The translations under genes and the position numbers were made by a program. The notes beneath the pieces were generated by a model. That model saw only the letters and a program-made list of their open reading frames with translations, did not search any database and was not told the origin of the DNA. 64,000 nucleotides of DNA from Treponema sp. (lineage in GTDB: Bacteria > Spirochaetota > Spirochaetia > Treponematales > Treponemataceae), in NCBI GenBank assembly GCA_024698325.1, contig JAILRG010000103.1:1-64000 (forward strand), in the 5' to 3' direction. The stretch's first letter is position 1. Each line of letters begins with the position of its first letter. Shown in pieces: positions 1 to 64,000 of the stretch.

Positions 1-13
1 GCATAGTTAATGA

Positions 14-125
14 TGCCGGTGGCCATAGCGGAGAGGCAATACCCGTTCCCATTCCGAACACGGAAGTCAAGCTCTCTTGCGCCGATGATACTGAGTTTTC
101 TCGGGAAAGTAGGTAGCCGCCGGCT
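14..125 (+). rRNA. rrf: 5S ribosomal RNA
   Basis: Typical 5S core (cccgttcccattccgaacacggaagtcaagctc ... gatgatactg ... gggaaagtaggtagccgccggc); 5' gccggtggc pairs with 3' gccgccggc; followed by a T-run. Confidence 0.92.
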
Positions 126-180
126 TTTTTTTGTTTAAATCTTGTTTCATAAGCCTGACGGCGTATAATCTTTATCTAAA

Positions 181-667
181 GGCTATGTCCGTAAATAAGG
201 TATAATATTTAAACTGGAAATGGTGGATAAAATGGAGTTTGATAAAGAACTTTGAAGAAAATTATGGATTTGACTTACGCAGATTACGTTCTTCTGAGCT
301 ATCTGGACTTCCCTATTTAGTACGTAATGGCACCCCTGGTTGGAATTATGCAGTTGAGCACAAAACCTTAGTGTCTTTTCAAGAAGGTTTTCAAGCCGTT
401 TTAGAATCAAATCTGCCAATTTGGACTATCAGTGGAGACCCTATGTCAGACATAGTAGAGGGACTGTTACGCAAAGAGGGGTATACAAGTTACATTAGCA
501 GGGATTAAGATTTTTCCTTTTTGAAACGCTTATCGCAAATTAACTTAAAGAATGTATGAGTGTAAGTTCGTTTTATACCCCCAGTTATACTTCGCTTAGT
601 AAATTCTGGTTAGTAAAAGGGGGCAAAAGGTGGGCAATAAGTGTCAACCGTTTTTACGGACATAGCC
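181..667. mobile_element. Small MITE-like or decayed IS element bounded by perfect 15-bp inverted repeats
   Basis: GGCTATGTCCGTAAA at 181-195 and its exact reverse complement TTTACGGACATAGCC at 653-667; only an 89-aa ORF between them. Confidence 0.5.
239..508 (+). CDS. Hypothetical protein (89 aa, TTG start) inside the inverted-repeat element
   Basis: Open frame between the terminal inverted repeats; upstream ATG (MEFDKEL*) is in another frame, so a frameshifted fragment is possible. Confidence 0.35.
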   Translation: MIKNFEENYGFDLRRLRSSELSGLPYLVRNGTPGWNYAVEHKTLVSFQEGFQAVLESNLPIWTISGDPMSDIVEGLLRKEGYTSYISRD

Positions 668-855
668 AAGTTATTTGAGCCAGTGAATTGAAACTTTTAA
701 ACTTTTAAAATCATTGCCAGTTTTACAATCGCTTTAGACTATCGTCAAAAAAATGTGCGTCCAAAAGAAAAAGTGCAGCTCTGCTCCTTGTATCAGGCTG
801 GGGCAATAAACTTCTGCTTCTTCTCATACAAATTACTTTCTGGTATACTGTCAGC

Positions 856-1659
856 ATGAATGAGATTAGTCAGCTTGCTTCCGAAATCACGCAGCGGTTT
901 GGCGTTATAAAGCGCGCCCGCGGTTGTTATATATATACGGCAAAAGGAGTCAGGCTGACTGATTTGTATCAGGAACATGGCCGGGCCATTTTAGGCTGGG
1001 GCGGTGGATCTGCGTTTACCGTGTTGAAAAATGTTTTAAGCCGTGGAATCACCGGCAGTTATGATACTGACTTTACGCCTCGCGCTGGCGGCTCTGCAAA
1101 AAGTCAGCTTTCGCGCGCTGTCAGTACGCTTCTTGCAAGCGAGCGTGTTGTGTATGTCTACAGCAGCAGAAATGCAGCACTTAAGGCCGCGCTTTCGCTT
1201 TTCCCGGAGAATACTTCTTTTTACCGGCCGTGGGCTTTAGATACGGACTGGCGCAGCGTAGGTGCTGTTGTCATAGAGCCGCCGCTTCCCTGGACGTCGT
1301 TTATGTGGATTGTCGCTGTAAGGCCCGAAGCGCCCGAATTGCAGGAACCTGCTGGCGAGCGCTTTTCGGCCCCGCTTTGTGCTGCTGTTACAAGAGCCTT
1401 GTACGACATGGTAAAGGCATTGCAGGAGCGCTCTGAAAAGGACTGGTTCATCTATGATACTGTCTTAACCCGCTACTGGACTCGGAAGGGGCCGTATCTA
1501 TATCCAAAAATTGCGGAAAGCCGCTATCCTGATTTTGTCCTTCACTGTCTTGAACAGGGGCTTATCATTAGTCCGGAGTATAATCAGCCTTCAATTGTGC
1601 CCTTTGGAGCTGACCGGGGTGTTTTCAGAAAGCTGGAGGCGCATCCGTTTACTGTATGA
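856..1659 (+). CDS. Aminotransferase-like (PLP fold-type I) protein, short and possibly non-catalytic
   Basis: N-terminus resembles class-III aminotransferases (GCYIYTAKGVRLTDLYQEHGRAILGWG); 267 aa, shorter than typical members. Confidence 0.6.
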   Translation: MNEISQLASEITQRFGVIKRARGCYIYTAKGVRLTDLYQEHGRAILGWGGGSAFTVLKNVLSRGITGSYDTDFTPRAGGSAKSQLSRAVSTLLASERVVYVYSSRNAALKAALSLFPENTSFYRPWALDTDWRSVGAVVIEPPLPWTSFMWIVAVRPEAPELQEPAGERFSAPLCAAVTRALYDMVKALQERSEKDWFIYDTVLTRYWTRKGPYLYPKIAESRYPDFVLHCLEQGLIISPEYNQPSIVPFGADRGVFRKLEAHPFTV

Positions 1660-1949
1660 CGCAGCAGGAAATAACGCTCTTCATAATAAAACTTGCTCTT
1701 TCTGGTGTCGCGGCTTTCCTTGCCATTGCGCTCTGGAGTAAAACCCGGGAAGCTGCCTGGATGAGTATGGTTGCAGGAGCTGTCACCGGATATGCCAGCA
1801 TGGTGTATGACTTACTGCTGAGGCTTGGGTTCCTGCATACAGACGGTGTGCAAGTAGCCGGAATCCCGCTGGTTACCTTACTTTTTACAGTTGTGCCGTC
1901 TTTCTTTTTTATCCTCGCCTTTATACTTATGTTGCTTCGGAAGCAATAA
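1656..1949 (+). CDS. Small hypothetical membrane protein
   Basis: ATGA overlap with the preceding CDS; three predicted hydrophobic segments. Confidence 0.7.
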   Translation: MTQQEITLFIIKLALSGVAAFLAIALWSKTREAAWMSMVAGAVTGYASMVYDLLLRLGFLHTDGVQVAGIPLVTLLFTVVPSFFFILAFILMLLRKQ

Positions 1950-1981
1950 AAAGCTACAGTACAATAGCAGGAGATGAAATA

Positions 1982-2434
1982 ATGACTATTTCTGAATATT
2001 GGGCAAAGTTTCTGGAAAAAACAGGCGTTAATGCTGATGAAGCTGTTTTTTCTGGTGAATTATGCTTTGAAAATACTGGGGCCGTTGGAATGACACAGCT
2101 TGCGCTCGTGCTTTCCGGCAAAAAAACAGCAATGTTCAGTGCATTTAATTCCTTTAGCGTTACTCATACTCCGCTGCCTGTTACTGGAGAGCAGTATATC
2201 GTTGAAGATGCTGACGGGGAGCCGAAAGGAATAATTGAAATCACTTCTGTTCAAGTTGTTCCTTTCCGGGATGTGACGTGGGCAATGGCTGCGCTGGAGG
2301 GTGAAGACTCAGATTTGGAATCCTGGAGGGAAAAACAGCGCGAATATCTTTCCGAGGATGCTGATTTTGGTGGATTTTCTTTTACCGAGGAATCAAAGCT
2401 TGTCTTTGAGGTCTTTAGACTGATTTATCGGTAA
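1982..2434 (+). CDS. Hypothetical cytosolic protein
   Basis: 150-aa ORF, RBS-like aggagatgaaata upstream, co-directional with neighbours. Confidence 0.7.
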   Translation: MTISEYWAKFLEKTGVNADEAVFSGELCFENTGAVGMTQLALVLSGKKTAMFSAFNSFSVTHTPLPVTGEQYIVEDADGEPKGIIEITSVQVVPFRDVTWAMAALEGEDSDLESWREKQREYLSEDADFGGFSFTEESKLVFEVFRLIYR

Positions 2435-2449
2435 ATACATATAGGAGGC

Positions 2450-2860
2450 ATGATAAGAATGGGATCTAATCAGAAAAGAGGAATTGGGCTGCTTTTGGTA
2501 CAGATAGCTCTGGCTTTGTATCTTGCGGTGACAGGCCTGTGTATGCTTGGAGTTGGCGGTACTATTAAGTCCGTGCAGGCGACAAGGGCTGTGTACGAGG
2601 TTTTTAACGGCGATATTGCGAAATTTGTAGCCATTGGACTGGGCATCGTGCTGCTTTTATGCGGGATTGTCCTTATCGTCCGCATGTTTGCGGATATGCA
2701 CCAGATAGACAAGCTTTTGAAATTTGTTTCACTGATTGTCTGGGTTGCCATGGCTGTCATCATTGATGTGCTGGGATTTAGCGGCTTTTCACTTGAGTGG
2801 GTACTGAACCTTTCAAAAGACCTGCTGATTATCGGCGGGCTGATGGCAATAGCAGACTGA
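2450..2860 (+). CDS. Hypothetical membrane protein
   Basis: 136 aa with several TM segments, aggaggc RBS upstream, terminator downstream. Confidence 0.7.
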   Translation: MIRMGSNQKRGIGLLLVQIALALYLAVTGLCMLGVGGTIKSVQATRAVYEVFNGDIAKFVAIGLGIVLLLCGIVLIVRMFADMHQIDKLLKFVSLIVWVAMAVIIDVLGFSGFSLEWVLNLSKDLLIIGGLMAIAD

Positions 2861-2871
2861 CGTTGTATGCA

Positions 2872-2905
2872 TAAAAAAACTGTCCTTAAGCGGACAGTTT
2901 TTTTT
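2872..2905. terminator. Intrinsic (bidirectional) terminator
   Basis: aaaaaaactgtccttaagcggacagttttttttt hairpin with A- and T-tracts. Confidence 0.85.
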
Positions 2906-2977
2906 GGCCCATATGCGATTCGAACGCACCACCTGCTGCTTAGGAGGCAGCCGCTCTATCCAAATGAGCTAATGGAC
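2905..2977 (-). tRNA. tRNA-Arg (anticodon CCT)
   Basis: Reverse complement ggtccattagctcatttggatagagcggctgcctcctaagcagcaggtggtgcgttcgaatcgcatatgggcca folds as a cloverleaf; anticodon loop CTCCTAA. Confidence 0.92.
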
Positions 2978-3049
2978 CAAATGTGCCTGCACTATACCAG
3001 AAATATCAGATTTACGCAATCGAAGGGGAGTTTTATTTGCGGCTGAATG

Positions 3050-3706
3050 TTACGACAGCGCGCCTTCCAGAAATTCCGGAATGGCATACACTTCTTCTAC
3101 GCCAGAAACCAGAATTCCGCCCATACCCATTTTTAGCGGAAGCGCTATGTCTATATCATAGCGGTCTCCGATAGAAATGCATTCGCCGGCTGTTGACTGT
3201 GTTTTTTCCATGGCAAGTTCCAGCGGTTCGACGGCCGGTTTTGATTTGAAACAGGTGTCCAGTCCGATTATCAGCTGAATCTGCTCACTGACTCCGAGTG
3301 CGTCGAGCGTCTTCTGAGCCGGCTCTACCGGGTTATTCGTTACACAGACGAGGTTGTAATGAAGCGAAAGCTTCGTAAGTGTTTCTTTGAGCTTGCTGTC
3401 AGTATGCAGATAGTCCGCCGGATTAAAGAGCGTTTTTCTCCATTCGATGCTTTCTTCGATAGAGATGCCGAACGACAGGAGTAGGTTCCCCAGGCTGATC
3501 CTGGCTCCGTTGTGTTCCTGCGCCCACTTCTTGCGGTAATCGCTGACTAAAGCCCTTGCATCTTCCGGGCTTATATTCCTGAGCGTGGCAAAATACCGTA
3601 TCTGGCTGTCAATCTGCTCGTGTGCGTATTCGGGGCAGGTGTAGAGCGTGCTGTCGATGTCGAAAATGAGTGTTTTGGGGTGCAGGGGAAACTGGTAAAT
3701 CTGCAT
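3050..3706 (-). CDS. HAD-family hydrolase (pyrimidine 5'-nucleotidase-like)
   Basis: IFDIDSTLY motif, CVTNN, GDRYDIDI motif. Confidence 0.85.
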   Translation of the reverse strand: MQIYQFPLHPKTLIFDIDSTLYTCPEYAHEQIDSQIRYFATLRNISPEDARALVSDYRKKWAQEHNGARISLGNLLLSFGISIEESIEWRKTLFNPADYLHTDSKLKETLTKLSLHYNLVCVTNNPVEPAQKTLDALGVSEQIQLIIGLDTCFKSKPAVEPLELAMEKTQSTAGECISIGDRYDIDIALPLKMGMGGILVSGVEEVYAIPEFLEGALS

Positions 3707-4992
3707 TACAGCTCCTGTGATGATGGAAAGTAGCTTTTTTCTATCTTTATCAGGACATTTGCTGCCTGCTGAATGCTCTTATACTCTTTCATACCTACGC
3801 GAGCAAGGATATTGTCTCCCATAAGCTCTGCGTCTGTGCAGAACGGAACCTTTCCTGTAATGTCTGCAACAGAGCATTTATAGCGTGACCAGACTTCGTT
3901 TGAAGCCTGCCCTCCCGAAAGCGTCATCTCATTGGGAAGCGGCACGGACTGGAAAGCTTTTCCTTCGGGCGTGTCGACATGTGTGCGGAATGCGGCATAG
4001 GTAAGCGTCGCTACCGCTGCCTTTAATTCCTGCGCAAGGCGTGAAATCAATTCCTGGCCTTCTACCGCTAATGGAATCGGCAGGTGAGCGCCACCGTGCT
4101 CAATGATTTCTTCTACCAATGCTTGATTTGAATAGGTTTTTCCGGTCTGGAACTGTACTTTTTCCCGCAGTTTTGAAAACAGTGTGCCACTGTCAGAAAT
4201 CAGGTAGCTTGCATTCCACAAGCCGGGGATGATGGATGGCAGCGTGCGGATGTTCTTTCCGTAGACTGGAACTGATGTACACAGGTTTATGCCCTCGCTG
4301 GAGCCGGCTCTGTCGCACATGTCTCCAGAGCGCAGTGTGTTTGTTCCAATTAAGGTTGCGACGAAGTCCGGGGCGCCGCAGTAGACCTTTGTGCCGGCTT
4401 TTATTCCGGTGAAAGAAGCGGCTTCGGCCTGCACTTTGCCTGCAAAACCTGCGCTCGGCATAAACGGCGGAAACTTCGACATTTCATCGGCTGTAAAATC
4501 GGCTGCTGCCAGCGCAGGACCGTTCCAGTATGCTTCACGGAAGCGTTCTTCTGGCAGAATTGTCAGTGCATTTCCTGTCAGGCGCCAGATTACGTATTCA
4601 GGGCAGCCGAACAGGTGCTTTTCTTTGCGCCAGGTATCTGCATATTTGTGCTTAAAGGCAATAAGGCGCGGGACGAACAGTGAGTTCTGGCAGATTTCAG
4701 GAAGCTTGCTGAGGATACTGCGGCATTCTTCGTCAAGCGGCTCGTTCCAGAGCAGGGTTCTGCCCGTGTTTGATACAACGGTCGGACCGTTGCCGCTGAC
4801 GCAGACTGCGTGAATCTTGCAGCGCGGAAAGCTTTTAACTGCAGACGCTAGCGCATGCATCCAGCTTTCTGCTGCAAACGAGCCGGAAGCGATAGCCTGT
4901 CGGCTAAAAGCTTCCACTTGCCCCCGCTTTGAAATAAGAGCCGCCTTCAGGGAAGACGTACCAATATCGACACACAGTACATTAGTATTCAT
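3706..4992 (-). CDS. FGGY-family carbohydrate kinase (xylulokinase-like)
   Basis: VDIGTSSLKAALI N-terminus, PDFVATLIGTN, LSGGQASNEVW motif. Confidence 0.85.
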   Translation of the reverse strand: MNTNVLCVDIGTSSLKAALISKRGQVEAFSRQAIASGSFAAESWMHALASAVKSFPRCKIHAVCVSGNGPTVVSNTGRTLLWNEPLDEECRSILSKLPEICQNSLFVPRLIAFKHKYADTWRKEKHLFGCPEYVIWRLTGNALTILPEERFREAYWNGPALAAADFTADEMSKFPPFMPSAGFAGKVQAEAASFTGIKAGTKVYCGAPDFVATLIGTNTLRSGDMCDRAGSSEGINLCTSVPVYGKNIRTLPSIIPGLWNASYLISDSGTLFSKLREKVQFQTGKTYSNQALVEEIIEHGGAHLPIPLAVEGQELISRLAQELKAAVATLTYAAFRTHVDTPEGKAFQSVPLPNEMTLSGGQASNEVWSRYKCSVADITGKVPFCTDAELMGDNILARVGMKEYKSIQQAANVLIKIEKSYFPSSQEL

Positions 4993-5040
4993 GAACGCAG
5001 CACCTCATTATTCGCAGTATCAGACTTCCTGTTATCTTTG

Positions 5041-6285
5041 CTACAGTTCTTTTTTTATCAATTTGTCGATAATCGTACGATTGTCAAGCAAATCACTCAT
5101 ACTTTGGTTATGATGCACACGGGTGATGACGTTTGCAAACAAACCGCTTACATTTGTCGCAATGAACCATTCTTTGTCTTTCAGGCAGGAGTGGTATACT
5201 GCGTTAGTACCGATGATGCGGTAGAACAGCCCGTCCTTGTAAGCCTGATCAAATAGCTCGATGGCGTTTCCTGTAAAGAACGGAAGCGAAATCGCCGCTA
5301 TGACCTTTGTGGCACCCAAATCGTGCAGGAAGCCCATAGCCTTAAGCAATGTGCCACCCGTTCCGAGCATGTCATCTGCAAGGAATGCTACTTTACCCTT
5401 TACGTCACCCAGAAGCTTGATGCTCTTGATGTTGGTGTTCTTCGCATCCTGCGTAACAACGGAATAGTCGCGCTCTTTGTAAATCATTGCGAGCGGCACT
5501 TTAAGTCCGGATGCGTAGAACTTGTTGCGGTCGATGGCTCCGGTGTCCGGAGAAACAACAACGAGGTCTTCCTTGTCGGGACCTGAAAGGTTAACGACTT
5601 TTGTAAGTTCGCGGATAATCTGATATGAAGCGTGCAGGTTTTCAAGCAGCGTTGTGTTGAAAGAGTTGACAATCTCGCGGCTGTGAATATCCAGTGTGAT
5701 TACACGGCGCACGCCCATCATTTCGTAGATGTGACAGAGAAGGCTTGCTGTAAGACCTTCGCGGCCCTTCTTTTTGTGCTGGCGGCTGTAGGGGAATGAC
5801 GGAAGTACCAGTGTGATGGTTTTTGCACCAGCCTGACGAACGGCATCAATCGTTACAAGCAGTGTCATCACATGGTCGTTTACTGAATGCGTTACCATGT
5901 TGCGGCCTTCGTTCATTGCGATTGGCTCATGGTTTTCTGCATCCTGGAAAATGTACACGTCTTTACCGCGGACGCTGTCTAAAAGCTCTGCCTTGAACTC
6001 ACCGTTGGCAAACCAGGTAAAGCGGGTGTTGACCTTAAAGACTGGCGGACGGTATTTATCTACACTACCGCGGATACACAGGTCAGATGTCTGCAAATCA
6101 TTATTGTAGTTGATTGTCTGGACGAGCTGATCCTTATCCATGTTATAGCGCTTTGAAATGACATCGTTCTTTAATGTAAACCGATGTTTGTACATGTGGC
6201 GCAGGTGTGTAATAACTTCGTCGGCAAACTGAGCGCCGCCCGGACATGCTACGACAGCTAAATCTGTCGGTTCAGAATAAGGCAT
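5041..6285 (-). CDS. prs: Ribose-phosphate pyrophosphokinase, long form (414 aa)
   Basis: FANGEFKAEL, LPSFPYSRQHKKKGREGLTA, TLDIHS, VVSPDTGAIDR and DDMLGTGGTL motifs. Confidence 0.9.
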   Translation of the reverse strand: MPYSEPTDLAVVACPGGAQFADEVITHLRHMYKHRFTLKNDVISKRYNMDKDQLVQTINYNNDLQTSDLCIRGSVDKYRPPVFKVNTRFTWFANGEFKAELLDSVRGKDVYIFQDAENHEPIAMNEGRNMVTHSVNDHVMTLLVTIDAVRQAGAKTITLVLPSFPYSRQHKKKGREGLTASLLCHIYEMMGVRRVITLDIHSREIVNSFNTTLLENLHASYQIIRELTKVVNLSGPDKEDLVVVSPDTGAIDRNKFYASGLKVPLAMIYKERDYSVVTQDAKNTNIKSIKLLGDVKGKVAFLADDMLGTGGTLLKAMGFLHDLGATKVIAAISLPFFTGNAIELFDQAYKDGLFYRIIGTNAVYHSCLKDKEWFIATNVSGLFANVITRVHHNQSMSDLLDNRTIIDKLIKKEL

Positions 6286-6403
6286 TGTATTCCCCTTGAC
6301 TTGTTTGAAGAGTAACCTAATTGTAGCTTATTTTATGGGGTGTTTCAAGTAAAGCAATCTTAAAGACGTGGATTGCCAGATGGGGGCGGGGGAGATATGT
6401 ATA

Positions 6404-6431
6404 AAAAAACCCGCAGGTATACTGCGGGTTC
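6404..6431 (-). terminator. Terminator for the rpmB-side transcript
   Basis: aaaaaacccgcaggtatactgcgggttc hairpin; the A-tract reads as a T-tract on the minus strand. Confidence 0.75.
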
Positions 6432-6447
6432 CTGAAAATAAATCAGT

Positions 6448-6681
6448 TTAGTTTGCCGCTTTCGGTGCACCTGCGTTTGCCGGAGTTACATTGATTTTCT
6501 TTGTAACGAATCCGCTGCGGAGACAGCGTGTGCAAACGTTGATGGTAGCAGTCGTACCGCCGATTTCAGTCTTAATCTTCAAGAGATTAGGTCTCCATGT
6601 ACGGCGGGTGTGGTTGTATGACTTACTGACTTTATTTCCGCTCATTGAGCCTTTTCCACAAACATCACAACTTCTGGACAT
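6448..6681 (-). CDS. rpmB: 50S ribosomal protein L28
   Basis: MSRSCDVCGKGSMSGNKVSKSYNHTRRTWRPNL; start placed at MSRSC rather than the upstream in-frame ATG. Confidence 0.95.
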   Translation of the reverse strand: MSRSCDVCGKGSMSGNKVSKSYNHTRRTWRPNLLKIKTEIGGTTATINVCTRCLRSGFVTKKINVTPANAGAPKAAN

Positions 6682-6784
6682 ATATTTACCTACCTTAAAA
6701 GTATTCCTAATAAACGTGAGTTCACGCATTGTAAAGAAAGGGGGCTTTTATGTCAATAGAAAATAGCCTCCAGCCTTAAAAAAG

Positions 6785-7741
6785 CTACGGTTCTTCGGCG
6801 TGCAGCCCTTCGTTTTCGCCGGCTGTCAGCACAAGTCCATCGTACGCTGGGGAGATGGTGCCGCCTGCTGCAAGAATCTTTTGGAGCGCCGGATGCTTCG
6901 GATAGATGGTCTTTAAGAACCGCAGAATCTCGGTATGGCGCAGGTCGTGGTTCAGGTGCGTAAGCCAGATATTGCGCGGCGAAAGCTGCTCTGCGTAGGC
7001 AAGCGCTTCTTCGTAGGAGCAGTGCGTGGAGTGCGGCTTCCGGCGCAGCCCGTCAATGATTACATGGTCAAGAATCCCGCAGTTCTGTTGTATCCGAAGC
7101 AGCGAACTGTCAGGAATCTGACTGCAGTCAGTTAAATAGGCAATGCTGTGCCTTTTCCCGTCGAGACCTTCGCAGGAAAGCAGCCAGCCTGTTGTGGGAA
7201 TCGGGCCGTGCATCATCGGGATTGGAAGTACGTGTATGCTTCCAACCATGAGCGGCTGTTCCGGAGTGATGCTGTCGGCGTCTATAAGCCTGAGCTTTGG
7301 CATGCCGCCGCCGAGCTTTGGCGGGCCGAAGACATATGCGAACCGGTAATGTATGTCGTTGATGGCGGTGCTGTTTGTATAAATCGGGAGCGCGTCTCCT
7401 TCGGACTCTGTTACTTTAAGGTCCTGTGCGCTACCTTGGCTTGCCTGCCGTACGCCGCCTAGTTTTACATAGCTGAAAATGCGCAGATCGTCCAGCCCGT
7501 GCAGATGGTCTGCGTGGGCGTGGGTCAAAAGCACGGTGTCTATCTGTTTTATGCCGGTACGGAGTGCCTGCAGGCGGAATTCGGGGCCTGCATCAATCAG
7601 AATAGCCTTGTCCTGGTGCTGTACGTAGGCTGAGCAGCGCATCCGCTTGTCTTTTTTGTACGGCGAGCTGCATACATGACAGTCGCAGCCGATAACCGGA
7701 AGCCCGTGACTGGTGCCAGTTCCCATCAGCGTAATTTTCAT
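6785..7741 (-). CDS. MBL-fold metallo-hydrolase (PhnP-like)
   Basis: GTGTSHGLPVIGCDCHVC, THAHADHLHGLDD, HLNHDLRH motifs. Confidence 0.88.
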   Translation of the reverse strand: MKITLMGTGTSHGLPVIGCDCHVCSSPYKKDKRMRCSAYVQHQDKAILIDAGPEFRLQALRTGIKQIDTVLLTHAHADHLHGLDDLRIFSYVKLGGVRQASQGSAQDLKVTESEGDALPIYTNSTAINDIHYRFAYVFGPPKLGGGMPKLRLIDADSITPEQPLMVGSIHVLPIPMMHGPIPTTGWLLSCEGLDGKRHSIAYLTDCSQIPDSSLLRIQQNCGILDHVIIDGLRRKPHSTHCSYEEALAYAEQLSPRNIWLTHLNHDLRHTEILRFLKTIYPKHPALQKILAAGGTISPAYDGLVLTAGENEGLHAEEP

Positions 7742-7843
7742 ACCGGTCAGTATACCCTAAGCGCTGACGTGCGTCCATGCCGCTATAATTTCCTGTTTTA
7801 AGTGCAGGACTGTTTGTTGAGGGAATGAAAAAATCCCGATACA

Positions 7844-9190
7844 ATGCGCGGTATGAATGCTAGACAGGATTTTACTCAAGGCCATATTTTTTCAAAGCTG
7901 GTGGCGTTTATGCTGCCCGTCCTTTTTTCTCTTGTGCTGCAGTCGCTGTACGGCGCCGTTGACATGCTTATTGTAGGCAGATTCGGTACGACTGCCGGTA
8001 TTTCCGGCGTTTCGGTTGGCGGCAATGTGATGAATCTTTTTACCATGTTCCTGAATGCCATTACCATGGGCGTTACCGTGATAATGGGGCAGTATATCGG
8101 GGCAAAACGCTATGAAGCCGTGAATAAGCTTATCGGAAATGCGGTCGCTTTCTTTCTGACGCTGTCGCTGCTGCTTACCGTGTTCATCGTAATTTTTGCT
8201 CGTCCGCTTGCGCTTGCAATGCAGACGCCGGAAGAAGCCGTGGACCTTACGGTGCAGTACATCCGCATCTGTGGAGCGGGCTTTATCTTCATCACGTTTT
8301 ACAATTTTATTTCGGCAATGCTTCGCGGCATTGGTGACTCTCATACGCCGCTTCTGTTTGTTGCGATTGCCAGTGCGGTAAACATCGCCGGCGACCTGGT
8401 GCTTGTAGCCGGATTTCACATGAATGTAGCGGGAGCAGCGATTGCAACTGTTGCGGCCCAGGCGGTAAGCGTCGTGCTTTCTCTGTGGATTTTGCGCAGG
8501 AAAAAGCTTTCGTTTTCGTTCCAGCGCCGGTATTTTGCCTTTGGAAGTGAGATACCGCATTTTGTAACGCTGGGCCTTCCGTTAACGGTGCAGGGCGTGC
8601 TTACCAATTTCAGCTTTCTTGCGCTCAATGCGTTTATCAACCGGCTGGGGCTTGCGGCTTCCGGCGGCTACGGAGTTGCTCAGAAGGTGCAGATGTTTAT
8701 CATGCTGATACCCGGTGCGCTTATGCAGAGTATGGCGCCCTTTGTGTCGCAGAATGTTGGCGCTCAGAATGAAAAGCGTGCAAGGGCCGGAATGCTCTGC
8801 GGACAGGCGCTTGGAGCCGGCATCGGCTTTTTTATCATGATTGGCGTATACTTCTGCGGTGACAGCCTTGCCCGGCTTTTTACTGCAGACGAGGCGGTCG
8901 TCGCCCGCGCCTTTGAGTTTTTGCGCGGCTTCTCTCCCGAGGCTGTGGTTACCTGCGTGCTTTTCAGCTACTTAGGCTACTTTAACGGACATTCTAAGTC
9001 GCTCTTTGTTATGGTGCAGGGACTTTTGCAGACATTCTTGCTGCGCCTTCCGCTTTCGTACATCATGAGTATTCAGCCGGATGCCAGCTTAACGGGTGTA
9101 GGACTTGCGGCCCCTGTCGCAACGGTATTCGGAATCCTTTTGTGCTTTATCTATTACAAGCACATGGGGCGGAGTCTGGTGCGGAAATAA
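7844..9190 (+). CDS. MATE family efflux transporter
   Basis: 448 aa, 12 TM pattern, PVLFSLVLQSLYGAVDMLIVGRFG and GAAIATVAAQ motifs; start may be the ATG at 7853. Confidence 0.92.
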   Translation: MRGMNARQDFTQGHIFSKLVAFMLPVLFSLVLQSLYGAVDMLIVGRFGTTAGISGVSVGGNVMNLFTMFLNAITMGVTVIMGQYIGAKRYEAVNKLIGNAVAFFLTLSLLLTVFIVIFARPLALAMQTPEEAVDLTVQYIRICGAGFIFITFYNFISAMLRGIGDSHTPLLFVAIASAVNIAGDLVLVAGFHMNVAGAAIATVAAQAVSVVLSLWILRRKKLSFSFQRRYFAFGSEIPHFVTLGLPLTVQGVLTNFSFLALNAFINRLGLAASGGYGVAQKVQMFIMLIPGALMQSMAPFVSQNVGAQNEKRARAGMLCGQALGAGIGFFIMIGVYFCGDSLARLFTADEAVVARAFEFLRGFSPEAVVTCVLFSYLGYFNGHSKSLFVMVQGLLQTFLLRLPLSYIMSIQPDASLTGVGLAAPVATVFGILLCFIYYKHMGRSLVRK

Positions 9191-9272
9191 AAAAAAGCCC
9201 GGCTGCTGAACCGAAGCGAACTTAAAATCACATTGCATTGAATCGTTCGCGCTGGCAGTACCGGGCTGTATA
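9190..9272 (-). terminator. Extended terminator hairpin downstream of cbiK (minus strand)
   Basis: Minus strand: agcccgg ... gcgaac ... gttcgc ... ccgggcttttttttatt; outer 7-bp stem with nested 6-bp stem and a U-tract. Confidence 0.7.
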
Positions 9273-9285
9273 AAAGCCTAGAGGC

Positions 9286-10101
9286 TTAGTCTTTCTTTTC
9301 TTCGCCTTTGAGCGCGGCAAGTGCTGTTGCCACGTGCTCTACATAAATCTTGCGGATTTCGGGATATTCGCCTAAGCCTTTGATGAGCGTATCGACCTTA
9401 AAGCCGGCTTTTGTGAACTGTGTCTTCCAGCTGTCATCTTCATCGCCTGCCATATCGTTGTTCGCGTGATCGCCTGCGACGAGCATGAGCGGAGTGAGTA
9501 CGACACTCTTGTACTTTGCGGCCTTTACAAGGGCGATAACGTCTTCGCATGCCGGGAATGCTTCTACGGTGCCAACGAAGATGTTTGGATAGCCTTCAAG
9601 CTTTGCCTGGTAGTCAGTTGCGGCGTACAGGAAATTAGAGAAGTATTCAGTTCCGTGGCCCATAAGAACCAGAGCCTGTTTTTTTGCGAGCGGGTTTGCG
9701 TCAGCGAGAGCCTTCAGAACGAGGCTGATGTCTTCTGTTGTTGCCATGAGCGGCTCGCCGTACACGACTTTTTCAAACTTGCTTTCATAGGGAGCTGCAA
9801 GCTCTTTCATTTCGTTGTATTCCAGACCGTACATCATGTGTGTGGGCTGAATGATGACATTCTTGCAGCCTTTTGAGACAGCGTCTGCAAGCGCTTCTTC
9901 TACAGAGAAAACCTTTGTGCCGTCGCGCTTTAGGAGTTTGTTGCGAATCATCGTGCTTGTATAAGCAGATGTAACATGAGCTTCAGGATACGCTGCCTGA
10001 ACTTCCTTTTCTACGGCAACAATTGTTGCCTGACGAGAGCTTTCGAATGATGTGCCGAAGCTCACGAGAATAATTGCAGTAAGTGACAGTAATGTATTCA
10101 C
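9286..10101 (-). CDS. cbiK: Sirohydrochlorin cobaltochelatase, CbiK family
   Basis: LVSFGTSFESSR, VIIQPTHMMYGLEYNEM, VLMGHGTEYFSN, VVLTPLMLVAGDHANNDMAGDEDDSW. Confidence 0.9.
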   Translation of the reverse strand: MNTLLSLTAIILVSFGTSFESSRQATIVAVEKEVQAAYPEAHVTSAYTSTMIRNKLLKRDGTKVFSVEEALADAVSKGCKNVIIQPTHMMYGLEYNEMKELAAPYESKFEKVVYGEPLMATTEDISLVLKALADANPLAKKQALVLMGHGTEYFSNFLYAATDYQAKLEGYPNIFVGTVEAFPACEDVIALVKAAKYKSVVLTPLMLVAGDHANNDMAGDEDDSWKTQFTKAGFKVDTLIKGLGEYPEIRKIYVEHVATALAALKGEEKKD

Positions 10102-10138
10102 TTTTTGCCTCCATATTTTTTACGCAGTCGCGCTGCGT

Positions 10139-11203
10139 TTATTCACTGTAGAGAATGCCGGTCAGAATCTGGTAGCAGGTGAGCCATTTTTCGCCGAGCG
10201 GCTTAAAGTGGAACAGCTCTCTGGGGAGAATGATGCAGTGGTTGTTGGTAACAGCCGTCAGTCCGTTCCATGCAGGGTGCGTTGCAAGCTTTGTCTGAAA
10301 GGCCTCGAGCGCTTTCTTTTCGTTCGTGCCCATGGTGGTGACAAAAATAAAGTCCGGGTCGCCGGCGATGATGGCTTCGAGGCTCAGGTCGCCGGTGGAG
10401 AACGAGCCGCTGTCAGCAATGTTTCTGGTGCCAAGCGCATTCAGAAGGTCGCCGGAAGCGAGGTCCTTGCTGCCTTTTGCCTGTACGCCGGTGCTGAACG
10501 CGCGCAAAAACAGTACGGTCGGTGCGTTTTTCGGGCGTTTGGAAAGCGCCAGCGCAATCTGTTTGTCGCAGGCGGCTTTTACCAGCGTACCATGCTTGTC
10601 GTACAGATCGCTGCGGCCGGTCAGGTGCGTGCAGACGTCCAGAATGTGCAGGTACTGGCTGAATGTTTCGTAATTAAAGCAGGCCGCGGGAATGTGAGCG
10701 TTTTCCAGAAGCGGCAGCAGTTTTTTATGCGCGCTTATGTTTGCCGAAAGAATGACGAAGTCCGGTGTGCGCGAAAGCAAAAGCTCGCTGTTGGGGGCCA
10801 TCATTGAGCCTGCGACAACGGGGACTTTTTCTGCATTCTGCTGGATGCCCGCGGCCGAAAATACCCCGGCTCCATGCGCGCGGAATGCCTGGGTATGCCA
10901 CTGCTCGTTCAGTGCGGCCGCCTGTTCTTCGGTAAGTGCCGGCGGTTCAGCAAAGGCGTCTTTGGTTGCGCAGTCTATGCTTCCGCCTGCCAGCAGCCAG
11001 AGTGCGGCGAGGCTTCCCTGCAGGACGGCTACGCGGTCCGTGTTCTGCACGGTAACAGTGCGGCCCAGGTCATCAATGAACGTGTAGGGAAGGGATGCTG
11101 CTTTTTTTGCATGCAATACTTGAGGAATGAGTACGGCGACCGCCGCAAACAAAAGCGCCGGGGCGGCTTTAAAGAATGAGTGTTTTTTCATAACAGAATC
11201 CAT
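10139..11203 (-). CDS. ABC transporter substrate-binding protein (BtuF/FepB-like)
   Basis: Signal-peptide-like N-terminus; DDLGRTVTVQ, periplasmic binding protein fold; start may be the internal MKKHSF. Confidence 0.85.
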   Translation of the reverse strand: MDSVMKKHSFFKAAPALLFAAVAVLIPQVLHAKKAASLPYTFIDDLGRTVTVQNTDRVAVLQGSLAALWLLAGGSIDCATKDAFAEPPALTEEQAAALNEQWHTQAFRAHGAGVFSAAGIQQNAEKVPVVAGSMMAPNSELLLSRTPDFVILSANISAHKKLLPLLENAHIPAACFNYETFSQYLHILDVCTHLTGRSDLYDKHGTLVKAACDKQIALALSKRPKNAPTVLFLRAFSTGVQAKGSKDLASGDLLNALGTRNIADSGSFSTGDLSLEAIIAGDPDFIFVTTMGTNEKKALEAFQTKLATHPAWNGLTAVTNNHCIILPRELFHFKPLGEKWLTCYQILTGILYSE

Positions 11204-11221
11204 GCATCGTGAATCTTTTGT

Positions 11222-11356
11222 CTGTCGTCTGCACGGCGATCTGACTATACAGTGGCGGGACCGTGAGGTACTTGCCCGGGAGCGTGTCGCAGCTCCTGGC
11301 TCAACCTTGCTTCTCCGTTAAAGCCTCGTCATGCGGCGGCTTTACGCAGGCAACGT
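11222..11356 (-). promoter_or_regulatory. Cobalamin riboswitch-like leader (minus strand) upstream of the substrate-binding protein / cbiK
   Basis: Minus strand contains cacggtcccgccactgta (class-I L5-like core) then agtcagatcgccgtgcagac (B12-box-like); closing helix gttgcctgc/gcagacgac; aaagcc/ggcttt hairpin; next to B12-type genes. Confidence 0.75.
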
Positions 11357-11594
11357 GAAAAGTGTAGCGAAATGAACGGTGCTGGGCAAGGTGTGACAAA
11401 TGCAGCTCTGGGCCGGAAAACCGCAGCGGAGTGTGCGCGGATGGGCGGGAAGTGGGAAGAAAAGCCTGTAAATTCAAAAATAATAAAATGTTATAAAAAA
11501 TACTCTGAAATTCTCTTGAATTAAAATGAAGAAATTAGTAAAAATACAGAACTTTAATAATAGTAAAAATGTATCACAGAACAGGAGACACTGT

Positions 11595-13760
11595 ATGGCA
11601 AACAAAAATAGGGTTTCGCTTTCATCAAAGTTTTCTGCGTGCGTAATTCTGATTATTCTTGCGATTGTTGGTATTTCTTCCGTTACGACCAGTATCTTTT
11701 TTTCACAGAACTGCCTTGAAAATTTCTATGGAAATGCGGCGGTAGAGCTTTCTGAGTTTTCTGACTCGATTTCGATGTTTTTTTCTGCAAAAGAAGCCTC
11801 GTTAAATGTCTTTGCAGAATCCGATGCCGTAAAAGCGGCTGACGATACCATTCATTCATTTGTAAATGAGACGGGGTCAATCCCGATTCTCGGGTATGAA
11901 AAAAGTCCGGCAGAAGCAGCCATCAGAAAAGTTTGCAAGTTGTTTGCAAAGAGTGATTCTGACATTGCGGAAATCTATCTGGGAACGAAATGGGGCGGCT
12001 ATGCCACCAATTTTGACAGCTCCATGAGCGGCGGGTATGATCCCCGTAAGCGCGGCTGGTACGAAACTGCCAGCAGGGGAAACGGCAGGGTTATGATTAC
12101 GGATGCCTTTGCTTCTACGGTTGGCGCAACGGTCGTGGGCATTACCCGCTCGGCGTATGATGAAACCGGCGCTTTTATCGGAAATGCGTCGATTGAAGTG
12201 GCTCTCGATACGCTTACAGAAATCCTTGAAAGCCTGCATCTGGGGGAAGGCTCGTTTTATATGATGGTGCAGGCTGACGGAACTGTTCTTGCCGATACCG
12301 GTATCAGGAAGACTAATTTCAAGAACATTTCCGAGCTTTCAATTCCGGATCTTGTCGACTTCCTTCGTTCATCTGAAGAACACGGTGTTGTTTCCGTGCC
12401 CGGTGGCACCTACACTACCTACTTTGCCGCAAAGGTGACGAACGCTAAGACAGGGTATCAGATTGTGGCGCTTTGTCCGAAAGAAACCGTTTTTGCGGCT
12501 TTTTACAAGACGCTTTCCGGCATCATCTTAATCTGCGGCATTTTTGCCGTCGTTGTCGCCGTCTGCATGGCTGCAGGTACGCGCAAAGTCATTCATCCGC
12601 TGAAAGTGATTAGAAATGCAATCAGCGAGAATGCAGCCCAGATTGCGAACGGAAAGGCGGATTTGACAAAGCGTATTGATGTTACCTCGCGCAACGAAAT
12701 AGGCGATGTTGCTGCAAGCTTTAACGTGTTTTCTGAAAAACTGCAGGATATTATCGGCAGCATGAAGCTTTCAAAGAATTCGCTTGCGTCTGCCGGAACA
12801 AAACTGCAGGGGACGATGCTCGGCGCAATGTCGGCGATTGAGCAGATTGGCTCAAGCATACATGCGTTCAGCGAGGCGCTGCAGAGCCAGACGGCAAGTG
12901 TCGGAAAAACTGCTGGCAGCGTAGATAAAATCCTTCGCAGCATTCATTCACTTGAAAGTCTGGTGCAGACGCAGTCTCAGGCTGTAGAAGGAGCGTCGAG
13001 CGCGGTAGAGCAGATGATTGGAAACATCGGCGAAGTGAACCGTTCTGTAGATAAGATGGCCTCATCCTTTGAGATGCTTGCGGCAGACGCGGAGGATGGA
13101 GCCAAGACTCAGAATGTGCTGCAGCAGGAAATTATTGAGATTGAAAACCAGTCAAAGCTGCTGAACGAAGCAAACTCTGTAATTGCAAGCATTGCAAGTC
13201 AGACGAACCTGCTTGCGATGAATGCAGCGATTGAGGCGGCTCACGCGGGCGAAGCCGGAAAGGGCTTTGCTGTTGTTGCGGATGAAATCCGCAAATTGAG
13301 CGAAACCTCATCTTCCCAGTCAAAGACTATCGGCGACCAGCTGAACCGGATTCAGACGACAATCGGAACGGTTGTTCAGGCGACTCAGCGAGGGGTGCAG
13401 GGCTATGCGCATCTTGCTGGCGAGATTCAGGAGACGGACTTTGTTGTGCGTCAGATAAAGGCTGCCATGACCGAGCAGCAGGACGGTTCCGTACAGATTA
13501 CCAGCGCCCTTTCCCGCCTGAATGACAGTACGCAGCAGGTTCAGACGGCCTCTCAGACAATGACCGCCGACAGCCAGATGATTATGGATGAGATGCGCAC
13601 TCTGCAGAAAGACACTGACGTGATGAAGCAGGGCATGGATGATATGGGCGCAAGTGCTGAAGAAATCACCTCGACAGGAGATGCGCTTTCTGAGATTTCC
13701 GTGCTGATGGAAAAGTCCATCGGAGAAATTGGCCGTCAGGTCGATCAGTTTACCGTCTAG
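11595..13760 (+). CDS. Methyl-accepting chemotaxis protein (dCache-HAMP-MCP signal)
   Basis: Two TM helices flanking a Cache-like sensor, HAMP, and the conserved [39 protein letters not shown] hairpin; RBS aggaga before MANKNR. Confidence 0.95.
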
Positions 13761-13841
13761 ACAACGTTTACGGTGCTGTGGCTGAAAAACGCGGCGCCGT
13801 AAAAAATAATGCTTTACAATTTCGTGTTAGTCCTTTAGAGT

Positions 13842-13857
13842 ATGTAACCGGTTACAT
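13842..13857. promoter_or_regulatory. Perfect 16-bp palindrome, LacI/GalR-type operator
   Basis: ATGTAACCGGTTACAT upstream of the esterase lipoprotein; central CG and TGnnAnCGnTnnCA pattern. Confidence 0.7.
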
Positions 13858-13891
13858 TATTACCGATTTGCTTTCTTAAGGAGGTATTTAC

Positions 13892-15229
13892 ATGAAAGTA
13901 TCTGGAATTATTACTGCGGGCGTGGCTGCCTGCAGTCTGCTGGCAGTAACTGCGTGCGGAACAAGCAGAGCAGCTGCGGTGCGTCCTCACTCCGAGGTTG
14001 TGGCAGATGCAAACTCTCCGACAGGGTACACTGCTGTTTTTGTATATGACACATCTCTCGTGCATCCGGCAGACCTTGGCCTTAAAGATATTGCTTCTGT
14101 CACCCTGTATTCTGACTGCATGAAGCTCTATTCGTATGAGGAGCAGAAAGCCGGAACCATTAACGGTGCATTCGGACATGTGCCGCAGGAATACAAAGCC
14201 GGGCTGTATCCCGCAGGCGGCTCTGGCGACACACGGCTTGATGTCGCGCTCGAAAACATCGGTAACGGGCTTTTCCGCTGCAGCATACCGCTTTCAAGTG
14301 GCGCGTTTGTCTATAACTACACGCTGACCGACTCAACGGGAAAATCTGTCAGCCGCCTTGATGACCCTGCAAATCCCGCCGCTGTCAACAGCGTAACGGG
14401 CGTGCGCGATCTTTCATCCCTTGTATACGTTCCCTATGATGCAAAACGCAGCAACAAAGATACCTGGGCGGACCGGTCGCTGGAACTGCCCAAAACTTCC
14501 GGCGCAAAAGGTACGTATCTGACGACAGGATACACTGGAGCTGACGGTAAGACGCACGGACTTGCCGTGTATCTGCCTAAAGGCTATGACGCAAAACGCG
14601 CAAAGCCGTATAACGTGCTCTATATTTCACACGGAACCGGCGGAGACATGTACGGCGAGGAAATGCGCTGGCTGAACGAAGGCGCAGTCTGCAATATCAA
14701 CGACAACCTTGGCGTGGATTATGTCGTCGTCGGAATGAACAATCAGGAATTTGCTGTGAGCGGAGCCGGTAAGCCGGACTGGGATTTTAAGAAGATTGCA
14801 GAAGACCAGATTTCATATATCATGCCGTTTGTTGAGTCCCATTACAATGTCTCGAAGGAAGCTTCGGGAAGGGCATATGCGGGGCTTTCGATGGGCGGCG
14901 CCACGACGTCTAATTTCCTGATGTATTACGGAAATCTGTTCAGTCACTTCGGAATCTGGAGCTATGCGAATACTGATTTCCCCGGCTACTGCCAGGTGGA
15001 AGGTCTGGTAAATAAGGACAATCAGGCGGCGGTGAAGGCATTAAAAGACCCGAAAATCATGATTGCCTATGGTTCATGGGATTTCGGCATGGAACCGTGC
15101 AAGCAGTTCGGCAAGATGCTCGGCGAGCTTGGCGTAGCGTACAAAGAGCTTGAAGTTCCTGCTGCCCACGACTGGGAAAACTGGCAGCTTACCTATGCGT
15201 GGGCTGCAAAGAACTTCTTCTGGAAGTAA
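13892..15229 (+). CDS. Secreted/lipoprotein esterase (feruloyl / acetyl-xylan esterase D-like)
   Basis: Lipobox LAVTAC; YNVLYISHGTGGDMYGEE, GRAYAGLSMGGATT nucleophile elbow, C-terminal AAHDWENW. Confidence 0.88.
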   Translation: MKVSGIITAGVAACSLLAVTACGTSRAAAVRPHSEVVADANSPTGYTAVFVYDTSLVHPADLGLKDIASVTLYSDCMKLYSYEEQKAGTINGAFGHVPQEYKAGLYPAGGSGDTRLDVALENIGNGLFRCSIPLSSGAFVYNYTLTDSTGKSVSRLDDPANPAAVNSVTGVRDLSSLVYVPYDAKRSNKDTWADRSLELPKTSGAKGTYLTTGYTGADGKTHGLAVYLPKGYDAKRAKPYNVLYISHGTGGDMYGEEMRWLNEGAVCNINDNLGVDYVVVGMNNQEFAVSGAGKPDWDFKKIAEDQISYIMPFVESHYNVSKEASGRAYAGLSMGGATTSNFLMYYGNLFSHFGIWSYANTDFPGYCQVEGLVNKDNQAAVKALKDPKIMIAYGSWDFGMEPCKQFGKMLGELGVAYKELEVPAAHDWENWQLTYAWAAKNFFWK

Positions 15230-15252
15230 CTGACCGTACTTACAGGCGGCAC

Positions 15253-15951
15253 TCAGCTGTTTTTCTTAACCAGATAGCCTGAGTGTCCGTTTGTGATAAG
15301 CTTTTCTTCAACAGCTTTCAGTTTGGCATCGGGTATGTTCTTGATGATGACGCGGGTGAGCGTGTCTGTTTTCTGGAAGTACACATCCTTAAAGCCTTCG
15401 CGGAGAAGTGACTGTGCAAGCTCGTTTGCGTAGTCACGGTTCGTAAAAGAGCCGACCTGAATGTTCCACGCAGCGGCTTCTTTTAAAGGTGCTGCTCCTG
15501 AAGCCTGGGCGCCTGAGGCAGATGAGCCCGAAGCGGTTTGCTGTACTTTGGCGGCAGCTTTTGCGGTTGCCGCACTCTGTGCGCTGTGTTCTGCGCTGCT
15601 TATGATTTCAAGGCGCACGTTTGCCGTGCCGCTTGAAAGCATGTCCAGCTGGAATGCAGCTGCTTTTGAAAGATCAATTTCCCGTCCGGCGACAAAGGGG
15701 CCGCGGTCATTGACGCGCACGTTTACTGAGCGGCCGTTTGCAAGGTTTGTTACGCGCAGCACGGTACCAAAAGGCAGCGTTTTGTGGGCGCAGGTGTAAT
15801 CATTCATATTGAAGATTTCGCCGCTTGCAGTGGGTCTGCCATTGAATTTTTCTGCATAATAAGACGCATGTACATTTGCCTTGTACACGGACGCAAAGGA
15901 CGCGCAGCTGAACGCGAAGATAAAAGCGAGAGTTAAAAGTTTCGTTTTCAT
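15253..15951 (-). CDS. rlpA: RlpA-family septal ring protein (DPBB plus SPOR)
   Basis: [59 protein letters not shown]-terminal SPOR-like [14 protein letters not shown]. Confidence 0.92.
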
Positions 15952-16021
15952 GCTTACTGTATCGGCTGCGAAAAGAATCGGGTTAAGCTCTTTTTATGTC
16001 CGGCTTTTCCCGCTCTTCCCC

Positions 16022-16087
16022 CGCACGCACTTGCAGCGCCTCTGAAACATACGCACGCACTTGCAGCGCCTCTGAAACATACGCACG
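16022..16087. repeat. 30-bp tandem duplication (about 2.2 copies)
   Basis: gcacgcacttgcagcgcctctgaaacatac repeated exactly at 16023-16052 and 16053-16082, then partial gcacg. Confidence 0.95.
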
Positions 16088-16132
16088 GAAAAATCCCTTT
16101 ACTCTTTAGTTTAAATTGCATACATTCACTAT

Positions 16133-17839
16133 ATGGCAGAAAAGAATATTGTAACTATAGACAGCTCAAATAATACGCTGCGTCTGGACAGCGGATTGCG
16201 TGCCGCTGCATTTGGAAAAATCAGAATGCAAAAAGAAAACGGAATGGTCGCCGTGGTGCGCGCGGACGGTCAGGTTTCTTTTGAGGACTGGTCTTTTGAG
16301 GGGCCGGAACGGCTTGGAGAGTCAGAGGCTGACGGCATTGTCTGCTATAGCGGGCATTTTTCTGGAGCTACCCTGCTTACGCTGCTGGATTCCGGGGTGG
16401 AAGCAGCCTGTCGTGCTTCTCGGACGGTGTGCATGGCGCTTACCGCTGCGATTAGTCAGGCGGTGGAGCTTACCCCTGTGGGCGCCGGCGGCATTATTGT
16501 CGATGAGCGGGACGGGGAGAGCCGCGTGCTTTTCCTGCCGGCAGCCCTGTTTGAGCAGGCTGCGAAAAATCACGGCGAAAGCGCTTATGCGGTGGTGCAG
16601 GGCGCATACCTTCATAAAGGGCTTACCTCTGTTTCTGCGCTGGCTTTTACTCGTGCGGCAATTGTGTACCGTGCGCTTTCCGGCACCGATGCGTTTTCTG
16701 CCACTGACAGCACGCTGCGCCAGGCGGATATGTTTGACTGCAATTTTGTTCCGCTGGAGCTGGCTGTTCAGCATATTTCCCGGAAGACTGCGCTTGCAGT
16801 AAATGCCTGCCTTAGCATGCAGGCTGACCTTCGTATTTTACCTGGTGAAAAGCGCTCGCTTGCAAAAAAGCAGGCTGAGATACAGGCGCAGCGCACTATG
16901 GCACTGGATGCATTTGAAAACGGCGATGTCCTGGAGGCGCTTGCAGGCTTTGTCCAGGGGCGCGAAGCGGAAGAGTCGCCGGATTTTGCCGAGATGCGCC
17001 GTGCATGGCTTTTGCGGCAGGCGGGAAAAATTAAGCGCCGCCGGTTTCTGCGCAGAAACCGGACGCAGCTGATAGCCGGAGTATGTGCGGCAGCAGCAGT
17101 TGCGTGGGGCGCCGCCTCCTTTGTGCAGGAAAATGAAACGCTTGCAACTTCAATAGGACTTACGTCCGCGCAGACGGTTGAGACTTTGTATACCGGCATT
17201 CATAAAACTGATGTAACGGTTGTAAAGGAAGTGTCTTCCGGCCTTACAAACCTGATGACGATTGTCAGCGGAGTGTATGTTACAAATAAGCAGCGGCTGG
17301 CAATGGATCAGCAGAACGGAACGGTAAGTCCTGCTGAATGGCTTTTCTTTAAGAATACGAGCAATTTCTGGATATACGGCCTTACACAGTTTACCCTGGA
17401 CGGAGAGGCTGCAGATGCAAGTTTTGACTATCCCCGGCGCCTTGATAAGAACGTGCCGCTTACAGAAGAAGCTGGCAGAGTGCTTAAAAAGGGAGATTCT
17501 GCAGAGCATACGGTTCGCTACAACCTGGTGCACACCGACAGTTCAGAGCAGATTTTTATAGATGAAGTAACCGATGTGGTTACGCTGACATGGAAGGGAA
17601 AACGCTGGCTGGTAACAGGAATCGAAAGCTCTTCGTCGCAAAAAAGCGTCAGAGTAAAGCAGTTCCGCCAAGACTATGCAGCTTCTCTTGAAACCTCTGG
17701 CGGCGATGTTGCTGAGGCTGTTGCTTCGCTTCGCTCATCATACAGCTGGCTTCCTACCGACGCAGAATTGCTTTCCGGTGCCAGAACAATGGTAGAAACC
17801 TACAACAACAGCGCGGCTGCCGCGTTTATGACAAAATAA
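16133..17839 (+). CDS. Uncharacterised single-TM protein with extracytoplasmic C-terminal domain
   Basis: 568 aa; basic stretch KIKRRRFLRRNRTQLIAGVCAAAAVAWGAASF as TM anchor; no family recognised. Confidence 0.8.
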   Translation: MAEKNIVTIDSSNNTLRLDSGLRAAAFGKIRMQKENGMVAVVRADGQVSFEDWSFEGPERLGESEADGIVCYSGHFSGATLLTLLDSGVEAACRASRTVCMALTAAISQAVELTPVGAGGIIVDERDGESRVLFLPAALFEQAAKNHGESAYAVVQGAYLHKGLTSVSALAFTRAAIVYRALSGTDAFSATDSTLRQADMFDCNFVPLELAVQHISRKTALAVNACLSMQADLRILPGEKRSLAKKQAEIQAQRTMALDAFENGDVLEALAGFVQGREAEESPDFAEMRRAWLLRQAGKIKRRRFLRRNRTQLIAGVCAAAAVAWGAASFVQENETLATSIGLTSAQTVETLYTGIHKTDVTVVKEVSSGLTNLMTIVSGVYVTNKQRLAMDQQNGTVSPAEWLFFKNTSNFWIYGLTQFTLDGEAADASFDYPRRLDKNVPLTEEAGRVLKKGDSAEHTVRYNLVHTDSSEQIFIDEVTDVVTLTWKGKRWLVTGIESSSSQKSVRVKQFRQDYAASLETSGGDVAEAVASLRSSYSWLPTDAELLSGARTMVETYNNSAAAAFMTK

Positions 17840-17912
17840 CATATTTTGTCATATTGACAGCAATCCCTGTCATCGCTACACTGCTACAATCTTACATGAG
17901 GTGAGGTTTTAT

Positions 17913-19400
17913 ATGGCATACGAGTACAATCTGGAAAAACAGCACGCTAAAGGCAAGCTGCACGCAATTGAACGCATTAATGCATTGTGCGACAAAGACA
18001 GCTTTATGGAAATCTACGCAGCTGCCCGCCATCAGTGCACCAGTTTCGGTATGGACAAAAAAGACATTCCTTACGACGGCGTTATTACTGGTTTCGGTAC
18101 AATCAACGGAAAAAAAGTTGCCGTATATGCACAGGATTTTACCGTACAGGGCGGTTCTTTGGGAAAAGTTCACGGTCAGAAGATTGCTGAATTGATCAAA
18201 AAGGCTATTGAAGTAAAATGCCCCGTTATCGGCATTAACGATTCGGGCGGAGCCCGCATTCAGGAAGGCGTTGACGCACTCTGCGGTTACGGTGACCTGT
18301 TTTATCAGAACGTGCGCGCTTCCGGCGTGATTCCCCAGATCAGCATTATCGCAGGCCCCTGCGCTGGCGGTGCTGTATACTCTCCGGGACTGACCGACTT
18401 TATCTTTACGGTGGATAAAATCAGCCACATGTACATTACCGGACCGAAAGTCGTTAAGTCCGTTATGTTCATGGACATCAGCGACGATGATCTCGGCGGG
18501 GCTTCTATCCACAGCCAGAAATCTGGTGTTGCTCATTACCGCTGCGAAACAGAAAAAGACTGCTACGAAAAAGTGCGCCGTCTTCTGGACTATATTCCGC
18601 ACTACGCAGGCGAGCAGAGCTGCGCTGATGACAAAAAATGCAAATTCGACGCAAAGAAAAAGGCAAAGAAAATCACCGAAATTCTGCCTGAAAACAGCCA
18701 CCAGGGCTATGACGTCCGCGAGGTAATCGACTGCGTTGTTGACGACGAAAGCTTCTTTGAAGTCATGCAGGAATTCTCTGCAAATGCTGTCGTCGGTTTT
18801 GCAAAGATTGAAGGAAAGTCCGTCGGCGTCATCGCAAATAACCCGGGTTCACTGGGCGGCGTTTTGAACTGCGACGCTTCCGACAAGATTGCACGCTTTG
18901 TCCGTTACTGCGACTGCTACGGACTTCCGATTGTCACCTTTGTTGACGTTCCCGGCTTTATTCCCGGCCCGCAGGAAGAGCAGAAAGGCATTATCCGCCA
19001 CGGCGCAAAAGTCATCTATGCGTACAGCGAAGCAAGCGTACCGAAGATTACGGTGATTATCCGCAAGGCATATGGCGGCGCATACATCGCTATGTGTTCT
19101 AAGCACCTGGGCGCTGACTTTGTCTATGCATGGCCGAAAGCAGAAATTGCCGTTATGGGCGCAGAAGGCGCTATCGGCATTCTGTACGCGAAGGAAGCAG
19201 ATCCGAACGTAAAGGCGCAGAAGGCGCAGGAATACAAGGATACCTTTATGACACCTACTATCGCCGCTCAGCGCGATTACATCAGTGCCGTAATCAATCC
19301 TGAAGAAACAAGAGCGCGCCTTGTACAGTCACTTTCAGTGCTGGAAGGCAAAACCAACGCTGACGTACTTTGCCGCAAACACGGAAACCTGCCGCTGTAA
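17913..19400 (+). CDS. Acyl-CoA carboxylase carboxyltransferase / methylmalonyl-CoA decarboxylase alpha subunit
   Basis: NDSGGARIQEGVDALCGYGDLF, GPCAGGAVYSPGLTDF, GFIPGPQEEQKGIIRHGAKVIYAYSEASVPKITVIIRKAYGGAYIAM; gaggtgagg RBS. Confidence 0.93.
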   Translation: MAYEYNLEKQHAKGKLHAIERINALCDKDSFMEIYAAARHQCTSFGMDKKDIPYDGVITGFGTINGKKVAVYAQDFTVQGGSLGKVHGQKIAELIKKAIEVKCPVIGINDSGGARIQEGVDALCGYGDLFYQNVRASGVIPQISIIAGPCAGGAVYSPGLTDFIFTVDKISHMYITGPKVVKSVMFMDISDDDLGGASIHSQKSGVAHYRCETEKDCYEKVRRLLDYIPHYAGEQSCADDKKCKFDAKKKAKKITEILPENSHQGYDVREVIDCVVDDESFFEVMQEFSANAVVGFAKIEGKSVGVIANNPGSLGGVLNCDASDKIARFVRYCDCYGLPIVTFVDVPGFIPGPQEEQKGIIRHGAKVIYAYSEASVPKITVIIRKAYGGAYIAMCSKHLGADFVYAWPKAEIAVMGAEGAIGILYAKEADPNVKAQKAQEYKDTFMTPTIAAQRDYISAVINPEETRARLVQSLSVLEGKTNADVLCRKHGNLPL

Positions 19401-19522
19401 TCCAACGGTTCTTCCGTGAACAAGCCCGCACCTGTCGTGCGGGTATTTTTTTTCTGTCCCTCTATGGTGCGGATACGGTTTGTCATCATGATACAAGTAT
19501 GGTTTGCAAATACAAACCCTAC

Positions 19523-19551
19523 TTGCAACTGGCTATAGAATGTTATATATT
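19523..19551 (+). promoter_or_regulatory. Sigma-70-type promoter of the feo operon
   Basis: TTGCAA (19523-19528), 17 bp, TATATT (19546-19551). Confidence 0.55.
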
Positions 19552-19575
19552 GCTAATGATTAAAAGGGGTATGCA

Positions 19576-19788
19576 ATGTTTCCTTTAAATTTTGCAGAGA
19601 CTGGCGAAGAGCAGGTCATCAAAAAGGTAGGCGGTTCCGAAGAAGTTAAACGCCATCTTGAAAATCTCGGATTCACTGTCGGGGGAACTGTTACCATTGT
19701 GAATTCGCTTTGTGGAAACATAATCGTAAAAGTAAAAGAATCCCGCATTGCTATCAGTGAAGAAATGGCACGGAAAGTAATGGTCTAA
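19576..19788 (+). CDS. feoA: FeoA-family protein
   Basis: HLENLGFTVGGTVTIVNSLCGNIIVKVKESRIAISEEMARKVMV, SH3-like FeoA. Confidence 0.9.
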   Translation: MFPLNFAETGEEQVIKKVGGSEEVKRHLENLGFTVGGTVTIVNSLCGNIIVKVKESRIAISEEMARKVMV

Positions 19789-19816
19789 AGCTGGTTTTTA
19801 TTTTGGAGGTATTGTC

Positions 19817-20038
19817 ATGAAGACGTTGCGTGAAGCAAAAGTTGGTGACACCGTAAAAGTTGTAAAGCTCCATGGAGAAGGTGCAGTTAAACGCCGCATT
19901 ATGGACATGGGAGTTACAAAAGGTGTGGAAGTATTTGTCCGTAAGGTTGCGCCTCTGGGCGACCCTGTTGAAGTAACGGTCAGAAACTACGAACTTTCAC
20001 TGCGTAAGGCAGATGCAGAAATGATTGAAGTGGAGTAA
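19817..20038 (+). CDS. feoA: FeoA-family protein (second copy)
   Basis: RRIMDMGVTKGVEVFVRKVAPLGDPVEVTVRNYELSLRKADAEMI; ggaggt RBS. Confidence 0.92.
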   Translation: MKTLREAKVGDTVKVVKLHGEGAVKRRIMDMGVTKGVEVFVRKVAPLGDPVEVTVRNYELSLRKADAEMIEVE

Positions 20039-20043
20039 AAAAA

Positions 20044-22425
20044 ATGGATGTAAGAATTGCGCTTGCGGGAAACCCGAATGCCGGAAAAACAACGCTGTTT
20101 AATGCGCTGACCGGTTCAAATCAATTTGTCGGAAACTGGCCGGGAGTAACGGTCGAAAAAAAAGAAGGTAAGCTAAAGAAACACGAAGGCGTTGTCATTA
20201 CTGACTTGCCTGGTATTTATTCTCTTTCTCCATATACACTTGAAGAGGTTGTCGCCCGTAATTATCTCGTCGGCGAACGCCCGGACGCAATCCTCAACAT
20301 TGTTGATGCAACAAACCTTGAACGCAACCTGTACTTGACGACACAGCTTGTCGAGCTTGGCATTCCGGTTGTTATCGCCCTTAACATGATGGATCTGGTA
20401 AAAAAAGCCGGTGACAAAATCAACACCGAAGAGCTTTCCCGCCAGATTGGCTGCAAAATCGTGGAGATTTCTGCACTTAAAGGCGATGGCGTTATGGAAG
20501 CCGCTGAAGAAGCGATTAAGGCTGCCTCCAATACAAAAACGGTACCTCAGCATACGTTTGCAGGTCCCGTTGAGCACGCGATTGCTCATATCGAGGAAGC
20601 TGTCGTGCACAACCTGCCGGAAGAGCAGCAGCGCTGGTATGCAATCAAGGTGTTTGAGCGTGATGACAAAGTCCTTGCTTCCCTCAATATTGAAAAATCA
20701 ACGCTTGAGCATATTGAAAACGATATTAGGGGTGCCGAAAAAGAGCTGGATGACGACGCAGAAAGCATCATCACGAATGAGCGCTATATCTACATCGCAA
20801 GTATCCTCAAATCATCATACAAGAAAGCCGGTGCCGGTTCTCTTTCAAAATCTGACAAAATCGACCGCATCGTAACGAACCGCTGGCTCGGACTTCCGAT
20901 TTTTGCTGCAGTCATGTTCCTTGTCTACTGGATTTCGATGGTGGGCATTGGTGCGGCTGCAACAGACTGGGCTAACGACGGACTGTTCGGTGACGGCTGG
21001 CACCTGTTCGGCATTGGAAACACGGCTTATGAAGAAGCTGCGGAAGAATACGGTGATACCGCTGCAATTCTTGAGGCAGTTGAGGCTGGTGAGACGTCAT
21101 ATATCGTCATTGATGAGGAGACGCTTGAACAGTCTGAGCCGATTGAAATTACCGAAGAGATGGCAAAAGAAGCTGCCGCTCTGGCAGAAAAATATGGTGA
21201 CGAAGGCCCCTCTGCTGCTGACTACGGCATCTGGGTTCCGGGCGTTCCGGCTGTTATCGGCGCTTTGCTTGAAAAGCTTGGCACTGCCGAATGGCTTTCC
21301 GGGCTTATCCTGGACGGTATTGTCGCCGGCGTTGGTGCTGTTCTCGGCTTTGTTCCGCAGATGCTGGTGCTTTTCCTGCTGCTTGCCTTCCTGGAAGCCT
21401 GCGGCTATATGGCGCGCATCGCATTTGTCCTTGACCGCATCTTCCGCAAATTCGGACTTTCCGGAAAGTCATTCATCCCGATGCTGGTCGGAACCGGCTG
21501 TGGCGTTCCTGGAATCATGGCAAGCCGCACAATCGAAAACGAGCGCGACCGCCGCATGACTATTATGACGACAACGTTCATTCCGTGCGGTGCAAAAGTT
21601 CCTTTCATCGCAATGGTTGCAGGCGCAATCTTTGGCGGAGCTGCCTGGGTTGCTACAAGCGCTTACTTCATCGGTATGGCCGCAATCATCGTCTCAGGCG
21701 TAATGCTTAAAAAGACAAAGATGTTCGCTGGAAATCCGGCTCCGTTCGTTATGGAACTTCCGGCTTATCACCTTCCGACCTGCGGAAACGTACTTCGCTC
21801 AATGTGGGAGCGTGGCTGGTCATTCATCAAAAAGGCTGGAACAATCATCCTCCTTTCAACAATCATAGTCTGGTTCACCAGCTTCTTCGGCTGGACAGAA
21901 GAAGGCTTTGGAATGCTTTCAGAAGATCAGCTTGATTCTTCTATCCTTGCAAAAATCGGAAGCTGCATCGCATGGATTTTTGCTCCTTTGGGCTGGGGAA
22001 ACTGGCAGGCAGCCGTGGCTTCAATCACTGGTCTTGTCGCAAAGGAAAACATCGTCGGTACAATGGGCATCTTGTACGGAAGCGGAGAACTTTCAGCTTA
22101 CCAGGCAATGGCTCAGGCCTTTACTTCGGTCGCCGGCTTCTCATTCCTGGTATTCAACCTGCTCTGTGCACCCTGTTTTGCAGCAATCGGCGCAATCAAG
22201 CGTGAGATGAACAACGCAAAGTGGACATGGTTTGCAATTGGCTATCAGTGTGGATTTGCATATGTTGTCGCGCTTATGATTAACCAATTCGGTAAGCTGT
22301 GTACTGGCAGCGCAAATGTAATCGGCGTCATCTTTGCTGCAGCAGTCCTTGTCTGCATGGTATACATGCTGTTTGTAAAGAAGTACGAGGAAGCTACAAC
22401 GCTGTCTGTCGGCGAAGGAAAGTAA
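20044..22425 (+). CDS. feoB: Ferrous iron transport protein B
   Basis: GNPNAGKTTLFNALTGSNQFVGNWPGVTVEKKEG, NVVDATNLERN, FIPMLVGTGCGVPGIMASR. Confidence 0.97.
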   Translation: MDVRIALAGNPNAGKTTLFNALTGSNQFVGNWPGVTVEKKEGKLKKHEGVVITDLPGIYSLSPYTLEEVVARNYLVGERPDAILNIVDATNLERNLYLTTQLVELGIPVVIALNMMDLVKKAGDKINTEELSRQIGCKIVEISALKGDGVMEAAEEAIKAASNTKTVPQHTFAGPVEHAIAHIEEAVVHNLPEEQQRWYAIKVFERDDKVLASLNIEKSTLEHIENDIRGAEKELDDDAESIITNERYIYIASILKSSYKKAGAGSLSKSDKIDRIVTNRWLGLPIFAAVMFLVYWISMVGIGAAATDWANDGLFGDGWHLFGIGNTAYEEAAEEYGDTAAILEAVEAGETSYIVIDEETLEQSEPIEITEEMAKEAAALAEKYGDEGPSAADYGIWVPGVPAVIGALLEKLGTAEWLSGLILDGIVAGVGAVLGFVPQMLVLFLLLAFLEACGYMARIAFVLDRIFRKFGLSGKSFIPMLVGTGCGVPGIMASRTIENERDRRMTIMTTTFIPCGAKVPFIAMVAGAIFGGAAWVATSAYFIGMAAIIVSGVMLKKTKMFAGNPAPFVMELPAYHLPTCGNVLRSMWERGWSFIKKAGTIILLSTIIVWFTSFFGWTEEGFGMLSEDQLDSSILAKIGSCIAWIFAPLGWGNWQAAVASITGLVAKENIVGTMGILYGSGELSAYQAMAQAFTSVAGFSFLVFNLLCAPCFAAIGAIKREMNNAKWTWFAIGYQCGFAYVVALMINQFGKLCTGSANVIGVIFAAAVLVCMVYMLFVKKYEEATTLSVGEGK

Positions 22426-22426
22426 C

Positions 22427-22564
22427 ATGGGAACGATGCTTGTTGGTGTTGTGCTGGCAGCGGTTGTCGCTGCTATTTGCAGAAAGCTTGTAAAAGATAA
22501 AAAACGCGGCCGATCATCCTGTGGCGGTAACTGCGCGCATTGTGCGGCCTGCCGTCATGAGTAA
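22427..22564 (+). CDS. FeoB-associated Cys-rich membrane protein (45 aa)
   Basis: MGTMLVGVVLAAVVAAICRKLVKDKKRGRSSCGGNCAHCAACRHE; one TM plus CxxxCxxCxxC tail, directly after feoB; below the ORF-track cutoff. Confidence 0.88.
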   Translation: MGTMLVGVVLAAVVAAICRKLVKDKKRGRSSCGGNCAHCAACRHE

Positions 22565-22573
22565 GTAATGGAA

Positions 22574-22617
22574 ACCCCGGTGCTGAAGCATTTTTCATGT
22601 GCCGGGGCTTTTTTTTG
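22574..22617 (+). terminator. Intrinsic terminator of the feo operon
   Basis: ccccggtgctgaagcatttttcatgtgccggggctttttttt. Confidence 0.8.
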
Positions 22618-22643
22618 AGCTAGTGATTTTTTTGAGGTAATGA

Positions 22644-22868
22644 ATGATTACGACAATACTGGAAATTGACGGCATGGCGTGTTCTATGTGCGAGTCCCAC
22701 ATAAACGACGTTATCCGAAACACGTTCGCCGTAAAGAAAGTGAAGTCCTCGTACAAAAAGGGGAGAAGCGAAATAAAAAGCGTCGAGGCGCTTGACGAGG
22801 ATGCCGTCCGGAAGGCAATTAGCGCAACCGGCTATACGGTAAAGAACATGACGGTCTCGGGCGTTTAG
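22644..22868 (+). CDS. Heavy-metal-associated (HMA) domain protein
   Basis: LEIDGMACSMCESHINDVI ... AVRKAISATGYTVKNM. Confidence 0.85.
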   Translation: MITTILEIDGMACSMCESHINDVIRNTFAVKKVKSSYKKGRSEIKSVEALDEDAVRKAISATGYTVKNMTVSGV

Positions 22869-22897
22869 CGCATGTAGCGGAACGGGGGAGGCGGGAG

Positions 22898-24901
22898 CTA
22901 GCGGGCCTTACCGTACATACGCTCAATCTCCTGTATCTGGTCGCGGATTGCCGCGGCCTGTTCGTATTCAAGCCGGTCGGCGCAGTCGGACATTTCTTTC
23001 ATCAGGGCAGCGACCAGCTTTTTGCGCTGTTTTGCGTCGAACAGATTTGCGGTCTTTTTAAGCACTTCCAGCTGGAGCGCTTCGTTTTCTTCCGCATCTT
23101 TTTGCTGGCGGATAAGAATGTCCTGCACCGCCTTGGAAACCGTATGCGGGGTAATGCCGTGTTCCTCGTTATATTTCTGCTGAATTTCACGGCGCCGCCG
23201 CGTCTCTCCGACGGCTTCCTTAATCGCATCGCTCATATTGTCGGCATACATGACGACATGGCCGTTTTCGTTACGGGCGGCGCGGCCTATAATCTGAATA
23301 AGGCTGGTCGCGCTTCGTAAAAAGCCGATTTTATCCGCATCCAGAATTGCAATAAAGCTGACTTCCGGTAAGTCTATGCCCTCGCGCAGAAGGTTGATGC
23401 CGATTAAGACATCTATTTCGCCGGTACGAAGGCTTTTAAGGATTTCCACGCGCTCGAACGTATCAATCTCGCTGTGAATGTACTTTACTTTCAGGTGCAG
23501 GCCAAGCAGGTAATCCGTCAAATCTTCCGCCATTTTTTTTGTCAGCGTAAGAATCAGGCTTCTCTCGCCCTTGTCGATGCGCTCTTTAACTTCGCGGTAA
23601 ATGTCTTCCATCTGCCCTTCGCTGGGGCGCACGTCGATAATCGGGTCGAGCAGGCCGGTCGGGCGGATTATCTGCTCAACGACTTGCGTACTCTGCTTGA
23701 TTTCCTGTGGCCGGGGAGTCGCCGTCACGTAAATCACCTGATTCATCTTTGCGGTAAACTCGTCGATTTTTAGCGGGCGGTTGTCCAGCGCGCTTGGCAG
23801 CCGGAAGCCGAAGTCCACAAGGTTCTGCTTGCGGCTTCTGTCGCCTTCGTACATGGCACCAATCTGCGGCACGGTTACATGCGCCTCATCTATCATGCAG
23901 AGAAAATCATCGGGAAAATAATGCAGCAGCGTTGCAGGCGGCTCGCCGCTTGCCCGTCCGGCGATGGGCGCAGAATAGTTTTCGATTCCGGAGCAGTAGC
24001 CCATTTCTTTCATCATTTCGATGTCGTAGGTGACGCGGGTTTTTAGGCGCTCTGCTTCCAGCAGCTTCCCCTGAGCGAGCAGCGTTTCGACGCGTTCTTC
24101 CATTTCTGCCTGTATGCGTTCTGTTGCGGTGGTAAGCTGTTCCGGCGGCACGACGAAGTTTTTTGCCGGGTAGATGACCGTCTCGTCAAGCTCTTCGGTC
24201 GTCTTTCCGGAAATCACATTGAAGCGTCGGATACGGGAAACTTCGTCAAAATCAAGCTCGATGCGGTAGGCTTCGTCAAATTCCATGTACGGCGGATAGA
24301 TTTCGATGATGTCGCCGCGGATTCGGAATGTGCCGCGCTCTAAAATCATGTCATTTCTGCTGTACTGAATCTGTGCAAGCTCCAGTGCAAGCTTGTGTGT
24401 GTCGAGCATACTGCCTTTTTCGATATGAACACGCATGCTCTTGTATAATTCCGGCATGCCGAGGCCGTAAATGCAGCTGACAGTGGCGATGACGATGACG
24501 TCCCGGCGCTCCATCAGGCTGTAGGTGGCAGCCATCTTCATCTGGTCGATTTCTTTGTTGATTGCGGCATCTTTTTCGATGTACAAATCCCGCGCCGGCA
24601 CATAGGCTTCCGGCTGGTAGTAGTCATAGTAGCTTACAAAATACTCGACGGCGTTGTTCGGAAAAAAATCCTTGAACTCCCGGTAGAGCTGGGCGGAAAG
24701 CGTTTTGTTGTGGCTGATAATCAGCGTCGGCCGCTGTACAGCCTCGATGATTTTTGCCATCGTGTAGGTCTTACCGCTTCCGGTTACACCTTTGAGGGTC
24801 TGATACTTGTCGCCGCGCAAAAAGCCGTCGGCAAGCTTTGCAATCGCCTGCGGCTGATCGCCGCTCGGCTCGTATGGACTGACTACTTGGAATTTTCTCA
24901 T
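22898..24901 (-). CDS. uvrB: Excinuclease ABC subunit B
   Basis: MRKFQVVSPYEPSGDQPQAIAKLADG, GVTGSGKTYTMAKII, YYDYYQPEAYVP, GRAARNENGHVVMYAD; start placed at MRKFQ. Confidence 0.97.
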   Translation of the reverse strand: MRKFQVVSPYEPSGDQPQAIAKLADGFLRGDKYQTLKGVTGSGKTYTMAKIIEAVQRPTLIISHNKTLSAQLYREFKDFFPNNAVEYFVSYYDYYQPEAYVPARDLYIEKDAAINKEIDQMKMAATYSLMERRDVIVIATVSCIYGLGMPELYKSMRVHIEKGSMLDTHKLALELAQIQYSRNDMILERGTFRIRGDIIEIYPPYMEFDEAYRIELDFDEVSRIRRFNVISGKTTEELDETVIYPAKNFVVPPEQLTTATERIQAEMEERVETLLAQGKLLEAERLKTRVTYDIEMMKEMGYCSGIENYSAPIAGRASGEPPATLLHYFPDDFLCMIDEAHVTVPQIGAMYEGDRSRKQNLVDFGFRLPSALDNRPLKIDEFTAKMNQVIYVTATPRPQEIKQSTQVVEQIIRPTGLLDPIIDVRPSEGQMEDIYREVKERIDKGERSLILTLTKKMAEDLTDYLLGLHLKVKYIHSEIDTFERVEILKSLRTGEIDVLIGINLLREGIDLPEVSFIAILDADKIGFLRSATSLIQIIGRAARNENGHVVMYADNMSDAIKEAVGETRRRREIQQKYNEEHGITPHTVSKAVQDILIRQQKDAEENEALQLEVLKKTANLFDAKQRKKLVAALMKEMSDCADRLEYEQAAAIRDQIQEIERMYGKAR

Positions 24902-25090
24902 AAGAAAAGTATAGCGCCATGGACGGCGCATTAGCAAGGCAAGTTTGGGACAAGCCTTCAGTCGGGCAAAGTGCAGCCGGCTATTTTTTTGTAGCACGTT
25001 TCACTTTTTGGCCGTATCATGAATATATACTAAAAAGTGGGTGCTGCTGTTGCGCCCGCATGCTCTGCTTGCAGAGTATAAGGAGGTTTT

Positions 25091-26479
25091 ATGACAGGAT
25101 TATCATTAATTCTTGTCTTTGTTTTGGCGATAGCGCTTATGATTGTCGCCATATCGAAATTCAAAATCCATCCGTTTATTGCGATTATGACAATATCGCT
25201 GCTGCTTGGACTGGTCGCCGGTATTCCGATTACTGACCGCACTGTTGACGGAAAGAAAATTTCCGGCATCGCAAGTGTTATTGGCGCGGGATTTTCGGGG
25301 ACGTTCTCCAGTATCGGCATCGTGATTATTCTGGGTGCGCTTATCGGCAGCATTCTTGAGGCGACAGGTGCCGCGCTCAAGCTGGCAGATCTGGTGATTA
25401 AGCTTGTCGGCAGAAAACGCCCTGTTCTGGCAATCGAGCTTATGGGCTGGGTAGTTTCTATCCCGGTTTTCTGTGATTCAGGCTTTGTCATTCTGAATCC
25501 AATCCGCAAAGCGCTGGTGAATCGTACCGGAGTTTCTTCTGTAGCAATGACCGTTGGTCTTTCCAGCGGTCTTTTTATCGCCCACTGCTTTATTCCGCCG
25601 ACGCCGGGACCTATTGCCGCCGCTGCAACGCTTGGTATTGGTAACAACCTGCTGATGGTTATCGCGCTCGGTGTGGTTTGTTCAATCTTCCCGCTTATTG
25701 CCGGCGTTTTGTATGCAAACTACATCGGTAAGAAGGTAAAAGCAGATGATGAGGCGGATGCCGGTCTTGTAACGAAGAGCTACGAGGAGCTGGTGGCAGC
25801 GTACGGTAAGCTTCCCAACGGATGCAATGCACTGGCTCCGATTATCGTGCCTATCATCCTTATGGCCGCCTCTTCGATTGTCGCGATGGCAAAGATGAGC
25901 GGGGGACTGGCTAATCTGTTTACGTTCCTGGGTACTCCGATTGTTGCGCTTGCTGTAGGTACGCTCTTTGCAATCCTGCAGCTGAAAACGAGCGGCAAAA
26001 TCGACAAATTCTACGAGCTGACCAACGATACGCTTAAGACTGTCGGCCCGATTCTGTTTGTTACGGCGGCTGGCGGCGTGCTGGGCAAGGTGATTGCTTC
26101 AAGCGACATGGTTACATACATTAAAGACCATGCGACCGTACTCAGCGCGATGGGAATCTTCTTCCCGTTCCTGCTGGCAGCAATCTTAAAGTCAGCGCAA
26201 GGTTCTTCTACGGTCGCGCTTACGACGACAGCCGGCATTGTAGCTCCGCTGCTTCCGGTGCTGGGACTCGGCTCTCCGGTGCGTATGGTGCTTGCATGTA
26301 TGGCTATCGGAGCCGGTGCCATGACGGTGTCTCATGCAAACGACAGCTACTTCTGGGTTGTCACGAACTTTGGTGCCATGTCTCCGGACCGCGGCTACAA
26401 GACGCAGACGGTCGCTACGCTGGTGCTTGGGGTTGCGGCAATGGTAGAAATCTTTATACTGTCGATTTTCCTGCATTAA
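25091..26479 (+). CDS. GntP family permease (gluconate/glycerate-type)
   Basis: KFKIHPFIAIMTISLLLGLVAGIP, HCFIPPTPGPIAAA; aaggaggt RBS. Confidence 0.93.
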   Translation: MTGLSLILVFVLAIALMIVAISKFKIHPFIAIMTISLLLGLVAGIPITDRTVDGKKISGIASVIGAGFSGTFSSIGIVIILGALIGSILEATGAALKLADLVIKLVGRKRPVLAIELMGWVVSIPVFCDSGFVILNPIRKALVNRTGVSSVAMTVGLSSGLFIAHCFIPPTPGPIAAAATLGIGNNLLMVIALGVVCSIFPLIAGVLYANYIGKKVKADDEADAGLVTKSYEELVAAYGKLPNGCNALAPIIVPIILMAASSIVAMAKMSGGLANLFTFLGTPIVALAVGTLFAILQLKTSGKIDKFYELTNDTLKTVGPILFVTAAGGVLGKVIASSDMVTYIKDHATVLSAMGIFFPFLLAAILKSAQGSSTVALTTTAGIVAPLLPVLGLGSPVRMVLACMAIGAGAMTVSHANDSYFWVVTNFGAMSPDRGYKTQTVATLVLGVAAMVEIFILSIFLH

Positions 26480-26503
26480 TCGGCGGGAACAGGTAGTAAG
26501 GAC

Positions 26504-27667
26504 ATGAAACTTTTATTTGCTTCCGATTCATTTAAAGGCACGATTACCAGCGCGGAAAGTGCCGAAATGCTAGAAAAAGCCGCAAAGACGGTCTTTGGCG
26601 AAACGGCTGTCGTCTGTGACAGCATTCCTGTTGCCGACGGCGGCGAAGGGACGACAGATGCCGTCATCGCCGCACGTAACGGCTCACTGGTGTCTGTCGC
26701 CGTGCATGGCCCGCTCATGGAAAACGTGACGGCTTTTTACGGCGATTTGGGTACTGACAGCTCCGGAGCGAGGGCCGCGGTCATGGAGATGGCAGTAGCT
26801 TCCGGGCTACCGATGGTTCCGCCTGAAAAGCGCAATCCTCTCCATACCACGACCTACGGAACCGGCGAGCTGATACGGGATGCGCTCGACAAAGGCTTTA
26901 CTGCCATTTCTATTGCAATCGGCGGCTCCGCGACGAACGACGGCGGTATTGGCTGCATGCGCGCTCTTGGCGTACGCTTTTTGGATAAGGACGGCAGCGA
27001 GCTTTCCGGTACTGGCGCTGACCTGGAGCTGATTTCGGACATCGATGTAACGGGACTGGACGCGCGCGTAAAAAATGCGCAGTTTACCGTTATGTGCGAT
27101 GTGACAAATCCCCTGTGCGGTCCGGATGGTGCGACATACACCTTCGGCAGGCAGAAAGGGGCGACGGCGGAGATACAGGCGCGGCTGGAAAAAGGCATGC
27201 AGAATTACCGGGATGTTATAATCCGCACGTTCGGCATAAATCCGGACGACATTGCTGGTAGCGGCGCTGCCGGCGGTCTTGGGGCGGCGCTGCTTGTGTT
27301 CCTGAAAGCGCAGCTTAAGCGGGGAATCGAGACTGTACTTGATTTGACCGATTTTGACCGCCGGCTTGAGGGCGTGGATCTGGTGATTACCGGAGAAGGG
27401 CGCACCGACTGGCAGTCATGCTTCGGTAAGGTCGTGCAGGGAGTCGGCGACCGCTGCAAAAAAGCCGGGGTGCCGGCAGTTGCGCTGGTTGGCAGCATGG
27501 GCGAGGGCGCCGCTCAGATTTTTGAGCACGGCATCTGCTCAATGCTTCCCACCGTTGTCGACACAATCACGCTGGAGGAGGCGCTTTCTCAAGCAAAAGA
27601 AGCGTATTATGACGGCGCGCTGCGGCTTTTCCGCTTTATAAAAACCGGTATGGCACTTAAAAAGTAG
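26504..27667 (+). CDS. Glycerate kinase
   Basis: LLFASDSFKGTITSAE, PVADGGEGTTDAV, GGSATNDGGIGCMRALG, GEGRTDWQSCFGKVVQGV. Confidence 0.95.
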   Translation: MKLLFASDSFKGTITSAESAEMLEKAAKTVFGETAVVCDSIPVADGGEGTTDAVIAARNGSLVSVAVHGPLMENVTAFYGDLGTDSSGARAAVMEMAVASGLPMVPPEKRNPLHTTTYGTGELIRDALDKGFTAISIAIGGSATNDGGIGCMRALGVRFLDKDGSELSGTGADLELISDIDVTGLDARVKNAQFTVMCDVTNPLCGPDGATYTFGRQKGATAEIQARLEKGMQNYRDVIIRTFGINPDDIAGSGAAGGLGAALLVFLKAQLKRGIETVLDLTDFDRRLEGVDLVITGEGRTDWQSCFGKVVQGVGDRCKKAGVPAVALVGSMGEGAAQIFEHGICSMLPTVVDTITLEEALSQAKEAYYDGALRLFRFIKTGMALKK

Positions 27668-27677
27668 CATGGTACCA

Positions 27678-27721
27678 AAAAAGAGGCGCTCTCCACGCAA
27701 CGTGAAGGGCGCCTTTTTTGT
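27678..27721. terminator. Intrinsic terminator
   Basis: aaaaaagaggcgctctccacgcaacgtgaagggcgccttttttgt. Confidence 0.8.
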
Positions 27722-27744
27722 CTGCGCAGCGTTTTGCTTACAGG

Positions 27745-28506
27745 CTATAACGAATCTACGCCGCTTGTGATGATTCTGTTCTTGAAAAAATCCACGACAC
27801 TTTCTTTGATTTCTTCCGGTGACATGCTTTTTAAGATATATCCGTTTGGCTTAAGCGCCATTACCTGAACGATGCTTTCCTTGTCGTTCCTTGCCGTAAG
27901 GAAAATTACCGGAATGTTCTTTGTCTGTTCGTTTCTGCGGAGTACTTTTAGGACATCAGGCCCGCTTAAGCCCGGCATGCGGTGGTCAAGCAGCACAAGA
28001 TCAACGGGGTGCACGTTCAGATAGCTGATGGCAGTTTCGCCCGAGTTTACCAGCGCCACGTCAAAATCATCTCCGAGCCAGACTTTTGCGCTTCTGAGCA
28101 TAATAGGCTCATCATCTACCACCAGAATGCGTTTTTCGTCACGGCGGTTGTATTCAATCGCTTCGGTAAGAAACTGAATGTCCAGCGGCAGTCCTGAAAA
28201 GTATACGCCGGGCATCTTTGTAAAGCCGGACGGCTTTTCCGGGTACAGTTCGTCCAGGTTTCCCACGAAGTACAGGTGCGCATTCACAAGCTGTGCCTGC
28301 TCTGACCATGTTATGAGCTGCTGCAGCTCTGTATGCGCTGTCAGAATGATGATGACATGGGACTTTTCTTCTTCGACAGCCATCTGGGCGGATTCATAGT
28401 TTGAGATACTGCGCACATAGTATCCAAAATCCCTCAGCTGCTCCTCAAGCTGCTGAATGTCTGCATTCTGAAATTCGGCATATACGTACACTTCTTTTGC
28501 GTTCAT
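27745..28506 (-). CDS. Response regulator (N-terminal pseudo-receiver plus C-terminal REC)
   Basis: ILVVDDEPIMLRSAKVWL, DLVLLDHRMPGLSG, PVIFLTARND; no output domain. Confidence 0.9.
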   Translation of the reverse strand: MNAKEVYVYAEFQNADIQQLEEQLRDFGYYVRSISNYESAQMAVEEEKSHVIIILTAHTELQQLITWSEQAQLVNAHLYFVGNLDELYPEKPSGFTKMPGVYFSGLPLDIQFLTEAIEYNRRDEKRILVVDDEPIMLRSAKVWLGDDFDVALVNSGETAISYLNVHPVDLVLLDHRMPGLSGPDVLKVLRRNEQTKNIPVIFLTARNDKESIVQVMALKPNGYILKSMSPEEIKESVVDFFKNRIITSGVDSL

Positions 28507-28518
28507 TTTTTCTCTCTC

Positions 28519-31500
28519 CTATTCAATGATGTGTTTCTCCTTTATCAATTTTTTCAGCCCTGAATAATCAACATTCTGGACGCAGGTGCGCATTTTTTCG
28601 AATGTGTCTTTGAGTGCGTCCGGCATACGGTACGCGGACAGTTCGGCGATGGCTTCATCTGCGCCGTCTATGTTGAAGTCGCTTGCGCTCTTAAAGAGCT
28701 TTTCTGCCAGCGCCTTGAACGTGTTTTCTGGAATCAGCGGTTTTTCCGCGCTGTCAGCGGCAGTTTCCGCTTCCGTAACAGGCGCAAGCTTTTGCTTAAA
28801 GTTTGTAAAATGCTCCAGAAGCGTGGCGTGGCGTGCTTTTATTTCGTCCCAGTTTTTTTCATCGGCGCAGTGCTCAAGGAACTCCGCTTCTTTTGAAAGC
28901 TCCAGGGCGCCGATAAGCCGGGACGTGCTTTTAAGTGCATGCACTTTTATGCCGTAGTTGCGGATGTCTTCGCTGTCAAACAGGTTCTCAAGCTCTGCCG
29001 CCTTTTCGTCAATGCCGTTGCGGAACCTTGTCACCATGTCTTCCAGCAGGGATTCCGAGCCGCAGTTTGCAAGAGCCGCGTCTGCGTCTATGCCTTCGAT
29101 GGCACGCAGCTTTTCGACAATCTCGCTTGTATCCCCGGAAAGAGACGCGCCTTCCGCCGCTTCTTCCGAAATCTCTTCGCTAGCTGCTTCCAGATAGTCT
29201 TCCGGCAGGTATTTTATGATGAGCGCCTCAAGCTTTTCCGGGTTAACAGGCTTTGAAAGGTAGTCGGTAAAGCCTTCGTTCAGGTACATCTGCCGCACCC
29301 CGCTGATGGCGTTTGCTGTCAGCGCGATGCAGGGCTTACCTGCGCTCTTGTTGTCGGTAAGCTTTTTCATGGCGTGCAGCGTCTGTATGCCGTCCATTTC
29401 AGGCATGCGGTGGTCAATGAACAGCATGTCATAGGTGTGCTGGCGGACTTTTTCGAGGGCTTCTTTTCCGCTTAAGACTGTGTCTATCGTAATGCGTGTC
29501 TTTTTAAGCAGGCCTTTGACTACTTCCAGGTTCATGTCGGTGTCATCCACGAACAGTATGCGGGCTTTTGGCGCGATAAGCTTTTCCTTGTATTTCTGCA
29601 GCTGGAGGCTGATTTGCTTTGATGTCTGCGTGATGTTTCCGACAGGCGTCCAGTCTATGACCGGCTGTTTTACGGTAAAGTGGAAATTGGAACCTTTGCC
29701 GTAGGTGCTTTCTACTTCCAGCCGGGTGTCCATCATCGCAAGGATTTTCTTAACGATGCTCATGCCGAGTCCGGTGCCTTCGATGGTCTTGTTCTTGCCT
29801 TCCTCGATGCGCTCGAAGGGAGAAAACAGCCGCTCCATGTCCTGTTCCTTTATGCCGATTCCCGTGTCGGTGACCGAAACTTCAAGGGCGATAAGGTTTT
29901 TGTCCAGCTTTTTGTAGCCGACCGTAAAGGTGATGCTGCCAGCCTGCGTGTATTTGACGGCATTTGTCAGCAGGTTCAAAATGCACTGCTTAAGGCGGAC
30001 GCTGTCGCCGTGCAGCGTTTTCGGCAGTCCTTCATCGCTTTTAAGAATGAATTCCAGGCCTTTTTTCTTTGAACGCTCGTCAATCATGTTGACTAAATCG
30101 ACTATGAGGGAAGAGATGTCGTAATTTTCTGGCAGCAGCTCCATCTTGCCGGCTTCAATCTTGGAGAAATCCAGAATGTCATTGATGATTGCAAGCAGGC
30201 TCGTACCCGCGGATTTTATGTTTGCGGCGTAACTCAGGATTTCCTTGTTGTCGCTTTCGCGGAGAATCATCTCGTCCATGCCAAGCACCGCGTTGATTGG
30301 GGTGCGGATTTCGTGGCTCATGTTTGCAAGGAATGCGCTCTTTGCCTGCGAGGCTGCGATGCTCTTTGCAACCTCACCCTGCAGCCGTTCGCGTTCGGCG
30401 CGTTCTTCATTGATGTTTTCTACTGCCCACAGCACATGATGCAGCGTGCCGTCCGGATTTCTGTCCATTGCGATAAAGCGGGCGCGGCACCAGTAGCCCA
30501 TAATGCTGTAAAACTCGTGCGCGATGGTGATTCTGCTTTTTAGGCGTTCTTCGAGCGTGTCGAAGTTGATGAACTCCATAAAGTCTTTGCGCGCCTGCCC
30601 CTGATTCTGTACGCGCTCCTGCATGACGCGATGGACTGTCGCCCGCGCATTTGTCATTGCTGGTCCGATGTGCTTTGCGATATCCGCCCTGCTCGTAATT
30701 TCGAAGAACGTGTCGGTGTTCAGGTCAATTTCGTGCAGCGACAGGTACATGCTGGCAAGGAACTCGCTTTTTGCATTGCTTTCTGCCTTTACCTGCTCGG
30801 CTTCTGCTTCCAGGCGTTCCCGAGCCTTGCGCTCTTCGTCAATGTATTCAACAGCCCACAGTACGTGATGTAGCGAACCGTCTTCTCTGCGCGTCATGGT
30901 TATAAAACGACCGCGGCACCATTTGCCGCCTGCACCTAAGAATTCCTGGGCGATGGTGATTTTGTCGCCCATGCGGTCGTTCAGCGTCCGCAGGTTTACG
31001 AACTTCAGGATGTCTTTCCAGGAGCTTTGCGAGGCTGTTTTAAGCATTACCTGCTGGAGCACTTCGTTTGCGTTTCCGACAGCGTTGTGTACGGCGTCCC
31101 CAATGTCCCTGCGCGCCTGTACTTCCTCAAACGTGTTGTCCGTAAGGTTGATGTCGTGCATCGAAATGTACAGGCTTGCAAGGAAGTCGCTCTTGCTCTT
31201 GCTTTCTGCGAGCGCCGCTTCTTTTTCGGTGCGCTCTTTTTCGGCCTGCTCGCGGATGTACGCGATGTATTCGCCCATCTGCTGGTCCATTTTGCGCAGG
31301 TTGTGGGCAAGCTGCCCCAGCTCGTTTTTGGACTCATACGGAATCGGCACGTTAAGCTCTCCGCGGGCAAGCTTAAAGGTTGCGTCACTCATCTGCAGGA
31401 TGGGGTTTACAATCCGCTCGACCGCGTAGGTTACCGAAAGCCAGGTCAGGATAGTGACAAAGGCAAGGACTAAAAGCAGCGAAATCTGCTGATGAATTCG

Positions 31501-32424
31501 CTGCTGATTAATCTTTGCGCGGGGAATGGCTACGACGAGCGACATGCCGTTGTTAAGCTTCCTCATGACGCCCATGTGCTCGGTTCTGTTCCAGGTAAAG
31601 CTCTGCAGGGATTTTTCCTTGCCGTTCATGAACTTGTCTATAAGGCTGCTTGTGTTTGCCGTCATCTCGACGGTGCTTACCTTTTCGGACGTCTTGTTGG
31701 CGTACAATAGGTTTCCCGATTCCCCGATAATCAGCCCAAGTGCGCTTGTTGCCGGCAGTGTGTTCACAATGTCCTTGACGGAAGCAAGGTTGATGTCGGT
31801 TCCCACGACGCCGAGCAGCCGGTCGTTCTTAAAAAGCGGAACGACATACGAAATCATATAGATGTTCAGGTTTTTGTTCAGGTAAGGATTTATCCAGACC
31901 GGAAGCTTTTTCCAGATGGGCATGTAGTACCAGCCGACATGTTCCGTATCTGTCGGCGAATAGTTGTGCAGATCCGTGTTTTTTACCGTGATAAAGCCGT
32001 TTTTGGGGCTGCCGCTTAAAAAAATGCCCCGCGTGCTTCCGAATCGTTCAATCTCCATGCGGAAATACAGGGAGACAACGCTCTTTGGAAGCGCCGGAAA
32101 CGACGTCATCTGCTCGGAAAGCGCGGTCAGATACTGCTGCTCGTATTCGGCGTCGTGCAGGATGCGCTCTTCGTCCAGCGTTTTTAAGATGTAGTTTTTT
32201 GAGAATAGGACAGAGCTTTCCACTGCGCTGAAAAGCGTGTTCAGCTCGCCGAGTTTTTCATTTGCGATAAGGGATGATGTCTGTTCAAGGTCGCTTTCCA
32301 TGTGCAGCGACTGCTGGAACGTCGAAATGCCGGTGGTAAGAAAAAATGTAAGGCCGACAAGGCTGGAGATGCCAAGCCTGGCCTTTAGCTTTAGGGAGTA
32401 CGGGGACTTTTTTGATTTTATCAT
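28519..32424 (-). CDS. Hybrid sensor histidine kinase (Cache-HAMP-duplicated sensor-HisKA-HATPase-REC-Hpt)
   Basis: AFLANMSHEIRTPINAVLGMDEMI; GIGIKEQDMERLFSPFERIEEG; GTGLGMSIVKKI; FVDDTDMN; MLFIDHRMPEMDG; Hpt-like IKVHALKSTSRLIGA. Confidence 0.95.
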   Translation of the reverse strand: MIKSKKSPYSLKLKARLGISSLVGLTFFLTTGISTFQQSLHMESDLEQTSSLIANEKLGELNTLFSAVESSVLFSKNYILKTLDEERILHDAEYEQQYLTALSEQMTSFPALPKSVVSLYFRMEIERFGSTRGIFLSGSPKNGFITVKNTDLHNYSPTDTEHVGWYYMPIWKKLPVWINPYLNKNLNIYMISYVVPLFKNDRLLGVVGTDINLASVKDIVNTLPATSALGLIIGESGNLLYANKTSEKVSTVEMTANTSSLIDKFMNGKEKSLQSFTWNRTEHMGVMRKLNNGMSLVVAIPRAKINQQRIHQQISLLLVLAFVTILTWLSVTYAVERIVNPILQMSDATFKLARGELNVPIPYESKNELGQLAHNLRKMDQQMGEYIAYIREQAEKERTEKEAALAESKSKSDFLASLYISMHDINLTDNTFEEVQARRDIGDAVHNAVGNANEVLQQVMLKTASQSSWKDILKFVNLRTLNDRMGDKITIAQEFLGAGGKWCRGRFITMTRREDGSLHHVLWAVEYIDEERKARERLEAEAEQVKAESNAKSEFLASMYLSLHEIDLNTDTFFEITSRADIAKHIGPAMTNARATVHRVMQERVQNQGQARKDFMEFINFDTLEERLKSRITIAHEFYSIMGYWCRARFIAMDRNPDGTLHHVLWAVENINEERAERERLQGEVAKSIAASQAKSAFLANMSHEIRTPINAVLGMDEMILRESDNKEILSYAANIKSAGTSLLAIINDILDFSKIEAGKMELLPENYDISSLIVDLVNMIDERSKKKGLEFILKSDEGLPKTLHGDSVRLKQCILNLLTNAVKYTQAGSITFTVGYKKLDKNLIALEVSVTDTGIGIKEQDMERLFSPFERIEEGKNKTIEGTGLGMSIVKKILAMMDTRLEVESTYGKGSNFHFTVKQPVIDWTPVGNITQTSKQISLQLQKYKEKLIAPKARILFVDDTDMNLEVVKGLLKKTRITIDTVLSGKEALEKVRQHTYDMLFIDHRMPEMDGIQTLHAMKKLTDNKSAGKPCIALTANAISGVRQMYLNEGFTDYLSKPVNPEKLEALIIKYLPEDYLEAASEEISEEAAEGASLSGDTSEIVEKLRAIEGIDADAALANCGSESLLEDMVTRFRNGIDEKAAELENLFDSEDIRNYGIKVHALKSTSRLIGALELSKEAEFLEHCADEKNWDEIKARHATLLEHFTNFKQKLAPVTEAETAADSAEKPLIPENTFKALAEKLFKSASDFNIDGADEAIAELSAYRMPDALKDTFEKMRTCVQNVDYSGLKKLIKEKHIIE

Positions 32425-33788
32425 AGTTTTCTCCGTACTCCGTTACCGCCAGCTTCTTTTACTGCATAGCAGAGCTGTACTGCACGGTGATAATTTGTCT
32501 TTATGCTTTCTGCAAGGTTGATGGGGGTGATGCCTGCAGAGACTGTTACGTCCAGCTGGTCTTTGACTGTCTTGCAGAATCCCGTAAAGATGACTTCCGC
32601 CTCTTCTGCCGTCATTTCGAGGAATGCGACGAATTCATCTCCTGACCACCGGAACATAAGCCCCTGTTCGCCGATTGCCTCTGTCGCAAGCTCGACAATG
32701 CCGAGCAGGATGGCGTCCCCGTTTCGTATGTCATTGATGACTTTAAAGCGGTCTATGTCGAACATAATCAGGGACTTGTAGCGGGTGGTGTTGAATACGC
32801 CAAGCTCGCCAAAGGCCGCCTTCAGGTAGTTTCTGTTGGGAAGCCCTGTCAGCGTGTCCTTGGTGTTCTGGTCTTTTTCGTAGGGCTTGAGCTTTGCGGA
32901 TTTTGCCTTTTTGATAATTAGGATTACAAGCACTGCCAGCAGCAGGTACAGCGCTGTTAGCACAAAAATGATGCTGATCCGGTAGCCGGTGTCTGCGAAG
33001 TGCTGCACGACTACGTACCATTCAAGATTTGCCATCAGGAAGGTGATGCGGTACCTGCCGTAACTTTTCGGCGTATAGACAAACTTGCCTTCGGTGGCGT
33101 TGTCGGCGATTGCCTCGGAAATGTAGGCGTTTTTTATGTTCGTGCCATCGGAATCAATCTGCACAAGCCCGTCTTCGTCGATGATGTTGATTTTAAGATT
33201 GAAATAGCGCTCCGTCTTTAAGATGATGTCCTGCAGCTCGTCCATAAAAAGTCCGACGCCGCAGACGCCGAGCAGGCTGCCGTCTGTGTCCGTAATGCGC
33301 ACATTGACGAAAATCGTCCAGCGCCAGGAATTAACCTGATCTCTGTCGGTGTCCAAATCAATGGGGCGCCCGGATGTCAGGAACATCTGGTACCAGATGT
33401 CGTAGGGGTCATCTTTTGAATTGACGATTTTCGAGATGCCCTGGGGCGTGTAGTAGCGGTGCGTTTTGTCCGAGACGACAAAGGCTGCAGTGTAGCCGAA
33501 GTTTTTTTGAATGGACGAAAGGTAGGTATTCAGCGTCTGCTCCGTCGTCTCCCTGCTGACAGCGGTTTCTTCCCGCAGTGCCTTGAGCAGCATTGTGTTT
33601 GCCGCCATTGCTTTTGCCACTGTTATCGGATGGTCGAGGGCTGCATTCAGCGTATCGTTGATATGCATGGCGGTCAGCTTGTTTTTTTCTACGTCCGGCT
33701 GGCTTGCTTTTATCAGGGTGGGAATATTTATTGCGATTAAAACCGCTACGATGGCTATTATAACGGATGTGACAATTACATGCTTCAT
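32421..33788 (-). CDS. Diguanylate cyclase (Cache sensor plus GGDEF)
   Basis: DTLTGLPNRNYLKAAF, IMFDIDRFKVIND, RWSGDEFVAF; stop overlaps the kinase start codon. Confidence 0.92.
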   Translation of the reverse strand: MKHVIVTSVIIAIVAVLIAINIPTLIKASQPDVEKNKLTAMHINDTLNAALDHPITVAKAMAANTMLLKALREETAVSRETTEQTLNTYLSSIQKNFGYTAAFVVSDKTHRYYTPQGISKIVNSKDDPYDIWYQMFLTSGRPIDLDTDRDQVNSWRWTIFVNVRITDTDGSLLGVCGVGLFMDELQDIILKTERYFNLKINIIDEDGLVQIDSDGTNIKNAYISEAIADNATEGKFVYTPKSYGRYRITFLMANLEWYVVVQHFADTGYRISIIFVLTALYLLLAVLVILIIKKAKSAKLKPYEKDQNTKDTLTGLPNRNYLKAAFGELGVFNTTRYKSLIMFDIDRFKVINDIRNGDAILLGIVELATEAIGEQGLMFRWSGDEFVAFLEMTAEEAEVIFTGFCKTVKDQLDVTVSAGITPINLAESIKTNYHRAVQLCYAVKEAGGNGVRRKL

Positions 33789-33980
33789 AAAAGAAAAGCC
33801 CCCAAAAAGCAATATTGAAAACCCATTTTTAAGATTGCTTTAGTATATCATGGCTTAATTAGAGTTGTAAAGAAAAAAGGCTTGCGGTGCCTGTGCCCGA
33901 CTGGCCTTCCGTCTTGTGCCGCTATTTTCCGTATGCACAAAGATTCGGGAATCTGCTATACTTTTAAAGGGAGTTTTATC

Positions 33981-34766
33981 ATGAGAGAAAGCGAATACAA
34001 GTATTGGTTTGATGATGACGGCATTACATTTCACAGCCAGCACAAGGTTCTGTTCAGCCAGAGCGCAGGAAACAAGGCTTTGAGTTTCTGCGAACTTCTG
34101 AAGATTACATCCGATATGGCGGTGGAGGATTACGCAGAGCAGGGGATGAGCCGCGATTTCCTTAAGGAAAATGGCTTTGCATTCCTTGTTTCCAGAGCAT
34201 CATTCCGCTTCCACCGCATGCCCCGCGAAAACGAGCGCTTTACGTTCACCACATGGGAAGAAAAGCCCGAGGCATTCCAGCTTGTGCGCGCCTATGAGTT
34301 TACCGCAGAGGATGGAACTCCGCTTATCTCCGGATTGAGCAGCTGGATTCTTGCAGACCCGGTAGCCCGGCGCATTATTCCGACGAAAAACTTTACGCTG
34401 CGCCCGCCGGTAGAAATCCAGAAGGAGCATGACTGCCAGAAATACGGCAAGATTGCCATGCCGGAAAACCTGCAGCTTCTTGACGAGCGGAAAATCCGCT
34501 GGAGCGACATCGACGGTAACGGGCATACGAACAATTCCCGTTACGGCGCGTTTCTGGCGGATGCACTCCCGGAAGCGTACCGCACAAAGACATTTACGGA
34601 CTTCCGCATTAATTATGCGAAGGAAGCCATGCTCGGCGAAACCATGCAGTTGCTCGGTTCGTTCGACGAGGATGCGCGCCGGGCTGTCATTATAGGCAAA
34701 GTCGTCCGCGATGCCGCCGGAAATGACACGAACAGCGTGTCTTTCGAAAGTGAGCTGAAGTGGTAA
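33981..34766 (+). CDS. Acyl-ACP thioesterase
   Basis: Double hot-dog; RASFRFHRMPRENERFTFTTWEEKPE, WSDIDGNGHTNNSRYGAFLADALPE; start placed at MRESEYKYW. Confidence 0.88.
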   Translation: MRESEYKYWFDDDGITFHSQHKVLFSQSAGNKALSFCELLKITSDMAVEDYAEQGMSRDFLKENGFAFLVSRASFRFHRMPRENERFTFTTWEEKPEAFQLVRAYEFTAEDGTPLISGLSSWILADPVARRIIPTKNFTLRPPVEIQKEHDCQKYGKIAMPENLQLLDERKIRWSDIDGNGHTNNSRYGAFLADALPEAYRTKTFTDFRINYAKEAMLGETMQLLGSFDEDARRAVIIGKVVRDAAGNDTNSVSFESELKW

Positions 34767-34770
34767 GGGA

Positions 34771-34885
34771 ATGCGGCGTCCTCCGCATGCCGCATTGCAC
34801 ATTGTGGAGGCCTCGGTATTGTGTGCTGTGGCAGCCTCGGCATTGCGCATCCTCCGCATGCCGCATTGTGCATTACGAATTATAA
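34771..34885. repeat. Intergenic degenerate repeat cluster
   Basis: tcctccgcatgccgcattg at 34779-34797 and 34850-34868; gcctcggtattgtg / gcctcggcattgcg; ends gtgcattacgaattataaata. Confidence 0.8.
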
Positions 34886-34918
34886 ATAATGTACAGAATT
34901 CTGCCGATAAAAATACAT

Positions 34919-36112
34919 ATGAAGCGTCGTAATTTGCCTGTACAGGTGTTTTTTGGCTGCGTTGCGGCCTGTCTCTGTCTTTCATTCGGCTCCTGCAAGA
35001 AAAAGCCTGACTCTCAGGAAGCGGTCATCCAGATTCAGGATCATGCTGCGGATCACTGGTGGTATTACATTACATCCCGGGGACTTACGCAGTGCGATTT
35101 GCCGCAGAATGCGGTGCTGCAGCTTCTGCGCCCGTGGACAGAAAACCTGCGTGTCAGCGATGCGGTGACAGACCGGAACGGTACGGGCATCGTGCTGGTG
35201 AACCGGCTTGGCGTGCTTGTATTTGACGCAGATAAAGGGCGGGACCCGCTGATTTTGCAGGATGTGCAGCTGTTCAGCTCTACGACAGCCGAGCATATTG
35301 TGTTCGACGGAAAAAATCCTTACATAACGCTCTACAAAAGCTCTTTCTTTAACAAGGACGCCTCTGTCGTGTACGGCGGCGCAAAGCCTGACGCAAGCCG
35401 GCCGTATCTTGTGCGCATTTCTGTCGCCAACCGGATGCTCTATCCGGTCGTTACCTACGGCGATCTGGGCGTGCTTGACGGCGGCGAGGTGACAAGCTCG
35501 TATTTTGACGGCTCAAAGTGGTTCCTGTCGGTAAAAACGACGAATGCGGAAAAGACTGATTTCCGCTACATCAGCTGGAAGCCGTCTGCTTCTCTGGAAA
35601 AGCTGCCGCCTTTTACAAAAGAGGGCAAAATCAACTACGAATACGTCACTGAGGATATGTACCGGGCGACAAGCATGGTGCAGCCGCTTTCGAATGCGCC
35701 GGAACGCCTGCGAAGGCTTCTCTCTTCGATATCCGCGGATTTTCCTTACGAGGTGACGTTCCGGAATGCGGGAACCGCCGGCGACTATGTGTACGCTAAC
35801 ACGGCGGCCGAAGATGCCGCGTCCCATGCCTACAGCATTATGGCTGACGGATGGATATGCACGATTTTTGCTGACGGCACCTCATATTTCAGCGGCGCAC
35901 TTGACGGCTACCCGCTGCTTGCAGACGGCGCAAAGATTGCATTCCGGCTGCCGAAACTCCCGAAAAGCTATTACTACACGAATTTCTGCATTTCCGGCCA
36001 CCAGCTTATCGTCGGCTGGGAAGAGCGGGATTTCTACAAAACAGCCCGGAGCGGCGTGCTGATTGTCGACATGGCCGCAGTCTTCTACCCGGATTCAGAA
36101 GGAGCCAAATGA
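34919..36112 (+). CDS. Hypothetical lipoprotein
   Basis: MKRRNLPVQVFFGCVAACLCLSFGSCKKKPDS lipobox. Confidence 0.82.
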   Translation: MKRRNLPVQVFFGCVAACLCLSFGSCKKKPDSQEAVIQIQDHAADHWWYYITSRGLTQCDLPQNAVLQLLRPWTENLRVSDAVTDRNGTGIVLVNRLGVLVFDADKGRDPLILQDVQLFSSTTAEHIVFDGKNPYITLYKSSFFNKDASVVYGGAKPDASRPYLVRISVANRMLYPVVTYGDLGVLDGGEVTSSYFDGSKWFLSVKTTNAEKTDFRYISWKPSASLEKLPPFTKEGKINYEYVTEDMYRATSMVQPLSNAPERLRRLLSSISADFPYEVTFRNAGTAGDYVYANTAAEDAASHAYSIMADGWICTIFADGTSYFSGALDGYPLLADGAKIAFRLPKLPKSYYYTNFCISGHQLIVGWEERDFYKTARSGVLIVDMAAVFYPDSEGAK

Positions 36113-36825
36113 AACACAAGTGGATGCACCTGCCTTTCTGTATTGCCTCGATTCTACTTTTGTCAGCCGGTTTGTTTGCCGAGTCAGCCCTTTCCGAGCC
36201 AGAACTTCCCGAGACAGAAGTGCCCGACAGGAGCTTCTTTTTTACGGCAGGACCTGTGCTTCTGGTGAATACCGATGCTGACAGCGCGCCTAGCCCGATT
36301 ATGTTTTCCTTCGGGGGCGGCGTAAGCTGCTTCCAGAATAAGGTTGTCAGTTTTGTGTCGCGCATTTCCTTTTTTACCGGCTATTACCTGTGGGACGGAG
36401 AAGATGCCCGCCCAGCAGAAATTGAAAACCGCACGGCGCTGGTGATTTCTTCGCTGGTTGACCTGTGCGGCGTAAAAACCTGGGAAAAAAGCTGCAGCCA
36501 GATGCAGGCTGGAGCCGGCCTCGGCGTGCTTGCCCGCTTTGCCGCGCTTGCAGACGGCGTCTCTTCTGACGACAGCGGCGTCGTAGACAAAAACGGAACG
36601 GCCCTTTCTACCGCAGGAGACGATGTAAAAGACATCCAGCGCTGGCTCTGGTCAGATGTAAGGTGGCTGTACCCTGAGCTTTATTTTTCATGGATGCATC
36701 GCCTTCCCGGAAGTTCTCTAAGCGCCGGCTTTGAAACCCGCCTGTATCTTCCGCTCGGCTCCCTGCTTGCAGGACACGCGCTCGACGGTGCGCTTGTGAC
36801 TGCGGCATGTAAGCTTGCCTTGTAA
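36109..36825 (+). CDS. Hypothetical exported protein, beta-strand rich
   Basis: Signal peptide MKHKWMHLPFCIASILLLSAGLFAE; ATGA overlap with the preceding lipoprotein. Confidence 0.8.
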   Translation: MKHKWMHLPFCIASILLLSAGLFAESALSEPELPETEVPDRSFFFTAGPVLLVNTDADSAPSPIMFSFGGGVSCFQNKVVSFVSRISFFTGYYLWDGEDARPAEIENRTALVISSLVDLCGVKTWEKSCSQMQAGAGLGVLARFAALADGVSSDDSGVVDKNGTALSTAGDDVKDIQRWLWSDVRWLYPELYFSWMHRLPGSSLSAGFETRLYLPLGSLLAGHALDGALVTAACKLAL

Positions 36826-36938
36826 TTATAACGATTTTTTCTGATACATATCAATTTTTTTTCTTGCTTTTTGAAAATTCATGCTGTAGCATTAGAGGGT
36901 GCGTGAACGTACACATTCAAATAAGTAAGGTGGTTTTT

Positions 36939-39356
36939 ATGGGTGTAAAGAAAAGCATGCTCTGGCGTCTTGCGGGCGCCGGCGTCTGTGCAATGCTTTT
37001 GTGTGCATCGTGCAAGTCTTCAAGCGATGCTTCTGGCGACGACACTGGTTCTTCGAGTACTGTTGTGGTGGAAGGTTCTCCCGTTCAGGTTGATTACACC
37101 GGTCCTACCTACACAGATAATTATGTAGACATCGCAAGTTTTTCAAACAAAGACCAGTGGAATCTTTCCAACGTGCACGACCCGACTGTCTTTAAGTGGG
37201 AGGACGACGGCTACTACTACATGTTCGGAACCGATGCCAGCTACGGGAACGCCCACGATGACTACACTACCGGCGGCCACCACTTTCAGGGTAAGCGCTC
37301 AAAGAATCTGGTGGACTGGGAATGGGTTCCCGGCATCATGGACGAAGCTCCAGACTGGGTAGTCACCAGGTTGAATGAATACCGTACCGAAATGGGCGTT
37401 CCGACATTCAGCTCAAAAGATGATATCAGTTTCGGCTACTGGGCTCCCAGCGCCCGGGTCATCACGGTAGACGGCGAAACAAAAGTGCGCATGTACTACA
37501 GCATCGTAGTCGATAACTACATCAAAACTGGCGCCGTCAACACTACGGAAAACTTTGACAACAGCTGGACTGAGCGGGCCTTTATCGGCGTGGCAGAAAC
37601 GACAAATCCCAATGGCGGCGCTGATGCTTGGGAAGACAAGGGCTTTGTGCTCTGCTCCTCTTCAGACCGGGGCACCGACTACACCAGAAGCTCCACCAGC
37701 GACTGGAACGGCTACTTCTACTTTAACGCCATTGACCCCAGCTATTTTATCGATGACGATGGAAGCCACTGGCTGGTATACGGTAGCTGGCATTCAGGTT
37801 TTGCCCTGGTGCGCATAAATCCTGCCACCGGAAAAGTCGCCGCTGTCACGGGAAGCGACTATCTTTCCGGTACTGTTACCGGCGATTTTGAGATGGGCTT
37901 ACCGTGGTCGCCTAACGGCAGCATTACAAGTCCCAAACCGGAAGAGCTTATCAGCCAGGGCTACGGCACGCGCATTTATACGCGTAAGAATGGCTCAAGA
38001 TGGCAGGCAAGCGAAGGCCCCGAGCTGATAAAGAAAGACGGCTACTACTGGCTCTTCTTTGCAAACGATGAGCTGTCAGTGGCTTACCAGACCCGCGTCG
38101 TCCGCGCGACAAATATTGCAGGTCCTTACACCGACATCCGCGGACACGACTTTACTTTCGGAACCTCAAGTGCTGATAATTACCCGCTCCCGATTGTAAC
38201 GCACCCATACAAATTCCTCGACGAAGATAACGGCTTAGGTTCCTGCTACGGCTGGGTCGGTATCAGCCACTGCGCTCTTTTTCAGGATGATGCAGATGAC
38301 TGGTACTACATGAGTCAGCAGCGCCTGCCGGTAAATGTCGCCGGTAACGCCTATTCCAACGCAATTATGATGGGCGGCGTACGCAAAATCGCCTGGACAC
38401 CTTCCGATGTGGACGCTTGTTTGTGGCCGATTGCGCTTCCCGAGCGTTATGGCGGCATTCCGAAAACATACGGCGCCGTCGTAATAGCTGACATTCCCGG
38501 CACCTGGCAGCACATAAACCTTGTCTATACAAGCAATGGCGCAATGGACACTGCCAGCGAGCTTGTTCTTTCCTCTGACGGCACCATGAGCGGCGCATTT
38601 ACCGGAACATGGTCATTTAGCGAATCGGCTCAGACGCTGACGCTTATTCCTGCAACCGGCACAAAGATGACGGTAACCGTTGCCCGCGAAATTGACTGGG
38701 AGAGAAATCCGCGTACGGCAACTATCGTGTATGCAGGCATACATGGAAACACGAGCACGACGAGCGATAATAAAACGTTCTGGGGAAAGAAAGGCGAACC
38801 GTACAAGGCAAGTGCATCTGAAAGTGACTGGACTGAAACGAGCACATCGCTTACCTACACTGGAAGCAGCACGTCAAATATCCTCATTCCGGCCTTCAGC
38901 GTTACCGCAAGCGAAGGTTTTACGATTGAGTTTACGCTGAATGATGCGCTTTCAAACTACAGCGATAATGACTGGACAACAAAGCTCCTTTCATACGAAG
39001 GCTGCTATGTTACGATTCCGAACCTTGACCCTTATAACAATACAATTTCTGGCAGTACGCTGACAGGAAAAAATGCCTATCCGACGGCAAATGGCGCTAC
39101 GCTCGAAAGCGGCTATGATTACACATTCCCGTGGGGAGCTGAATACAAAATAAAAATCACCTTCAGCGCAGACGAAATCGTCTGGTACCGCGACGGAACG
39201 AAAGTGCTTACCTACAGCGCAGGCTTGTGGGGCAGCAGTTCTGATCTGGCAGAGTTTGTCGGCTATTATGCGACCGGACTTGCGGCAGAAGCCGTAACGT
39301 TCAACGCTGCCGGCATGAATATCACTGACCTAACCATAACAAAAGGTTGTAATTAA
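36939..39356 (+). CDS. Glycoside hydrolase family 43-type lipoprotein (arabinan endo-1,5-alpha-L-arabinosidase-like)
   Basis: Lipobox AMLLCASCKSS; NVHDPTVFKWEDDGYYYMFGTD, NAIDPSYFIDDDGSHWLVYGSWHSG, EGPELIKKDGYYWLFFAND. Confidence 0.92.
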   Translation: MGVKKSMLWRLAGAGVCAMLLCASCKSSSDASGDDTGSSSTVVVEGSPVQVDYTGPTYTDNYVDIASFSNKDQWNLSNVHDPTVFKWEDDGYYYMFGTDASYGNAHDDYTTGGHHFQGKRSKNLVDWEWVPGIMDEAPDWVVTRLNEYRTEMGVPTFSSKDDISFGYWAPSARVITVDGETKVRMYYSIVVDNYIKTGAVNTTENFDNSWTERAFIGVAETTNPNGGADAWEDKGFVLCSSSDRGTDYTRSSTSDWNGYFYFNAIDPSYFIDDDGSHWLVYGSWHSGFALVRINPATGKVAAVTGSDYLSGTVTGDFEMGLPWSPNGSITSPKPEELISQGYGTRIYTRKNGSRWQASEGPELIKKDGYYWLFFANDELSVAYQTRVVRATNIAGPYTDIRGHDFTFGTSSADNYPLPIVTHPYKFLDEDNGLGSCYGWVGISHCALFQDDADDWYYMSQQRLPVNVAGNAYSNAIMMGGVRKIAWTPSDVDACLWPIALPERYGGIPKTYGAVVIADIPGTWQHINLVYTSNGAMDTASELVLSSDGTMSGAFTGTWSFSESAQTLTLIPATGTKMTVTVAREIDWERNPRTATIVYAGIHGNTSTTSDNKTFWGKKGEPYKASASESDWTETSTSLTYTGSSTSNILIPAFSVTASEGFTIEFTLNDALSNYSDNDWTTKLLSYEGCYVTIPNLDPYNNTISGSTLTGKNAYPTANGATLESGYDYTFPWGAEYKIKITFSADEIVWYRDGTKVLTYSAGLWGSSSDLAEFVGYYATGLAAEAVTFNAAGMNITDLTITKGCN

Positions 39357-39372
39357 AAATAAGGTCTGGGTG

Positions 39373-39420
39373 GGAGGCCAGCCTGTCTGCAGGATTTTTG
39401 CAGGCAGGCTTTTTTTTGCT
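39373..39420 (+). terminator. Intrinsic terminator after the GH43 gene
   Basis: gcctgtctgcaggatttttgcaggcaggcttttttttgc. Confidence 0.85.
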
Positions 39421-39862
39421 ACAGCAGCTCGGAATCGACAAGCTTTATGTAACTCAGCCCGTCGACAGTTTCGACGTGGTAGCGGCCGACGACGGTAATT
39501 TCGGAATTTATCTGCGGGTAGTCGGCAGGGTAGGTGGCATCCGGATTTTTCAGCACGAACTCCATGCCCTGTGCACAGCAGGCGGTTGCATCCTGAATGA
39601 TGCATGCATAGCTCCGGTGCTTTTTTCCGCCGTCTTCATATTCAAATACGTCGAAGGTGCCGTGCATTCGGATTTTTTTTCCTTCGTAGCGGTCCGGCTC
39701 CATCATCATGTTAAAGACTTCGGCATACACCATCGTTGCGCTAAAGCGGGTTAAGTCGATGTCTACGTCTTTTTTAGCCGTACCCGCAGTTTTTTTCTGT
39801 GCAAAGCACAAAGACAGGGTCAGACAGAGGCAGAGGCCTGCAGTAAAAAGCGCTTTTTTCAC
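39419..39862 (-). CDS. Exported YcgQ/TIGR03943-C-like OB-fold protein
   Basis: Signal peptide; YEGKKIRMHGTFDVFEYEDGGKKHRSYACIIQDATACCAQGMEFVL; overlaps znuB by ATGA. Confidence 0.65.
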   Translation of the reverse strand: MKKALFTAGLCLCLTLSLCFAQKKTAGTAKKDVDIDLTRFSATMVYAEVFNMMMEPDRYEGKKIRMHGTFDVFEYEDGGKKHRSYACIIQDATACCAQGMEFVLKNPDATYPADYPQINSEITVVGRYHVETVDGLSYIKLVDSELL

Positions 39863-40701
39863 TGTACGGCTCCTTTGATGATTGCGCAGACAGTAAACAC
39901 GACGATGTCGACGGCGACAATGGTTGCCCCGACCGGAGTTCCGGCACCGATTGAAATCATCATTCCGGTGAATGCGCTCACGACTGAAAGAATCGCAGAC
40001 CAGACAGTAACTTTCTTAAAGCTTTTGAACAGGCGCATGGCAGTCATGGCCGGAAAAATCACGAGTGCGGAAATCAGCAGGGAGCCTACCAGATTCATTG
40101 CAAGCACGATGATGACTGCGATAACGACCGCCAGCAGCAGATTGTACGCTTCGGTGTGAATGCCTGTCGCCTTTGCAAAGTTTTCGTCAAAGGTGACAGA
40201 AAAAAGCTTGTTGTAAAACAAAACAAACAGCACGACGACGATTACTGACAGCACGATACTCAGTACCACTTCGTTTTTTGTAAGCGTAAGGATTGACGTT
40301 GAGCCGAACAGCGTGCTGCAGACATCCCCCGAAAGGTTTGAGGATGGGGAAAAAATGTTCATCAGCAGGTAGCCGATGGCAAGGGCGCCGACCGACAGCA
40401 TTGCGATTGCCGCGTCTCCGCGGATTTTAGCTTTTTCGCCGCCTTTTAAGAGCAGCACGGCACAGATGACGGTAACCGGAAGCACCAGCAGCATGTCGTT
40501 TGTAAGTCCGACGACAGCGGATATTGCCATGGCGCCGAAAGCAACGTGACTTAAGCCGTCGCCGATATAGGAAAAGCGGCGTAGAACGAGTGTTACGCCC
40601 AGCAGGGATGAACACAATGCGATAAGGATGCCTGTAATCAGCGCGTACTGAACGAACGGATACTGCAGGTACTCCCTGAACGTTCCCAGTAATTCAATCA
40701 T
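39859..40701 (-). CDS. znuB: Metal ABC transporter permease (ZnuB-like)
   Basis: FSYIGDGLSHVAFGAMAIS; ALVIFPAMTAM; ABC-3 family. Confidence 0.92.
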   Translation of the reverse strand: MIELLGTFREYLQYPFVQYALITGILIALCSSLLGVTLVLRRFSYIGDGLSHVAFGAMAISAVVGLTNDMLLVLPVTVICAVLLLKGGEKAKIRGDAAIAMLSVGALAIGYLLMNIFSPSSNLSGDVCSTLFGSTSILTLTKNEVVLSIVLSVIVVVLFVLFYNKLFSVTFDENFAKATGIHTEAYNLLLAVVIAVIIVLAMNLVGSLLISALVIFPAMTAMRLFKSFKKVTVWSAILSVVSAFTGMMISIGAGTPVGATIVAVDIVVFTVCAIIKGAVQ

Positions 40702-41390
40702 AGTTTCTCCGTAAAATGCTTTCCCTGTTCTGACTGCAGGAAGGCTTCTTTTGTGCCGAAAAAGCGGTTTGTTCCCATAAAAAGCACATGCGTCGCATAT
40801 TTGACGGCGCTCATGTCGTGCGTAATCATGATGACGGTAAGCCCCTGTCTGTTGTATTCAGCAATGGAAGCGTACAATTCTTCCGTCACTTTAGGATCCA
40901 GGCCTGCAACCGGCTCATCCAGCACGAGCATGCTTTCTGTCGCGCACATAGCCCGCGCAAGCAGAACCCGCTGCTGCTGACCGCCGGAAAGTTCCCGGAA
41001 GCTGCGGTGCGCAATCGGCAGAATCGAAAGCTTTTCCATGACGGCGCGCGCCTGCTGTTTTTCTGCTGCCCGGTAAAATGGCCTGAAGCCGAGTCTGCTC
41101 TGGCAGCCGGAAAGCACAATCTCTTCAACTGTTGCGGGAAAATCTTTTTGTACCCGGGTCTGCTGCGGAAGGTAGCCAATCTGCGCCGTGGAAAATCCTT
41201 TTTTTAAGGTGATGGTACCTGCCAGCGGTTTTCTGAGTCCGACGAGTGTTTTTATAAGCGTTGATTTTCCGGCTCCGTTTTCGCCGAGGACGCAAAGATA
41301 CTCGCCGTCATTCACACTGAAAGATATGCCCTGTGCAATTCCCGGCTGTTCATAGCCGATTGTCAGGTTGTCGCATTGTAAACAGACCAT
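40698..41390 (-). CDS. znuC: Metal ABC transporter ATP-binding protein (ZnuC-like)
   Basis: GENGAGKSTLIKTLVGL, ELSGGQQQRVLLARAM, LDEPVAGLD; start at MVCLQCDN because the promoter overlaps the longer ORF start. Confidence 0.92.
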   Translation of the reverse strand: MVCLQCDNLTIGYEQPGIAQGISFSVNDGEYLCVLGENGAGKSTLIKTLVGLRKPLAGTITLKKGFSTAQIGYLPQQTRVQKDFPATVEEIVLSGCQSRLGFRPFYRAAEKQQARAVMEKLSILPIAHRSFRELSGGQQQRVLLARAMCATESMLVLDEPVAGLDPKVTEELYASIAEYNRQGLTVIMITHDMSAVKYATHVLFMGTNRFFGTKEAFLQSEQGKHFTEKL

Positions 41391-41427
41391 GCCGTTACTC
41401 CTGTACCATTTTCCGCAGAATGTTTGC

Positions 41428-41455
41428 ATTATACGGATTAGTACGGCTCTGTCAA
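41428..41455 (-). promoter_or_regulatory. Consensus sigma-70 promoter for znuC
   Basis: Minus strand TTGACA - 16 bp - TATAAT. Confidence 0.8.
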
Positions 41456-41457
41456 TA

Positions 41458-41472
41458 TGAGAGTGATTTTCA
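41458..41472. promoter_or_regulatory. Fur/Zur-like box next to the znuC -35
   Basis: TGAGAGTGATTTTCA: 11 of 14 positions match the 7-1-7 TGATAATnATTATCA consensus. Confidence 0.4.
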
Positions 41473-41577
41473 AATTCGCGCAGCGTGCGCGAAGTGCGTG
41501 GCGTGCAGGGGCGGTCGTTGTGCGGAGTGCGCGGTCTGCTGTGCTTTTATGGCGCCGGGCAGGTCGCTGTGCCGGGC

Positions 41578-42060
41578 TTACAGCACCAGATCGCAGGTTT
41601 CGGCTTTTGCCGCGCGCACCAGGTCGGCTGGCGCAAGCACAATCTGCTCTCCCCGCAGACCCGCGCTGATGTACACTTTTTCGTGCTGGAGAACGCTTTC
41701 ATCGATGAACGTGCGGAATGAGCGTTTCATGCCGAGCGGGGAGCAGCCGCCGCGGATGTAGCCGGTAAGCGCAAGCAGCTCATCTGGTTTTACTGGCGTC
41801 ACTTCCTTTGCGCCGCACGCCTGCCGCGCCTTTTTCAGGTTGATTTCGTGCTCTGCGCTCTGCAGAAATACAACGACTTCCTTTTTTTCCGTCCGCATGA
41901 CGATTGTCTTGTACACGGCGGCTGCATCAATGCCAAGCTTTTCTGCGATTCCTGCTGCGGCTCCGCGACTTAATTCGTGTTCGCCGTCATCATCATAGCT
42001 CTTTGTTTCATAACTGATTTTCAGCCCATCCAAAATGCGCATTGCGTTTGTCTTCTTCAT
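41578..42060 (-). CDS. ybaK: Cys-tRNA(Pro) deacylase YbaK/EbsC
   Basis: TNAMRILDGLKISYETKSYD, YKTIVMRTEKKEVVVFLQSAEHEINLKKA, GYIRGGCSPLGMKR. Confidence 0.93.
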   Translation of the reverse strand: MKKTNAMRILDGLKISYETKSYDDDGEHELSRGAAAGIAEKLGIDAAAVYKTIVMRTEKKEVVVFLQSAEHEINLKKARQACGAKEVTPVKPDELLALTGYIRGGCSPLGMKRSFRTFIDESVLQHEKVYISAGLRGEQIVLAPADLVRAAKAETCDLVL

Positions 42061-42063
42061 ATT

Positions 42064-42678
42064 TTACTCCATGCTTTTTATTGTTACCGTTGCGTGCCGT
42101 AATCGCATCAGGTTATACAGCGTGCGCCGTTCCTCACCGCGCCCATACAAAAAATACGATGCAGGTTCCCAGAGCGCCACCCAGCCGATAATACCAAAAC
42201 TTTCGCTTAATATGCTGTAGAGCGGGCGGGCGTCTGCATGTACGCGGCAAAAATGTGCTGCCCACAGAAAAGCTCCCAGCACAAGGATGCCTGCTGCCAG
42301 CCGTTTTAGCCAGCGGAGCATGGATTTGCGGTTCTGCAGAATCTGCTCCTGTGCACGGCGCGTAAAATGTTTTGCGCACGCCTGCCTCATAATCTCGCTG
42401 TCGTACAGAGAAACATCATCGGCCAAAAACGTAAGCGCAATGCGTGCTTTTGATGATTTGTAGGCAAGCTCCTTAAAAATGTATGCTTCGATTTCGCCTG
42501 AAAGCTCCCGTTCCTGAAGTGGCGAAGGATCGTAGGGGTTGTACAGTTCCTTCCCTGAATGCAGCCGGATAAAGACCGTGTCTTCATGGTAGAGCTGCGA
42601 CAATTTTTTTATCAGATGTGCCTTTTTCTCGCGTTTTGCAAGCGCCCGGGCTGTGTTTCTGTCACTAAACATGAGCAT
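42064..42678 (-). CDS. Hypothetical membrane protein
   Basis: 204 aa; TM segments near the C-terminus. Confidence 0.7.
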   Translation of the reverse strand: MLMFSDRNTARALAKREKKAHLIKKLSQLYHEDTVFIRLHSGKELYNPYDPSPLQERELSGEIEAYIFKELAYKSSKARIALTFLADDVSLYDSEIMRQACAKHFTRRAQEQILQNRKSMLRWLKRLAAGILVLGAFLWAAHFCRVHADARPLYSILSESFGIIGWVALWEPASYFLYGRGEERRTLYNLMRLRHATVTIKSME

Positions 42679-42749
42679 ACTATAGCCGATTTAAAAAAAA
42701 TGCGCTATCTTAAATGGCAAAACAGTCAATTTGCATACGAGGTAAATAT

Positions 42750-44024
42750 ATGGCTAAGAAAACACCCATGACACTGTTGTGCGGGTATCTCGGCGCGGGA
42801 AAGACCACGCTTTTGAATCAGGTTCTGAACAATCAGAAGGGCTATAAAGTCGCCGTTATTGTAAACGACATCGGCGAAGTAAACGTGGACGAAAAGCTGA
42901 TTGCAAACGGCGCTAAAATCACCGATACATCAAGCATCGTGCCGCTGACAAACGGCTGTATCTGCTGTACGCTCAAAACCCAGCTTGCGCAGAACATCGA
43001 AAATCTGATTAAGACCGGAAAATACGACTACATCATGATTGAGGCTAGCGGCGTGTGTGAGCCGATGCCGATTGCGCAGGAGCTTGAGACAATCAAAAAT
43101 GGCGTTCTCGACAACGTCGTTGGCGTTGTTGACGCAGCCCGTCTGGTTGACGAGTTTGCCGGCGGCGACAAACTGCTTGCGAAGGAAAAAATCGGCGAGG
43201 AAGACATCGAAAGCCTGCTCGTCCAGCAGATTGAGTTCTGCTCTACGCTTGTCATTAACAAGAAAGACCTTGTTACCGAAGATCAGTTCAAGAAAGTGCG
43301 CAAGGTAATCGATGCGCTGCACCCCGGCGTACATATCATCGAAACAGATCACGGTAATGTTGACGTTGCAGAAGTGCTTGCAACCGGAAGCTTTGACTTT
43401 GAGAAAGTGTACGCAAGCGCAGGCTGGTGCAAGAAGCTCGAAGAGGGCGAAATCGACGACGATGACGACGATGAGCATGATGAGCACCATCACCACGAGC
43501 ACGAGCACAATCCCGCACACGGCGAGGAAGGTCACGAGTGCGAGCATCATGCAGAGCATGATGAACATTGCGAGCATCATCATGACGACGATGACGAGCA
43601 TGAGCACGGACATCACCACCACCATCACGAGCACCGCCACGAAGGCGAAAGCGAGGATGAGTACGGCATCGGTACTTTCGTCTACTACCGCAGAAAGCCG
43701 TTTGACCGCATAAAGCTTGATGAGTATGCAAACAAGTGGCCGCGCAACATCATTCGCTGCAAGGGTCTGCTCTGGTTCAGCGATGAGGAAGAGATGGCGT
43801 ATGTGTTCGAGACGAGTGGCCGCCAGATTCAGGCTGGTTACTCAGGTCAGTGGGTGGCTGCAGCTCCTGCTGGCGAACAGAAAAAGATTCTTGCCGCTAA
43901 CCCGCAGATTGCTGCCGAATGGGATGAAAAAGTCGGCGACCGCATGGTTAAACTCTGCATTATCGGTCAGAATCTGGACAAGGCAAAAATCAGCGCAGAG
44001 CTGGATGCCTGCCTTGCAAAATAA
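42750..44024 (+). CDS. COG0523 / G3E GTPase with long His/Asp-rich metal-binding tract
   Basis: GYLGAGKTTLLNQVLNN, NGCICCTL, NKKDLV; EIDDDDDDEHDEHHHHEHEHNPAHGEEGHECEHHAEHDEHCEHHHDDDDEHEHGHHHHHHEHRHEG. Confidence 0.95.
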   Translation: MAKKTPMTLLCGYLGAGKTTLLNQVLNNQKGYKVAVIVNDIGEVNVDEKLIANGAKITDTSSIVPLTNGCICCTLKTQLAQNIENLIKTGKYDYIMIEASGVCEPMPIAQELETIKNGVLDNVVGVVDAARLVDEFAGGDKLLAKEKIGEEDIESLLVQQIEFCSTLVINKKDLVTEDQFKKVRKVIDALHPGVHIIETDHGNVDVAEVLATGSFDFEKVYASAGWCKKLEEGEIDDDDDDEHDEHHHHEHEHNPAHGEEGHECEHHAEHDEHCEHHHDDDDEHEHGHHHHHHEHRHEGESEDEYGIGTFVYYRRKPFDRIKLDEYANKWPRNIIRCKGLLWFSDEEEMAYVFETSGRQIQAGYSGQWVAAAPAGEQKKILAANPQIAAEWDEKVGDRMVKLCIIGQNLDKAKISAELDACLAK

Positions 44025-44039
44025 ACGGTAATCGAAACA

Positions 44040-44073
44040 AAGAGAGCGGCCTTAAAAAGCCGCTCTTTTTTTA
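44040..44073. terminator. Intrinsic terminator
   Basis: agagcggccttaaaaagccgctcttttttt. Confidence 0.85.
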
Positions 44074-45717
44074 GCAGAGTTTTACCGCGTCCTCAAACGA
44101 AAGCGGTTTCCCCCAGACAAATCCCTGCACAAAGTCGCATTTATGTTCCTTAAGCACGCCTATCTGGTGCTCATTTTCTACGCCTTCGGAGATAACTTCG
44201 CAGTTCATGATGTGGCCCATGTAGATGACTGAATCCACCAGGTCGCGGATGTTCTGGTTGCTTTCGATGTCGTCAATAAGACTCTTGTCTATTTTAAGCA
44301 GGTTTATCGGAAGCTTCATCAGCTGCGCGATTGATGTGTAGCCGGTTCCAAAGTCATCAAGCGCAACTTTTACGCCGACGTTTCGGAGATTCAGAATGTT
44401 TGCGATTGTAATCTCCATTGAATCAGCAAGCGAGTATTCGGTGATTTCAATTTCCAGGCGGTTTGCCGGAAAGCCCGTGTTTTTAAGCATGGTTGTGACT
44501 CTTTCGGCAAAGTCTGCCGAGCCGATGTTTTTTGCGGAGACGTTAATCGAAATCATAAACGTGCCGGGCTTTTCTTCTATCACCGGCTTAAATTCCGTCA
44601 TCGCCCGCTGCAGGACATAATCATCGATTTTCAAAATCAAATTTGATTTTTCGGCTGCAGGAATAAACGCTGCCGGGCTTATGACCGTGCCGTCGCTCCT
44701 CCTGCACCTGATGAGCGTCTCAAACCCCCGGAGCTTGTGGTCGGAAAGCGTATACTGCGGCTGGTAGACGAGGTAGAACCAGTTGTGTTCCAGCGCTTCC
44801 CGTATCAGGTTTTCGGCCTCGCGCTGCTGTGCCTCTGAATTCTCCAGATCGCTGGAAAAAAAGCAGAGTTTTTTCTGCTCTGTTTTCTTTGCGGCATTGA
44901 GTGCTGTGTCGGCCTTTGTGATGAGCGAAGTCCCGTCTGTCGCATCCTGAGGAAATGCCGCTACTCCTGCCGCCATGAAAACTGTCGCTCCGGGCGCCGT
45001 TGCTGTCAGCTCGCCTTTTTTTAGCGGCAGCGTAAAGTGTTCCGGTTTAATCAGCTCTTCGATAATTGAACGGGCAGTGCGTTCGTCCTCAAAAAACAGC
45101 ATGAAGGTGGCGCCTGTAATCTTAAAAATACGCTCTCGTTTCCCTGCCGAGCGGATTAAGCGTTCGGCGGTTTTCTGGAGGATATAGTCCCCCATCTGTA
45201 TGCCGTAAGTGTCATTTATGTGCTTAAACCCTTCGATTTCAAGGCTGGCCAGAAAAAACGGCTTTCCTTGCAAAATCTTATTGTCGAGGTCTTCGCTAAA
45301 TTTCCGGCGGTTGTACAGTCCGGTGATGAAATCTGTCTGACTGCTGACGGCAGCCCGCTTGTAAAACTTGTAGACGATAAACAGCGTAAGAACCGAAATG
45401 AGGGAACTGAGTATGGCTGGAAGCGGGGCAAGCGAGCGTTTGCAGAGGATGTCAATCAAACTGCTCGTCAGATTCAGGCTGATGATGATAAGCGCAATGA
45501 CTAAACCGATGCTGTAGTCTATAAACAGCATGACGGTGCAGAAAAGGGAGCGCAGGCCGGTAAGCACCCCCTGGATTGAGCTGAGTGGAATGGAGAAAGA
45601 GCCGAGAGACAGTACGTGTTCGCTTGATTCTGCAATCTGATGGACGAATACGCTGCAGACAAAGTTTGCCAGAATACAGAGCAGCAGCAGCCATGTCTTT
45701 CGTACGCTAGATTTCAC
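44071..45717 (-). CDS. c-di-GMP phosphodiesterase with degenerate GGDEF and EAL domains
   Basis: GGDEF position reads TGATF; EAL-domain motifs FETLIRCR, DDFGTGYTS, LLKIDKSLI, VISEGVENEHQ, QGFVWGKP. Confidence 0.92.
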   Translation of the reverse strand: MKSSVRKTWLLLLCILANFVCSVFVHQIAESSEHVLSLGSFSIPLSSIQGVLTGLRSLFCTVMLFIDYSIGLVIALIIISLNLTSSLIDILCKRSLAPLPAILSSLISVLTLFIVYKFYKRAAVSSQTDFITGLYNRRKFSEDLDNKILQGKPFFLASLEIEGFKHINDTYGIQMGDYILQKTAERLIRSAGKRERIFKITGATFMLFFEDERTARSIIEELIKPEHFTLPLKKGELTATAPGATVFMAAGVAAFPQDATDGTSLITKADTALNAAKKTEQKKLCFFSSDLENSEAQQREAENLIREALEHNWFYLVYQPQYTLSDHKLRGFETLIRCRRSDGTVISPAAFIPAAEKSNLILKIDDYVLQRAMTEFKPVIEEKPGTFMISINVSAKNIGSADFAERVTTMLKNTGFPANRLEIEITEYSLADSMEITIANILNLRNVGVKVALDDFGTGYTSIAQLMKLPINLLKIDKSLIDDIESNQNIRDLVDSVIYMGHIMNCEVISEGVENEHQIGVLKEHKCDFVQGFVWGKPLSFEDAVKLC

Positions 45718-45800
45718 TATGCATTTTCTCCTTAATAAAAGGTAAAGGAATTATAGCGGACAAGACCACAAAAAACAAATAAAAAAATTAAAAAAATAAC

Positions 45801-45828
45801 TTGCATTATTGGCAGCCTGTGGTATCAT
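45801..45828 (+). promoter_or_regulatory. Sigma-70-type promoter of the structured RNA
   Basis: TTGCAT (45801-45806), 16 bp, TATCAT (45823-45828). Confidence 0.6.
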
Positions 45829-45834
45829 AAAAAC

Positions 45835-46035
45835 GTAGTCAGGAGCGAGATGAGGACGCAAACCGGCTGCACGAACAGGAGGCGTTATGCAATTTCCGAC
45901 AAAAAGAGCCGACCTTTTTAAGGTCTTGTAACTGACAAAATCCACCTGCGGTAATGCAGGGCTACATACAATGCCATTCAACTGCGGTTGAATCGAGGCA
46001 ACCTATAAACCGCCAGAAGCTGGCGGTTTTCTTTT
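45835..46035 (+). ncRNA. Candidate structured RNA or leader, about 200 nt, ending in an intrinsic terminator
   Basis: Hairpins GACCTT-TTT-AAGGTC (45911-45925), CCTGC/GCAGG (45945-45960), TGCC.ATTCAAC-TGCG-GTTGAAT.GGCA (45972-46000), terminator AACCGCCA-GAAGC-TGGCGGTT plus U-tract (46008-46035). Confidence 0.6.
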
Positions 46036-46113
46036 TGCTCCGGTGGCTCGAGGGGGGGCATTCCTGTTGTATAAAACAGATTCCTCCCGTATACTGCGCG
46101 GCGGAGTAAATGG

Positions 46114-47496
46114 ATGATTCACATTTTTGGAAATACGGTACCTTCTTGCCGCAGTGAGACGGCGAATTTTTTTAAGTCGCTGTTTAAAATCGTCACCCCC
46201 ATAGCGCTGCAAAACCTTATTTCGGCAGCGGTTCATTCCGCAGATGTCATTATGCTCGGATATGTAGGTCAGACGGCGCTGGCGGCGGCATCGCTTGCCG
46301 GTCAGGTGCAGTTTGTGCTGCTGCTTTTTTTTGTCGGAATGTCCAGCGGCCTTATCATGCTTACCGCGCAGTATTGGGGTAAAAAGGATGCGGTCTCTAT
46401 CGAGACGCTGACCGGCATTGCTTTTAAGCTTTCCTGTTCTGCCGGGCTTATCTTTTCGCTGGCAGCTTTTTTTATGCCACATCGGCTGATGCAGATTTTT
46501 ACCGGCGACAGCGCCATGATTGCAGAGGGGGCAAAATACCTTAAGCTCGTGGCTCCTTCCTATTTCTGTATGTCGGTGTCGCAGGTCTTTCAGGCGGTAT
46601 TCAAGAGCATCGAGCGCGTAAAAACGGTCACGGTGCTTACAATCAGCGCTTTGCTTCTGAACATCGCTCTGAATGCCGCTTTTATTTTTGGCTGGGGCAT
46701 ATTCCCTGCGCTTGCAATTCGCGGTGTCGCTCTGGCTACAACCATAGCCCGCATTATCGAAATGTGTGCCTGTATCTGGGTTGCCTCCCGCTTGAAGGAG
46801 CTGCATCTGGGGCTTTCCATTTTGCTCAGAAAAAACAAGCTGCTCTTAAAGGATTTCTTCCATTTTGCACTTCCGGCGCTGGGAAACGAGTTTGTCTGGG
46901 GCGCCGCCTTTGCGATGTACTCTGTCATTCTCGGGCATCTTGGCGAGGATATTGTTGCGGCAAATTCTGTTGCGGGCGTGGTCCGTAACCTTGCTTCCGT
47001 GCTGTGCTTTGGCATGGCGTATGGCGGTGCCATTCTTTTAGGAAAAGAAATGGGGGGCGGAAATCTTGAGAAAGCAAAGCGTGATGCCGGACTTTTGTGG
47101 CGCATTACGGTACTTGCAGGGCTTGCCGGTGGCATTATCATTGCGCTGTCATTTCCGGCCGTGCAGCGGATTGCCCGGCTGAATGCGGCGTCGCTTTCGA
47201 TGCTGCGCTGGCTGCTTTTTGTAAACGGTGCAAGCGTTTTTGGCGCTTCTGTAAATACGGTGCTTATCTGCGGTATTTTCCGTGCTGGAGGGGATGCCCG
47301 TACGGGCTTTATCATTGACAGTATCTGTATGTGGCTGGTATCTGTTCCGCTGGGGCTTATCTGTGCATTTGTGCTGCACCTGCCGCCGGTTCTTGTCTAC
47401 TTGATTCTGTATTTAGATGAGTTTGAAAAGATGCCCTTCATCATAAGCCATTACCGCAGCGGCAAATGGCTTATGAATATCACGAGAGAGTTTTAA
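46114..47496 (+). CDS. MATE family efflux transporter
   Basis: KIVTPIALQNLISAAVHSADVIMLGYVGQTALAAASLAGQ; 12 TM pattern. Confidence 0.93.
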   Translation: MIHIFGNTVPSCRSETANFFKSLFKIVTPIALQNLISAAVHSADVIMLGYVGQTALAAASLAGQVQFVLLLFFVGMSSGLIMLTAQYWGKKDAVSIETLTGIAFKLSCSAGLIFSLAAFFMPHRLMQIFTGDSAMIAEGAKYLKLVAPSYFCMSVSQVFQAVFKSIERVKTVTVLTISALLLNIALNAAFIFGWGIFPALAIRGVALATTIARIIEMCACIWVASRLKELHLGLSILLRKNKLLLKDFFHFALPALGNEFVWGAAFAMYSVILGHLGEDIVAANSVAGVVRNLASVLCFGMAYGGAILLGKEMGGGNLEKAKRDAGLLWRITVLAGLAGGIIIALSFPAVQRIARLNAASLSMLRWLLFVNGASVFGASVNTVLICGIFRAGGDARTGFIIDSICMWLVSVPLGLICAFVLHLPPVLVYLILYLDEFEKMPFIISHYRSGKWLMNITREF

Positions 47497-47500
47497 AGGG

Positions 47501-47806
47501 CTATCTTCTGTGGATGTTTGCAACTTCGTCGAAGAATCTGCCGCCGCGTTTTGCTGAGGCAGAGGTTCGGCGAACGCTGAGCACTTTTGATTCAAACTCA
47601 CCCGTTTTTTTCATTGAAGCAACAAGGCTTTTTCCGGCAGAAGAAAGCCGGTTGTATTTCATCTGATACTGGTACGAATGAGTGACGCTGTAGTTAAAAA
47701 TGGTGCTGGAAAGCGTCAGAAACAAAACTGCCGCAGCTGCGACCATCACAAGTGAAAAGTGTTTCACTTTATTCACAAGCAGAGCTTCTTCCTGTTCCTT
47801 TGTCAT
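47501..47806 (-). CDS. Small single-TM protein, paralogue of 47990-48301
   Basis: aaggagg RBS before MTKEQEEALL; shares FNYSVTHSYQYQMKYNRLSSAGKSLVASMKKTGEFESKV ... RFFDEVANIH. Confidence 0.8.
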   Translation of the reverse strand: MTKEQEEALLVNKVKHFSLVMVAAAAVLFLTLSSTIFNYSVTHSYQYQMKYNRLSSAGKSLVASMKKTGEFESKVLSVRRTSASAKRGGRFFDEVANIHRR

Positions 47807-47989
47807 CGTTTTCCTCCTTAAACTTTGTGTAATCATGCCGTTACAGGCATCCTGTTTTTAGTATCGGAAGTTTCACTTTATTTGTTACAGTTATTTTCCT
47901 TAAGCAAAACTTGCAAATATCACATACCGGTGCGATAATATGTCTGAGGGGGGCAGACTTGATGTAATTTTGACTGAGGAGGTACCGAT

Positions 47990-48301
47990 ATGGCAAAGAT
48001 GAGTAGAGAAGAGAAACTTGTACAGACGGTGAAGAAGATTGTCATCGGCTTAGTGGTGCTTGCAGTTCTGGTGTTTTTGACAATGTCCGCACGCATCTTT
48101 AATGTGAGTGTCTCAAATTCCGACCGGTATCAGAGTAATTACAACAAGCTTTCATCGTCAGAAAAGAGCATGGTAAAATCCATGAAGAAGACTGGCGAGG
48201 TTCAGTCAAAAGTAATGGGAAGCCGGCGAAGTACCGGTGGTAATGGCAGGTTCCTTGATGAAGTCGAGAAGATTCACAGCAAGGATAAAAAGAACAAATA
48301 G
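47990..48301 (+). CDS. Small single-TM protein, paralogue of 47501-47806
   Basis: gaggaggtaccgat RBS; FNVSVSNSDRYQSNYNKLSSSEKSMVKSMKKTGEVQSKV ... RFLDEVEKIH. Confidence 0.85.
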   Translation: MAKMSREEKLVQTVKKIVIGLVVLAVLVFLTMSARIFNVSVSNSDRYQSNYNKLSSSEKSMVKSMKKTGEVQSKVMGSRRSTGGNGRFLDEVEKIHSKDKKNK

Positions 48302-48312
48302 CAGATTGCAAT

Positions 48313-48456
48313 GCACGGACAGAAGCATAGCTTGTGTCAAAACAAAAACCGGCACGGAGGCCGGTGCACGGCGCCACGGATGGCGCTTACAAAAAAGCAC
48401 GGACAGAAGCACAGCTTCTGTCGACAAAAAAAACGCCACGGATGGCGTTTTTTTTG
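48313..48456. repeat. Array of hairpins with shared CACGGA motif, ending in a terminator
   Basis: gcacggacagaagcAyagcttStgtc at 48313-48338 and 48397-48422; ccggcacggaggccgg, gcgccacggatggcgc, acgccacggatggcgtttttttt hairpins. Confidence 0.85.
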
Positions 48457-48458
48457 TC

Positions 48459-49688
48459 CTAGTCCATATAGTACGTTTTGATTGGCGGGAAGCCGTTAAA
48501 CGCTACGCTTGCGTAGGTTGACGTATAGGCTCCCGTCGAAAGCCAGTAGAGCCTGTCGCCGGCTTTTAGCGAGAGCGGCAGCTTGTACTTAAAGTCTTCG
48601 TACATAATGTCGGCGCTGTCGCAGGTGGGGCCAGCCAGAATCACTTCGCCTTCTTTTGCGCCCGGCTCGTCCTTGCTCGAAATAACCGGGTATTTGATGG
48701 ACTCGTCCATCGTCTCTACAAGCCCGTTGAATTTACCGGAATCCTGATAGACCCAGCGCTGCAGGGCAGTATTGTTCTTGCGGCTTACAAGCACGACTTC
48801 GCTCGTTAAGATGCCGCAGTCACCGACTAACGAGCGGCCCGGTTCAAGAATGATGTGCGGAATTTCGTCACCGAAGTCATCATGCAGATACCGGGTAATT
48901 TCAGACGCATAGGTTTCAAGCTCGTTTGCCGCCTGAATGTAGTGTGCGGGAAATCCGCCGCCCATGTTAATCATGGTAAGGCGAATGTCTTCCTCTTCCT
49001 CGAGTGAGGAGAACAGGTATTTTGTTTTTGCAATTGCGTCATTCCAGGCGCCTATGTCACGCTGCTGGCTTCCTACATGAAAGCTGATGCCGTACGGGGT
49101 AAGTCCCAGATCCCGGGCGAGCACAATCAAATCGTATGCCATATCCGGATGGCAGCCGAACTTGCGGCTTAACGGCCAGTCTGCGCTTACGCTGTTGTCA
49201 ATAAGCACGCGCACGTATACGCGGCTTCCCGGTGCCTGTTCAGCAATGTTCTTCAAATCATCCTTGCTGTCAGTGGCAAACATGCGCACGCCCTTATCGT
49301 AAAAATACTTAATGTCGCGGGCTTTTTTAATCGTGTTGCCGTACGAGATGCGGTCGGGATGCACATTCAGTGCAAGGACTGCGTCAAGCTCATAGCGGGA
49401 CGCAATGTCAAAGCATGAGCCAAGCTCGGCAAGCATGGAAACGACCGGACTTCCGGGGTTCGACTTGACGGCATAATAAATCTGCGCATACGGAAAAGAA
49501 TCCCGCAGCTTGATGTAATTTCGTTTAATCTGGTGAAGATTTATAACGACATTGGGTGTTTCCAAATCCTTTGAAAACTCCAGAAAGCGATTCCACTCGG
49601 AATCAGAAATAAAGTCAGCACGATTGAACAAACCGGTACCACCTTTATGAAGGGAATGATAGAAATCCGCAAAGGGATAGGAACGCAT
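48459..49688 (-). CDS. Type III PLP-dependent decarboxylase (ornithine/lysine decarboxylase-like)
   Basis: YYAVKSNPGSPVVSMLAELGSCFDIASRYELD, SFHVGSQQRD, NMGGGFP, EPGRSLVGDCG, AGPTCDSADIM. Confidence 0.92.
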   Translation of the reverse strand: MRSYPFADFYHSLHKGGTGLFNRADFISDSEWNRFLEFSKDLETPNVVINLHQIKRNYIKLRDSFPYAQIYYAVKSNPGSPVVSMLAELGSCFDIASRYELDAVLALNVHPDRISYGNTIKKARDIKYFYDKGVRMFATDSKDDLKNIAEQAPGSRVYVRVLIDNSVSADWPLSRKFGCHPDMAYDLIVLARDLGLTPYGISFHVGSQQRDIGAWNDAIAKTKYLFSSLEEEEDIRLTMINMGGGFPAHYIQAANELETYASEITRYLHDDFGDEIPHIILEPGRSLVGDCGILTSEVVLVSRKNNTALQRWVYQDSGKFNGLVETMDESIKYPVISSKDEPGAKEGEVILAGPTCDSADIMYEDFKYKLPLSLKAGDRLYWLSTGAYTSTYASVAFNGFPPIKTYYMD

Positions 49689-49815
49689 AATATAAAAAAA
49701 TGCTCTATGGGGCTAGTGTTTTTTCAAAAATAATTTGTTTTTTTTGCGCTAGGCATGGGGCTTGCGCGTGTTTTTCGGCATTGCATTTTTCCCTTAGAAC
49801 CGCAATAATACGCCC

Positions 49816-51237
49816 ATGGAAACACGCAATATTTTTGAGAATTTGTCTTGTATCGACCACCGCTATTCACTTTCTGAGGCGGCTGTTTTTGAGGGGCTTT
49901 CACGCCACATTTCCGAACAGGCTTCCGTCCGCTCCTGTGCTAAGTGCGAAGCCGCTCTGGTAAAGGCTCACCTGGCTATCCGTGGCAAGCTGACTGACGA
50001 GCTTGCAAAAACACTGGATGAAGTTGCTGCAAACATAGACCCGGAAGAAGTCTACAAGGAAGAAGAGAAGACTCAGCATAACATTCGTGCGCTGGTAAAT
50101 GTGATGAAGACAAAAGTCCCGGCAGAAGTTGCGCCGCTGGTACATCTGGGTGCTACCAGCGTGGATATCCTTGATACAGCGCTTTCTATGCGTATGCGTG
50201 ATGCGGTGCAGCAGGTTGTGCTTCCTGAACTGAAAGAGCTTGAAAAGGCGCTGTGTACGATTGCAGAGCGCGAATGTGAAACACCCCAGGTTGGCCGCAC
50301 TCACGGTCAGCATGCTGTTCCGATTACATTCGGCTGGACTATTGCAGAATTCGTAAGCCGTCTGGGTAAATCAATCCTCCGCATTGAAGAATTAAGCAAC
50401 CAGCTTAAGGGTAAGCTTGCCGGTCCGGTTGGCGCATACAACGGTCCGAGCATGATTGTTTCCGACCCGGAAGACCTCGAAAAACGCTACCTTTCATACC
50501 TGGGACTTGAACCGAGCGAATACTCAAATCAGCTGGTTGAGCCTGAGTATCTTTTGCGTATGCTGCTTGAATGCAATGTGGCGTTCGGCATTATCGCAAA
50601 CCTTGCGGATGACCTCCGCAACCTGCAGAGAAGCGAAATCGGCGAAGTGTTCGAGTATTTCAGCGCAACACAGGTCGGTTCTTCTACAATGCCTCAGAAG
50701 CGCAATCCATGGAACAGCGAGCATGTAAAATCACTGTGGAAGGCAATGGCTCCGCGTGTAATGACATTCTACATGGATCAGATTTCAGAACATCAGCGCG
50801 ATCTTACAAACAGTGCAAGCCAGCGCTTTATCAGCGACTACATTACCGGCTTTACGATGGCCGTCGCCCGTATGAAGAAGGTCGTTAGCGGACTTCAGGC
50901 TGATAAAGAATCTATGGCCCGCACGCTTGCTGCTGCCGGCGGTAAGGTAAAAGGTGGCGTGCTTGCAGAACCGGCATACATCCTGCTTGGAGAAGCCGGA
51001 GTAAATGACGGACACGAAGTCATCAGAAAGATTACGCTTGAAGCAGAGCAGACCGGAAAGACGTTCTTTGAAGTGCTTAAGACTCATACCGAGGCATTCG
51101 CAAAGATTACGGCTCAGCTTGAAAAGCTTGGCGTAAAAGACGCTGCAACATTCTTCGAAAATCCGGCCCGTTACCGCGGTCTGGCTGCAGAAAAGAGTAA
51201 GCGCCTGGCACAGAAATACGCCGCTTTAATGCAGTAA
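49816..51237 (+). CDS. purB: Adenylosuccinate lyase
   Basis: HLGATSVDILDTAL, GRTHGQHAVPITFGW, STMPQKRNPWNSEH signature. Confidence 0.96.
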   Translation: METRNIFENLSCIDHRYSLSEAAVFEGLSRHISEQASVRSCAKCEAALVKAHLAIRGKLTDELAKTLDEVAANIDPEEVYKEEEKTQHNIRALVNVMKTKVPAEVAPLVHLGATSVDILDTALSMRMRDAVQQVVLPELKELEKALCTIAERECETPQVGRTHGQHAVPITFGWTIAEFVSRLGKSILRIEELSNQLKGKLAGPVGAYNGPSMIVSDPEDLEKRYLSYLGLEPSEYSNQLVEPEYLLRMLLECNVAFGIIANLADDLRNLQRSEIGEVFEYFSATQVGSSTMPQKRNPWNSEHVKSLWKAMAPRVMTFYMDQISEHQRDLTNSASQRFISDYITGFTMAVARMKKVVSGLQADKESMARTLAAAGGKVKGGVLAEPAYILLGEAGVNDGHEVIRKITLEAEQTGKTFFEVLKTHTEAFAKITAQLEKLGVKDAATFFENPARYRGLAAEKSKRLAQKYAALMQ

Positions 51238-51305
51238 GAAACAATCTGTCTGGACGAAATTTGCTTTGTACGTGATTGCAGCGTTCGTCCAGAACCAGCA
51301 TACGA

Positions 51306-51331
51306 GCGCCGGCTGCTGCCGGCGTTTTTTT
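51306..51331 (+). terminator. Intrinsic terminator
   Basis: gcgccggctgctgccggcgttttttt. Confidence 0.8.
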
Positions 51332-51426
51332 ATGTCTCATGCGCCCGTGCTCTGCGCAGCCGGCTTTATCAGCAATTTCCCAAAAATCGCTTTTTCCGTT
51401 TTATGCTTTGTGGTATGATTCCCGCC

Positions 51427-52215
51427 ATGAATCCGATTTCTAATTTTCACACGCATACGTATTTGTGTAAGCATGCTGCAGGTCATCCTGCAGATTATCA
51501 TAAACAGGCGCTTCTAGACGGCTGCACTGCGCTCGGTTTTTCTGACCATTGCCCGTACCCGGACGCGATGCCCGATTTCTGGCCCCATGTCCGCATGTCG
51601 CTTGAGGAAGCGCCCGGCTATGTCCGCGAGGTGCAGGCCCTGAAAGCGTCTTCGCCCTTTCCTGTGTATCTCGGTTTTGAATGCGAATGGGACAGCCGGT
51701 ATGCAAGCTGGTATCAGGATGGCTTAAAGGGCGAGTTCGGCGCGGACTATCTTGTTCTTGGCTCTCACTGGCTTACAAAAGGGGATTCTCATCTCTATAT
51801 CGCGGACGAAATGGAAAAAGCGTCGCTTTTTACCTATACCGACCAGACAATTCAGGCGATGCAGTCCGGGCTGTTTGCCTTCCTTGCGCATCCTGACCTC
51901 TGCATGGCGTTCGGACGCGCCTGGGATGCCGATGTGGAATCCTGCATGAAAGCGCTTATTGCCTGTGCGAAAGATTTGAACATGCCGATTGAGGTGAACG
52001 GGCTTGGCATGCACAAAAAAATGTGCCAGACCGAAAGAGGCATGCGCTATGCCTATCCTGTTGACGAATTCTGGACGCTGGCGGCAGAGGCGGGGGTGCC
52101 TGTCATCTGTAATGCGGATGCTCACGACCCGAAGATTGTTATGGCATGGGCTAAGGAATCCCGGGAGTATGCCGCCCGCTTTGGTATCGTGCCGGTAGAG
52201 TCAATTTTTGCCTGA
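51427..52215 (+). CDS. PHP-domain histidinol-phosphatase
   Basis: NFHTHTYLCKHAAGHPADYHKQALLDGCTALGFSDHCPYP, HPDLCMAFGR, CNADAHDPK. Confidence 0.92.
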   Translation: MNPISNFHTHTYLCKHAAGHPADYHKQALLDGCTALGFSDHCPYPDAMPDFWPHVRMSLEEAPGYVREVQALKASSPFPVYLGFECEWDSRYASWYQDGLKGEFGADYLVLGSHWLTKGDSHLYIADEMEKASLFTYTDQTIQAMQSGLFAFLAHPDLCMAFGRAWDADVESCMKALIACAKDLNMPIEVNGLGMHKKMCQTERGMRYAYPVDEFWTLAAEAGVPVICNADAHDPKIVMAWAKESREYAARFGIVPVESIFA

Positions 52216-52269
52216 TTTCTTCAGCTGCCAGTGAACCGCAAAAAAAGTGAAGAAAAAAACAAAAACATA

Positions 52270-52299
52270 TTGACTAAGTAGGTAATATGCTGGTATATT
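52270..52299 (+). promoter_or_regulatory. Extended -10 promoter of the metY leader
   Basis: TTGACT (52270-52275), 18 bp, TGG-TATATT (52294-52299). Confidence 0.7.
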
Positions 52300-52312
52300 C
52301 AGCACATAAACA

Positions 52313-52331
52313 ACCTACTTGTTGGGTAGGT
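52313..52331. promoter_or_regulatory. Inverted repeat operator candidate
   Basis: ACCTAC-TTGTTGG-GTAGGT; the half-site gtaggtaat also sits between -35 and -10. Confidence 0.5.
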
Positions 52332-52346
52332 ATTAAAAAGCTGTAA

Positions 52347-52454
52347 GGAGGCATGATAAAAATTACGTCCGTGTAATTTTTATCATTTGCAGATTTTGCC
52401 GTTGGCAAAACTGCGATTCCCTGCCTCCATGCAAGGCCGCTAAAGCGGTTTTTA
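52347..52454 (+). promoter_or_regulatory. Structured 5' leader of metY with three-way-junction-like fold and terminator-like hairpin
   Basis: P1 GGAGGCA/TGCCTCC (52347-52353/52422-52428); P2 ATGATAAAAATTAC-gtccgt-GTAATTTTTATCAT (52353-52386); P3 GCAGaTTTTGCC-gtt-GGCAAAACTGC (52389-52414); then CCGC-taaa-GCGG-TTTTT (52437-52453). Confidence 0.75.
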
Positions 52455-52469
52455 TCAAGGAGGCGCAGA

Positions 52470-52544
52470 ATGATACTTTACTTTGAAAAGCTTGTCCGTG
52501 AAAATTTCCGCAACGGACTCATGCGCCGCTGTTGTCTCTGCTAG
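52470..52544 (+). CDS. Cys-rich leader peptide MILYFEKLVRENFRNGLMRRCCLC
   Basis: aaggagg SD 6 nt upstream; 24 codons ending Arg-Arg-Cys-Cys-Leu-Cys; 100 nt upstream of the cysteine/homocysteine synthesis gene. Confidence 0.75.
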   Translation: MILYFEKLVRENFRNGLMRRCCLC

Positions 52545-52644
52545 GCTGAAAGTCCTTCAGTCTTCAACCTTTACTAAAAACAAATATCTCATATCAATTT
52601 TATAACATGGGGAAAGGTATGCCCCAAAAAGAGGAGACAGCACT

Positions 52645-53928
52645 ATGGCACAGTACAAATTTGAAACATTGCAGTTACATGTAGGACAGGAATCAGCAGA
52701 CCCGGCGACAGACGCCCGCGCGGTTCCGATTTATCAGACGACATCGTACGTTTTTCATAATTCAAAGCATGCGGCAGACCGCTTCGGGCTGGCAGATGCA
52801 GGAAACATCTACGGCCGTCTTACAAACTCAACGCAGGATGTGTTTGAAAAGCGCATTGCCGCACTCGAGGGTGGAAGCGCGGCGCTGGCAGTGGCTTCTG
52901 GAGCCGCAGCCATCACTTACACGATTCAGGCGCTGGCAGCGAACGGTGGCCACATTGTAGCCCAGAAGACAATCTACGGCGGCAGCTACAACCTTTTGGC
53001 TCATACGCTTCCGCAGTACGGCATTACAACGACATTTGTGAATGCGCACGACCTGAAAGAGGTGGAAGGCGCCATTAAGGAAAATACCCGTGCCATCTAC
53101 CTTGAGACGCTCGGAAACCCGAATAGTGATATTCCCGACATTGATGAGATTGCAAAGATTGCCCACAAGCACGGGCTTCCGCTCGTCATTGACAACACGT
53201 TTGGAACGCCGTATCTGATTCGTCCAATCGAGCATGGAGCGGACATTGTCGTTCATTCTGCGACAAAATTCCTGGGCGGTCACGGAACGACGCTGGGCGG
53301 CGTCATTGTAGAAAGCGGTAAATTCGACTGGAAGGCAAGCGGAAAATACGCAAATATTGCAGCTCCCAATCCCAGCTACCATGGAATTTCATTCTACGAT
53401 GCGGTAGGACCTGCTGCTTTTGTAACCTACATCCGCGCAATCCTGCTCCGGGACACAGGCGCTACGATTTCTCCGTTCAATGCGTTCCTGCTGCTGCAGG
53501 GCGTGGAGACGCTTTCGCTCAGACTTGACCGCCACGCAGAGAATACGAAAAAGGTGGTTGAATTCCTGAAAAAGCATCCTAAGGTTGCAAAAGTGAATCA
53601 TCCGTCTCTTCCTGAGCATCCGGATCATGCGCTGTATCAGAAATACTTCCCGCAGGGCGGCGGTTCAATCTTTACATTCGAGATTAAAGGCGGCAGGGAG
53701 GAAGCATGGGCATTCATCGACAACCTGCAGATTTTCAGCCTGCTTGCAAATGTTGCAGACGTAAAATCACTGGTGATTCATCCTGCAAGCACAACCCACA
53801 GCCAGCTGAATGATGCGGAGCTTGCAGAGCAGGGAATCTCTCAGAGCACAATCCGCCTGTCCATTGGTACCGAGCATATTGATGACATCATTGCTGACCT
53901 GGAGAGAGGCTTCGCTGCAATAAAGTAG
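52645..53928 (+). CDS. metY: O-acetylhomoserine aminocarboxypropyltransferase / cysteine synthase
   Basis: FETLQLHVGQESADPATDARAVPIYQTTSYVF, VVHSATKFLGGHGTTLGG; gaggag RBS. Confidence 0.95.
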   Translation: MAQYKFETLQLHVGQESADPATDARAVPIYQTTSYVFHNSKHAADRFGLADAGNIYGRLTNSTQDVFEKRIAALEGGSAALAVASGAAAITYTIQALAANGGHIVAQKTIYGGSYNLLAHTLPQYGITTTFVNAHDLKEVEGAIKENTRAIYLETLGNPNSDIPDIDEIAKIAHKHGLPLVIDNTFGTPYLIRPIEHGADIVVHSATKFLGGHGTTLGGVIVESGKFDWKASGKYANIAAPNPSYHGISFYDAVGPAAFVTYIRAILLRDTGATISPFNAFLLLQGVETLSLRLDRHAENTKKVVEFLKKHPKVAKVNHPSLPEHPDHALYQKYFPQGGGSIFTFEIKGGREEAWAFIDNLQIFSLLANVADVKSLVIHPASTTHSQLNDAELAEQGISQSTIRLSIGTEHIDDIIADLERGFAAIK

Positions 53929-53937
53929 TTGGAGCTT

Positions 53938-54516
53938 TTAGCGGCTTACATACTCAAGATTCGAAAAAGGAACGAAAGGCGCCTGTGAGGTTTCATGGGC
54001 GCCTGTTATTTTTTCCATGTAGAGCAGGTTGTACCATCGGTTGAATTTGTATCCGCAGGCCGTAAGTCTTCCGACTGTGCTGTAGCCGAGCGCCGTATGA
54101 AAATGCTCGCTGTTTCTTGAAAGGTACTCGTCATCTTCCGTTTTTGGCTCGGCGATGCAGGCATACAGGTTTGTCACATGCTGCCGCGCGAGAATCTGTT
54201 CCAGTTTAGCATACAGAAGCTTTCCTATTCCCAGCCTGTGATAGTTCCGGTCGATGTAGATGGACGTTTCTACTGCCCAGTCAAATGCGGCGCGGCTTCT
54301 GAATCTTCCTGCGTATGCATAGCCTGCAATTTTTCCGTCGGCCTCTGCGACTAGGTAGGGGTAGTTTTTGAGCGTGGTGGAAATCCGCCGGGTAAACTCA
54401 TCCAGAGTCGGTACTTCGTATTCGAATGTGATGGCAGTGTTTGTTACATACCATGCATACAGCGAGCGCAGGCTTTCTGCGTCTTCTTGCGTTGCGTTTC
54501 TGATTGTTACGGTCAT
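53938..54516 (-). CDS. GNAT N-acetyltransferase (phosphinothricin acetyltransferase-like)
   Basis: TVTIRNATQEDAESLRSLYAWYVTNTAITFEYEVP, SIYIDRNYHRLGIGKLLYAKLEQIL. Confidence 0.9.
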   Translation of the reverse strand: MTVTIRNATQEDAESLRSLYAWYVTNTAITFEYEVPTLDEFTRRISTTLKNYPYLVAEADGKIAGYAYAGRFRSRAAFDWAVETSIYIDRNYHRLGIGKLLYAKLEQILARQHVTNLYACIAEPKTEDDEYLSRNSEHFHTALGYSTVGRLTACGYKFNRWYNLLYMEKITGAHETSQAPFVPFSNLEYVSR

Positions 54517-54520
54517 AGTG

Positions 54521-55885
54521 TCAGTTTTCAGCTTCGCGGGTAAAAAGCTGCCTCCGGATTATAAAATATGCAGCTGTCATGGATATGCCGCATATGGTCC
54601 AGGATGCGGGGTATACTGCCATTAAGGCGGTGAATGTGTGAAGCTTTGTAAAAACGGTTGCTACCCAGGCAAGGCGGAAGACGCAGGTTCCGAAAATCGT
54701 GATGATTGCGGGCGTCATTGATCTTCCCATGCCGCGCAAGGCACCGCCGCTTATCTCGTACGTACACATAAGCCAGTCAAATGGCAGGATTAATGCCATG
54801 CGCATGATGGCAAAGCCGGCTACAGATTCTTCCGACGTGTAGACTGCGACCATCGGGTGACGCAAAAGCAGGAAGCTCCCGCACAAAAGCATGTTCAGGA
54901 CGATGCCCGAAAGAAATGACTGTGAAAAAATCTGCCTGCAGCGCGCGAATTTATGTGCGCCGAAATTCTGGCTTGTAAACGTAACGCATGCCTGCGTAAA
55001 AGCGCTGACGATAAAGTAGCCGAAACATTCGTAGTTCAGGGCGGCAGCGCTTCCTGCAATGGCGTCAGCTCCAAAGCCGTTCAGTGCAGTCTGAATGCAT
55101 ACGTTGGAAAACGAGAATACCATGCCCTGTAAGCCGGCAGGCGCTCCAATTTTTATGACGCGTACCAGATGCTCTTTTTTTACGCAGAGGTGTCGGGGCG
55201 AAAGCTTAAAATCCCCGGTTTCTGTCAGCAGGAAGAAGACAATCATGCTGGAGCTGACGACGTTCGAGATGACGGTGGCTATGGCGACGCCTGCAACGCC
55301 CATCCGGAATACGATTACTAAAAGCAGGTTCAGGAGGACGTTTACGATTCCTGCGATGGTCAGCGAGTAAAGCGGGCGTTTTGAATCTCCCTTTGAGCGG
55401 AGAATTGCGGAGCCGAAGTTGTAGAGCATGATGAACGGCATGCCCAGAAAATAGAGTTTCAGGTAGAGCACTGCCAGATCGATGACATCGTCCGGCGTGC
55501 GCATGGCTGTGAGTATTGCGCGTGCTGCCAGCTGGCCCAGAACGACAAGAAAGGCGCCGCTTGCAAGCGCTATGGAAATGACTGTGTGTACAGCGTCGTT
55601 GATTTTCCGCTGCTCGCCTTTTCCGATAAGTGTTGCAATGACGACATTTGCACCTACAGAAAGCCCTACGAACAGGTTTACCATAAGGTTTATGGCGGAG
55701 CTGTTGGCTCCGACTGCTGCCAGCGCCTTGCTGGAAGCAAATCTGCCTACAACGGCGACGTCTGCTGCGTTGAACAGCTGCTGCAGTATGCTGCTTGCGG
55801 CAAGCGGCAGGGCAAAAAGACAAATCTTCCCCAGAAGCGGTCCAGAGAGCATGTCTATCTGGTGAGCATTTTTAGTTGCATTCAT
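54521..55885 (-). CDS. MATE family efflux transporter
   Basis: GPLLGKICLFALPLAASSILQQLFNAADVAVVGRFAS; 12 TM pattern. Confidence 0.94.
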   Translation of the reverse strand: MNATKNAHQIDMLSGPLLGKICLFALPLAASSILQQLFNAADVAVVGRFASSKALAAVGANSSAINLMVNLFVGLSVGANVVIATLIGKGEQRKINDAVHTVISIALASGAFLVVLGQLAARAILTAMRTPDDVIDLAVLYLKLYFLGMPFIMLYNFGSAILRSKGDSKRPLYSLTIAGIVNVLLNLLLVIVFRMGVAGVAIATVISNVVSSSMIVFFLLTETGDFKLSPRHLCVKKEHLVRVIKIGAPAGLQGMVFSFSNVCIQTALNGFGADAIAGSAAALNYECFGYFIVSAFTQACVTFTSQNFGAHKFARCRQIFSQSFLSGIVLNMLLCGSFLLLRHPMVAVYTSEESVAGFAIMRMALILPFDWLMCTYEISGGALRGMGRSMTPAIITIFGTCVFRLAWVATVFTKLHTFTALMAVYPASWTICGISMTAAYFIIRRQLFTREAEN

Positions 55886-55927
55886 TCTGAAAAACCTGAA
55901 ATTGTAAAGAAGTGGCCGGAGCCTAGA

Positions 55928-56791
55928 TTACTGTGCAGTACGGCACACCCGGAAGCCTAAGCTGGAGCTTTTTCCGGTAGGTGCACTTGCGCTTCTGAAA
56001 AATACTGTACACTGCTCTGCATCGTCAAGCCAGCTGCCGCCGCGTTTTACATGCATGGCGCCGATGTTCGGCCCGTGCGGATTTTGCATTTCCTGCATGG
56101 GAAGCTCTTCCATGTAGTCCCAGCACCATTCGGCGACGTTTCCGCACATGTCGTACAGTCCGAGCGCATTCGGCGCTTTTCCTGCGACATCGTGGGTTGT
56201 TATGCTGCTGTTTTCTCCGTACCATGCGACCTGGTCAATCAAATCGCTTCCGGCAAACTGGGTTGGCTTACCGGCTCTGGCGGCATATTCCCATTCTGCT
56301 TCAGTGGGTAAGCGGTAGCCGTTTGCGAGAAAATTACAGGAAACCCGCTTCCAGACTGCGCTTGAGGTATCGAATGTCATTAAGTTTGTTTCGTTTCCGA
56401 TGTAGTAACAGGGCTTAAGATTGTGCAGTTCGCTCAATACATTGCAGAAAATGAGTGCCTCGCACCAGTTGACGGATTCTACGGGGCGGTTTTCGCCGAT
56501 AAGCTTTGACGGCTGTTTTGTCATCACAAGGAAGTACTGTTTCTGCGTGATGGGCGTCTCCGAAATGTAAAACGGCGCGAGCGACACCCGGCGGGTGGGA
56601 ACGCCCTGTCCCATAATAAAGGTGCCGCCGGGAACCGGAATCATGCGGGGGTATTTTCCGAAGTGAACTGCTGCCCCTGCTGACGGGCCTGCTGCGGGGC
56701 TTTGTGCTTCCGGTATAATCTGTGTGCCGCAGTATGAACAGAACCGTGAATTATCCAGGATTGATGCGCCGCATCTTTTGCATGTAATCAT
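55928..56791 (-). CDS. Formylglycine-generating-enzyme (SUMF1) domain protein with N-terminal zinc ribbon
   Basis: CKRCGASILDNSRFCSYCGTQI; PGGTFIMGQG, YRLPTEAEWEYAARAG, NVAEWCWDY, RGGSW. Confidence 0.92.
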   Translation of the reverse strand: MITCKRCGASILDNSRFCSYCGTQIIPEAQSPAAGPSAGAAVHFGKYPRMIPVPGGTFIMGQGVPTRRVSLAPFYISETPITQKQYFLVMTKQPSKLIGENRPVESVNWCEALIFCNVLSELHNLKPCYYIGNETNLMTFDTSSAVWKRVSCNFLANGYRLPTEAEWEYAARAGKPTQFAGSDLIDQVAWYGENSSITTHDVAGKAPNALGLYDMCGNVAEWCWDYMEELPMQEMQNPHGPNIGAMHVKRGGSWLDDAEQCTVFFRSASAPTGKSSSLGFRVCRTAQ

Positions 56792-56865
56792 TGAAATACC
56801 CTCTTTCTATATGTGAAAGTATAGCACACAGGTGTTAAAAACTAAAGAAAAAAATCAGAATACAA

Positions 56866-56898
56866 GGGCTGACGCGCGGGGGGCTGACGCGCGGGGGG
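56866..56898. repeat. 15-bp tandem repeat, G-rich
   Basis: gggctgacgcgcggg x2, followed by gggctgggggcggctggggctgg. Confidence 0.9.
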
Positions 56899-57037
56899 CT
56901 GGGGGCGGCTGGGGCTGGAGGCGTTTCTGAGCGTAGTGCTGCTTTCGCCAAATGGGGCGTGCGCTTTCGGAAAAAGTTTGACTTTTTATGATAAAGTGAG
57001 AAAATGAAGGTCAGTAAAACATGCAAGGGGAGTCTGT

Positions 57038-57337
57038 ATGAGTATTGAAGAGCTGAAAAATGGTGAAGTGACAGAGCTGGTTGTCAGCGGCAGATTGGAT
57101 ACGGCTACTGCGCCTCAGCTGGAAAAAGCAGTAAAAGAAGCCGTAAAGGGCATAAAGCAGCTAATCCTGAACCTGGGTGCTATAGACTATATTTCCAGCG
57201 CAGGGCTTCGCGTCGTGCTTGTGGCGCATAAGCTTATGGCCGGGATGAGCGGAAAGCTGATTGTCAAAAATCCGTCGGCGTTTTGTATGCAGGTTTTTAC
57301 TGCTACCGGCATGAACGGCGTTTTGACGATTCAGTAG
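57038..57337 (+). CDS. STAS-domain anti-sigma factor antagonist
   Basis: LVVSGRLDTATAPQLEKAVKEAVKGIKQLILNLGAIDYISSAGLRVVL. Confidence 0.93.
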   Translation: MSIEELKNGEVTELVVSGRLDTATAPQLEKAVKEAVKGIKQLILNLGAIDYISSAGLRVVLVAHKLMAGMSGKLIVKNPSAFCMQVFTATGMNGVLTIQ

Positions 57338-57340
57338 GCA

Positions 57341-57751
57341 TTATTTTGCAAGCTTCTTGGAAATAGTAAGCTTATTCTGGTTGTTTTCCCACCGGTAGGA
57401 AACGCTGTCCATACATTTTTTGGTAAGGAATATTCCCAAGCCCCCGATGTCGCGCTCTTCTGCGGAAAGCGTAATGTCGGGGTCTTTTTTTGCCAGCGGG
57501 TCAAACTGGCGGCCGCTGTCAGTAAAGGTAATCGTGATGACAGGCGGTTCTCCCTCGACAGTGCAGTCAATCGTCACGTTTCCTGTTGCCGGAGCATACG
57601 CATAATGCGCAATGTTCACGTAGATTTCCTCTACGGCAAGGTCAATCTGATTCAGCAGGCCTGGCGGGCATGTTTCGGGCAGCTGCCCGTGAATGAAGTT
57701 GTTTACGGCCTCAATGTTTGCATCGGTGGCTGGTACTGTCTGTGTTGCCAT
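57341..57751 (-). CDS. HATPase_c anti-sigma regulatory kinase (RsbW-like)
   Basis: LAVEEIYVNIAHYAY, ITFTDSGRQFDPL, GGLGIFLTKKCMD. Confidence 0.9.
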   Translation of the reverse strand: MATQTVPATDANIEAVNNFIHGQLPETCPPGLLNQIDLAVEEIYVNIAHYAYAPATGNVTIDCTVEGEPPVITITFTDSGRQFDPLAKKDPDITLSAEERDIGGLGIFLTKKCMDSVSYRWENNQNKLTISKKLAK

Positions 57752-57769
57752 GTCTTATCCCCTTTCCCG

Positions 57770-59404
57770 TTACGGTCTTTTCTTTATGCACATTTCGAGC
57801 ATGGTGATATCGTCAAACTGCGGCGCAGCCTGTACGAAACTGTCTATATCCTTGCGAATTTCTGCAAGCACTTCTCTGGAGGTCATGCCGGCTGTCTTCG
57901 AAATTGCATCGAGCAGCCGTTCCTCTCCGTACAGCTGATTTCCGGCATCGGTAGCTTCGGTAACGCCGTCGGTGTAGATGAATATCCTGTCGCCTTGCGC
58001 GAGCGTCAGGCGGTGCTCGGTGTACGGCATGCCTTCCATGGCGGCAAGCATCAGGTTTGGCTGCGTGTCCAAAAAGCGGAATGAACCGTTCTGGCAGACA
58101 ATCGGCTGGTTGTGGCCGGCGTTGCAAAAGACAAGCTCGCCTGTGCTTAATGTCAGGATTCCCAGCCAGCAGGTGACGAAAAGCCCCGCGTCGTTTCCTT
58201 CGCAGAGCTGGCTGTTGATGTTCTGGAGGATGTCGCCGGGGCGTAAGGAGTGCATGGCCGCGTTATGAATCAATGTTTTTGCAATGACCATAAAGAGCGA
58301 GGCCGGAACTCCTTTTCCGCTGACGTCTCCAACGACGACTGCAAAGTGGTCATCATCTGCCAGGAAAAAGTCATAAAAATCGCCGCCAACTTCTTTTGCC
58401 GGCTGCATTGACGCGAACAGCTCTATTTCCGGGTGATTTTCGTAAGGCGGGAACACCCTCGGCAGCATGTCGGCCTGAATCTGCGTCGCAACGTTCAGCT
58501 CGGCCCCGATTCTTTCTTTTTCTGCCGTTATATGCGTAAGGTCTTCGATGTACCTTTTTGTGTCCGCGCTCATTTTCTCGACGGAGCGGGCTAGTACTGC
58601 CAGCTCGTTTTTTCCGCGGATTTTTGCCAGCGCTTTTGAAACATGTCCCGGATGCTGCGCGAAGTGTGACGTCTCCTTTGTGACGACGGTAATCGGCCGC
58701 ACGACCCGGAACAACAGCATCAGCACGAAAATTGCGACAAAAAAGAGCGTAATCAGCGTGGAGGACAGTGCGACCGTGTTTCGGTACGTTGCCTTGAACG
58801 ACCTGACTTCGCTCAGCGGTTTAACGATGCTCATGATGGCGACGATTTCTCCGCCTGCAGTACGGACGGGAACTGAAGTCGTGACATGGCCGCCTGTGTT
58901 GTTGTAGGTAAAGCGGATGTAATTCTCACCTTTTTCCATAACGTTTTTCAGGTTCTGGATATAGTCGGCGTCATAGGATTGTAAGCTGTTCACCTGCCCG
59001 AGCGCATACTTGTGGCCTTTTTTTATCTGTGAGTTGACCGTGTCGTAGATGTAGACTCTTGAGGTATAGGTTTCGTCGGGAATGGTCACATAGATGTAGG
59101 CGATGTCGGCGGTCTCCGTCAGTATTTCAAGCATGTTGTCACTTTGCCGCCATGCATCGTCAGACATCCCTGTGCGGGCGTATTCGGTAATGCGGTTCGT
59201 GTCGATGTAGGAAAGTGCAGTTCTTGCAAATTGCTCTGTAACGGTGCGGTACTGCCGCTCATACAGCTTTTGAAAAACCCGGTAGCCGATAATGCCGTTT
59301 GCAATGCTCAAAATGATGCAGAAGAGCGCAAGACAGACCGGAAGCTTGACGCTCAGGCTTGCAAGGCCGGGAAAGTTTTTTTTCGGATGTTGTGTGGTTT
59401 CCAT
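57770..59404 (-). CDS. PP2C/SpoIIE-family phosphatase with extracytoplasmic sensor and HAMP
   Basis: PAKEVGGDFYDFFLADDDHFAVVVGDVSGKGVPASLFM, FIYTDGVTEATDAGN; two TM helices; start placed at METTQHP. Confidence 0.93.
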   Translation of the reverse strand: METTQHPKKNFPGLASLSVKLPVCLALFCIILSIANGIIGYRVFQKLYERQYRTVTEQFARTALSYIDTNRITEYARTGMSDDAWRQSDNMLEILTETADIAYIYVTIPDETYTSRVYIYDTVNSQIKKGHKYALGQVNSLQSYDADYIQNLKNVMEKGENYIRFTYNNTGGHVTTSVPVRTAGGEIVAIMSIVKPLSEVRSFKATYRNTVALSSTLITLFFVAIFVLMLLFRVVRPITVVTKETSHFAQHPGHVSKALAKIRGKNELAVLARSVEKMSADTKRYIEDLTHITAEKERIGAELNVATQIQADMLPRVFPPYENHPEIELFASMQPAKEVGGDFYDFFLADDDHFAVVVGDVSGKGVPASLFMVIAKTLIHNAAMHSLRPGDILQNINSQLCEGNDAGLFVTCWLGILTLSTGELVFCNAGHNQPIVCQNGSFRFLDTQPNLMLAAMEGMPYTEHRLTLAQGDRIFIYTDGVTEATDAGNQLYGEERLLDAISKTAGMTSREVLAEIRKDIDSFVQAAPQFDDITMLEMCIKKRP

Positions 59405-59485
59405 GCTGCTGACAGTATAAGCCAAAATAGTCTGAAATGCCATAAAAAAAAGGCACAGCGCTTAAAAAAGGCTGTACCTTTAGGA

Positions 59486-59947
59486 TTAGGCTTCGACGGC
59501 TATCATGGAGCCGCCTGCGGTTTTTTCTGCGTAAATGCTGCGCCGTGCGCGGTACGGATTCATGACGCGCATGTCCGTCATCTGCGTCCTGATGGCGGTC
59601 AGGCGGCTTGCAAGCAGGCTGCGGTTCTTTTCGTTCTGTGCGAGTACCCGCTGCTGCAGTTCCTGAAGTTCTGCCTGCATGGTTTCGGCGCCTTCGATGC
59701 CGGCCTTTTCGTACATGCGCTGTATCGGAAGGATGACCTTCTGCAGCCCGGCAATGTTTGCCACAATCTGGTTTTCGAGCTGTGCGTGCATTTCAAGCGC
59801 CTCGCTGTCGTCGGCCTCGATTTTTGCTTCCTGTTTTTCCAGCACCATCAGGTACTCCCGGAATTTGTTGCGCTGAGCTTCCAGCAGCGTGCGATATCTG
59901 CGCAATACAGCGATGCGCTCGTTCAGTTCTTCCTGTGTCAGTTCCAT
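59486..59947 (-). CDS. FlgN-like/FlbF-like flagellar export chaperone
   Basis: Coiled-coil 153 aa; ERIAVLRRYRTLLEAQRNKFREYL, IQRMYEKAG; adjacent to fliS. Confidence 0.6.
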   Translation of the reverse strand: MELTQEELNERIAVLRRYRTLLEAQRNKFREYLMVLEKQEAKIEADDSEALEMHAQLENQIVANIAGLQKVILPIQRMYEKAGIEGAETMQAELQELQQRVLAQNEKNRSLLASRLTAIRTQMTDMRVMNPYRARRSIYAEKTAGGSMIAVEA

Positions 59948-59959
59948 GCCGGGCCTCCT

Positions 59960-60400
59960 TTAGCCGGTGATGTTAAGGGTCGGCGTAATATTCTGCGCCG
60001 GTGCATTTGCGGTGCTGTTGGATGCGGTTTCCCATGCGAGACTAAGCTGCGTCATCATGTTAAGTACAAAGTCAAGCTTCTTTTTGTCCCTATTGATAGT
60101 AGCGTCCATCAGTTCGCGGTTAAAGTAAACGTAGAGCGCCATCAGGTTCTGTGCAATCTGACCGCCCTTGTCCATATCCAGAGATGTCTGTAATTCTCCG
60201 ATGATTTCCTGTGCCTTTGAAATGTGCTTGCCGTATTTTTCGATATTCCGGGCTGCGATTTTTTCTTCTGCGTCAAAACATCCCTGTGCAGCACTCAGCT
60301 CGCGGCAGGCTCCCTGGTACAGCATGACGACAAGTTTTCCCTGACTTGCCGTTTTGACCGCTGTGTCGCGATACGCACTGTACGGATTTGTATATGCCAT
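59960..60400 (-). CDS. fliS: Flagellar export chaperone FliS
   Basis: YSAYRDTAVKTASQGKLVVMLYQGACRELSAA, GELQTSLDMDKGGQIAQNLMALYVYFNRELMDA. Confidence 0.92.
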   Translation of the reverse strand: MAYTNPYSAYRDTAVKTASQGKLVVMLYQGACRELSAAQGCFDAEEKIAARNIEKYGKHISKAQEIIGELQTSLDMDKGGQIAQNLMALYVYFNRELMDATINRDKKKLDFVLNMMTQLSLAWETASNSTANAPAQNITPTLNITG

Positions 60401-60532
60401 TATCTGCCTCCGATAATCTCTCGACGATTCCGCTTTAAATTTCGGCGGGGAAGTAAAAATCTTAATGTTTTTTATCGACTATTTATGAAAAAGTGAGTAT
60501 ATTTTGTACAACGTATTTACATAGAGGTTTTC

Positions 60533-62581
60533 ATGAGCGACGAAGAAAAGAAAGAGCCGGACAATAAGAACGAAAAAGACCCCTACAATTTTTTCAAATT
60601 ATCAACCGAAGAGCCAGATGACAGCAATGATAACCGCAGGCCGCACCGATTTCCGTTCTGGACATTGATGCTGGTGGTGATTGCGGTTTTTGCATTTATA
60701 AATATGTTCATGGCATCAAAGCCAGATGACCTGATAGACTTTTCTGTATTCCGCCAGCTGATTAGCGATGGAAAAATCGTAAAGGTTGAGATGGGCGAGA
60801 ATACGTTTGTCGGCTACGGCCCGGAAGAGCAGGTGGAATCTTCCGGAGAGGAGCAGCGCGTGCTTCCGTGGATGAAAATCCCTGTCGGCATGCAGGCTTC
60901 CCGCCGCCAGTACAAGACGACCGGCGTGCTGACCAACAGCTTTATTGAATTCCTTGACAGCAAAAACGTAACGTATCGCTTTGTTTCCAAGCAGAACGGC
61001 TACCTTATGCAGATTCTTCTGAATCTGATTCTTCCGTTCGGCATAATCTTCCTTATGTACTTCTTTATCTTCCGCAAGATGAGCGGCGGCATGGGCGGTA
61101 TGGGAAGCATTTTTGGCGCCGGTTCTTCCCGCGCAAAGGCAATTGACGAAGGCAAGGTAAAAACCCGCTTTGCCGATGTCGCTGGTGTGGACGAAGCAAA
61201 AGATGAATTGATTGAAGTTGTTGACTTTCTGAAGAACCCCAAGAAGTACACCGACATCGGTGGAAAGATTCCCAAGGGCGTGCTTTTGGTCGGCCCGCCC
61301 GGAACCGGTAAGACGCTGCTTGCCCGCGCTGTCGCAGGCGAGGCGCAGGTTCCGTTCTTCCGCATTTCCGGCTCGGACTTTGTCGAAATGTTCGTCGGTG
61401 TAGGTGCAAGCCGCGTGCGTGATTTGTTCCGCCAGGCGCGCGAGAAAGCGCCGTGTATCATCTTTATCGATGAGCTTGACGCCATCGGAAAAAGCCGCGT
61501 GAACAATTTAGGCGGTAACGACGAGCGCGAGCAGACGCTGAACCAGCTTCTGGTCGAAATGGACGGCTTTGACAACGAAAAAGGCCTTATCATCCTTGCA
61601 GCAACAAACCGCGCCGACATCCTTGACCCCGCGCTTCTGCGTCCCGGCCGCTTTGACCGGCAGGTACCCGTCGAGCGCCCGGATGTAAAGGGCCGTGAGG
61701 CAATCCTCAGGATTCATGCAAAGAATGTAAAGATTGACGGCAGCGTCGACTTTGACTCGCTTGCGCACGGAACGACCGGTTTTGCGGGCGCCGACCTTGC
61801 AAACGTCGTAAACGAAGCGGCTCTTCTGGCAGTACGCAACGGCCGTACGAAAGTGAGCATGTCTGACTTTAACGATGCCATCGACAAGGTGAGCATCGGC
61901 TTAAAGAAAAAGACGCGCCGCGAAAACGAAAAAGAGCGCCGTCTGGTTGCCTTCCACGAGACAGGACACGCGCTTGTCGGTGCCTTTACGCCCGACTATC
62001 CGCCAATCAACAAGATTACGGTCATTCCGCGTTCGCACGGCGTGGGCGGCTTTACACAGTACCGCGAAGAAGAAGAGAAGACGCTGCATACAAAAGGCGA
62101 TTTGCTCCGTGAAGTTGACGTGCTTTTAGGCGGCCGCGCGGCAGAGCAGGTTGTGTTCAATGAGATTTCTACGGGTGCTTCGAATGACATCAGCCGAGCA
62201 ACCGGTATCTTAAAGGATATGATTACAACCTACGGCATGAGTGACCGCTTTATGAACATGACGCTTGGAAAGAGCGGCCGCGGCTATGGGGCTGCAGAGC
62301 CTGAGCTGGTGCGCGAATACAGCGAAGAAACGCAGAAATATATCGACGACGAGATTGCGCGCATTATGGCTGAGCGCTATGAAAATGCAGTCCGGCTGCT
62401 TACTGAAAAGCGCACGCTCCTGGACTACATCGCAAACCGCCTGCTTGAAGAAGAAACGATGTATGCCGCTGAGTTCAACGACATCATCAAGGGACAGCAG
62501 CATTGCGAGGCGCTTACCGCGGCTTCTGCAGGTACGGCAAGTACTGACAGTGCCGCGGCTGCTGCCGGCGACAACGCATAG
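60533..62581 (+). CDS. ftsH: ATP-dependent zinc metalloprotease FtsH
   Basis: [26 protein letters not shown] region [30 protein letters not shown] zinc motif. Confidence 0.97.
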
Positions 62582-62658
62582 ATTGACGATATAGGCTAAG
62601 TTTTCTACAATAACAGCGGACGGGGCGACAATTGTCCTGTCCGCAAAAGGTGTTTTAA

Positions 62659-63336
62659 TTGATGAAAAAGACAGTGCTTGTCTGCACGCTCGTATGCGCG
62701 CTTACCGGAATTGCCCGGGCGCAGTCCATTTTAACAGCGGCAGCTTTTTTTCAGACCGTGTCAGAAGAATACGGAAAAATACAGGATTACGAAGCGTCTG
62801 TTGACATAAAGGCGTCAAAACTGAGCATGGAGGGCCGCGTTTCTTTTAAGCGCCCCGACTTACTGCGCATAGATTTTTCAAGTCCTGAAAATCAGGTCAT
62901 CGTGTTTAACGGCGATCAGCTGACGATTTACCTTCCCGGTAACGATGCCGTTCTGAATCAGTCGGTGCAGAACAACGCTTCTACGCCGAGTGCAAACCTT
63001 GCGACACCGCAGGGGCTTTCGCTTATGAGCCGGTACTATTCCGTGGCATACGAGGTAGGGCAGGACCCGATTCCGCTTGAGGAAGGTTCTGACGACATGG
63101 TTGTGCGTCTGGTGCTGAGCCGCCGCAATACCACCGAGGCATTCCGCTTTATTAAGCTTTCAATTCTGCCTCACAACAAACTTATCCGGCGTATCGAAGC
63201 GGTTACCCCCCAGGGTGAGACGTTCCGCTTTGATTTTACGAACTATGTAATAAATCAGGGGATTACCGAGCAGCGTTTTATTTACGATCCGCCGTCCTCT
63301 GCCAACAACTACAACAATTTCCTGTTTTCGGAGTAA
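62659..63336 (+). CDS. LolA-like outer-membrane lipoprotein carrier
   Basis: Signal peptide; EYGKIQDYEASVDIKASKLSMEGRVSFKRPDLLRIDFSSPENQVIVFNGDQLTIYLP. Confidence 0.85.
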   Translation: MMKKTVLVCTLVCALTGIARAQSILTAAAFFQTVSEEYGKIQDYEASVDIKASKLSMEGRVSFKRPDLLRIDFSSPENQVIVFNGDQLTIYLPGNDAVLNQSVQNNASTPSANLATPQGLSLMSRYYSVAYEVGQDPIPLEEGSDDMVVRLVLSRRNTTEAFRFIKLSILPHNKLIRRIEAVTPQGETFRFDFTNYVINQGITEQRFIYDPPSSANNYNNFLFSE

Positions 63337-63342
63337 TATCAG

Positions 63343-64000
63343 ATGGAAAGCTATGGTGCGCTTTTAAAAAATGCCCGCGAAGAGCGGCAGCTGGATTTTG
63401 AAACAATCTCCCGGGATACTACTATAACCAGCCAGTATTTGCAGGCTCTGGAAGAAGAAAACGAGGCTGCGTTCCCCGGTGAGCCCTATCTCGTTGGCTT
63501 TTTAAGCAATTATGCCGATTATCTGGGGCTTGATTCTTCAAAGGTAACCGGCTTGTACCGGGCAAAGCGCATTCAGGAATCTCCGATTCCTACAAATCTT
63601 ATCATAAAGAGAAAGCCCGGCTACTTTATTCCGCTGGTGATTGCAGCCTGTGTGCTTGGAGCTGCGCTGGTTGTCGCCATAGTCCTTTTGACGCTGCACA
63701 TTTCTGAGATGCGCCGGATAAAAGTTGCAATGGCGGTCGAAGAGTCAACAAAGCACACGATAGAGCTTTCTGACAAACCGTTCAGCGGCAGAATTTACAA
63801 GGGTGATCAGGTGCTCTTTATTTCTCCGGCGGGTAAGATCATCATCACGGTCGCCCAGACGCAGGGTAAGCTTGCGCTGGAAACTCCGGTCGGCATGCAG
63901 GTGATAGAGCTTTCGGAGGAAGTTGACCTTGACGTTGACGGCGACAATGTTGCCGACATGATTCTGTATGTTTCTGACATTTCTACGACGGATACAGACC
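63343..64000 (+). CDS. RodZ-like helix-turn-helix membrane protein (truncated by window end)
   Basis: MESYGALLKNAREERQLDFETISRDTTITSQYLQALEEENEAAFPGEPYLVGFLSNYADYLGLD, then a TM helix; no stop before 64000. Confidence 0.85.
   Translation, partial: MESYGALLKNAREERQLDFETISRDTTITSQYLQALEEENEAAFPGEPYLVGFLSNYADYLGLDSSKVTGLYRAKRIQESPIPTNLIIKRKPGYFIPLVIAACVLGAALVVAIVLLTLHISEMRRIKVAMAVEESTKHTIELSDKPFSGRIYKGDQVLFISPAGKIIITVAQTQGKLALETPVGMQVIELSEEVDLDVDGDNVADMILYVSDISTTDTD

Follow-up and report, generated by a model that had tools for sequence, protein, structure and literature searches.

A conserved leader peptide before metY and other sulfur genes of Treponema and Clostridia, and its probable role in hiding and revealing the next ribosome-binding site

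Introduction

Which of the elements in front of metY in a Treponema sp. would control this gene, given that its leader carries strongly folded RNA as well as a short ORF with Cys codons near its end? The locus lies at 52270-52644 of the window, by which we mean the whole stretch of 64,000 nucleotides that was analyzed (contig JAILRG010000103.1). It is located upstream of metY (52645..53928, plus strand), which encodes an O-acetylhomoserine (thiol)-lyase and matches TIGR01326 with 633.9 bits against a cut-off of 495.1. An initial annotation, made from the sequence, had proposed a two-stage control of metY, whereby an upstream RNA switch or terminator is followed by Cys-dependent ribosome stalling in the ORF.

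Metabolite-dependent arrest peptides, e.g., TnaC, have conserved nascent residues and a fixed P-site codon, often with UGA as the next codon. From Actinobacteria, leader ORFs with runs of Cys codons are known, as well as the LEU element, where the Shine-Dalgarno (SD) sequence of the gene is base-paired with codons of the leader (PMC1262725).

The Leader ORF Encodes a Peptide Core Shared by Treponema and Clostridia

Promoter, helices, terminator-like hairpin, SD sequence, and ORF were all found at the coordinates given in the initial annotation. The leader ORF (52470..52544, plus strand) has 24 codons, reads MILYFEKLVRENFRNGLMRRCCLC up to its stop codon, which lies 100 nt before metY, and occurs as a single copy in the genome (HMM E 1.5e-13). 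As had been annotated, it is preceded by a SD sequence, AAGGAGG (52457..52463, plus strand), whereby the adjoining GGCGCA (52462-52467) pairs with TGCGCC (52522-52527) in the minimum free energy (MFE) structure.

The annotation had drawn attention to the RRCCLC ending and had taken its conservation before other metY genes as decisive. An ORF is indeed conserved over two phyla, but the conserved part is the core F[E/Q]xLVRxNFRxGxM, followed by Cys or a stop in the genus and in many Clostridia, and not the Cys tail. A search of 81 usable same-genus metY upstream regions with the five-residue query F..L.R.N[FY] yielded an SD-led ORF with the core YFEKLVRENFRxGxM in 35 or so of them (37 by a looser count), whereas the peptide is missing from 44. 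Among the ORFs recovered in this way, G and M are invariant and E and K nearly so. An HMM built from 29 same-genus leader ORFs detected the peptide in 87 of 201 same-genus genomes and, phylum-wide, in 29 of 395, and a single genome can carry as many as four copies; weak, chance-like phylum matches with E above 1e-3 (G142, G458, G147, G367, and G392) were dropped. In a species-level genome collection, a degenerate DNA pattern retrieved at least 119 loci of Treponema or Clostridia; since this pattern demanded most core residues, the invariance of the core in the collection set is partly by construction. The 80 record titles among the matches listed all refer to Treponema, spirochaetes, or Clostridia/Bacillota. 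Loci L225-L264 were filed as Treponema or Clostridia by peptide and gene, and L227 belongs to the Treponemataceae, so that the Clostridia counts given below hold at least one stray row. Cultured carriers include T. saccharophilum DSM 2985, T. zioleckii kT3, T. porcinum, and Emergencia sp.

Among the matches listed, 84 of the 119 loci precede metY, and the other genes found after the leader are those for MetQ, MetN, a cystathionine synthase-like protein, amino-acid/cystine ABC transport, an amidohydrolase, and a methyltransferase-like protein. In several Treponema (L162, L168, L181, L198, and L248) the leader stands before a uroporphyrinogen decarboxylase/methylcobalamin-CoM-methyltransferase-like gene, a placement suggesting a role in sulfur metabolism or methyl transfer.

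Leu is encoded by all six of its codons and Arg by five to six of its six. Because synonymous codons vary freely while the amino acids do not, the ORF must be translated and under selection as a peptide. Conserved residues near the putative arrest site combined with free synonymous codons are also what is seen in arrest peptides, whereby stalling itself is a prediction here. No model in Pfam or NCBIfam matches the leader peptide, and a search of open-access papers for its core string was negative. The leader peptide is thus apparently an undescribed family that occurs in gut Treponema and Clostridia before sulfur genes.

The Upstream RNA Folds Belong to a Dispersed Repeat

The RNA fold at the window locus is very stable (MFE, z = -7.1 against shuffles) and had been described as a three-way-junction-like RNA with the helices P1 to P3, followed by a terminator-like hairpin. 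Our analysis assigns this region to a TD-2-related repeat copy of ~115 bp (52346..52462, plus strand), which consists of four serial hairpins and a terminal AGGAG and is inserted at the SD sequence of the leader ORF. P2 and P3 are present as near-perfect helices and correspond to the repeat hairpins H1 (52353..52386; 14 bp, loop GTCCGT; supported by the MFE structure and by compensatory changes among copies) and H2 (52388..52414; MFE and consensus fold). H3 (52419..52436; CCCTGC-CTCCAT-GCAAGG, with an anti-SD-like loop) supersedes P1, and H4 (52437..52453; CCGC-TAAA-GCGG plus TTTTT) is the supposed terminator; all four lie on the plus strand. An RNAalifold consensus of 21 aligned repeat copies gave four hairpins in series with 15 pairs backed by two-sided changes, and the variable pairs of H3 are altered on both sides in 3-9 of the 21 copies. 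The complementarity behind P1 (GGAGGCA/TGCCTCC) does exist and forms in the MFE structure, but there is no such helix across the copies. Since its 3' arm lies in the third hairpin of the repeat consensus, the three-way junction is unsupported and was rejected. The CCGC/GCGG-TTTTT sequence is likewise present, yet as a part of the repeat and not as a terminator of the metY leader; the string CCGCTAACGCGG-AG-TTTTTAT-AGGAG is seen again in other copies.

In a permissive Rfam scan, the region 52351-52436 matched TD-2 (RF03162) on the minus strand with 34.3 bits, which is below the gathering score of 48.7, whereas related copies in the genome exceed it, with 52.1 bits for one of the same subtype (G000:C45). 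The window copy shares with TD-2 a pair of minus-strand hairpins whose loops are of the AYGGAY type; it differs in being extended by the CCGC/GCGG hairpin and AGGAG, and in that the downstream gene reads in the opposite orientation. The TD-2 model has 33 matches in the genome at E up to 1, some of them in tandem; G000:C102:16374-16750 consists of four contiguous tandem units. With the repeat segment of the window as query, 22 genome matches were obtained, about 11-12 of them long or near full length, and related copies occur in 36 of 60 same-genus genomes. We inspected 37 copies from this genome and from others: in 35, a terminal AGGAG or close variant of it is followed at 2-16 nt by the start codon of a reading frame of at least 60 aa, an arrangement that none of the 37 has at the opposite end.

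By inspection, the genes that follow the copies are unrelated to each other and include cysS, a uracil permease gene (uraA), a zinc ABC gene (znuA), thrH, and genes for DAHP synthase, a fabV-like enoyl reductase, and others. Most orthologous metY leaders in the genus lack the repeat, and the empty site reads, for instance, GCTGTAAGGAGGTACAAAATG (G037) or AAAAGGAGGCGCAGAAATG (G015). Because the repeat is dispersed before unrelated genes, its folds are not specific to metY. The covariation that had been demanded for P1-P3 is thus present for P2 and P3, but as that of a dispersed repeat, and lacking for P1. The P1-P3 RNA together with the terminator-like hairpin is a repeat copy that landed by chance and is unrelated to the leader ORF. 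The case shows that a mobile repeat inside a SD sequence can pass for a riboswitch.

The annotation was correct in noting that a SAM-I core is lacking: no SAM-type riboswitch or T-box was found in 52200-52700, neither at the Rfam gathering score nor in a permissive scan. A T-box ~2 kb upstream of the leader at one locus (L199) was dismissed as unrelated. The literature search yielded no paper on TD-2 in Treponema and nothing relevant on repeats at SD sites in this genus. The repeat might be a SD-targeted insertion or a spreading RNA regulator; the CUCC loop of H3 is complementary to the SD sequence in the window copy and in the G000 copies L291-L305.

Leader Codons Are Complementary to the Downstream Ribosome-Binding Site

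The last Cys-Cys-Leu codons of the window ORF contain the strand UGUUGUCUCU (52530..52539, plus strand), which reads UGU-UGU-CUC-U and is complementary to the SD sequence of metY. In the MFE and centroid structures it pairs with 52633-52642, so that the ribosome-binding site (RBS) of metY, GGAGACAGCA (52633..52642, plus strand), is sequestered in the MFE fold. The fold from the leader to metY is weak at the window locus (z = -0.6).

In Clostridia, it is the NFRxG codons that pair with the downstream SD sequence (CGAAAGGAAAU), while CGAAUGUG pairs with a segment of the spacer. In swap tests, which leave shared ancestry in, cognate combinations of the Clostridia were more stable than swapped ones for the outer pairing (-8.40 vs -7.48 kcal/mol; p 1e-4) and for the inner helix (-10.19 vs -7.71; p < 5e-5), whereas the controls were not significant. 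The Asn codon AAT/AAC, moreover, matches A/G in the RBS (Fisher 0.0035). For Treponema, the same kind of test gave p = 0.0013 for the tail against the RBS of the ORF itself and a marginal p of 0.03 for the tail against the metY RBS. Leader codons that are complementary to the downstream SD sequence above chance, as in the LEU element, were therefore found in the Clostridia; at the window the pairing is read from the MFE structure.

The computed effect of a parked ribosome depends on its position. With a ribosome at the end of the ORF, the openness of the SD sequence would rise from 0.26 to 0.57 in Clostridia (p 4e-9) and from 0.36 to 0.50 in Treponema (p 2e-5), while a ribosome at the ORF start would barely raise it (0.28 and 0.38, respectively). 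For the window itself the calculated increase is from 0.40 to 0.48 only.

A further hairpin, AGGCTGAA-AGTCC-TTCAGTCT (52543..52563, plus strand), lies at the stop codon of the leader and has no T run after it. In 15 Treponema loci, a subset that was chosen for having the hairpin and includes the window, 93% of the cells are paired, and 4 pairs with 12 cells show two-sided changes; none of 500 shuffles was as high in cells and score. A terminator after the Treponema leader ORF was considered and rejected, the recurrent hairpin being covarying but mostly without a T run. Intrinsic terminators between leader ORF and gene at other loci were assessed by eye.

Conserved Operator-Like Sites Flank the metY Promoter

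The annotated promoter with an extended -10 is present, and we read it as a sigma-70-type promoter (52270..52299, plus strand) with the -35 element TTGACT, an 18-bp spacer, and the extended -10 element TGGTATATT, including TATATT. It is overlapped by an operator half-site, AGTAGGTA (52277..52284), whose pattern TTGACNNNRTAGGTA has its single genome occurrence in this metY promoter and recurs in 26 of the 37 same-genus metY leaders with the peptide, compared to 2.0 expected from shuffles. Directly 3' of the -10 element lies the palindrome ACCTACTTGTTGGGTAGGTA (52313..52332), of the type ACCTA-N5..11-TAGGT, which is Rrf2/CymR-like by resemblance and unique within the window (0.04 expected by chance); it is found in 34 of the 37 leaders, compared to 2.4 in shuffles. 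Together, palindrome and half-site flank the promoter. One or the other occurs in 36 of the 37 same-genus metY leaders with the peptide and 29 of the 44 without it, in 14 of 18 non-metY leader loci, and in 38 of 68 Clostridial loci, in each case far above shuffles.

A palindromic operator conserved at the promoter is also what characterizes the Rrf2/CymR regulon, and in Bacillus CymR acts together with CysK (PMC2940859). Directly after cysK and a JAMM-like gene, the genome carries an Rrf2 gene (L288, G000:C97:13377-13754), whose CysK-linked product is a probable candidate for a CymR-type regulator of the palindromic operators. The likeness to the control of cysteine genes in Bacillales (PMC2940859) thus comprises the operator position and the Rrf2 gene after cysK; it differs in that the operator is likened by eye only and the regulator is putative, from sequence.

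A Proposed Ribosome-Controlled Switch Around the Conserved Peptide

Our favored reading, which we hold with moderate confidence, is that the leader constitutes a ribosome-controlled switch around the conserved peptide, i.e., a translational attenuator of sulfur genes under an Rrf2-like operator, which probably hides and reveals the ribosome site of the next gene. Transcription would start at the promoter covered by the palindromic operator, with an Rrf2/CymR-like protein as the presumed regulator. The 3' portion of the leader ORF also serves as an anti-SD strand, formed by the N-F-R-x-G codons in Clostridia and by Cys-Cys-Leu in the window, and may thereby exert control. Once ribosomes have passed through the ORF and dissociated, the start site of the next gene would be sequestered; if a ribosome pauses while the invariant Met codon occupies its P site or a position close by, it would cover the anti-SD strand, and the sulfur gene would be translated, as the computed SD opening suggests. 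In most loci the codon faced by such a ribosome would be UGY (Cys) or UGA (stop). Since conservation over the two phyla extends beyond the RNA to the amino acids, we infer that pausing is aided by the nascent peptide; the availability of Met/Cys or a product, e.g., SAM, would be the likely signal.

More tentatively, F[E/Q]xLVRxNFRxGxM might be an undescribed ribosome arrest peptide common to Clostridia and Treponema. With Met-tRNA in the P site facing UGY/UGA, it would respond to a sulfur metabolite (Met, SAM, or Cys) and thereby control the translation of metY and of genes for methionine uptake. It would share with TnaC the conserved nascent-peptide residues that end at a fixed P-site codon, often with UGA next; the sequences are unrelated, and for the metY leader arrest is predicted from conservation, with a putative ligand. 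If the ribosome is arrested by the peptide itself, two phyla would share an arrest peptide that responds to sulfur.

A rather unlikely alternative is that the leader is a Cys-codon attenuator, in which a ribosome stalled at UGU-UGU, when Cys-tRNA is short, frees the metY start site and the N-terminal core is incidental. It would account for the frequent Cys codons of Treponema leaders (38 of 44 at the third and 30 of 44 at the fourth codon after Met, written as TGT as well as TGC), for the part that UGU-UGU takes in the anti-SD strand of the window, and for the extra Met/Cys-rich leader of 19 Clostridial loci, and it has a model in the Cys-codon leaders of Actinobacteria (PMC1262725). However, core and Met are constant while the tail varies in length and sequence, and part of the Treponema tail is constrained as the complement of the ORF's own RBS. 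The leader of T. saccharophilum ends in GLMRR (ATGCGCCGCTGA), where the window reads GLMRRCCLC (CGC CGC TGA vs CGC CGC TGT TGT), and G315 as well as many Clostridia stop right after GRM; a run of Cys codons is accordingly not conserved across these orthologues. Since the T. saccharophilum tail is without any Cys, Cys codons cannot be the whole mechanism. Translation-dependent control of the metY leader, as the initial annotation had foreseen, is supported, whereas its RNA-switch stage is unsupported, and Cys stalling as the general mechanism stays hypothetical.

Plain translational coupling, whereby the ORF would switch on the next gene without sensing anything and the peptide would be conserved only as a consequence of the pairing of the RNA, appears distinctly improbable. 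NFRF codons are inherently complementary to GAAAGGAA, and CGA and AUGUG are constrained at the nucleotide level in Clostridia; but FE.LVR lies outside the SD pairing and keeps its amino acids with free synonymous variation, and Treponema keeps the same amino acids despite a different RNA pairing. It is very unlikely that the ORF encodes a small trans-acting protein. Strong amino-acid conservation would be expected of such a protein, yet the ORF stands nearly always in cis before sulfur genes, with several copies in some genomes, its tail varies, and Pfam and NCBIfam hold no match. Least credible of all is a metabolite riboswitch with a three-way junction for metY at 52346-52462: the very stable fold and the covarying hairpins speak for it, but they belong to a repeat that also precedes cysS, uraA, znuA, thrH, a fabV-like gene, and other unrelated genes and that most metY leaders lack, and the junction-closing P1 gives way to a local hairpin.

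For the favored switch, the nearest precedents are the actinobacterial Cys-run leader ORFs and the LEU element. The LEU element of actinobacterial leuA (Seliverstov et al., 2005, PMC1262725) is alike in that regulatory leader codons pair with the SD sequence of a downstream biosynthetic gene. It occurs in other phyla and another pathway and has a run of Leu codons, whereas the metY leader has a conserved 14-residue core with one Met and optional Cys and is not known to form a pseudoknot. The Cys-codon leader peptides of mycobacteria and relatives (PMC1262725; Canestrari et al., 2020, as cited in PMC13236596) likewise carry Cys codons close to the end of a short ORF with sulfur genes downstream; here, in contrast, the ORF is led by a SD sequence, the tail may lack Cys, and the N-terminal core is conserved across two phyla. 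With the favored switch, gut Clostridia and Treponema would have in common a way of controlling methionine synthesis and uptake for which Rfam, Pfam, and NCBIfam hold no model, and cultured carriers such as T. saccharophilum DSM 2985 make leader control testable.

Codons After the Core, First Leader ORFs, and MetY Relationships

Among the 72 rows filed as Clostridia, the codon after Met is Cys in 41, UGA in 18, and UGG in none, i.e., Cys or a UGA stop in 59 of 72; in the window it is CGC (Arg) and not UGN. Before the core Met, 70 of 72 Clostridial leaders have CGA, although elsewhere in these ORFs the choice of Arg codon is free; this preference would reflect either a slow codon or a constraint on the RNA.

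In 19 Clostridial loci (L159, L170, L185, L188, L196, L219, and 13 others), a Met/Cys-rich first leader ORF, e.g., beginning with MKKQNTITTTMMMEMCMWTQLMCMTCCAYLSDVLS, lies upstream of the conserved leader and is mostly followed by a hairpin and a T run. Such an ORF, standing in tandem with the conserved leader, is probably a Met/Cys attenuator, and its composition fits sulfur control. Because this T-run-followed first leader precedes the conserved one, the two-stage idea applies in another form in these loci.

In an unrooted tree, the Treponema MetY is placed among Clostridial MetY lineages, which makes a transfer between gut phyla plausible. The MetY of T. saccharophilum groups with that of the window in a four-row clade and is among its three nearest relatives.
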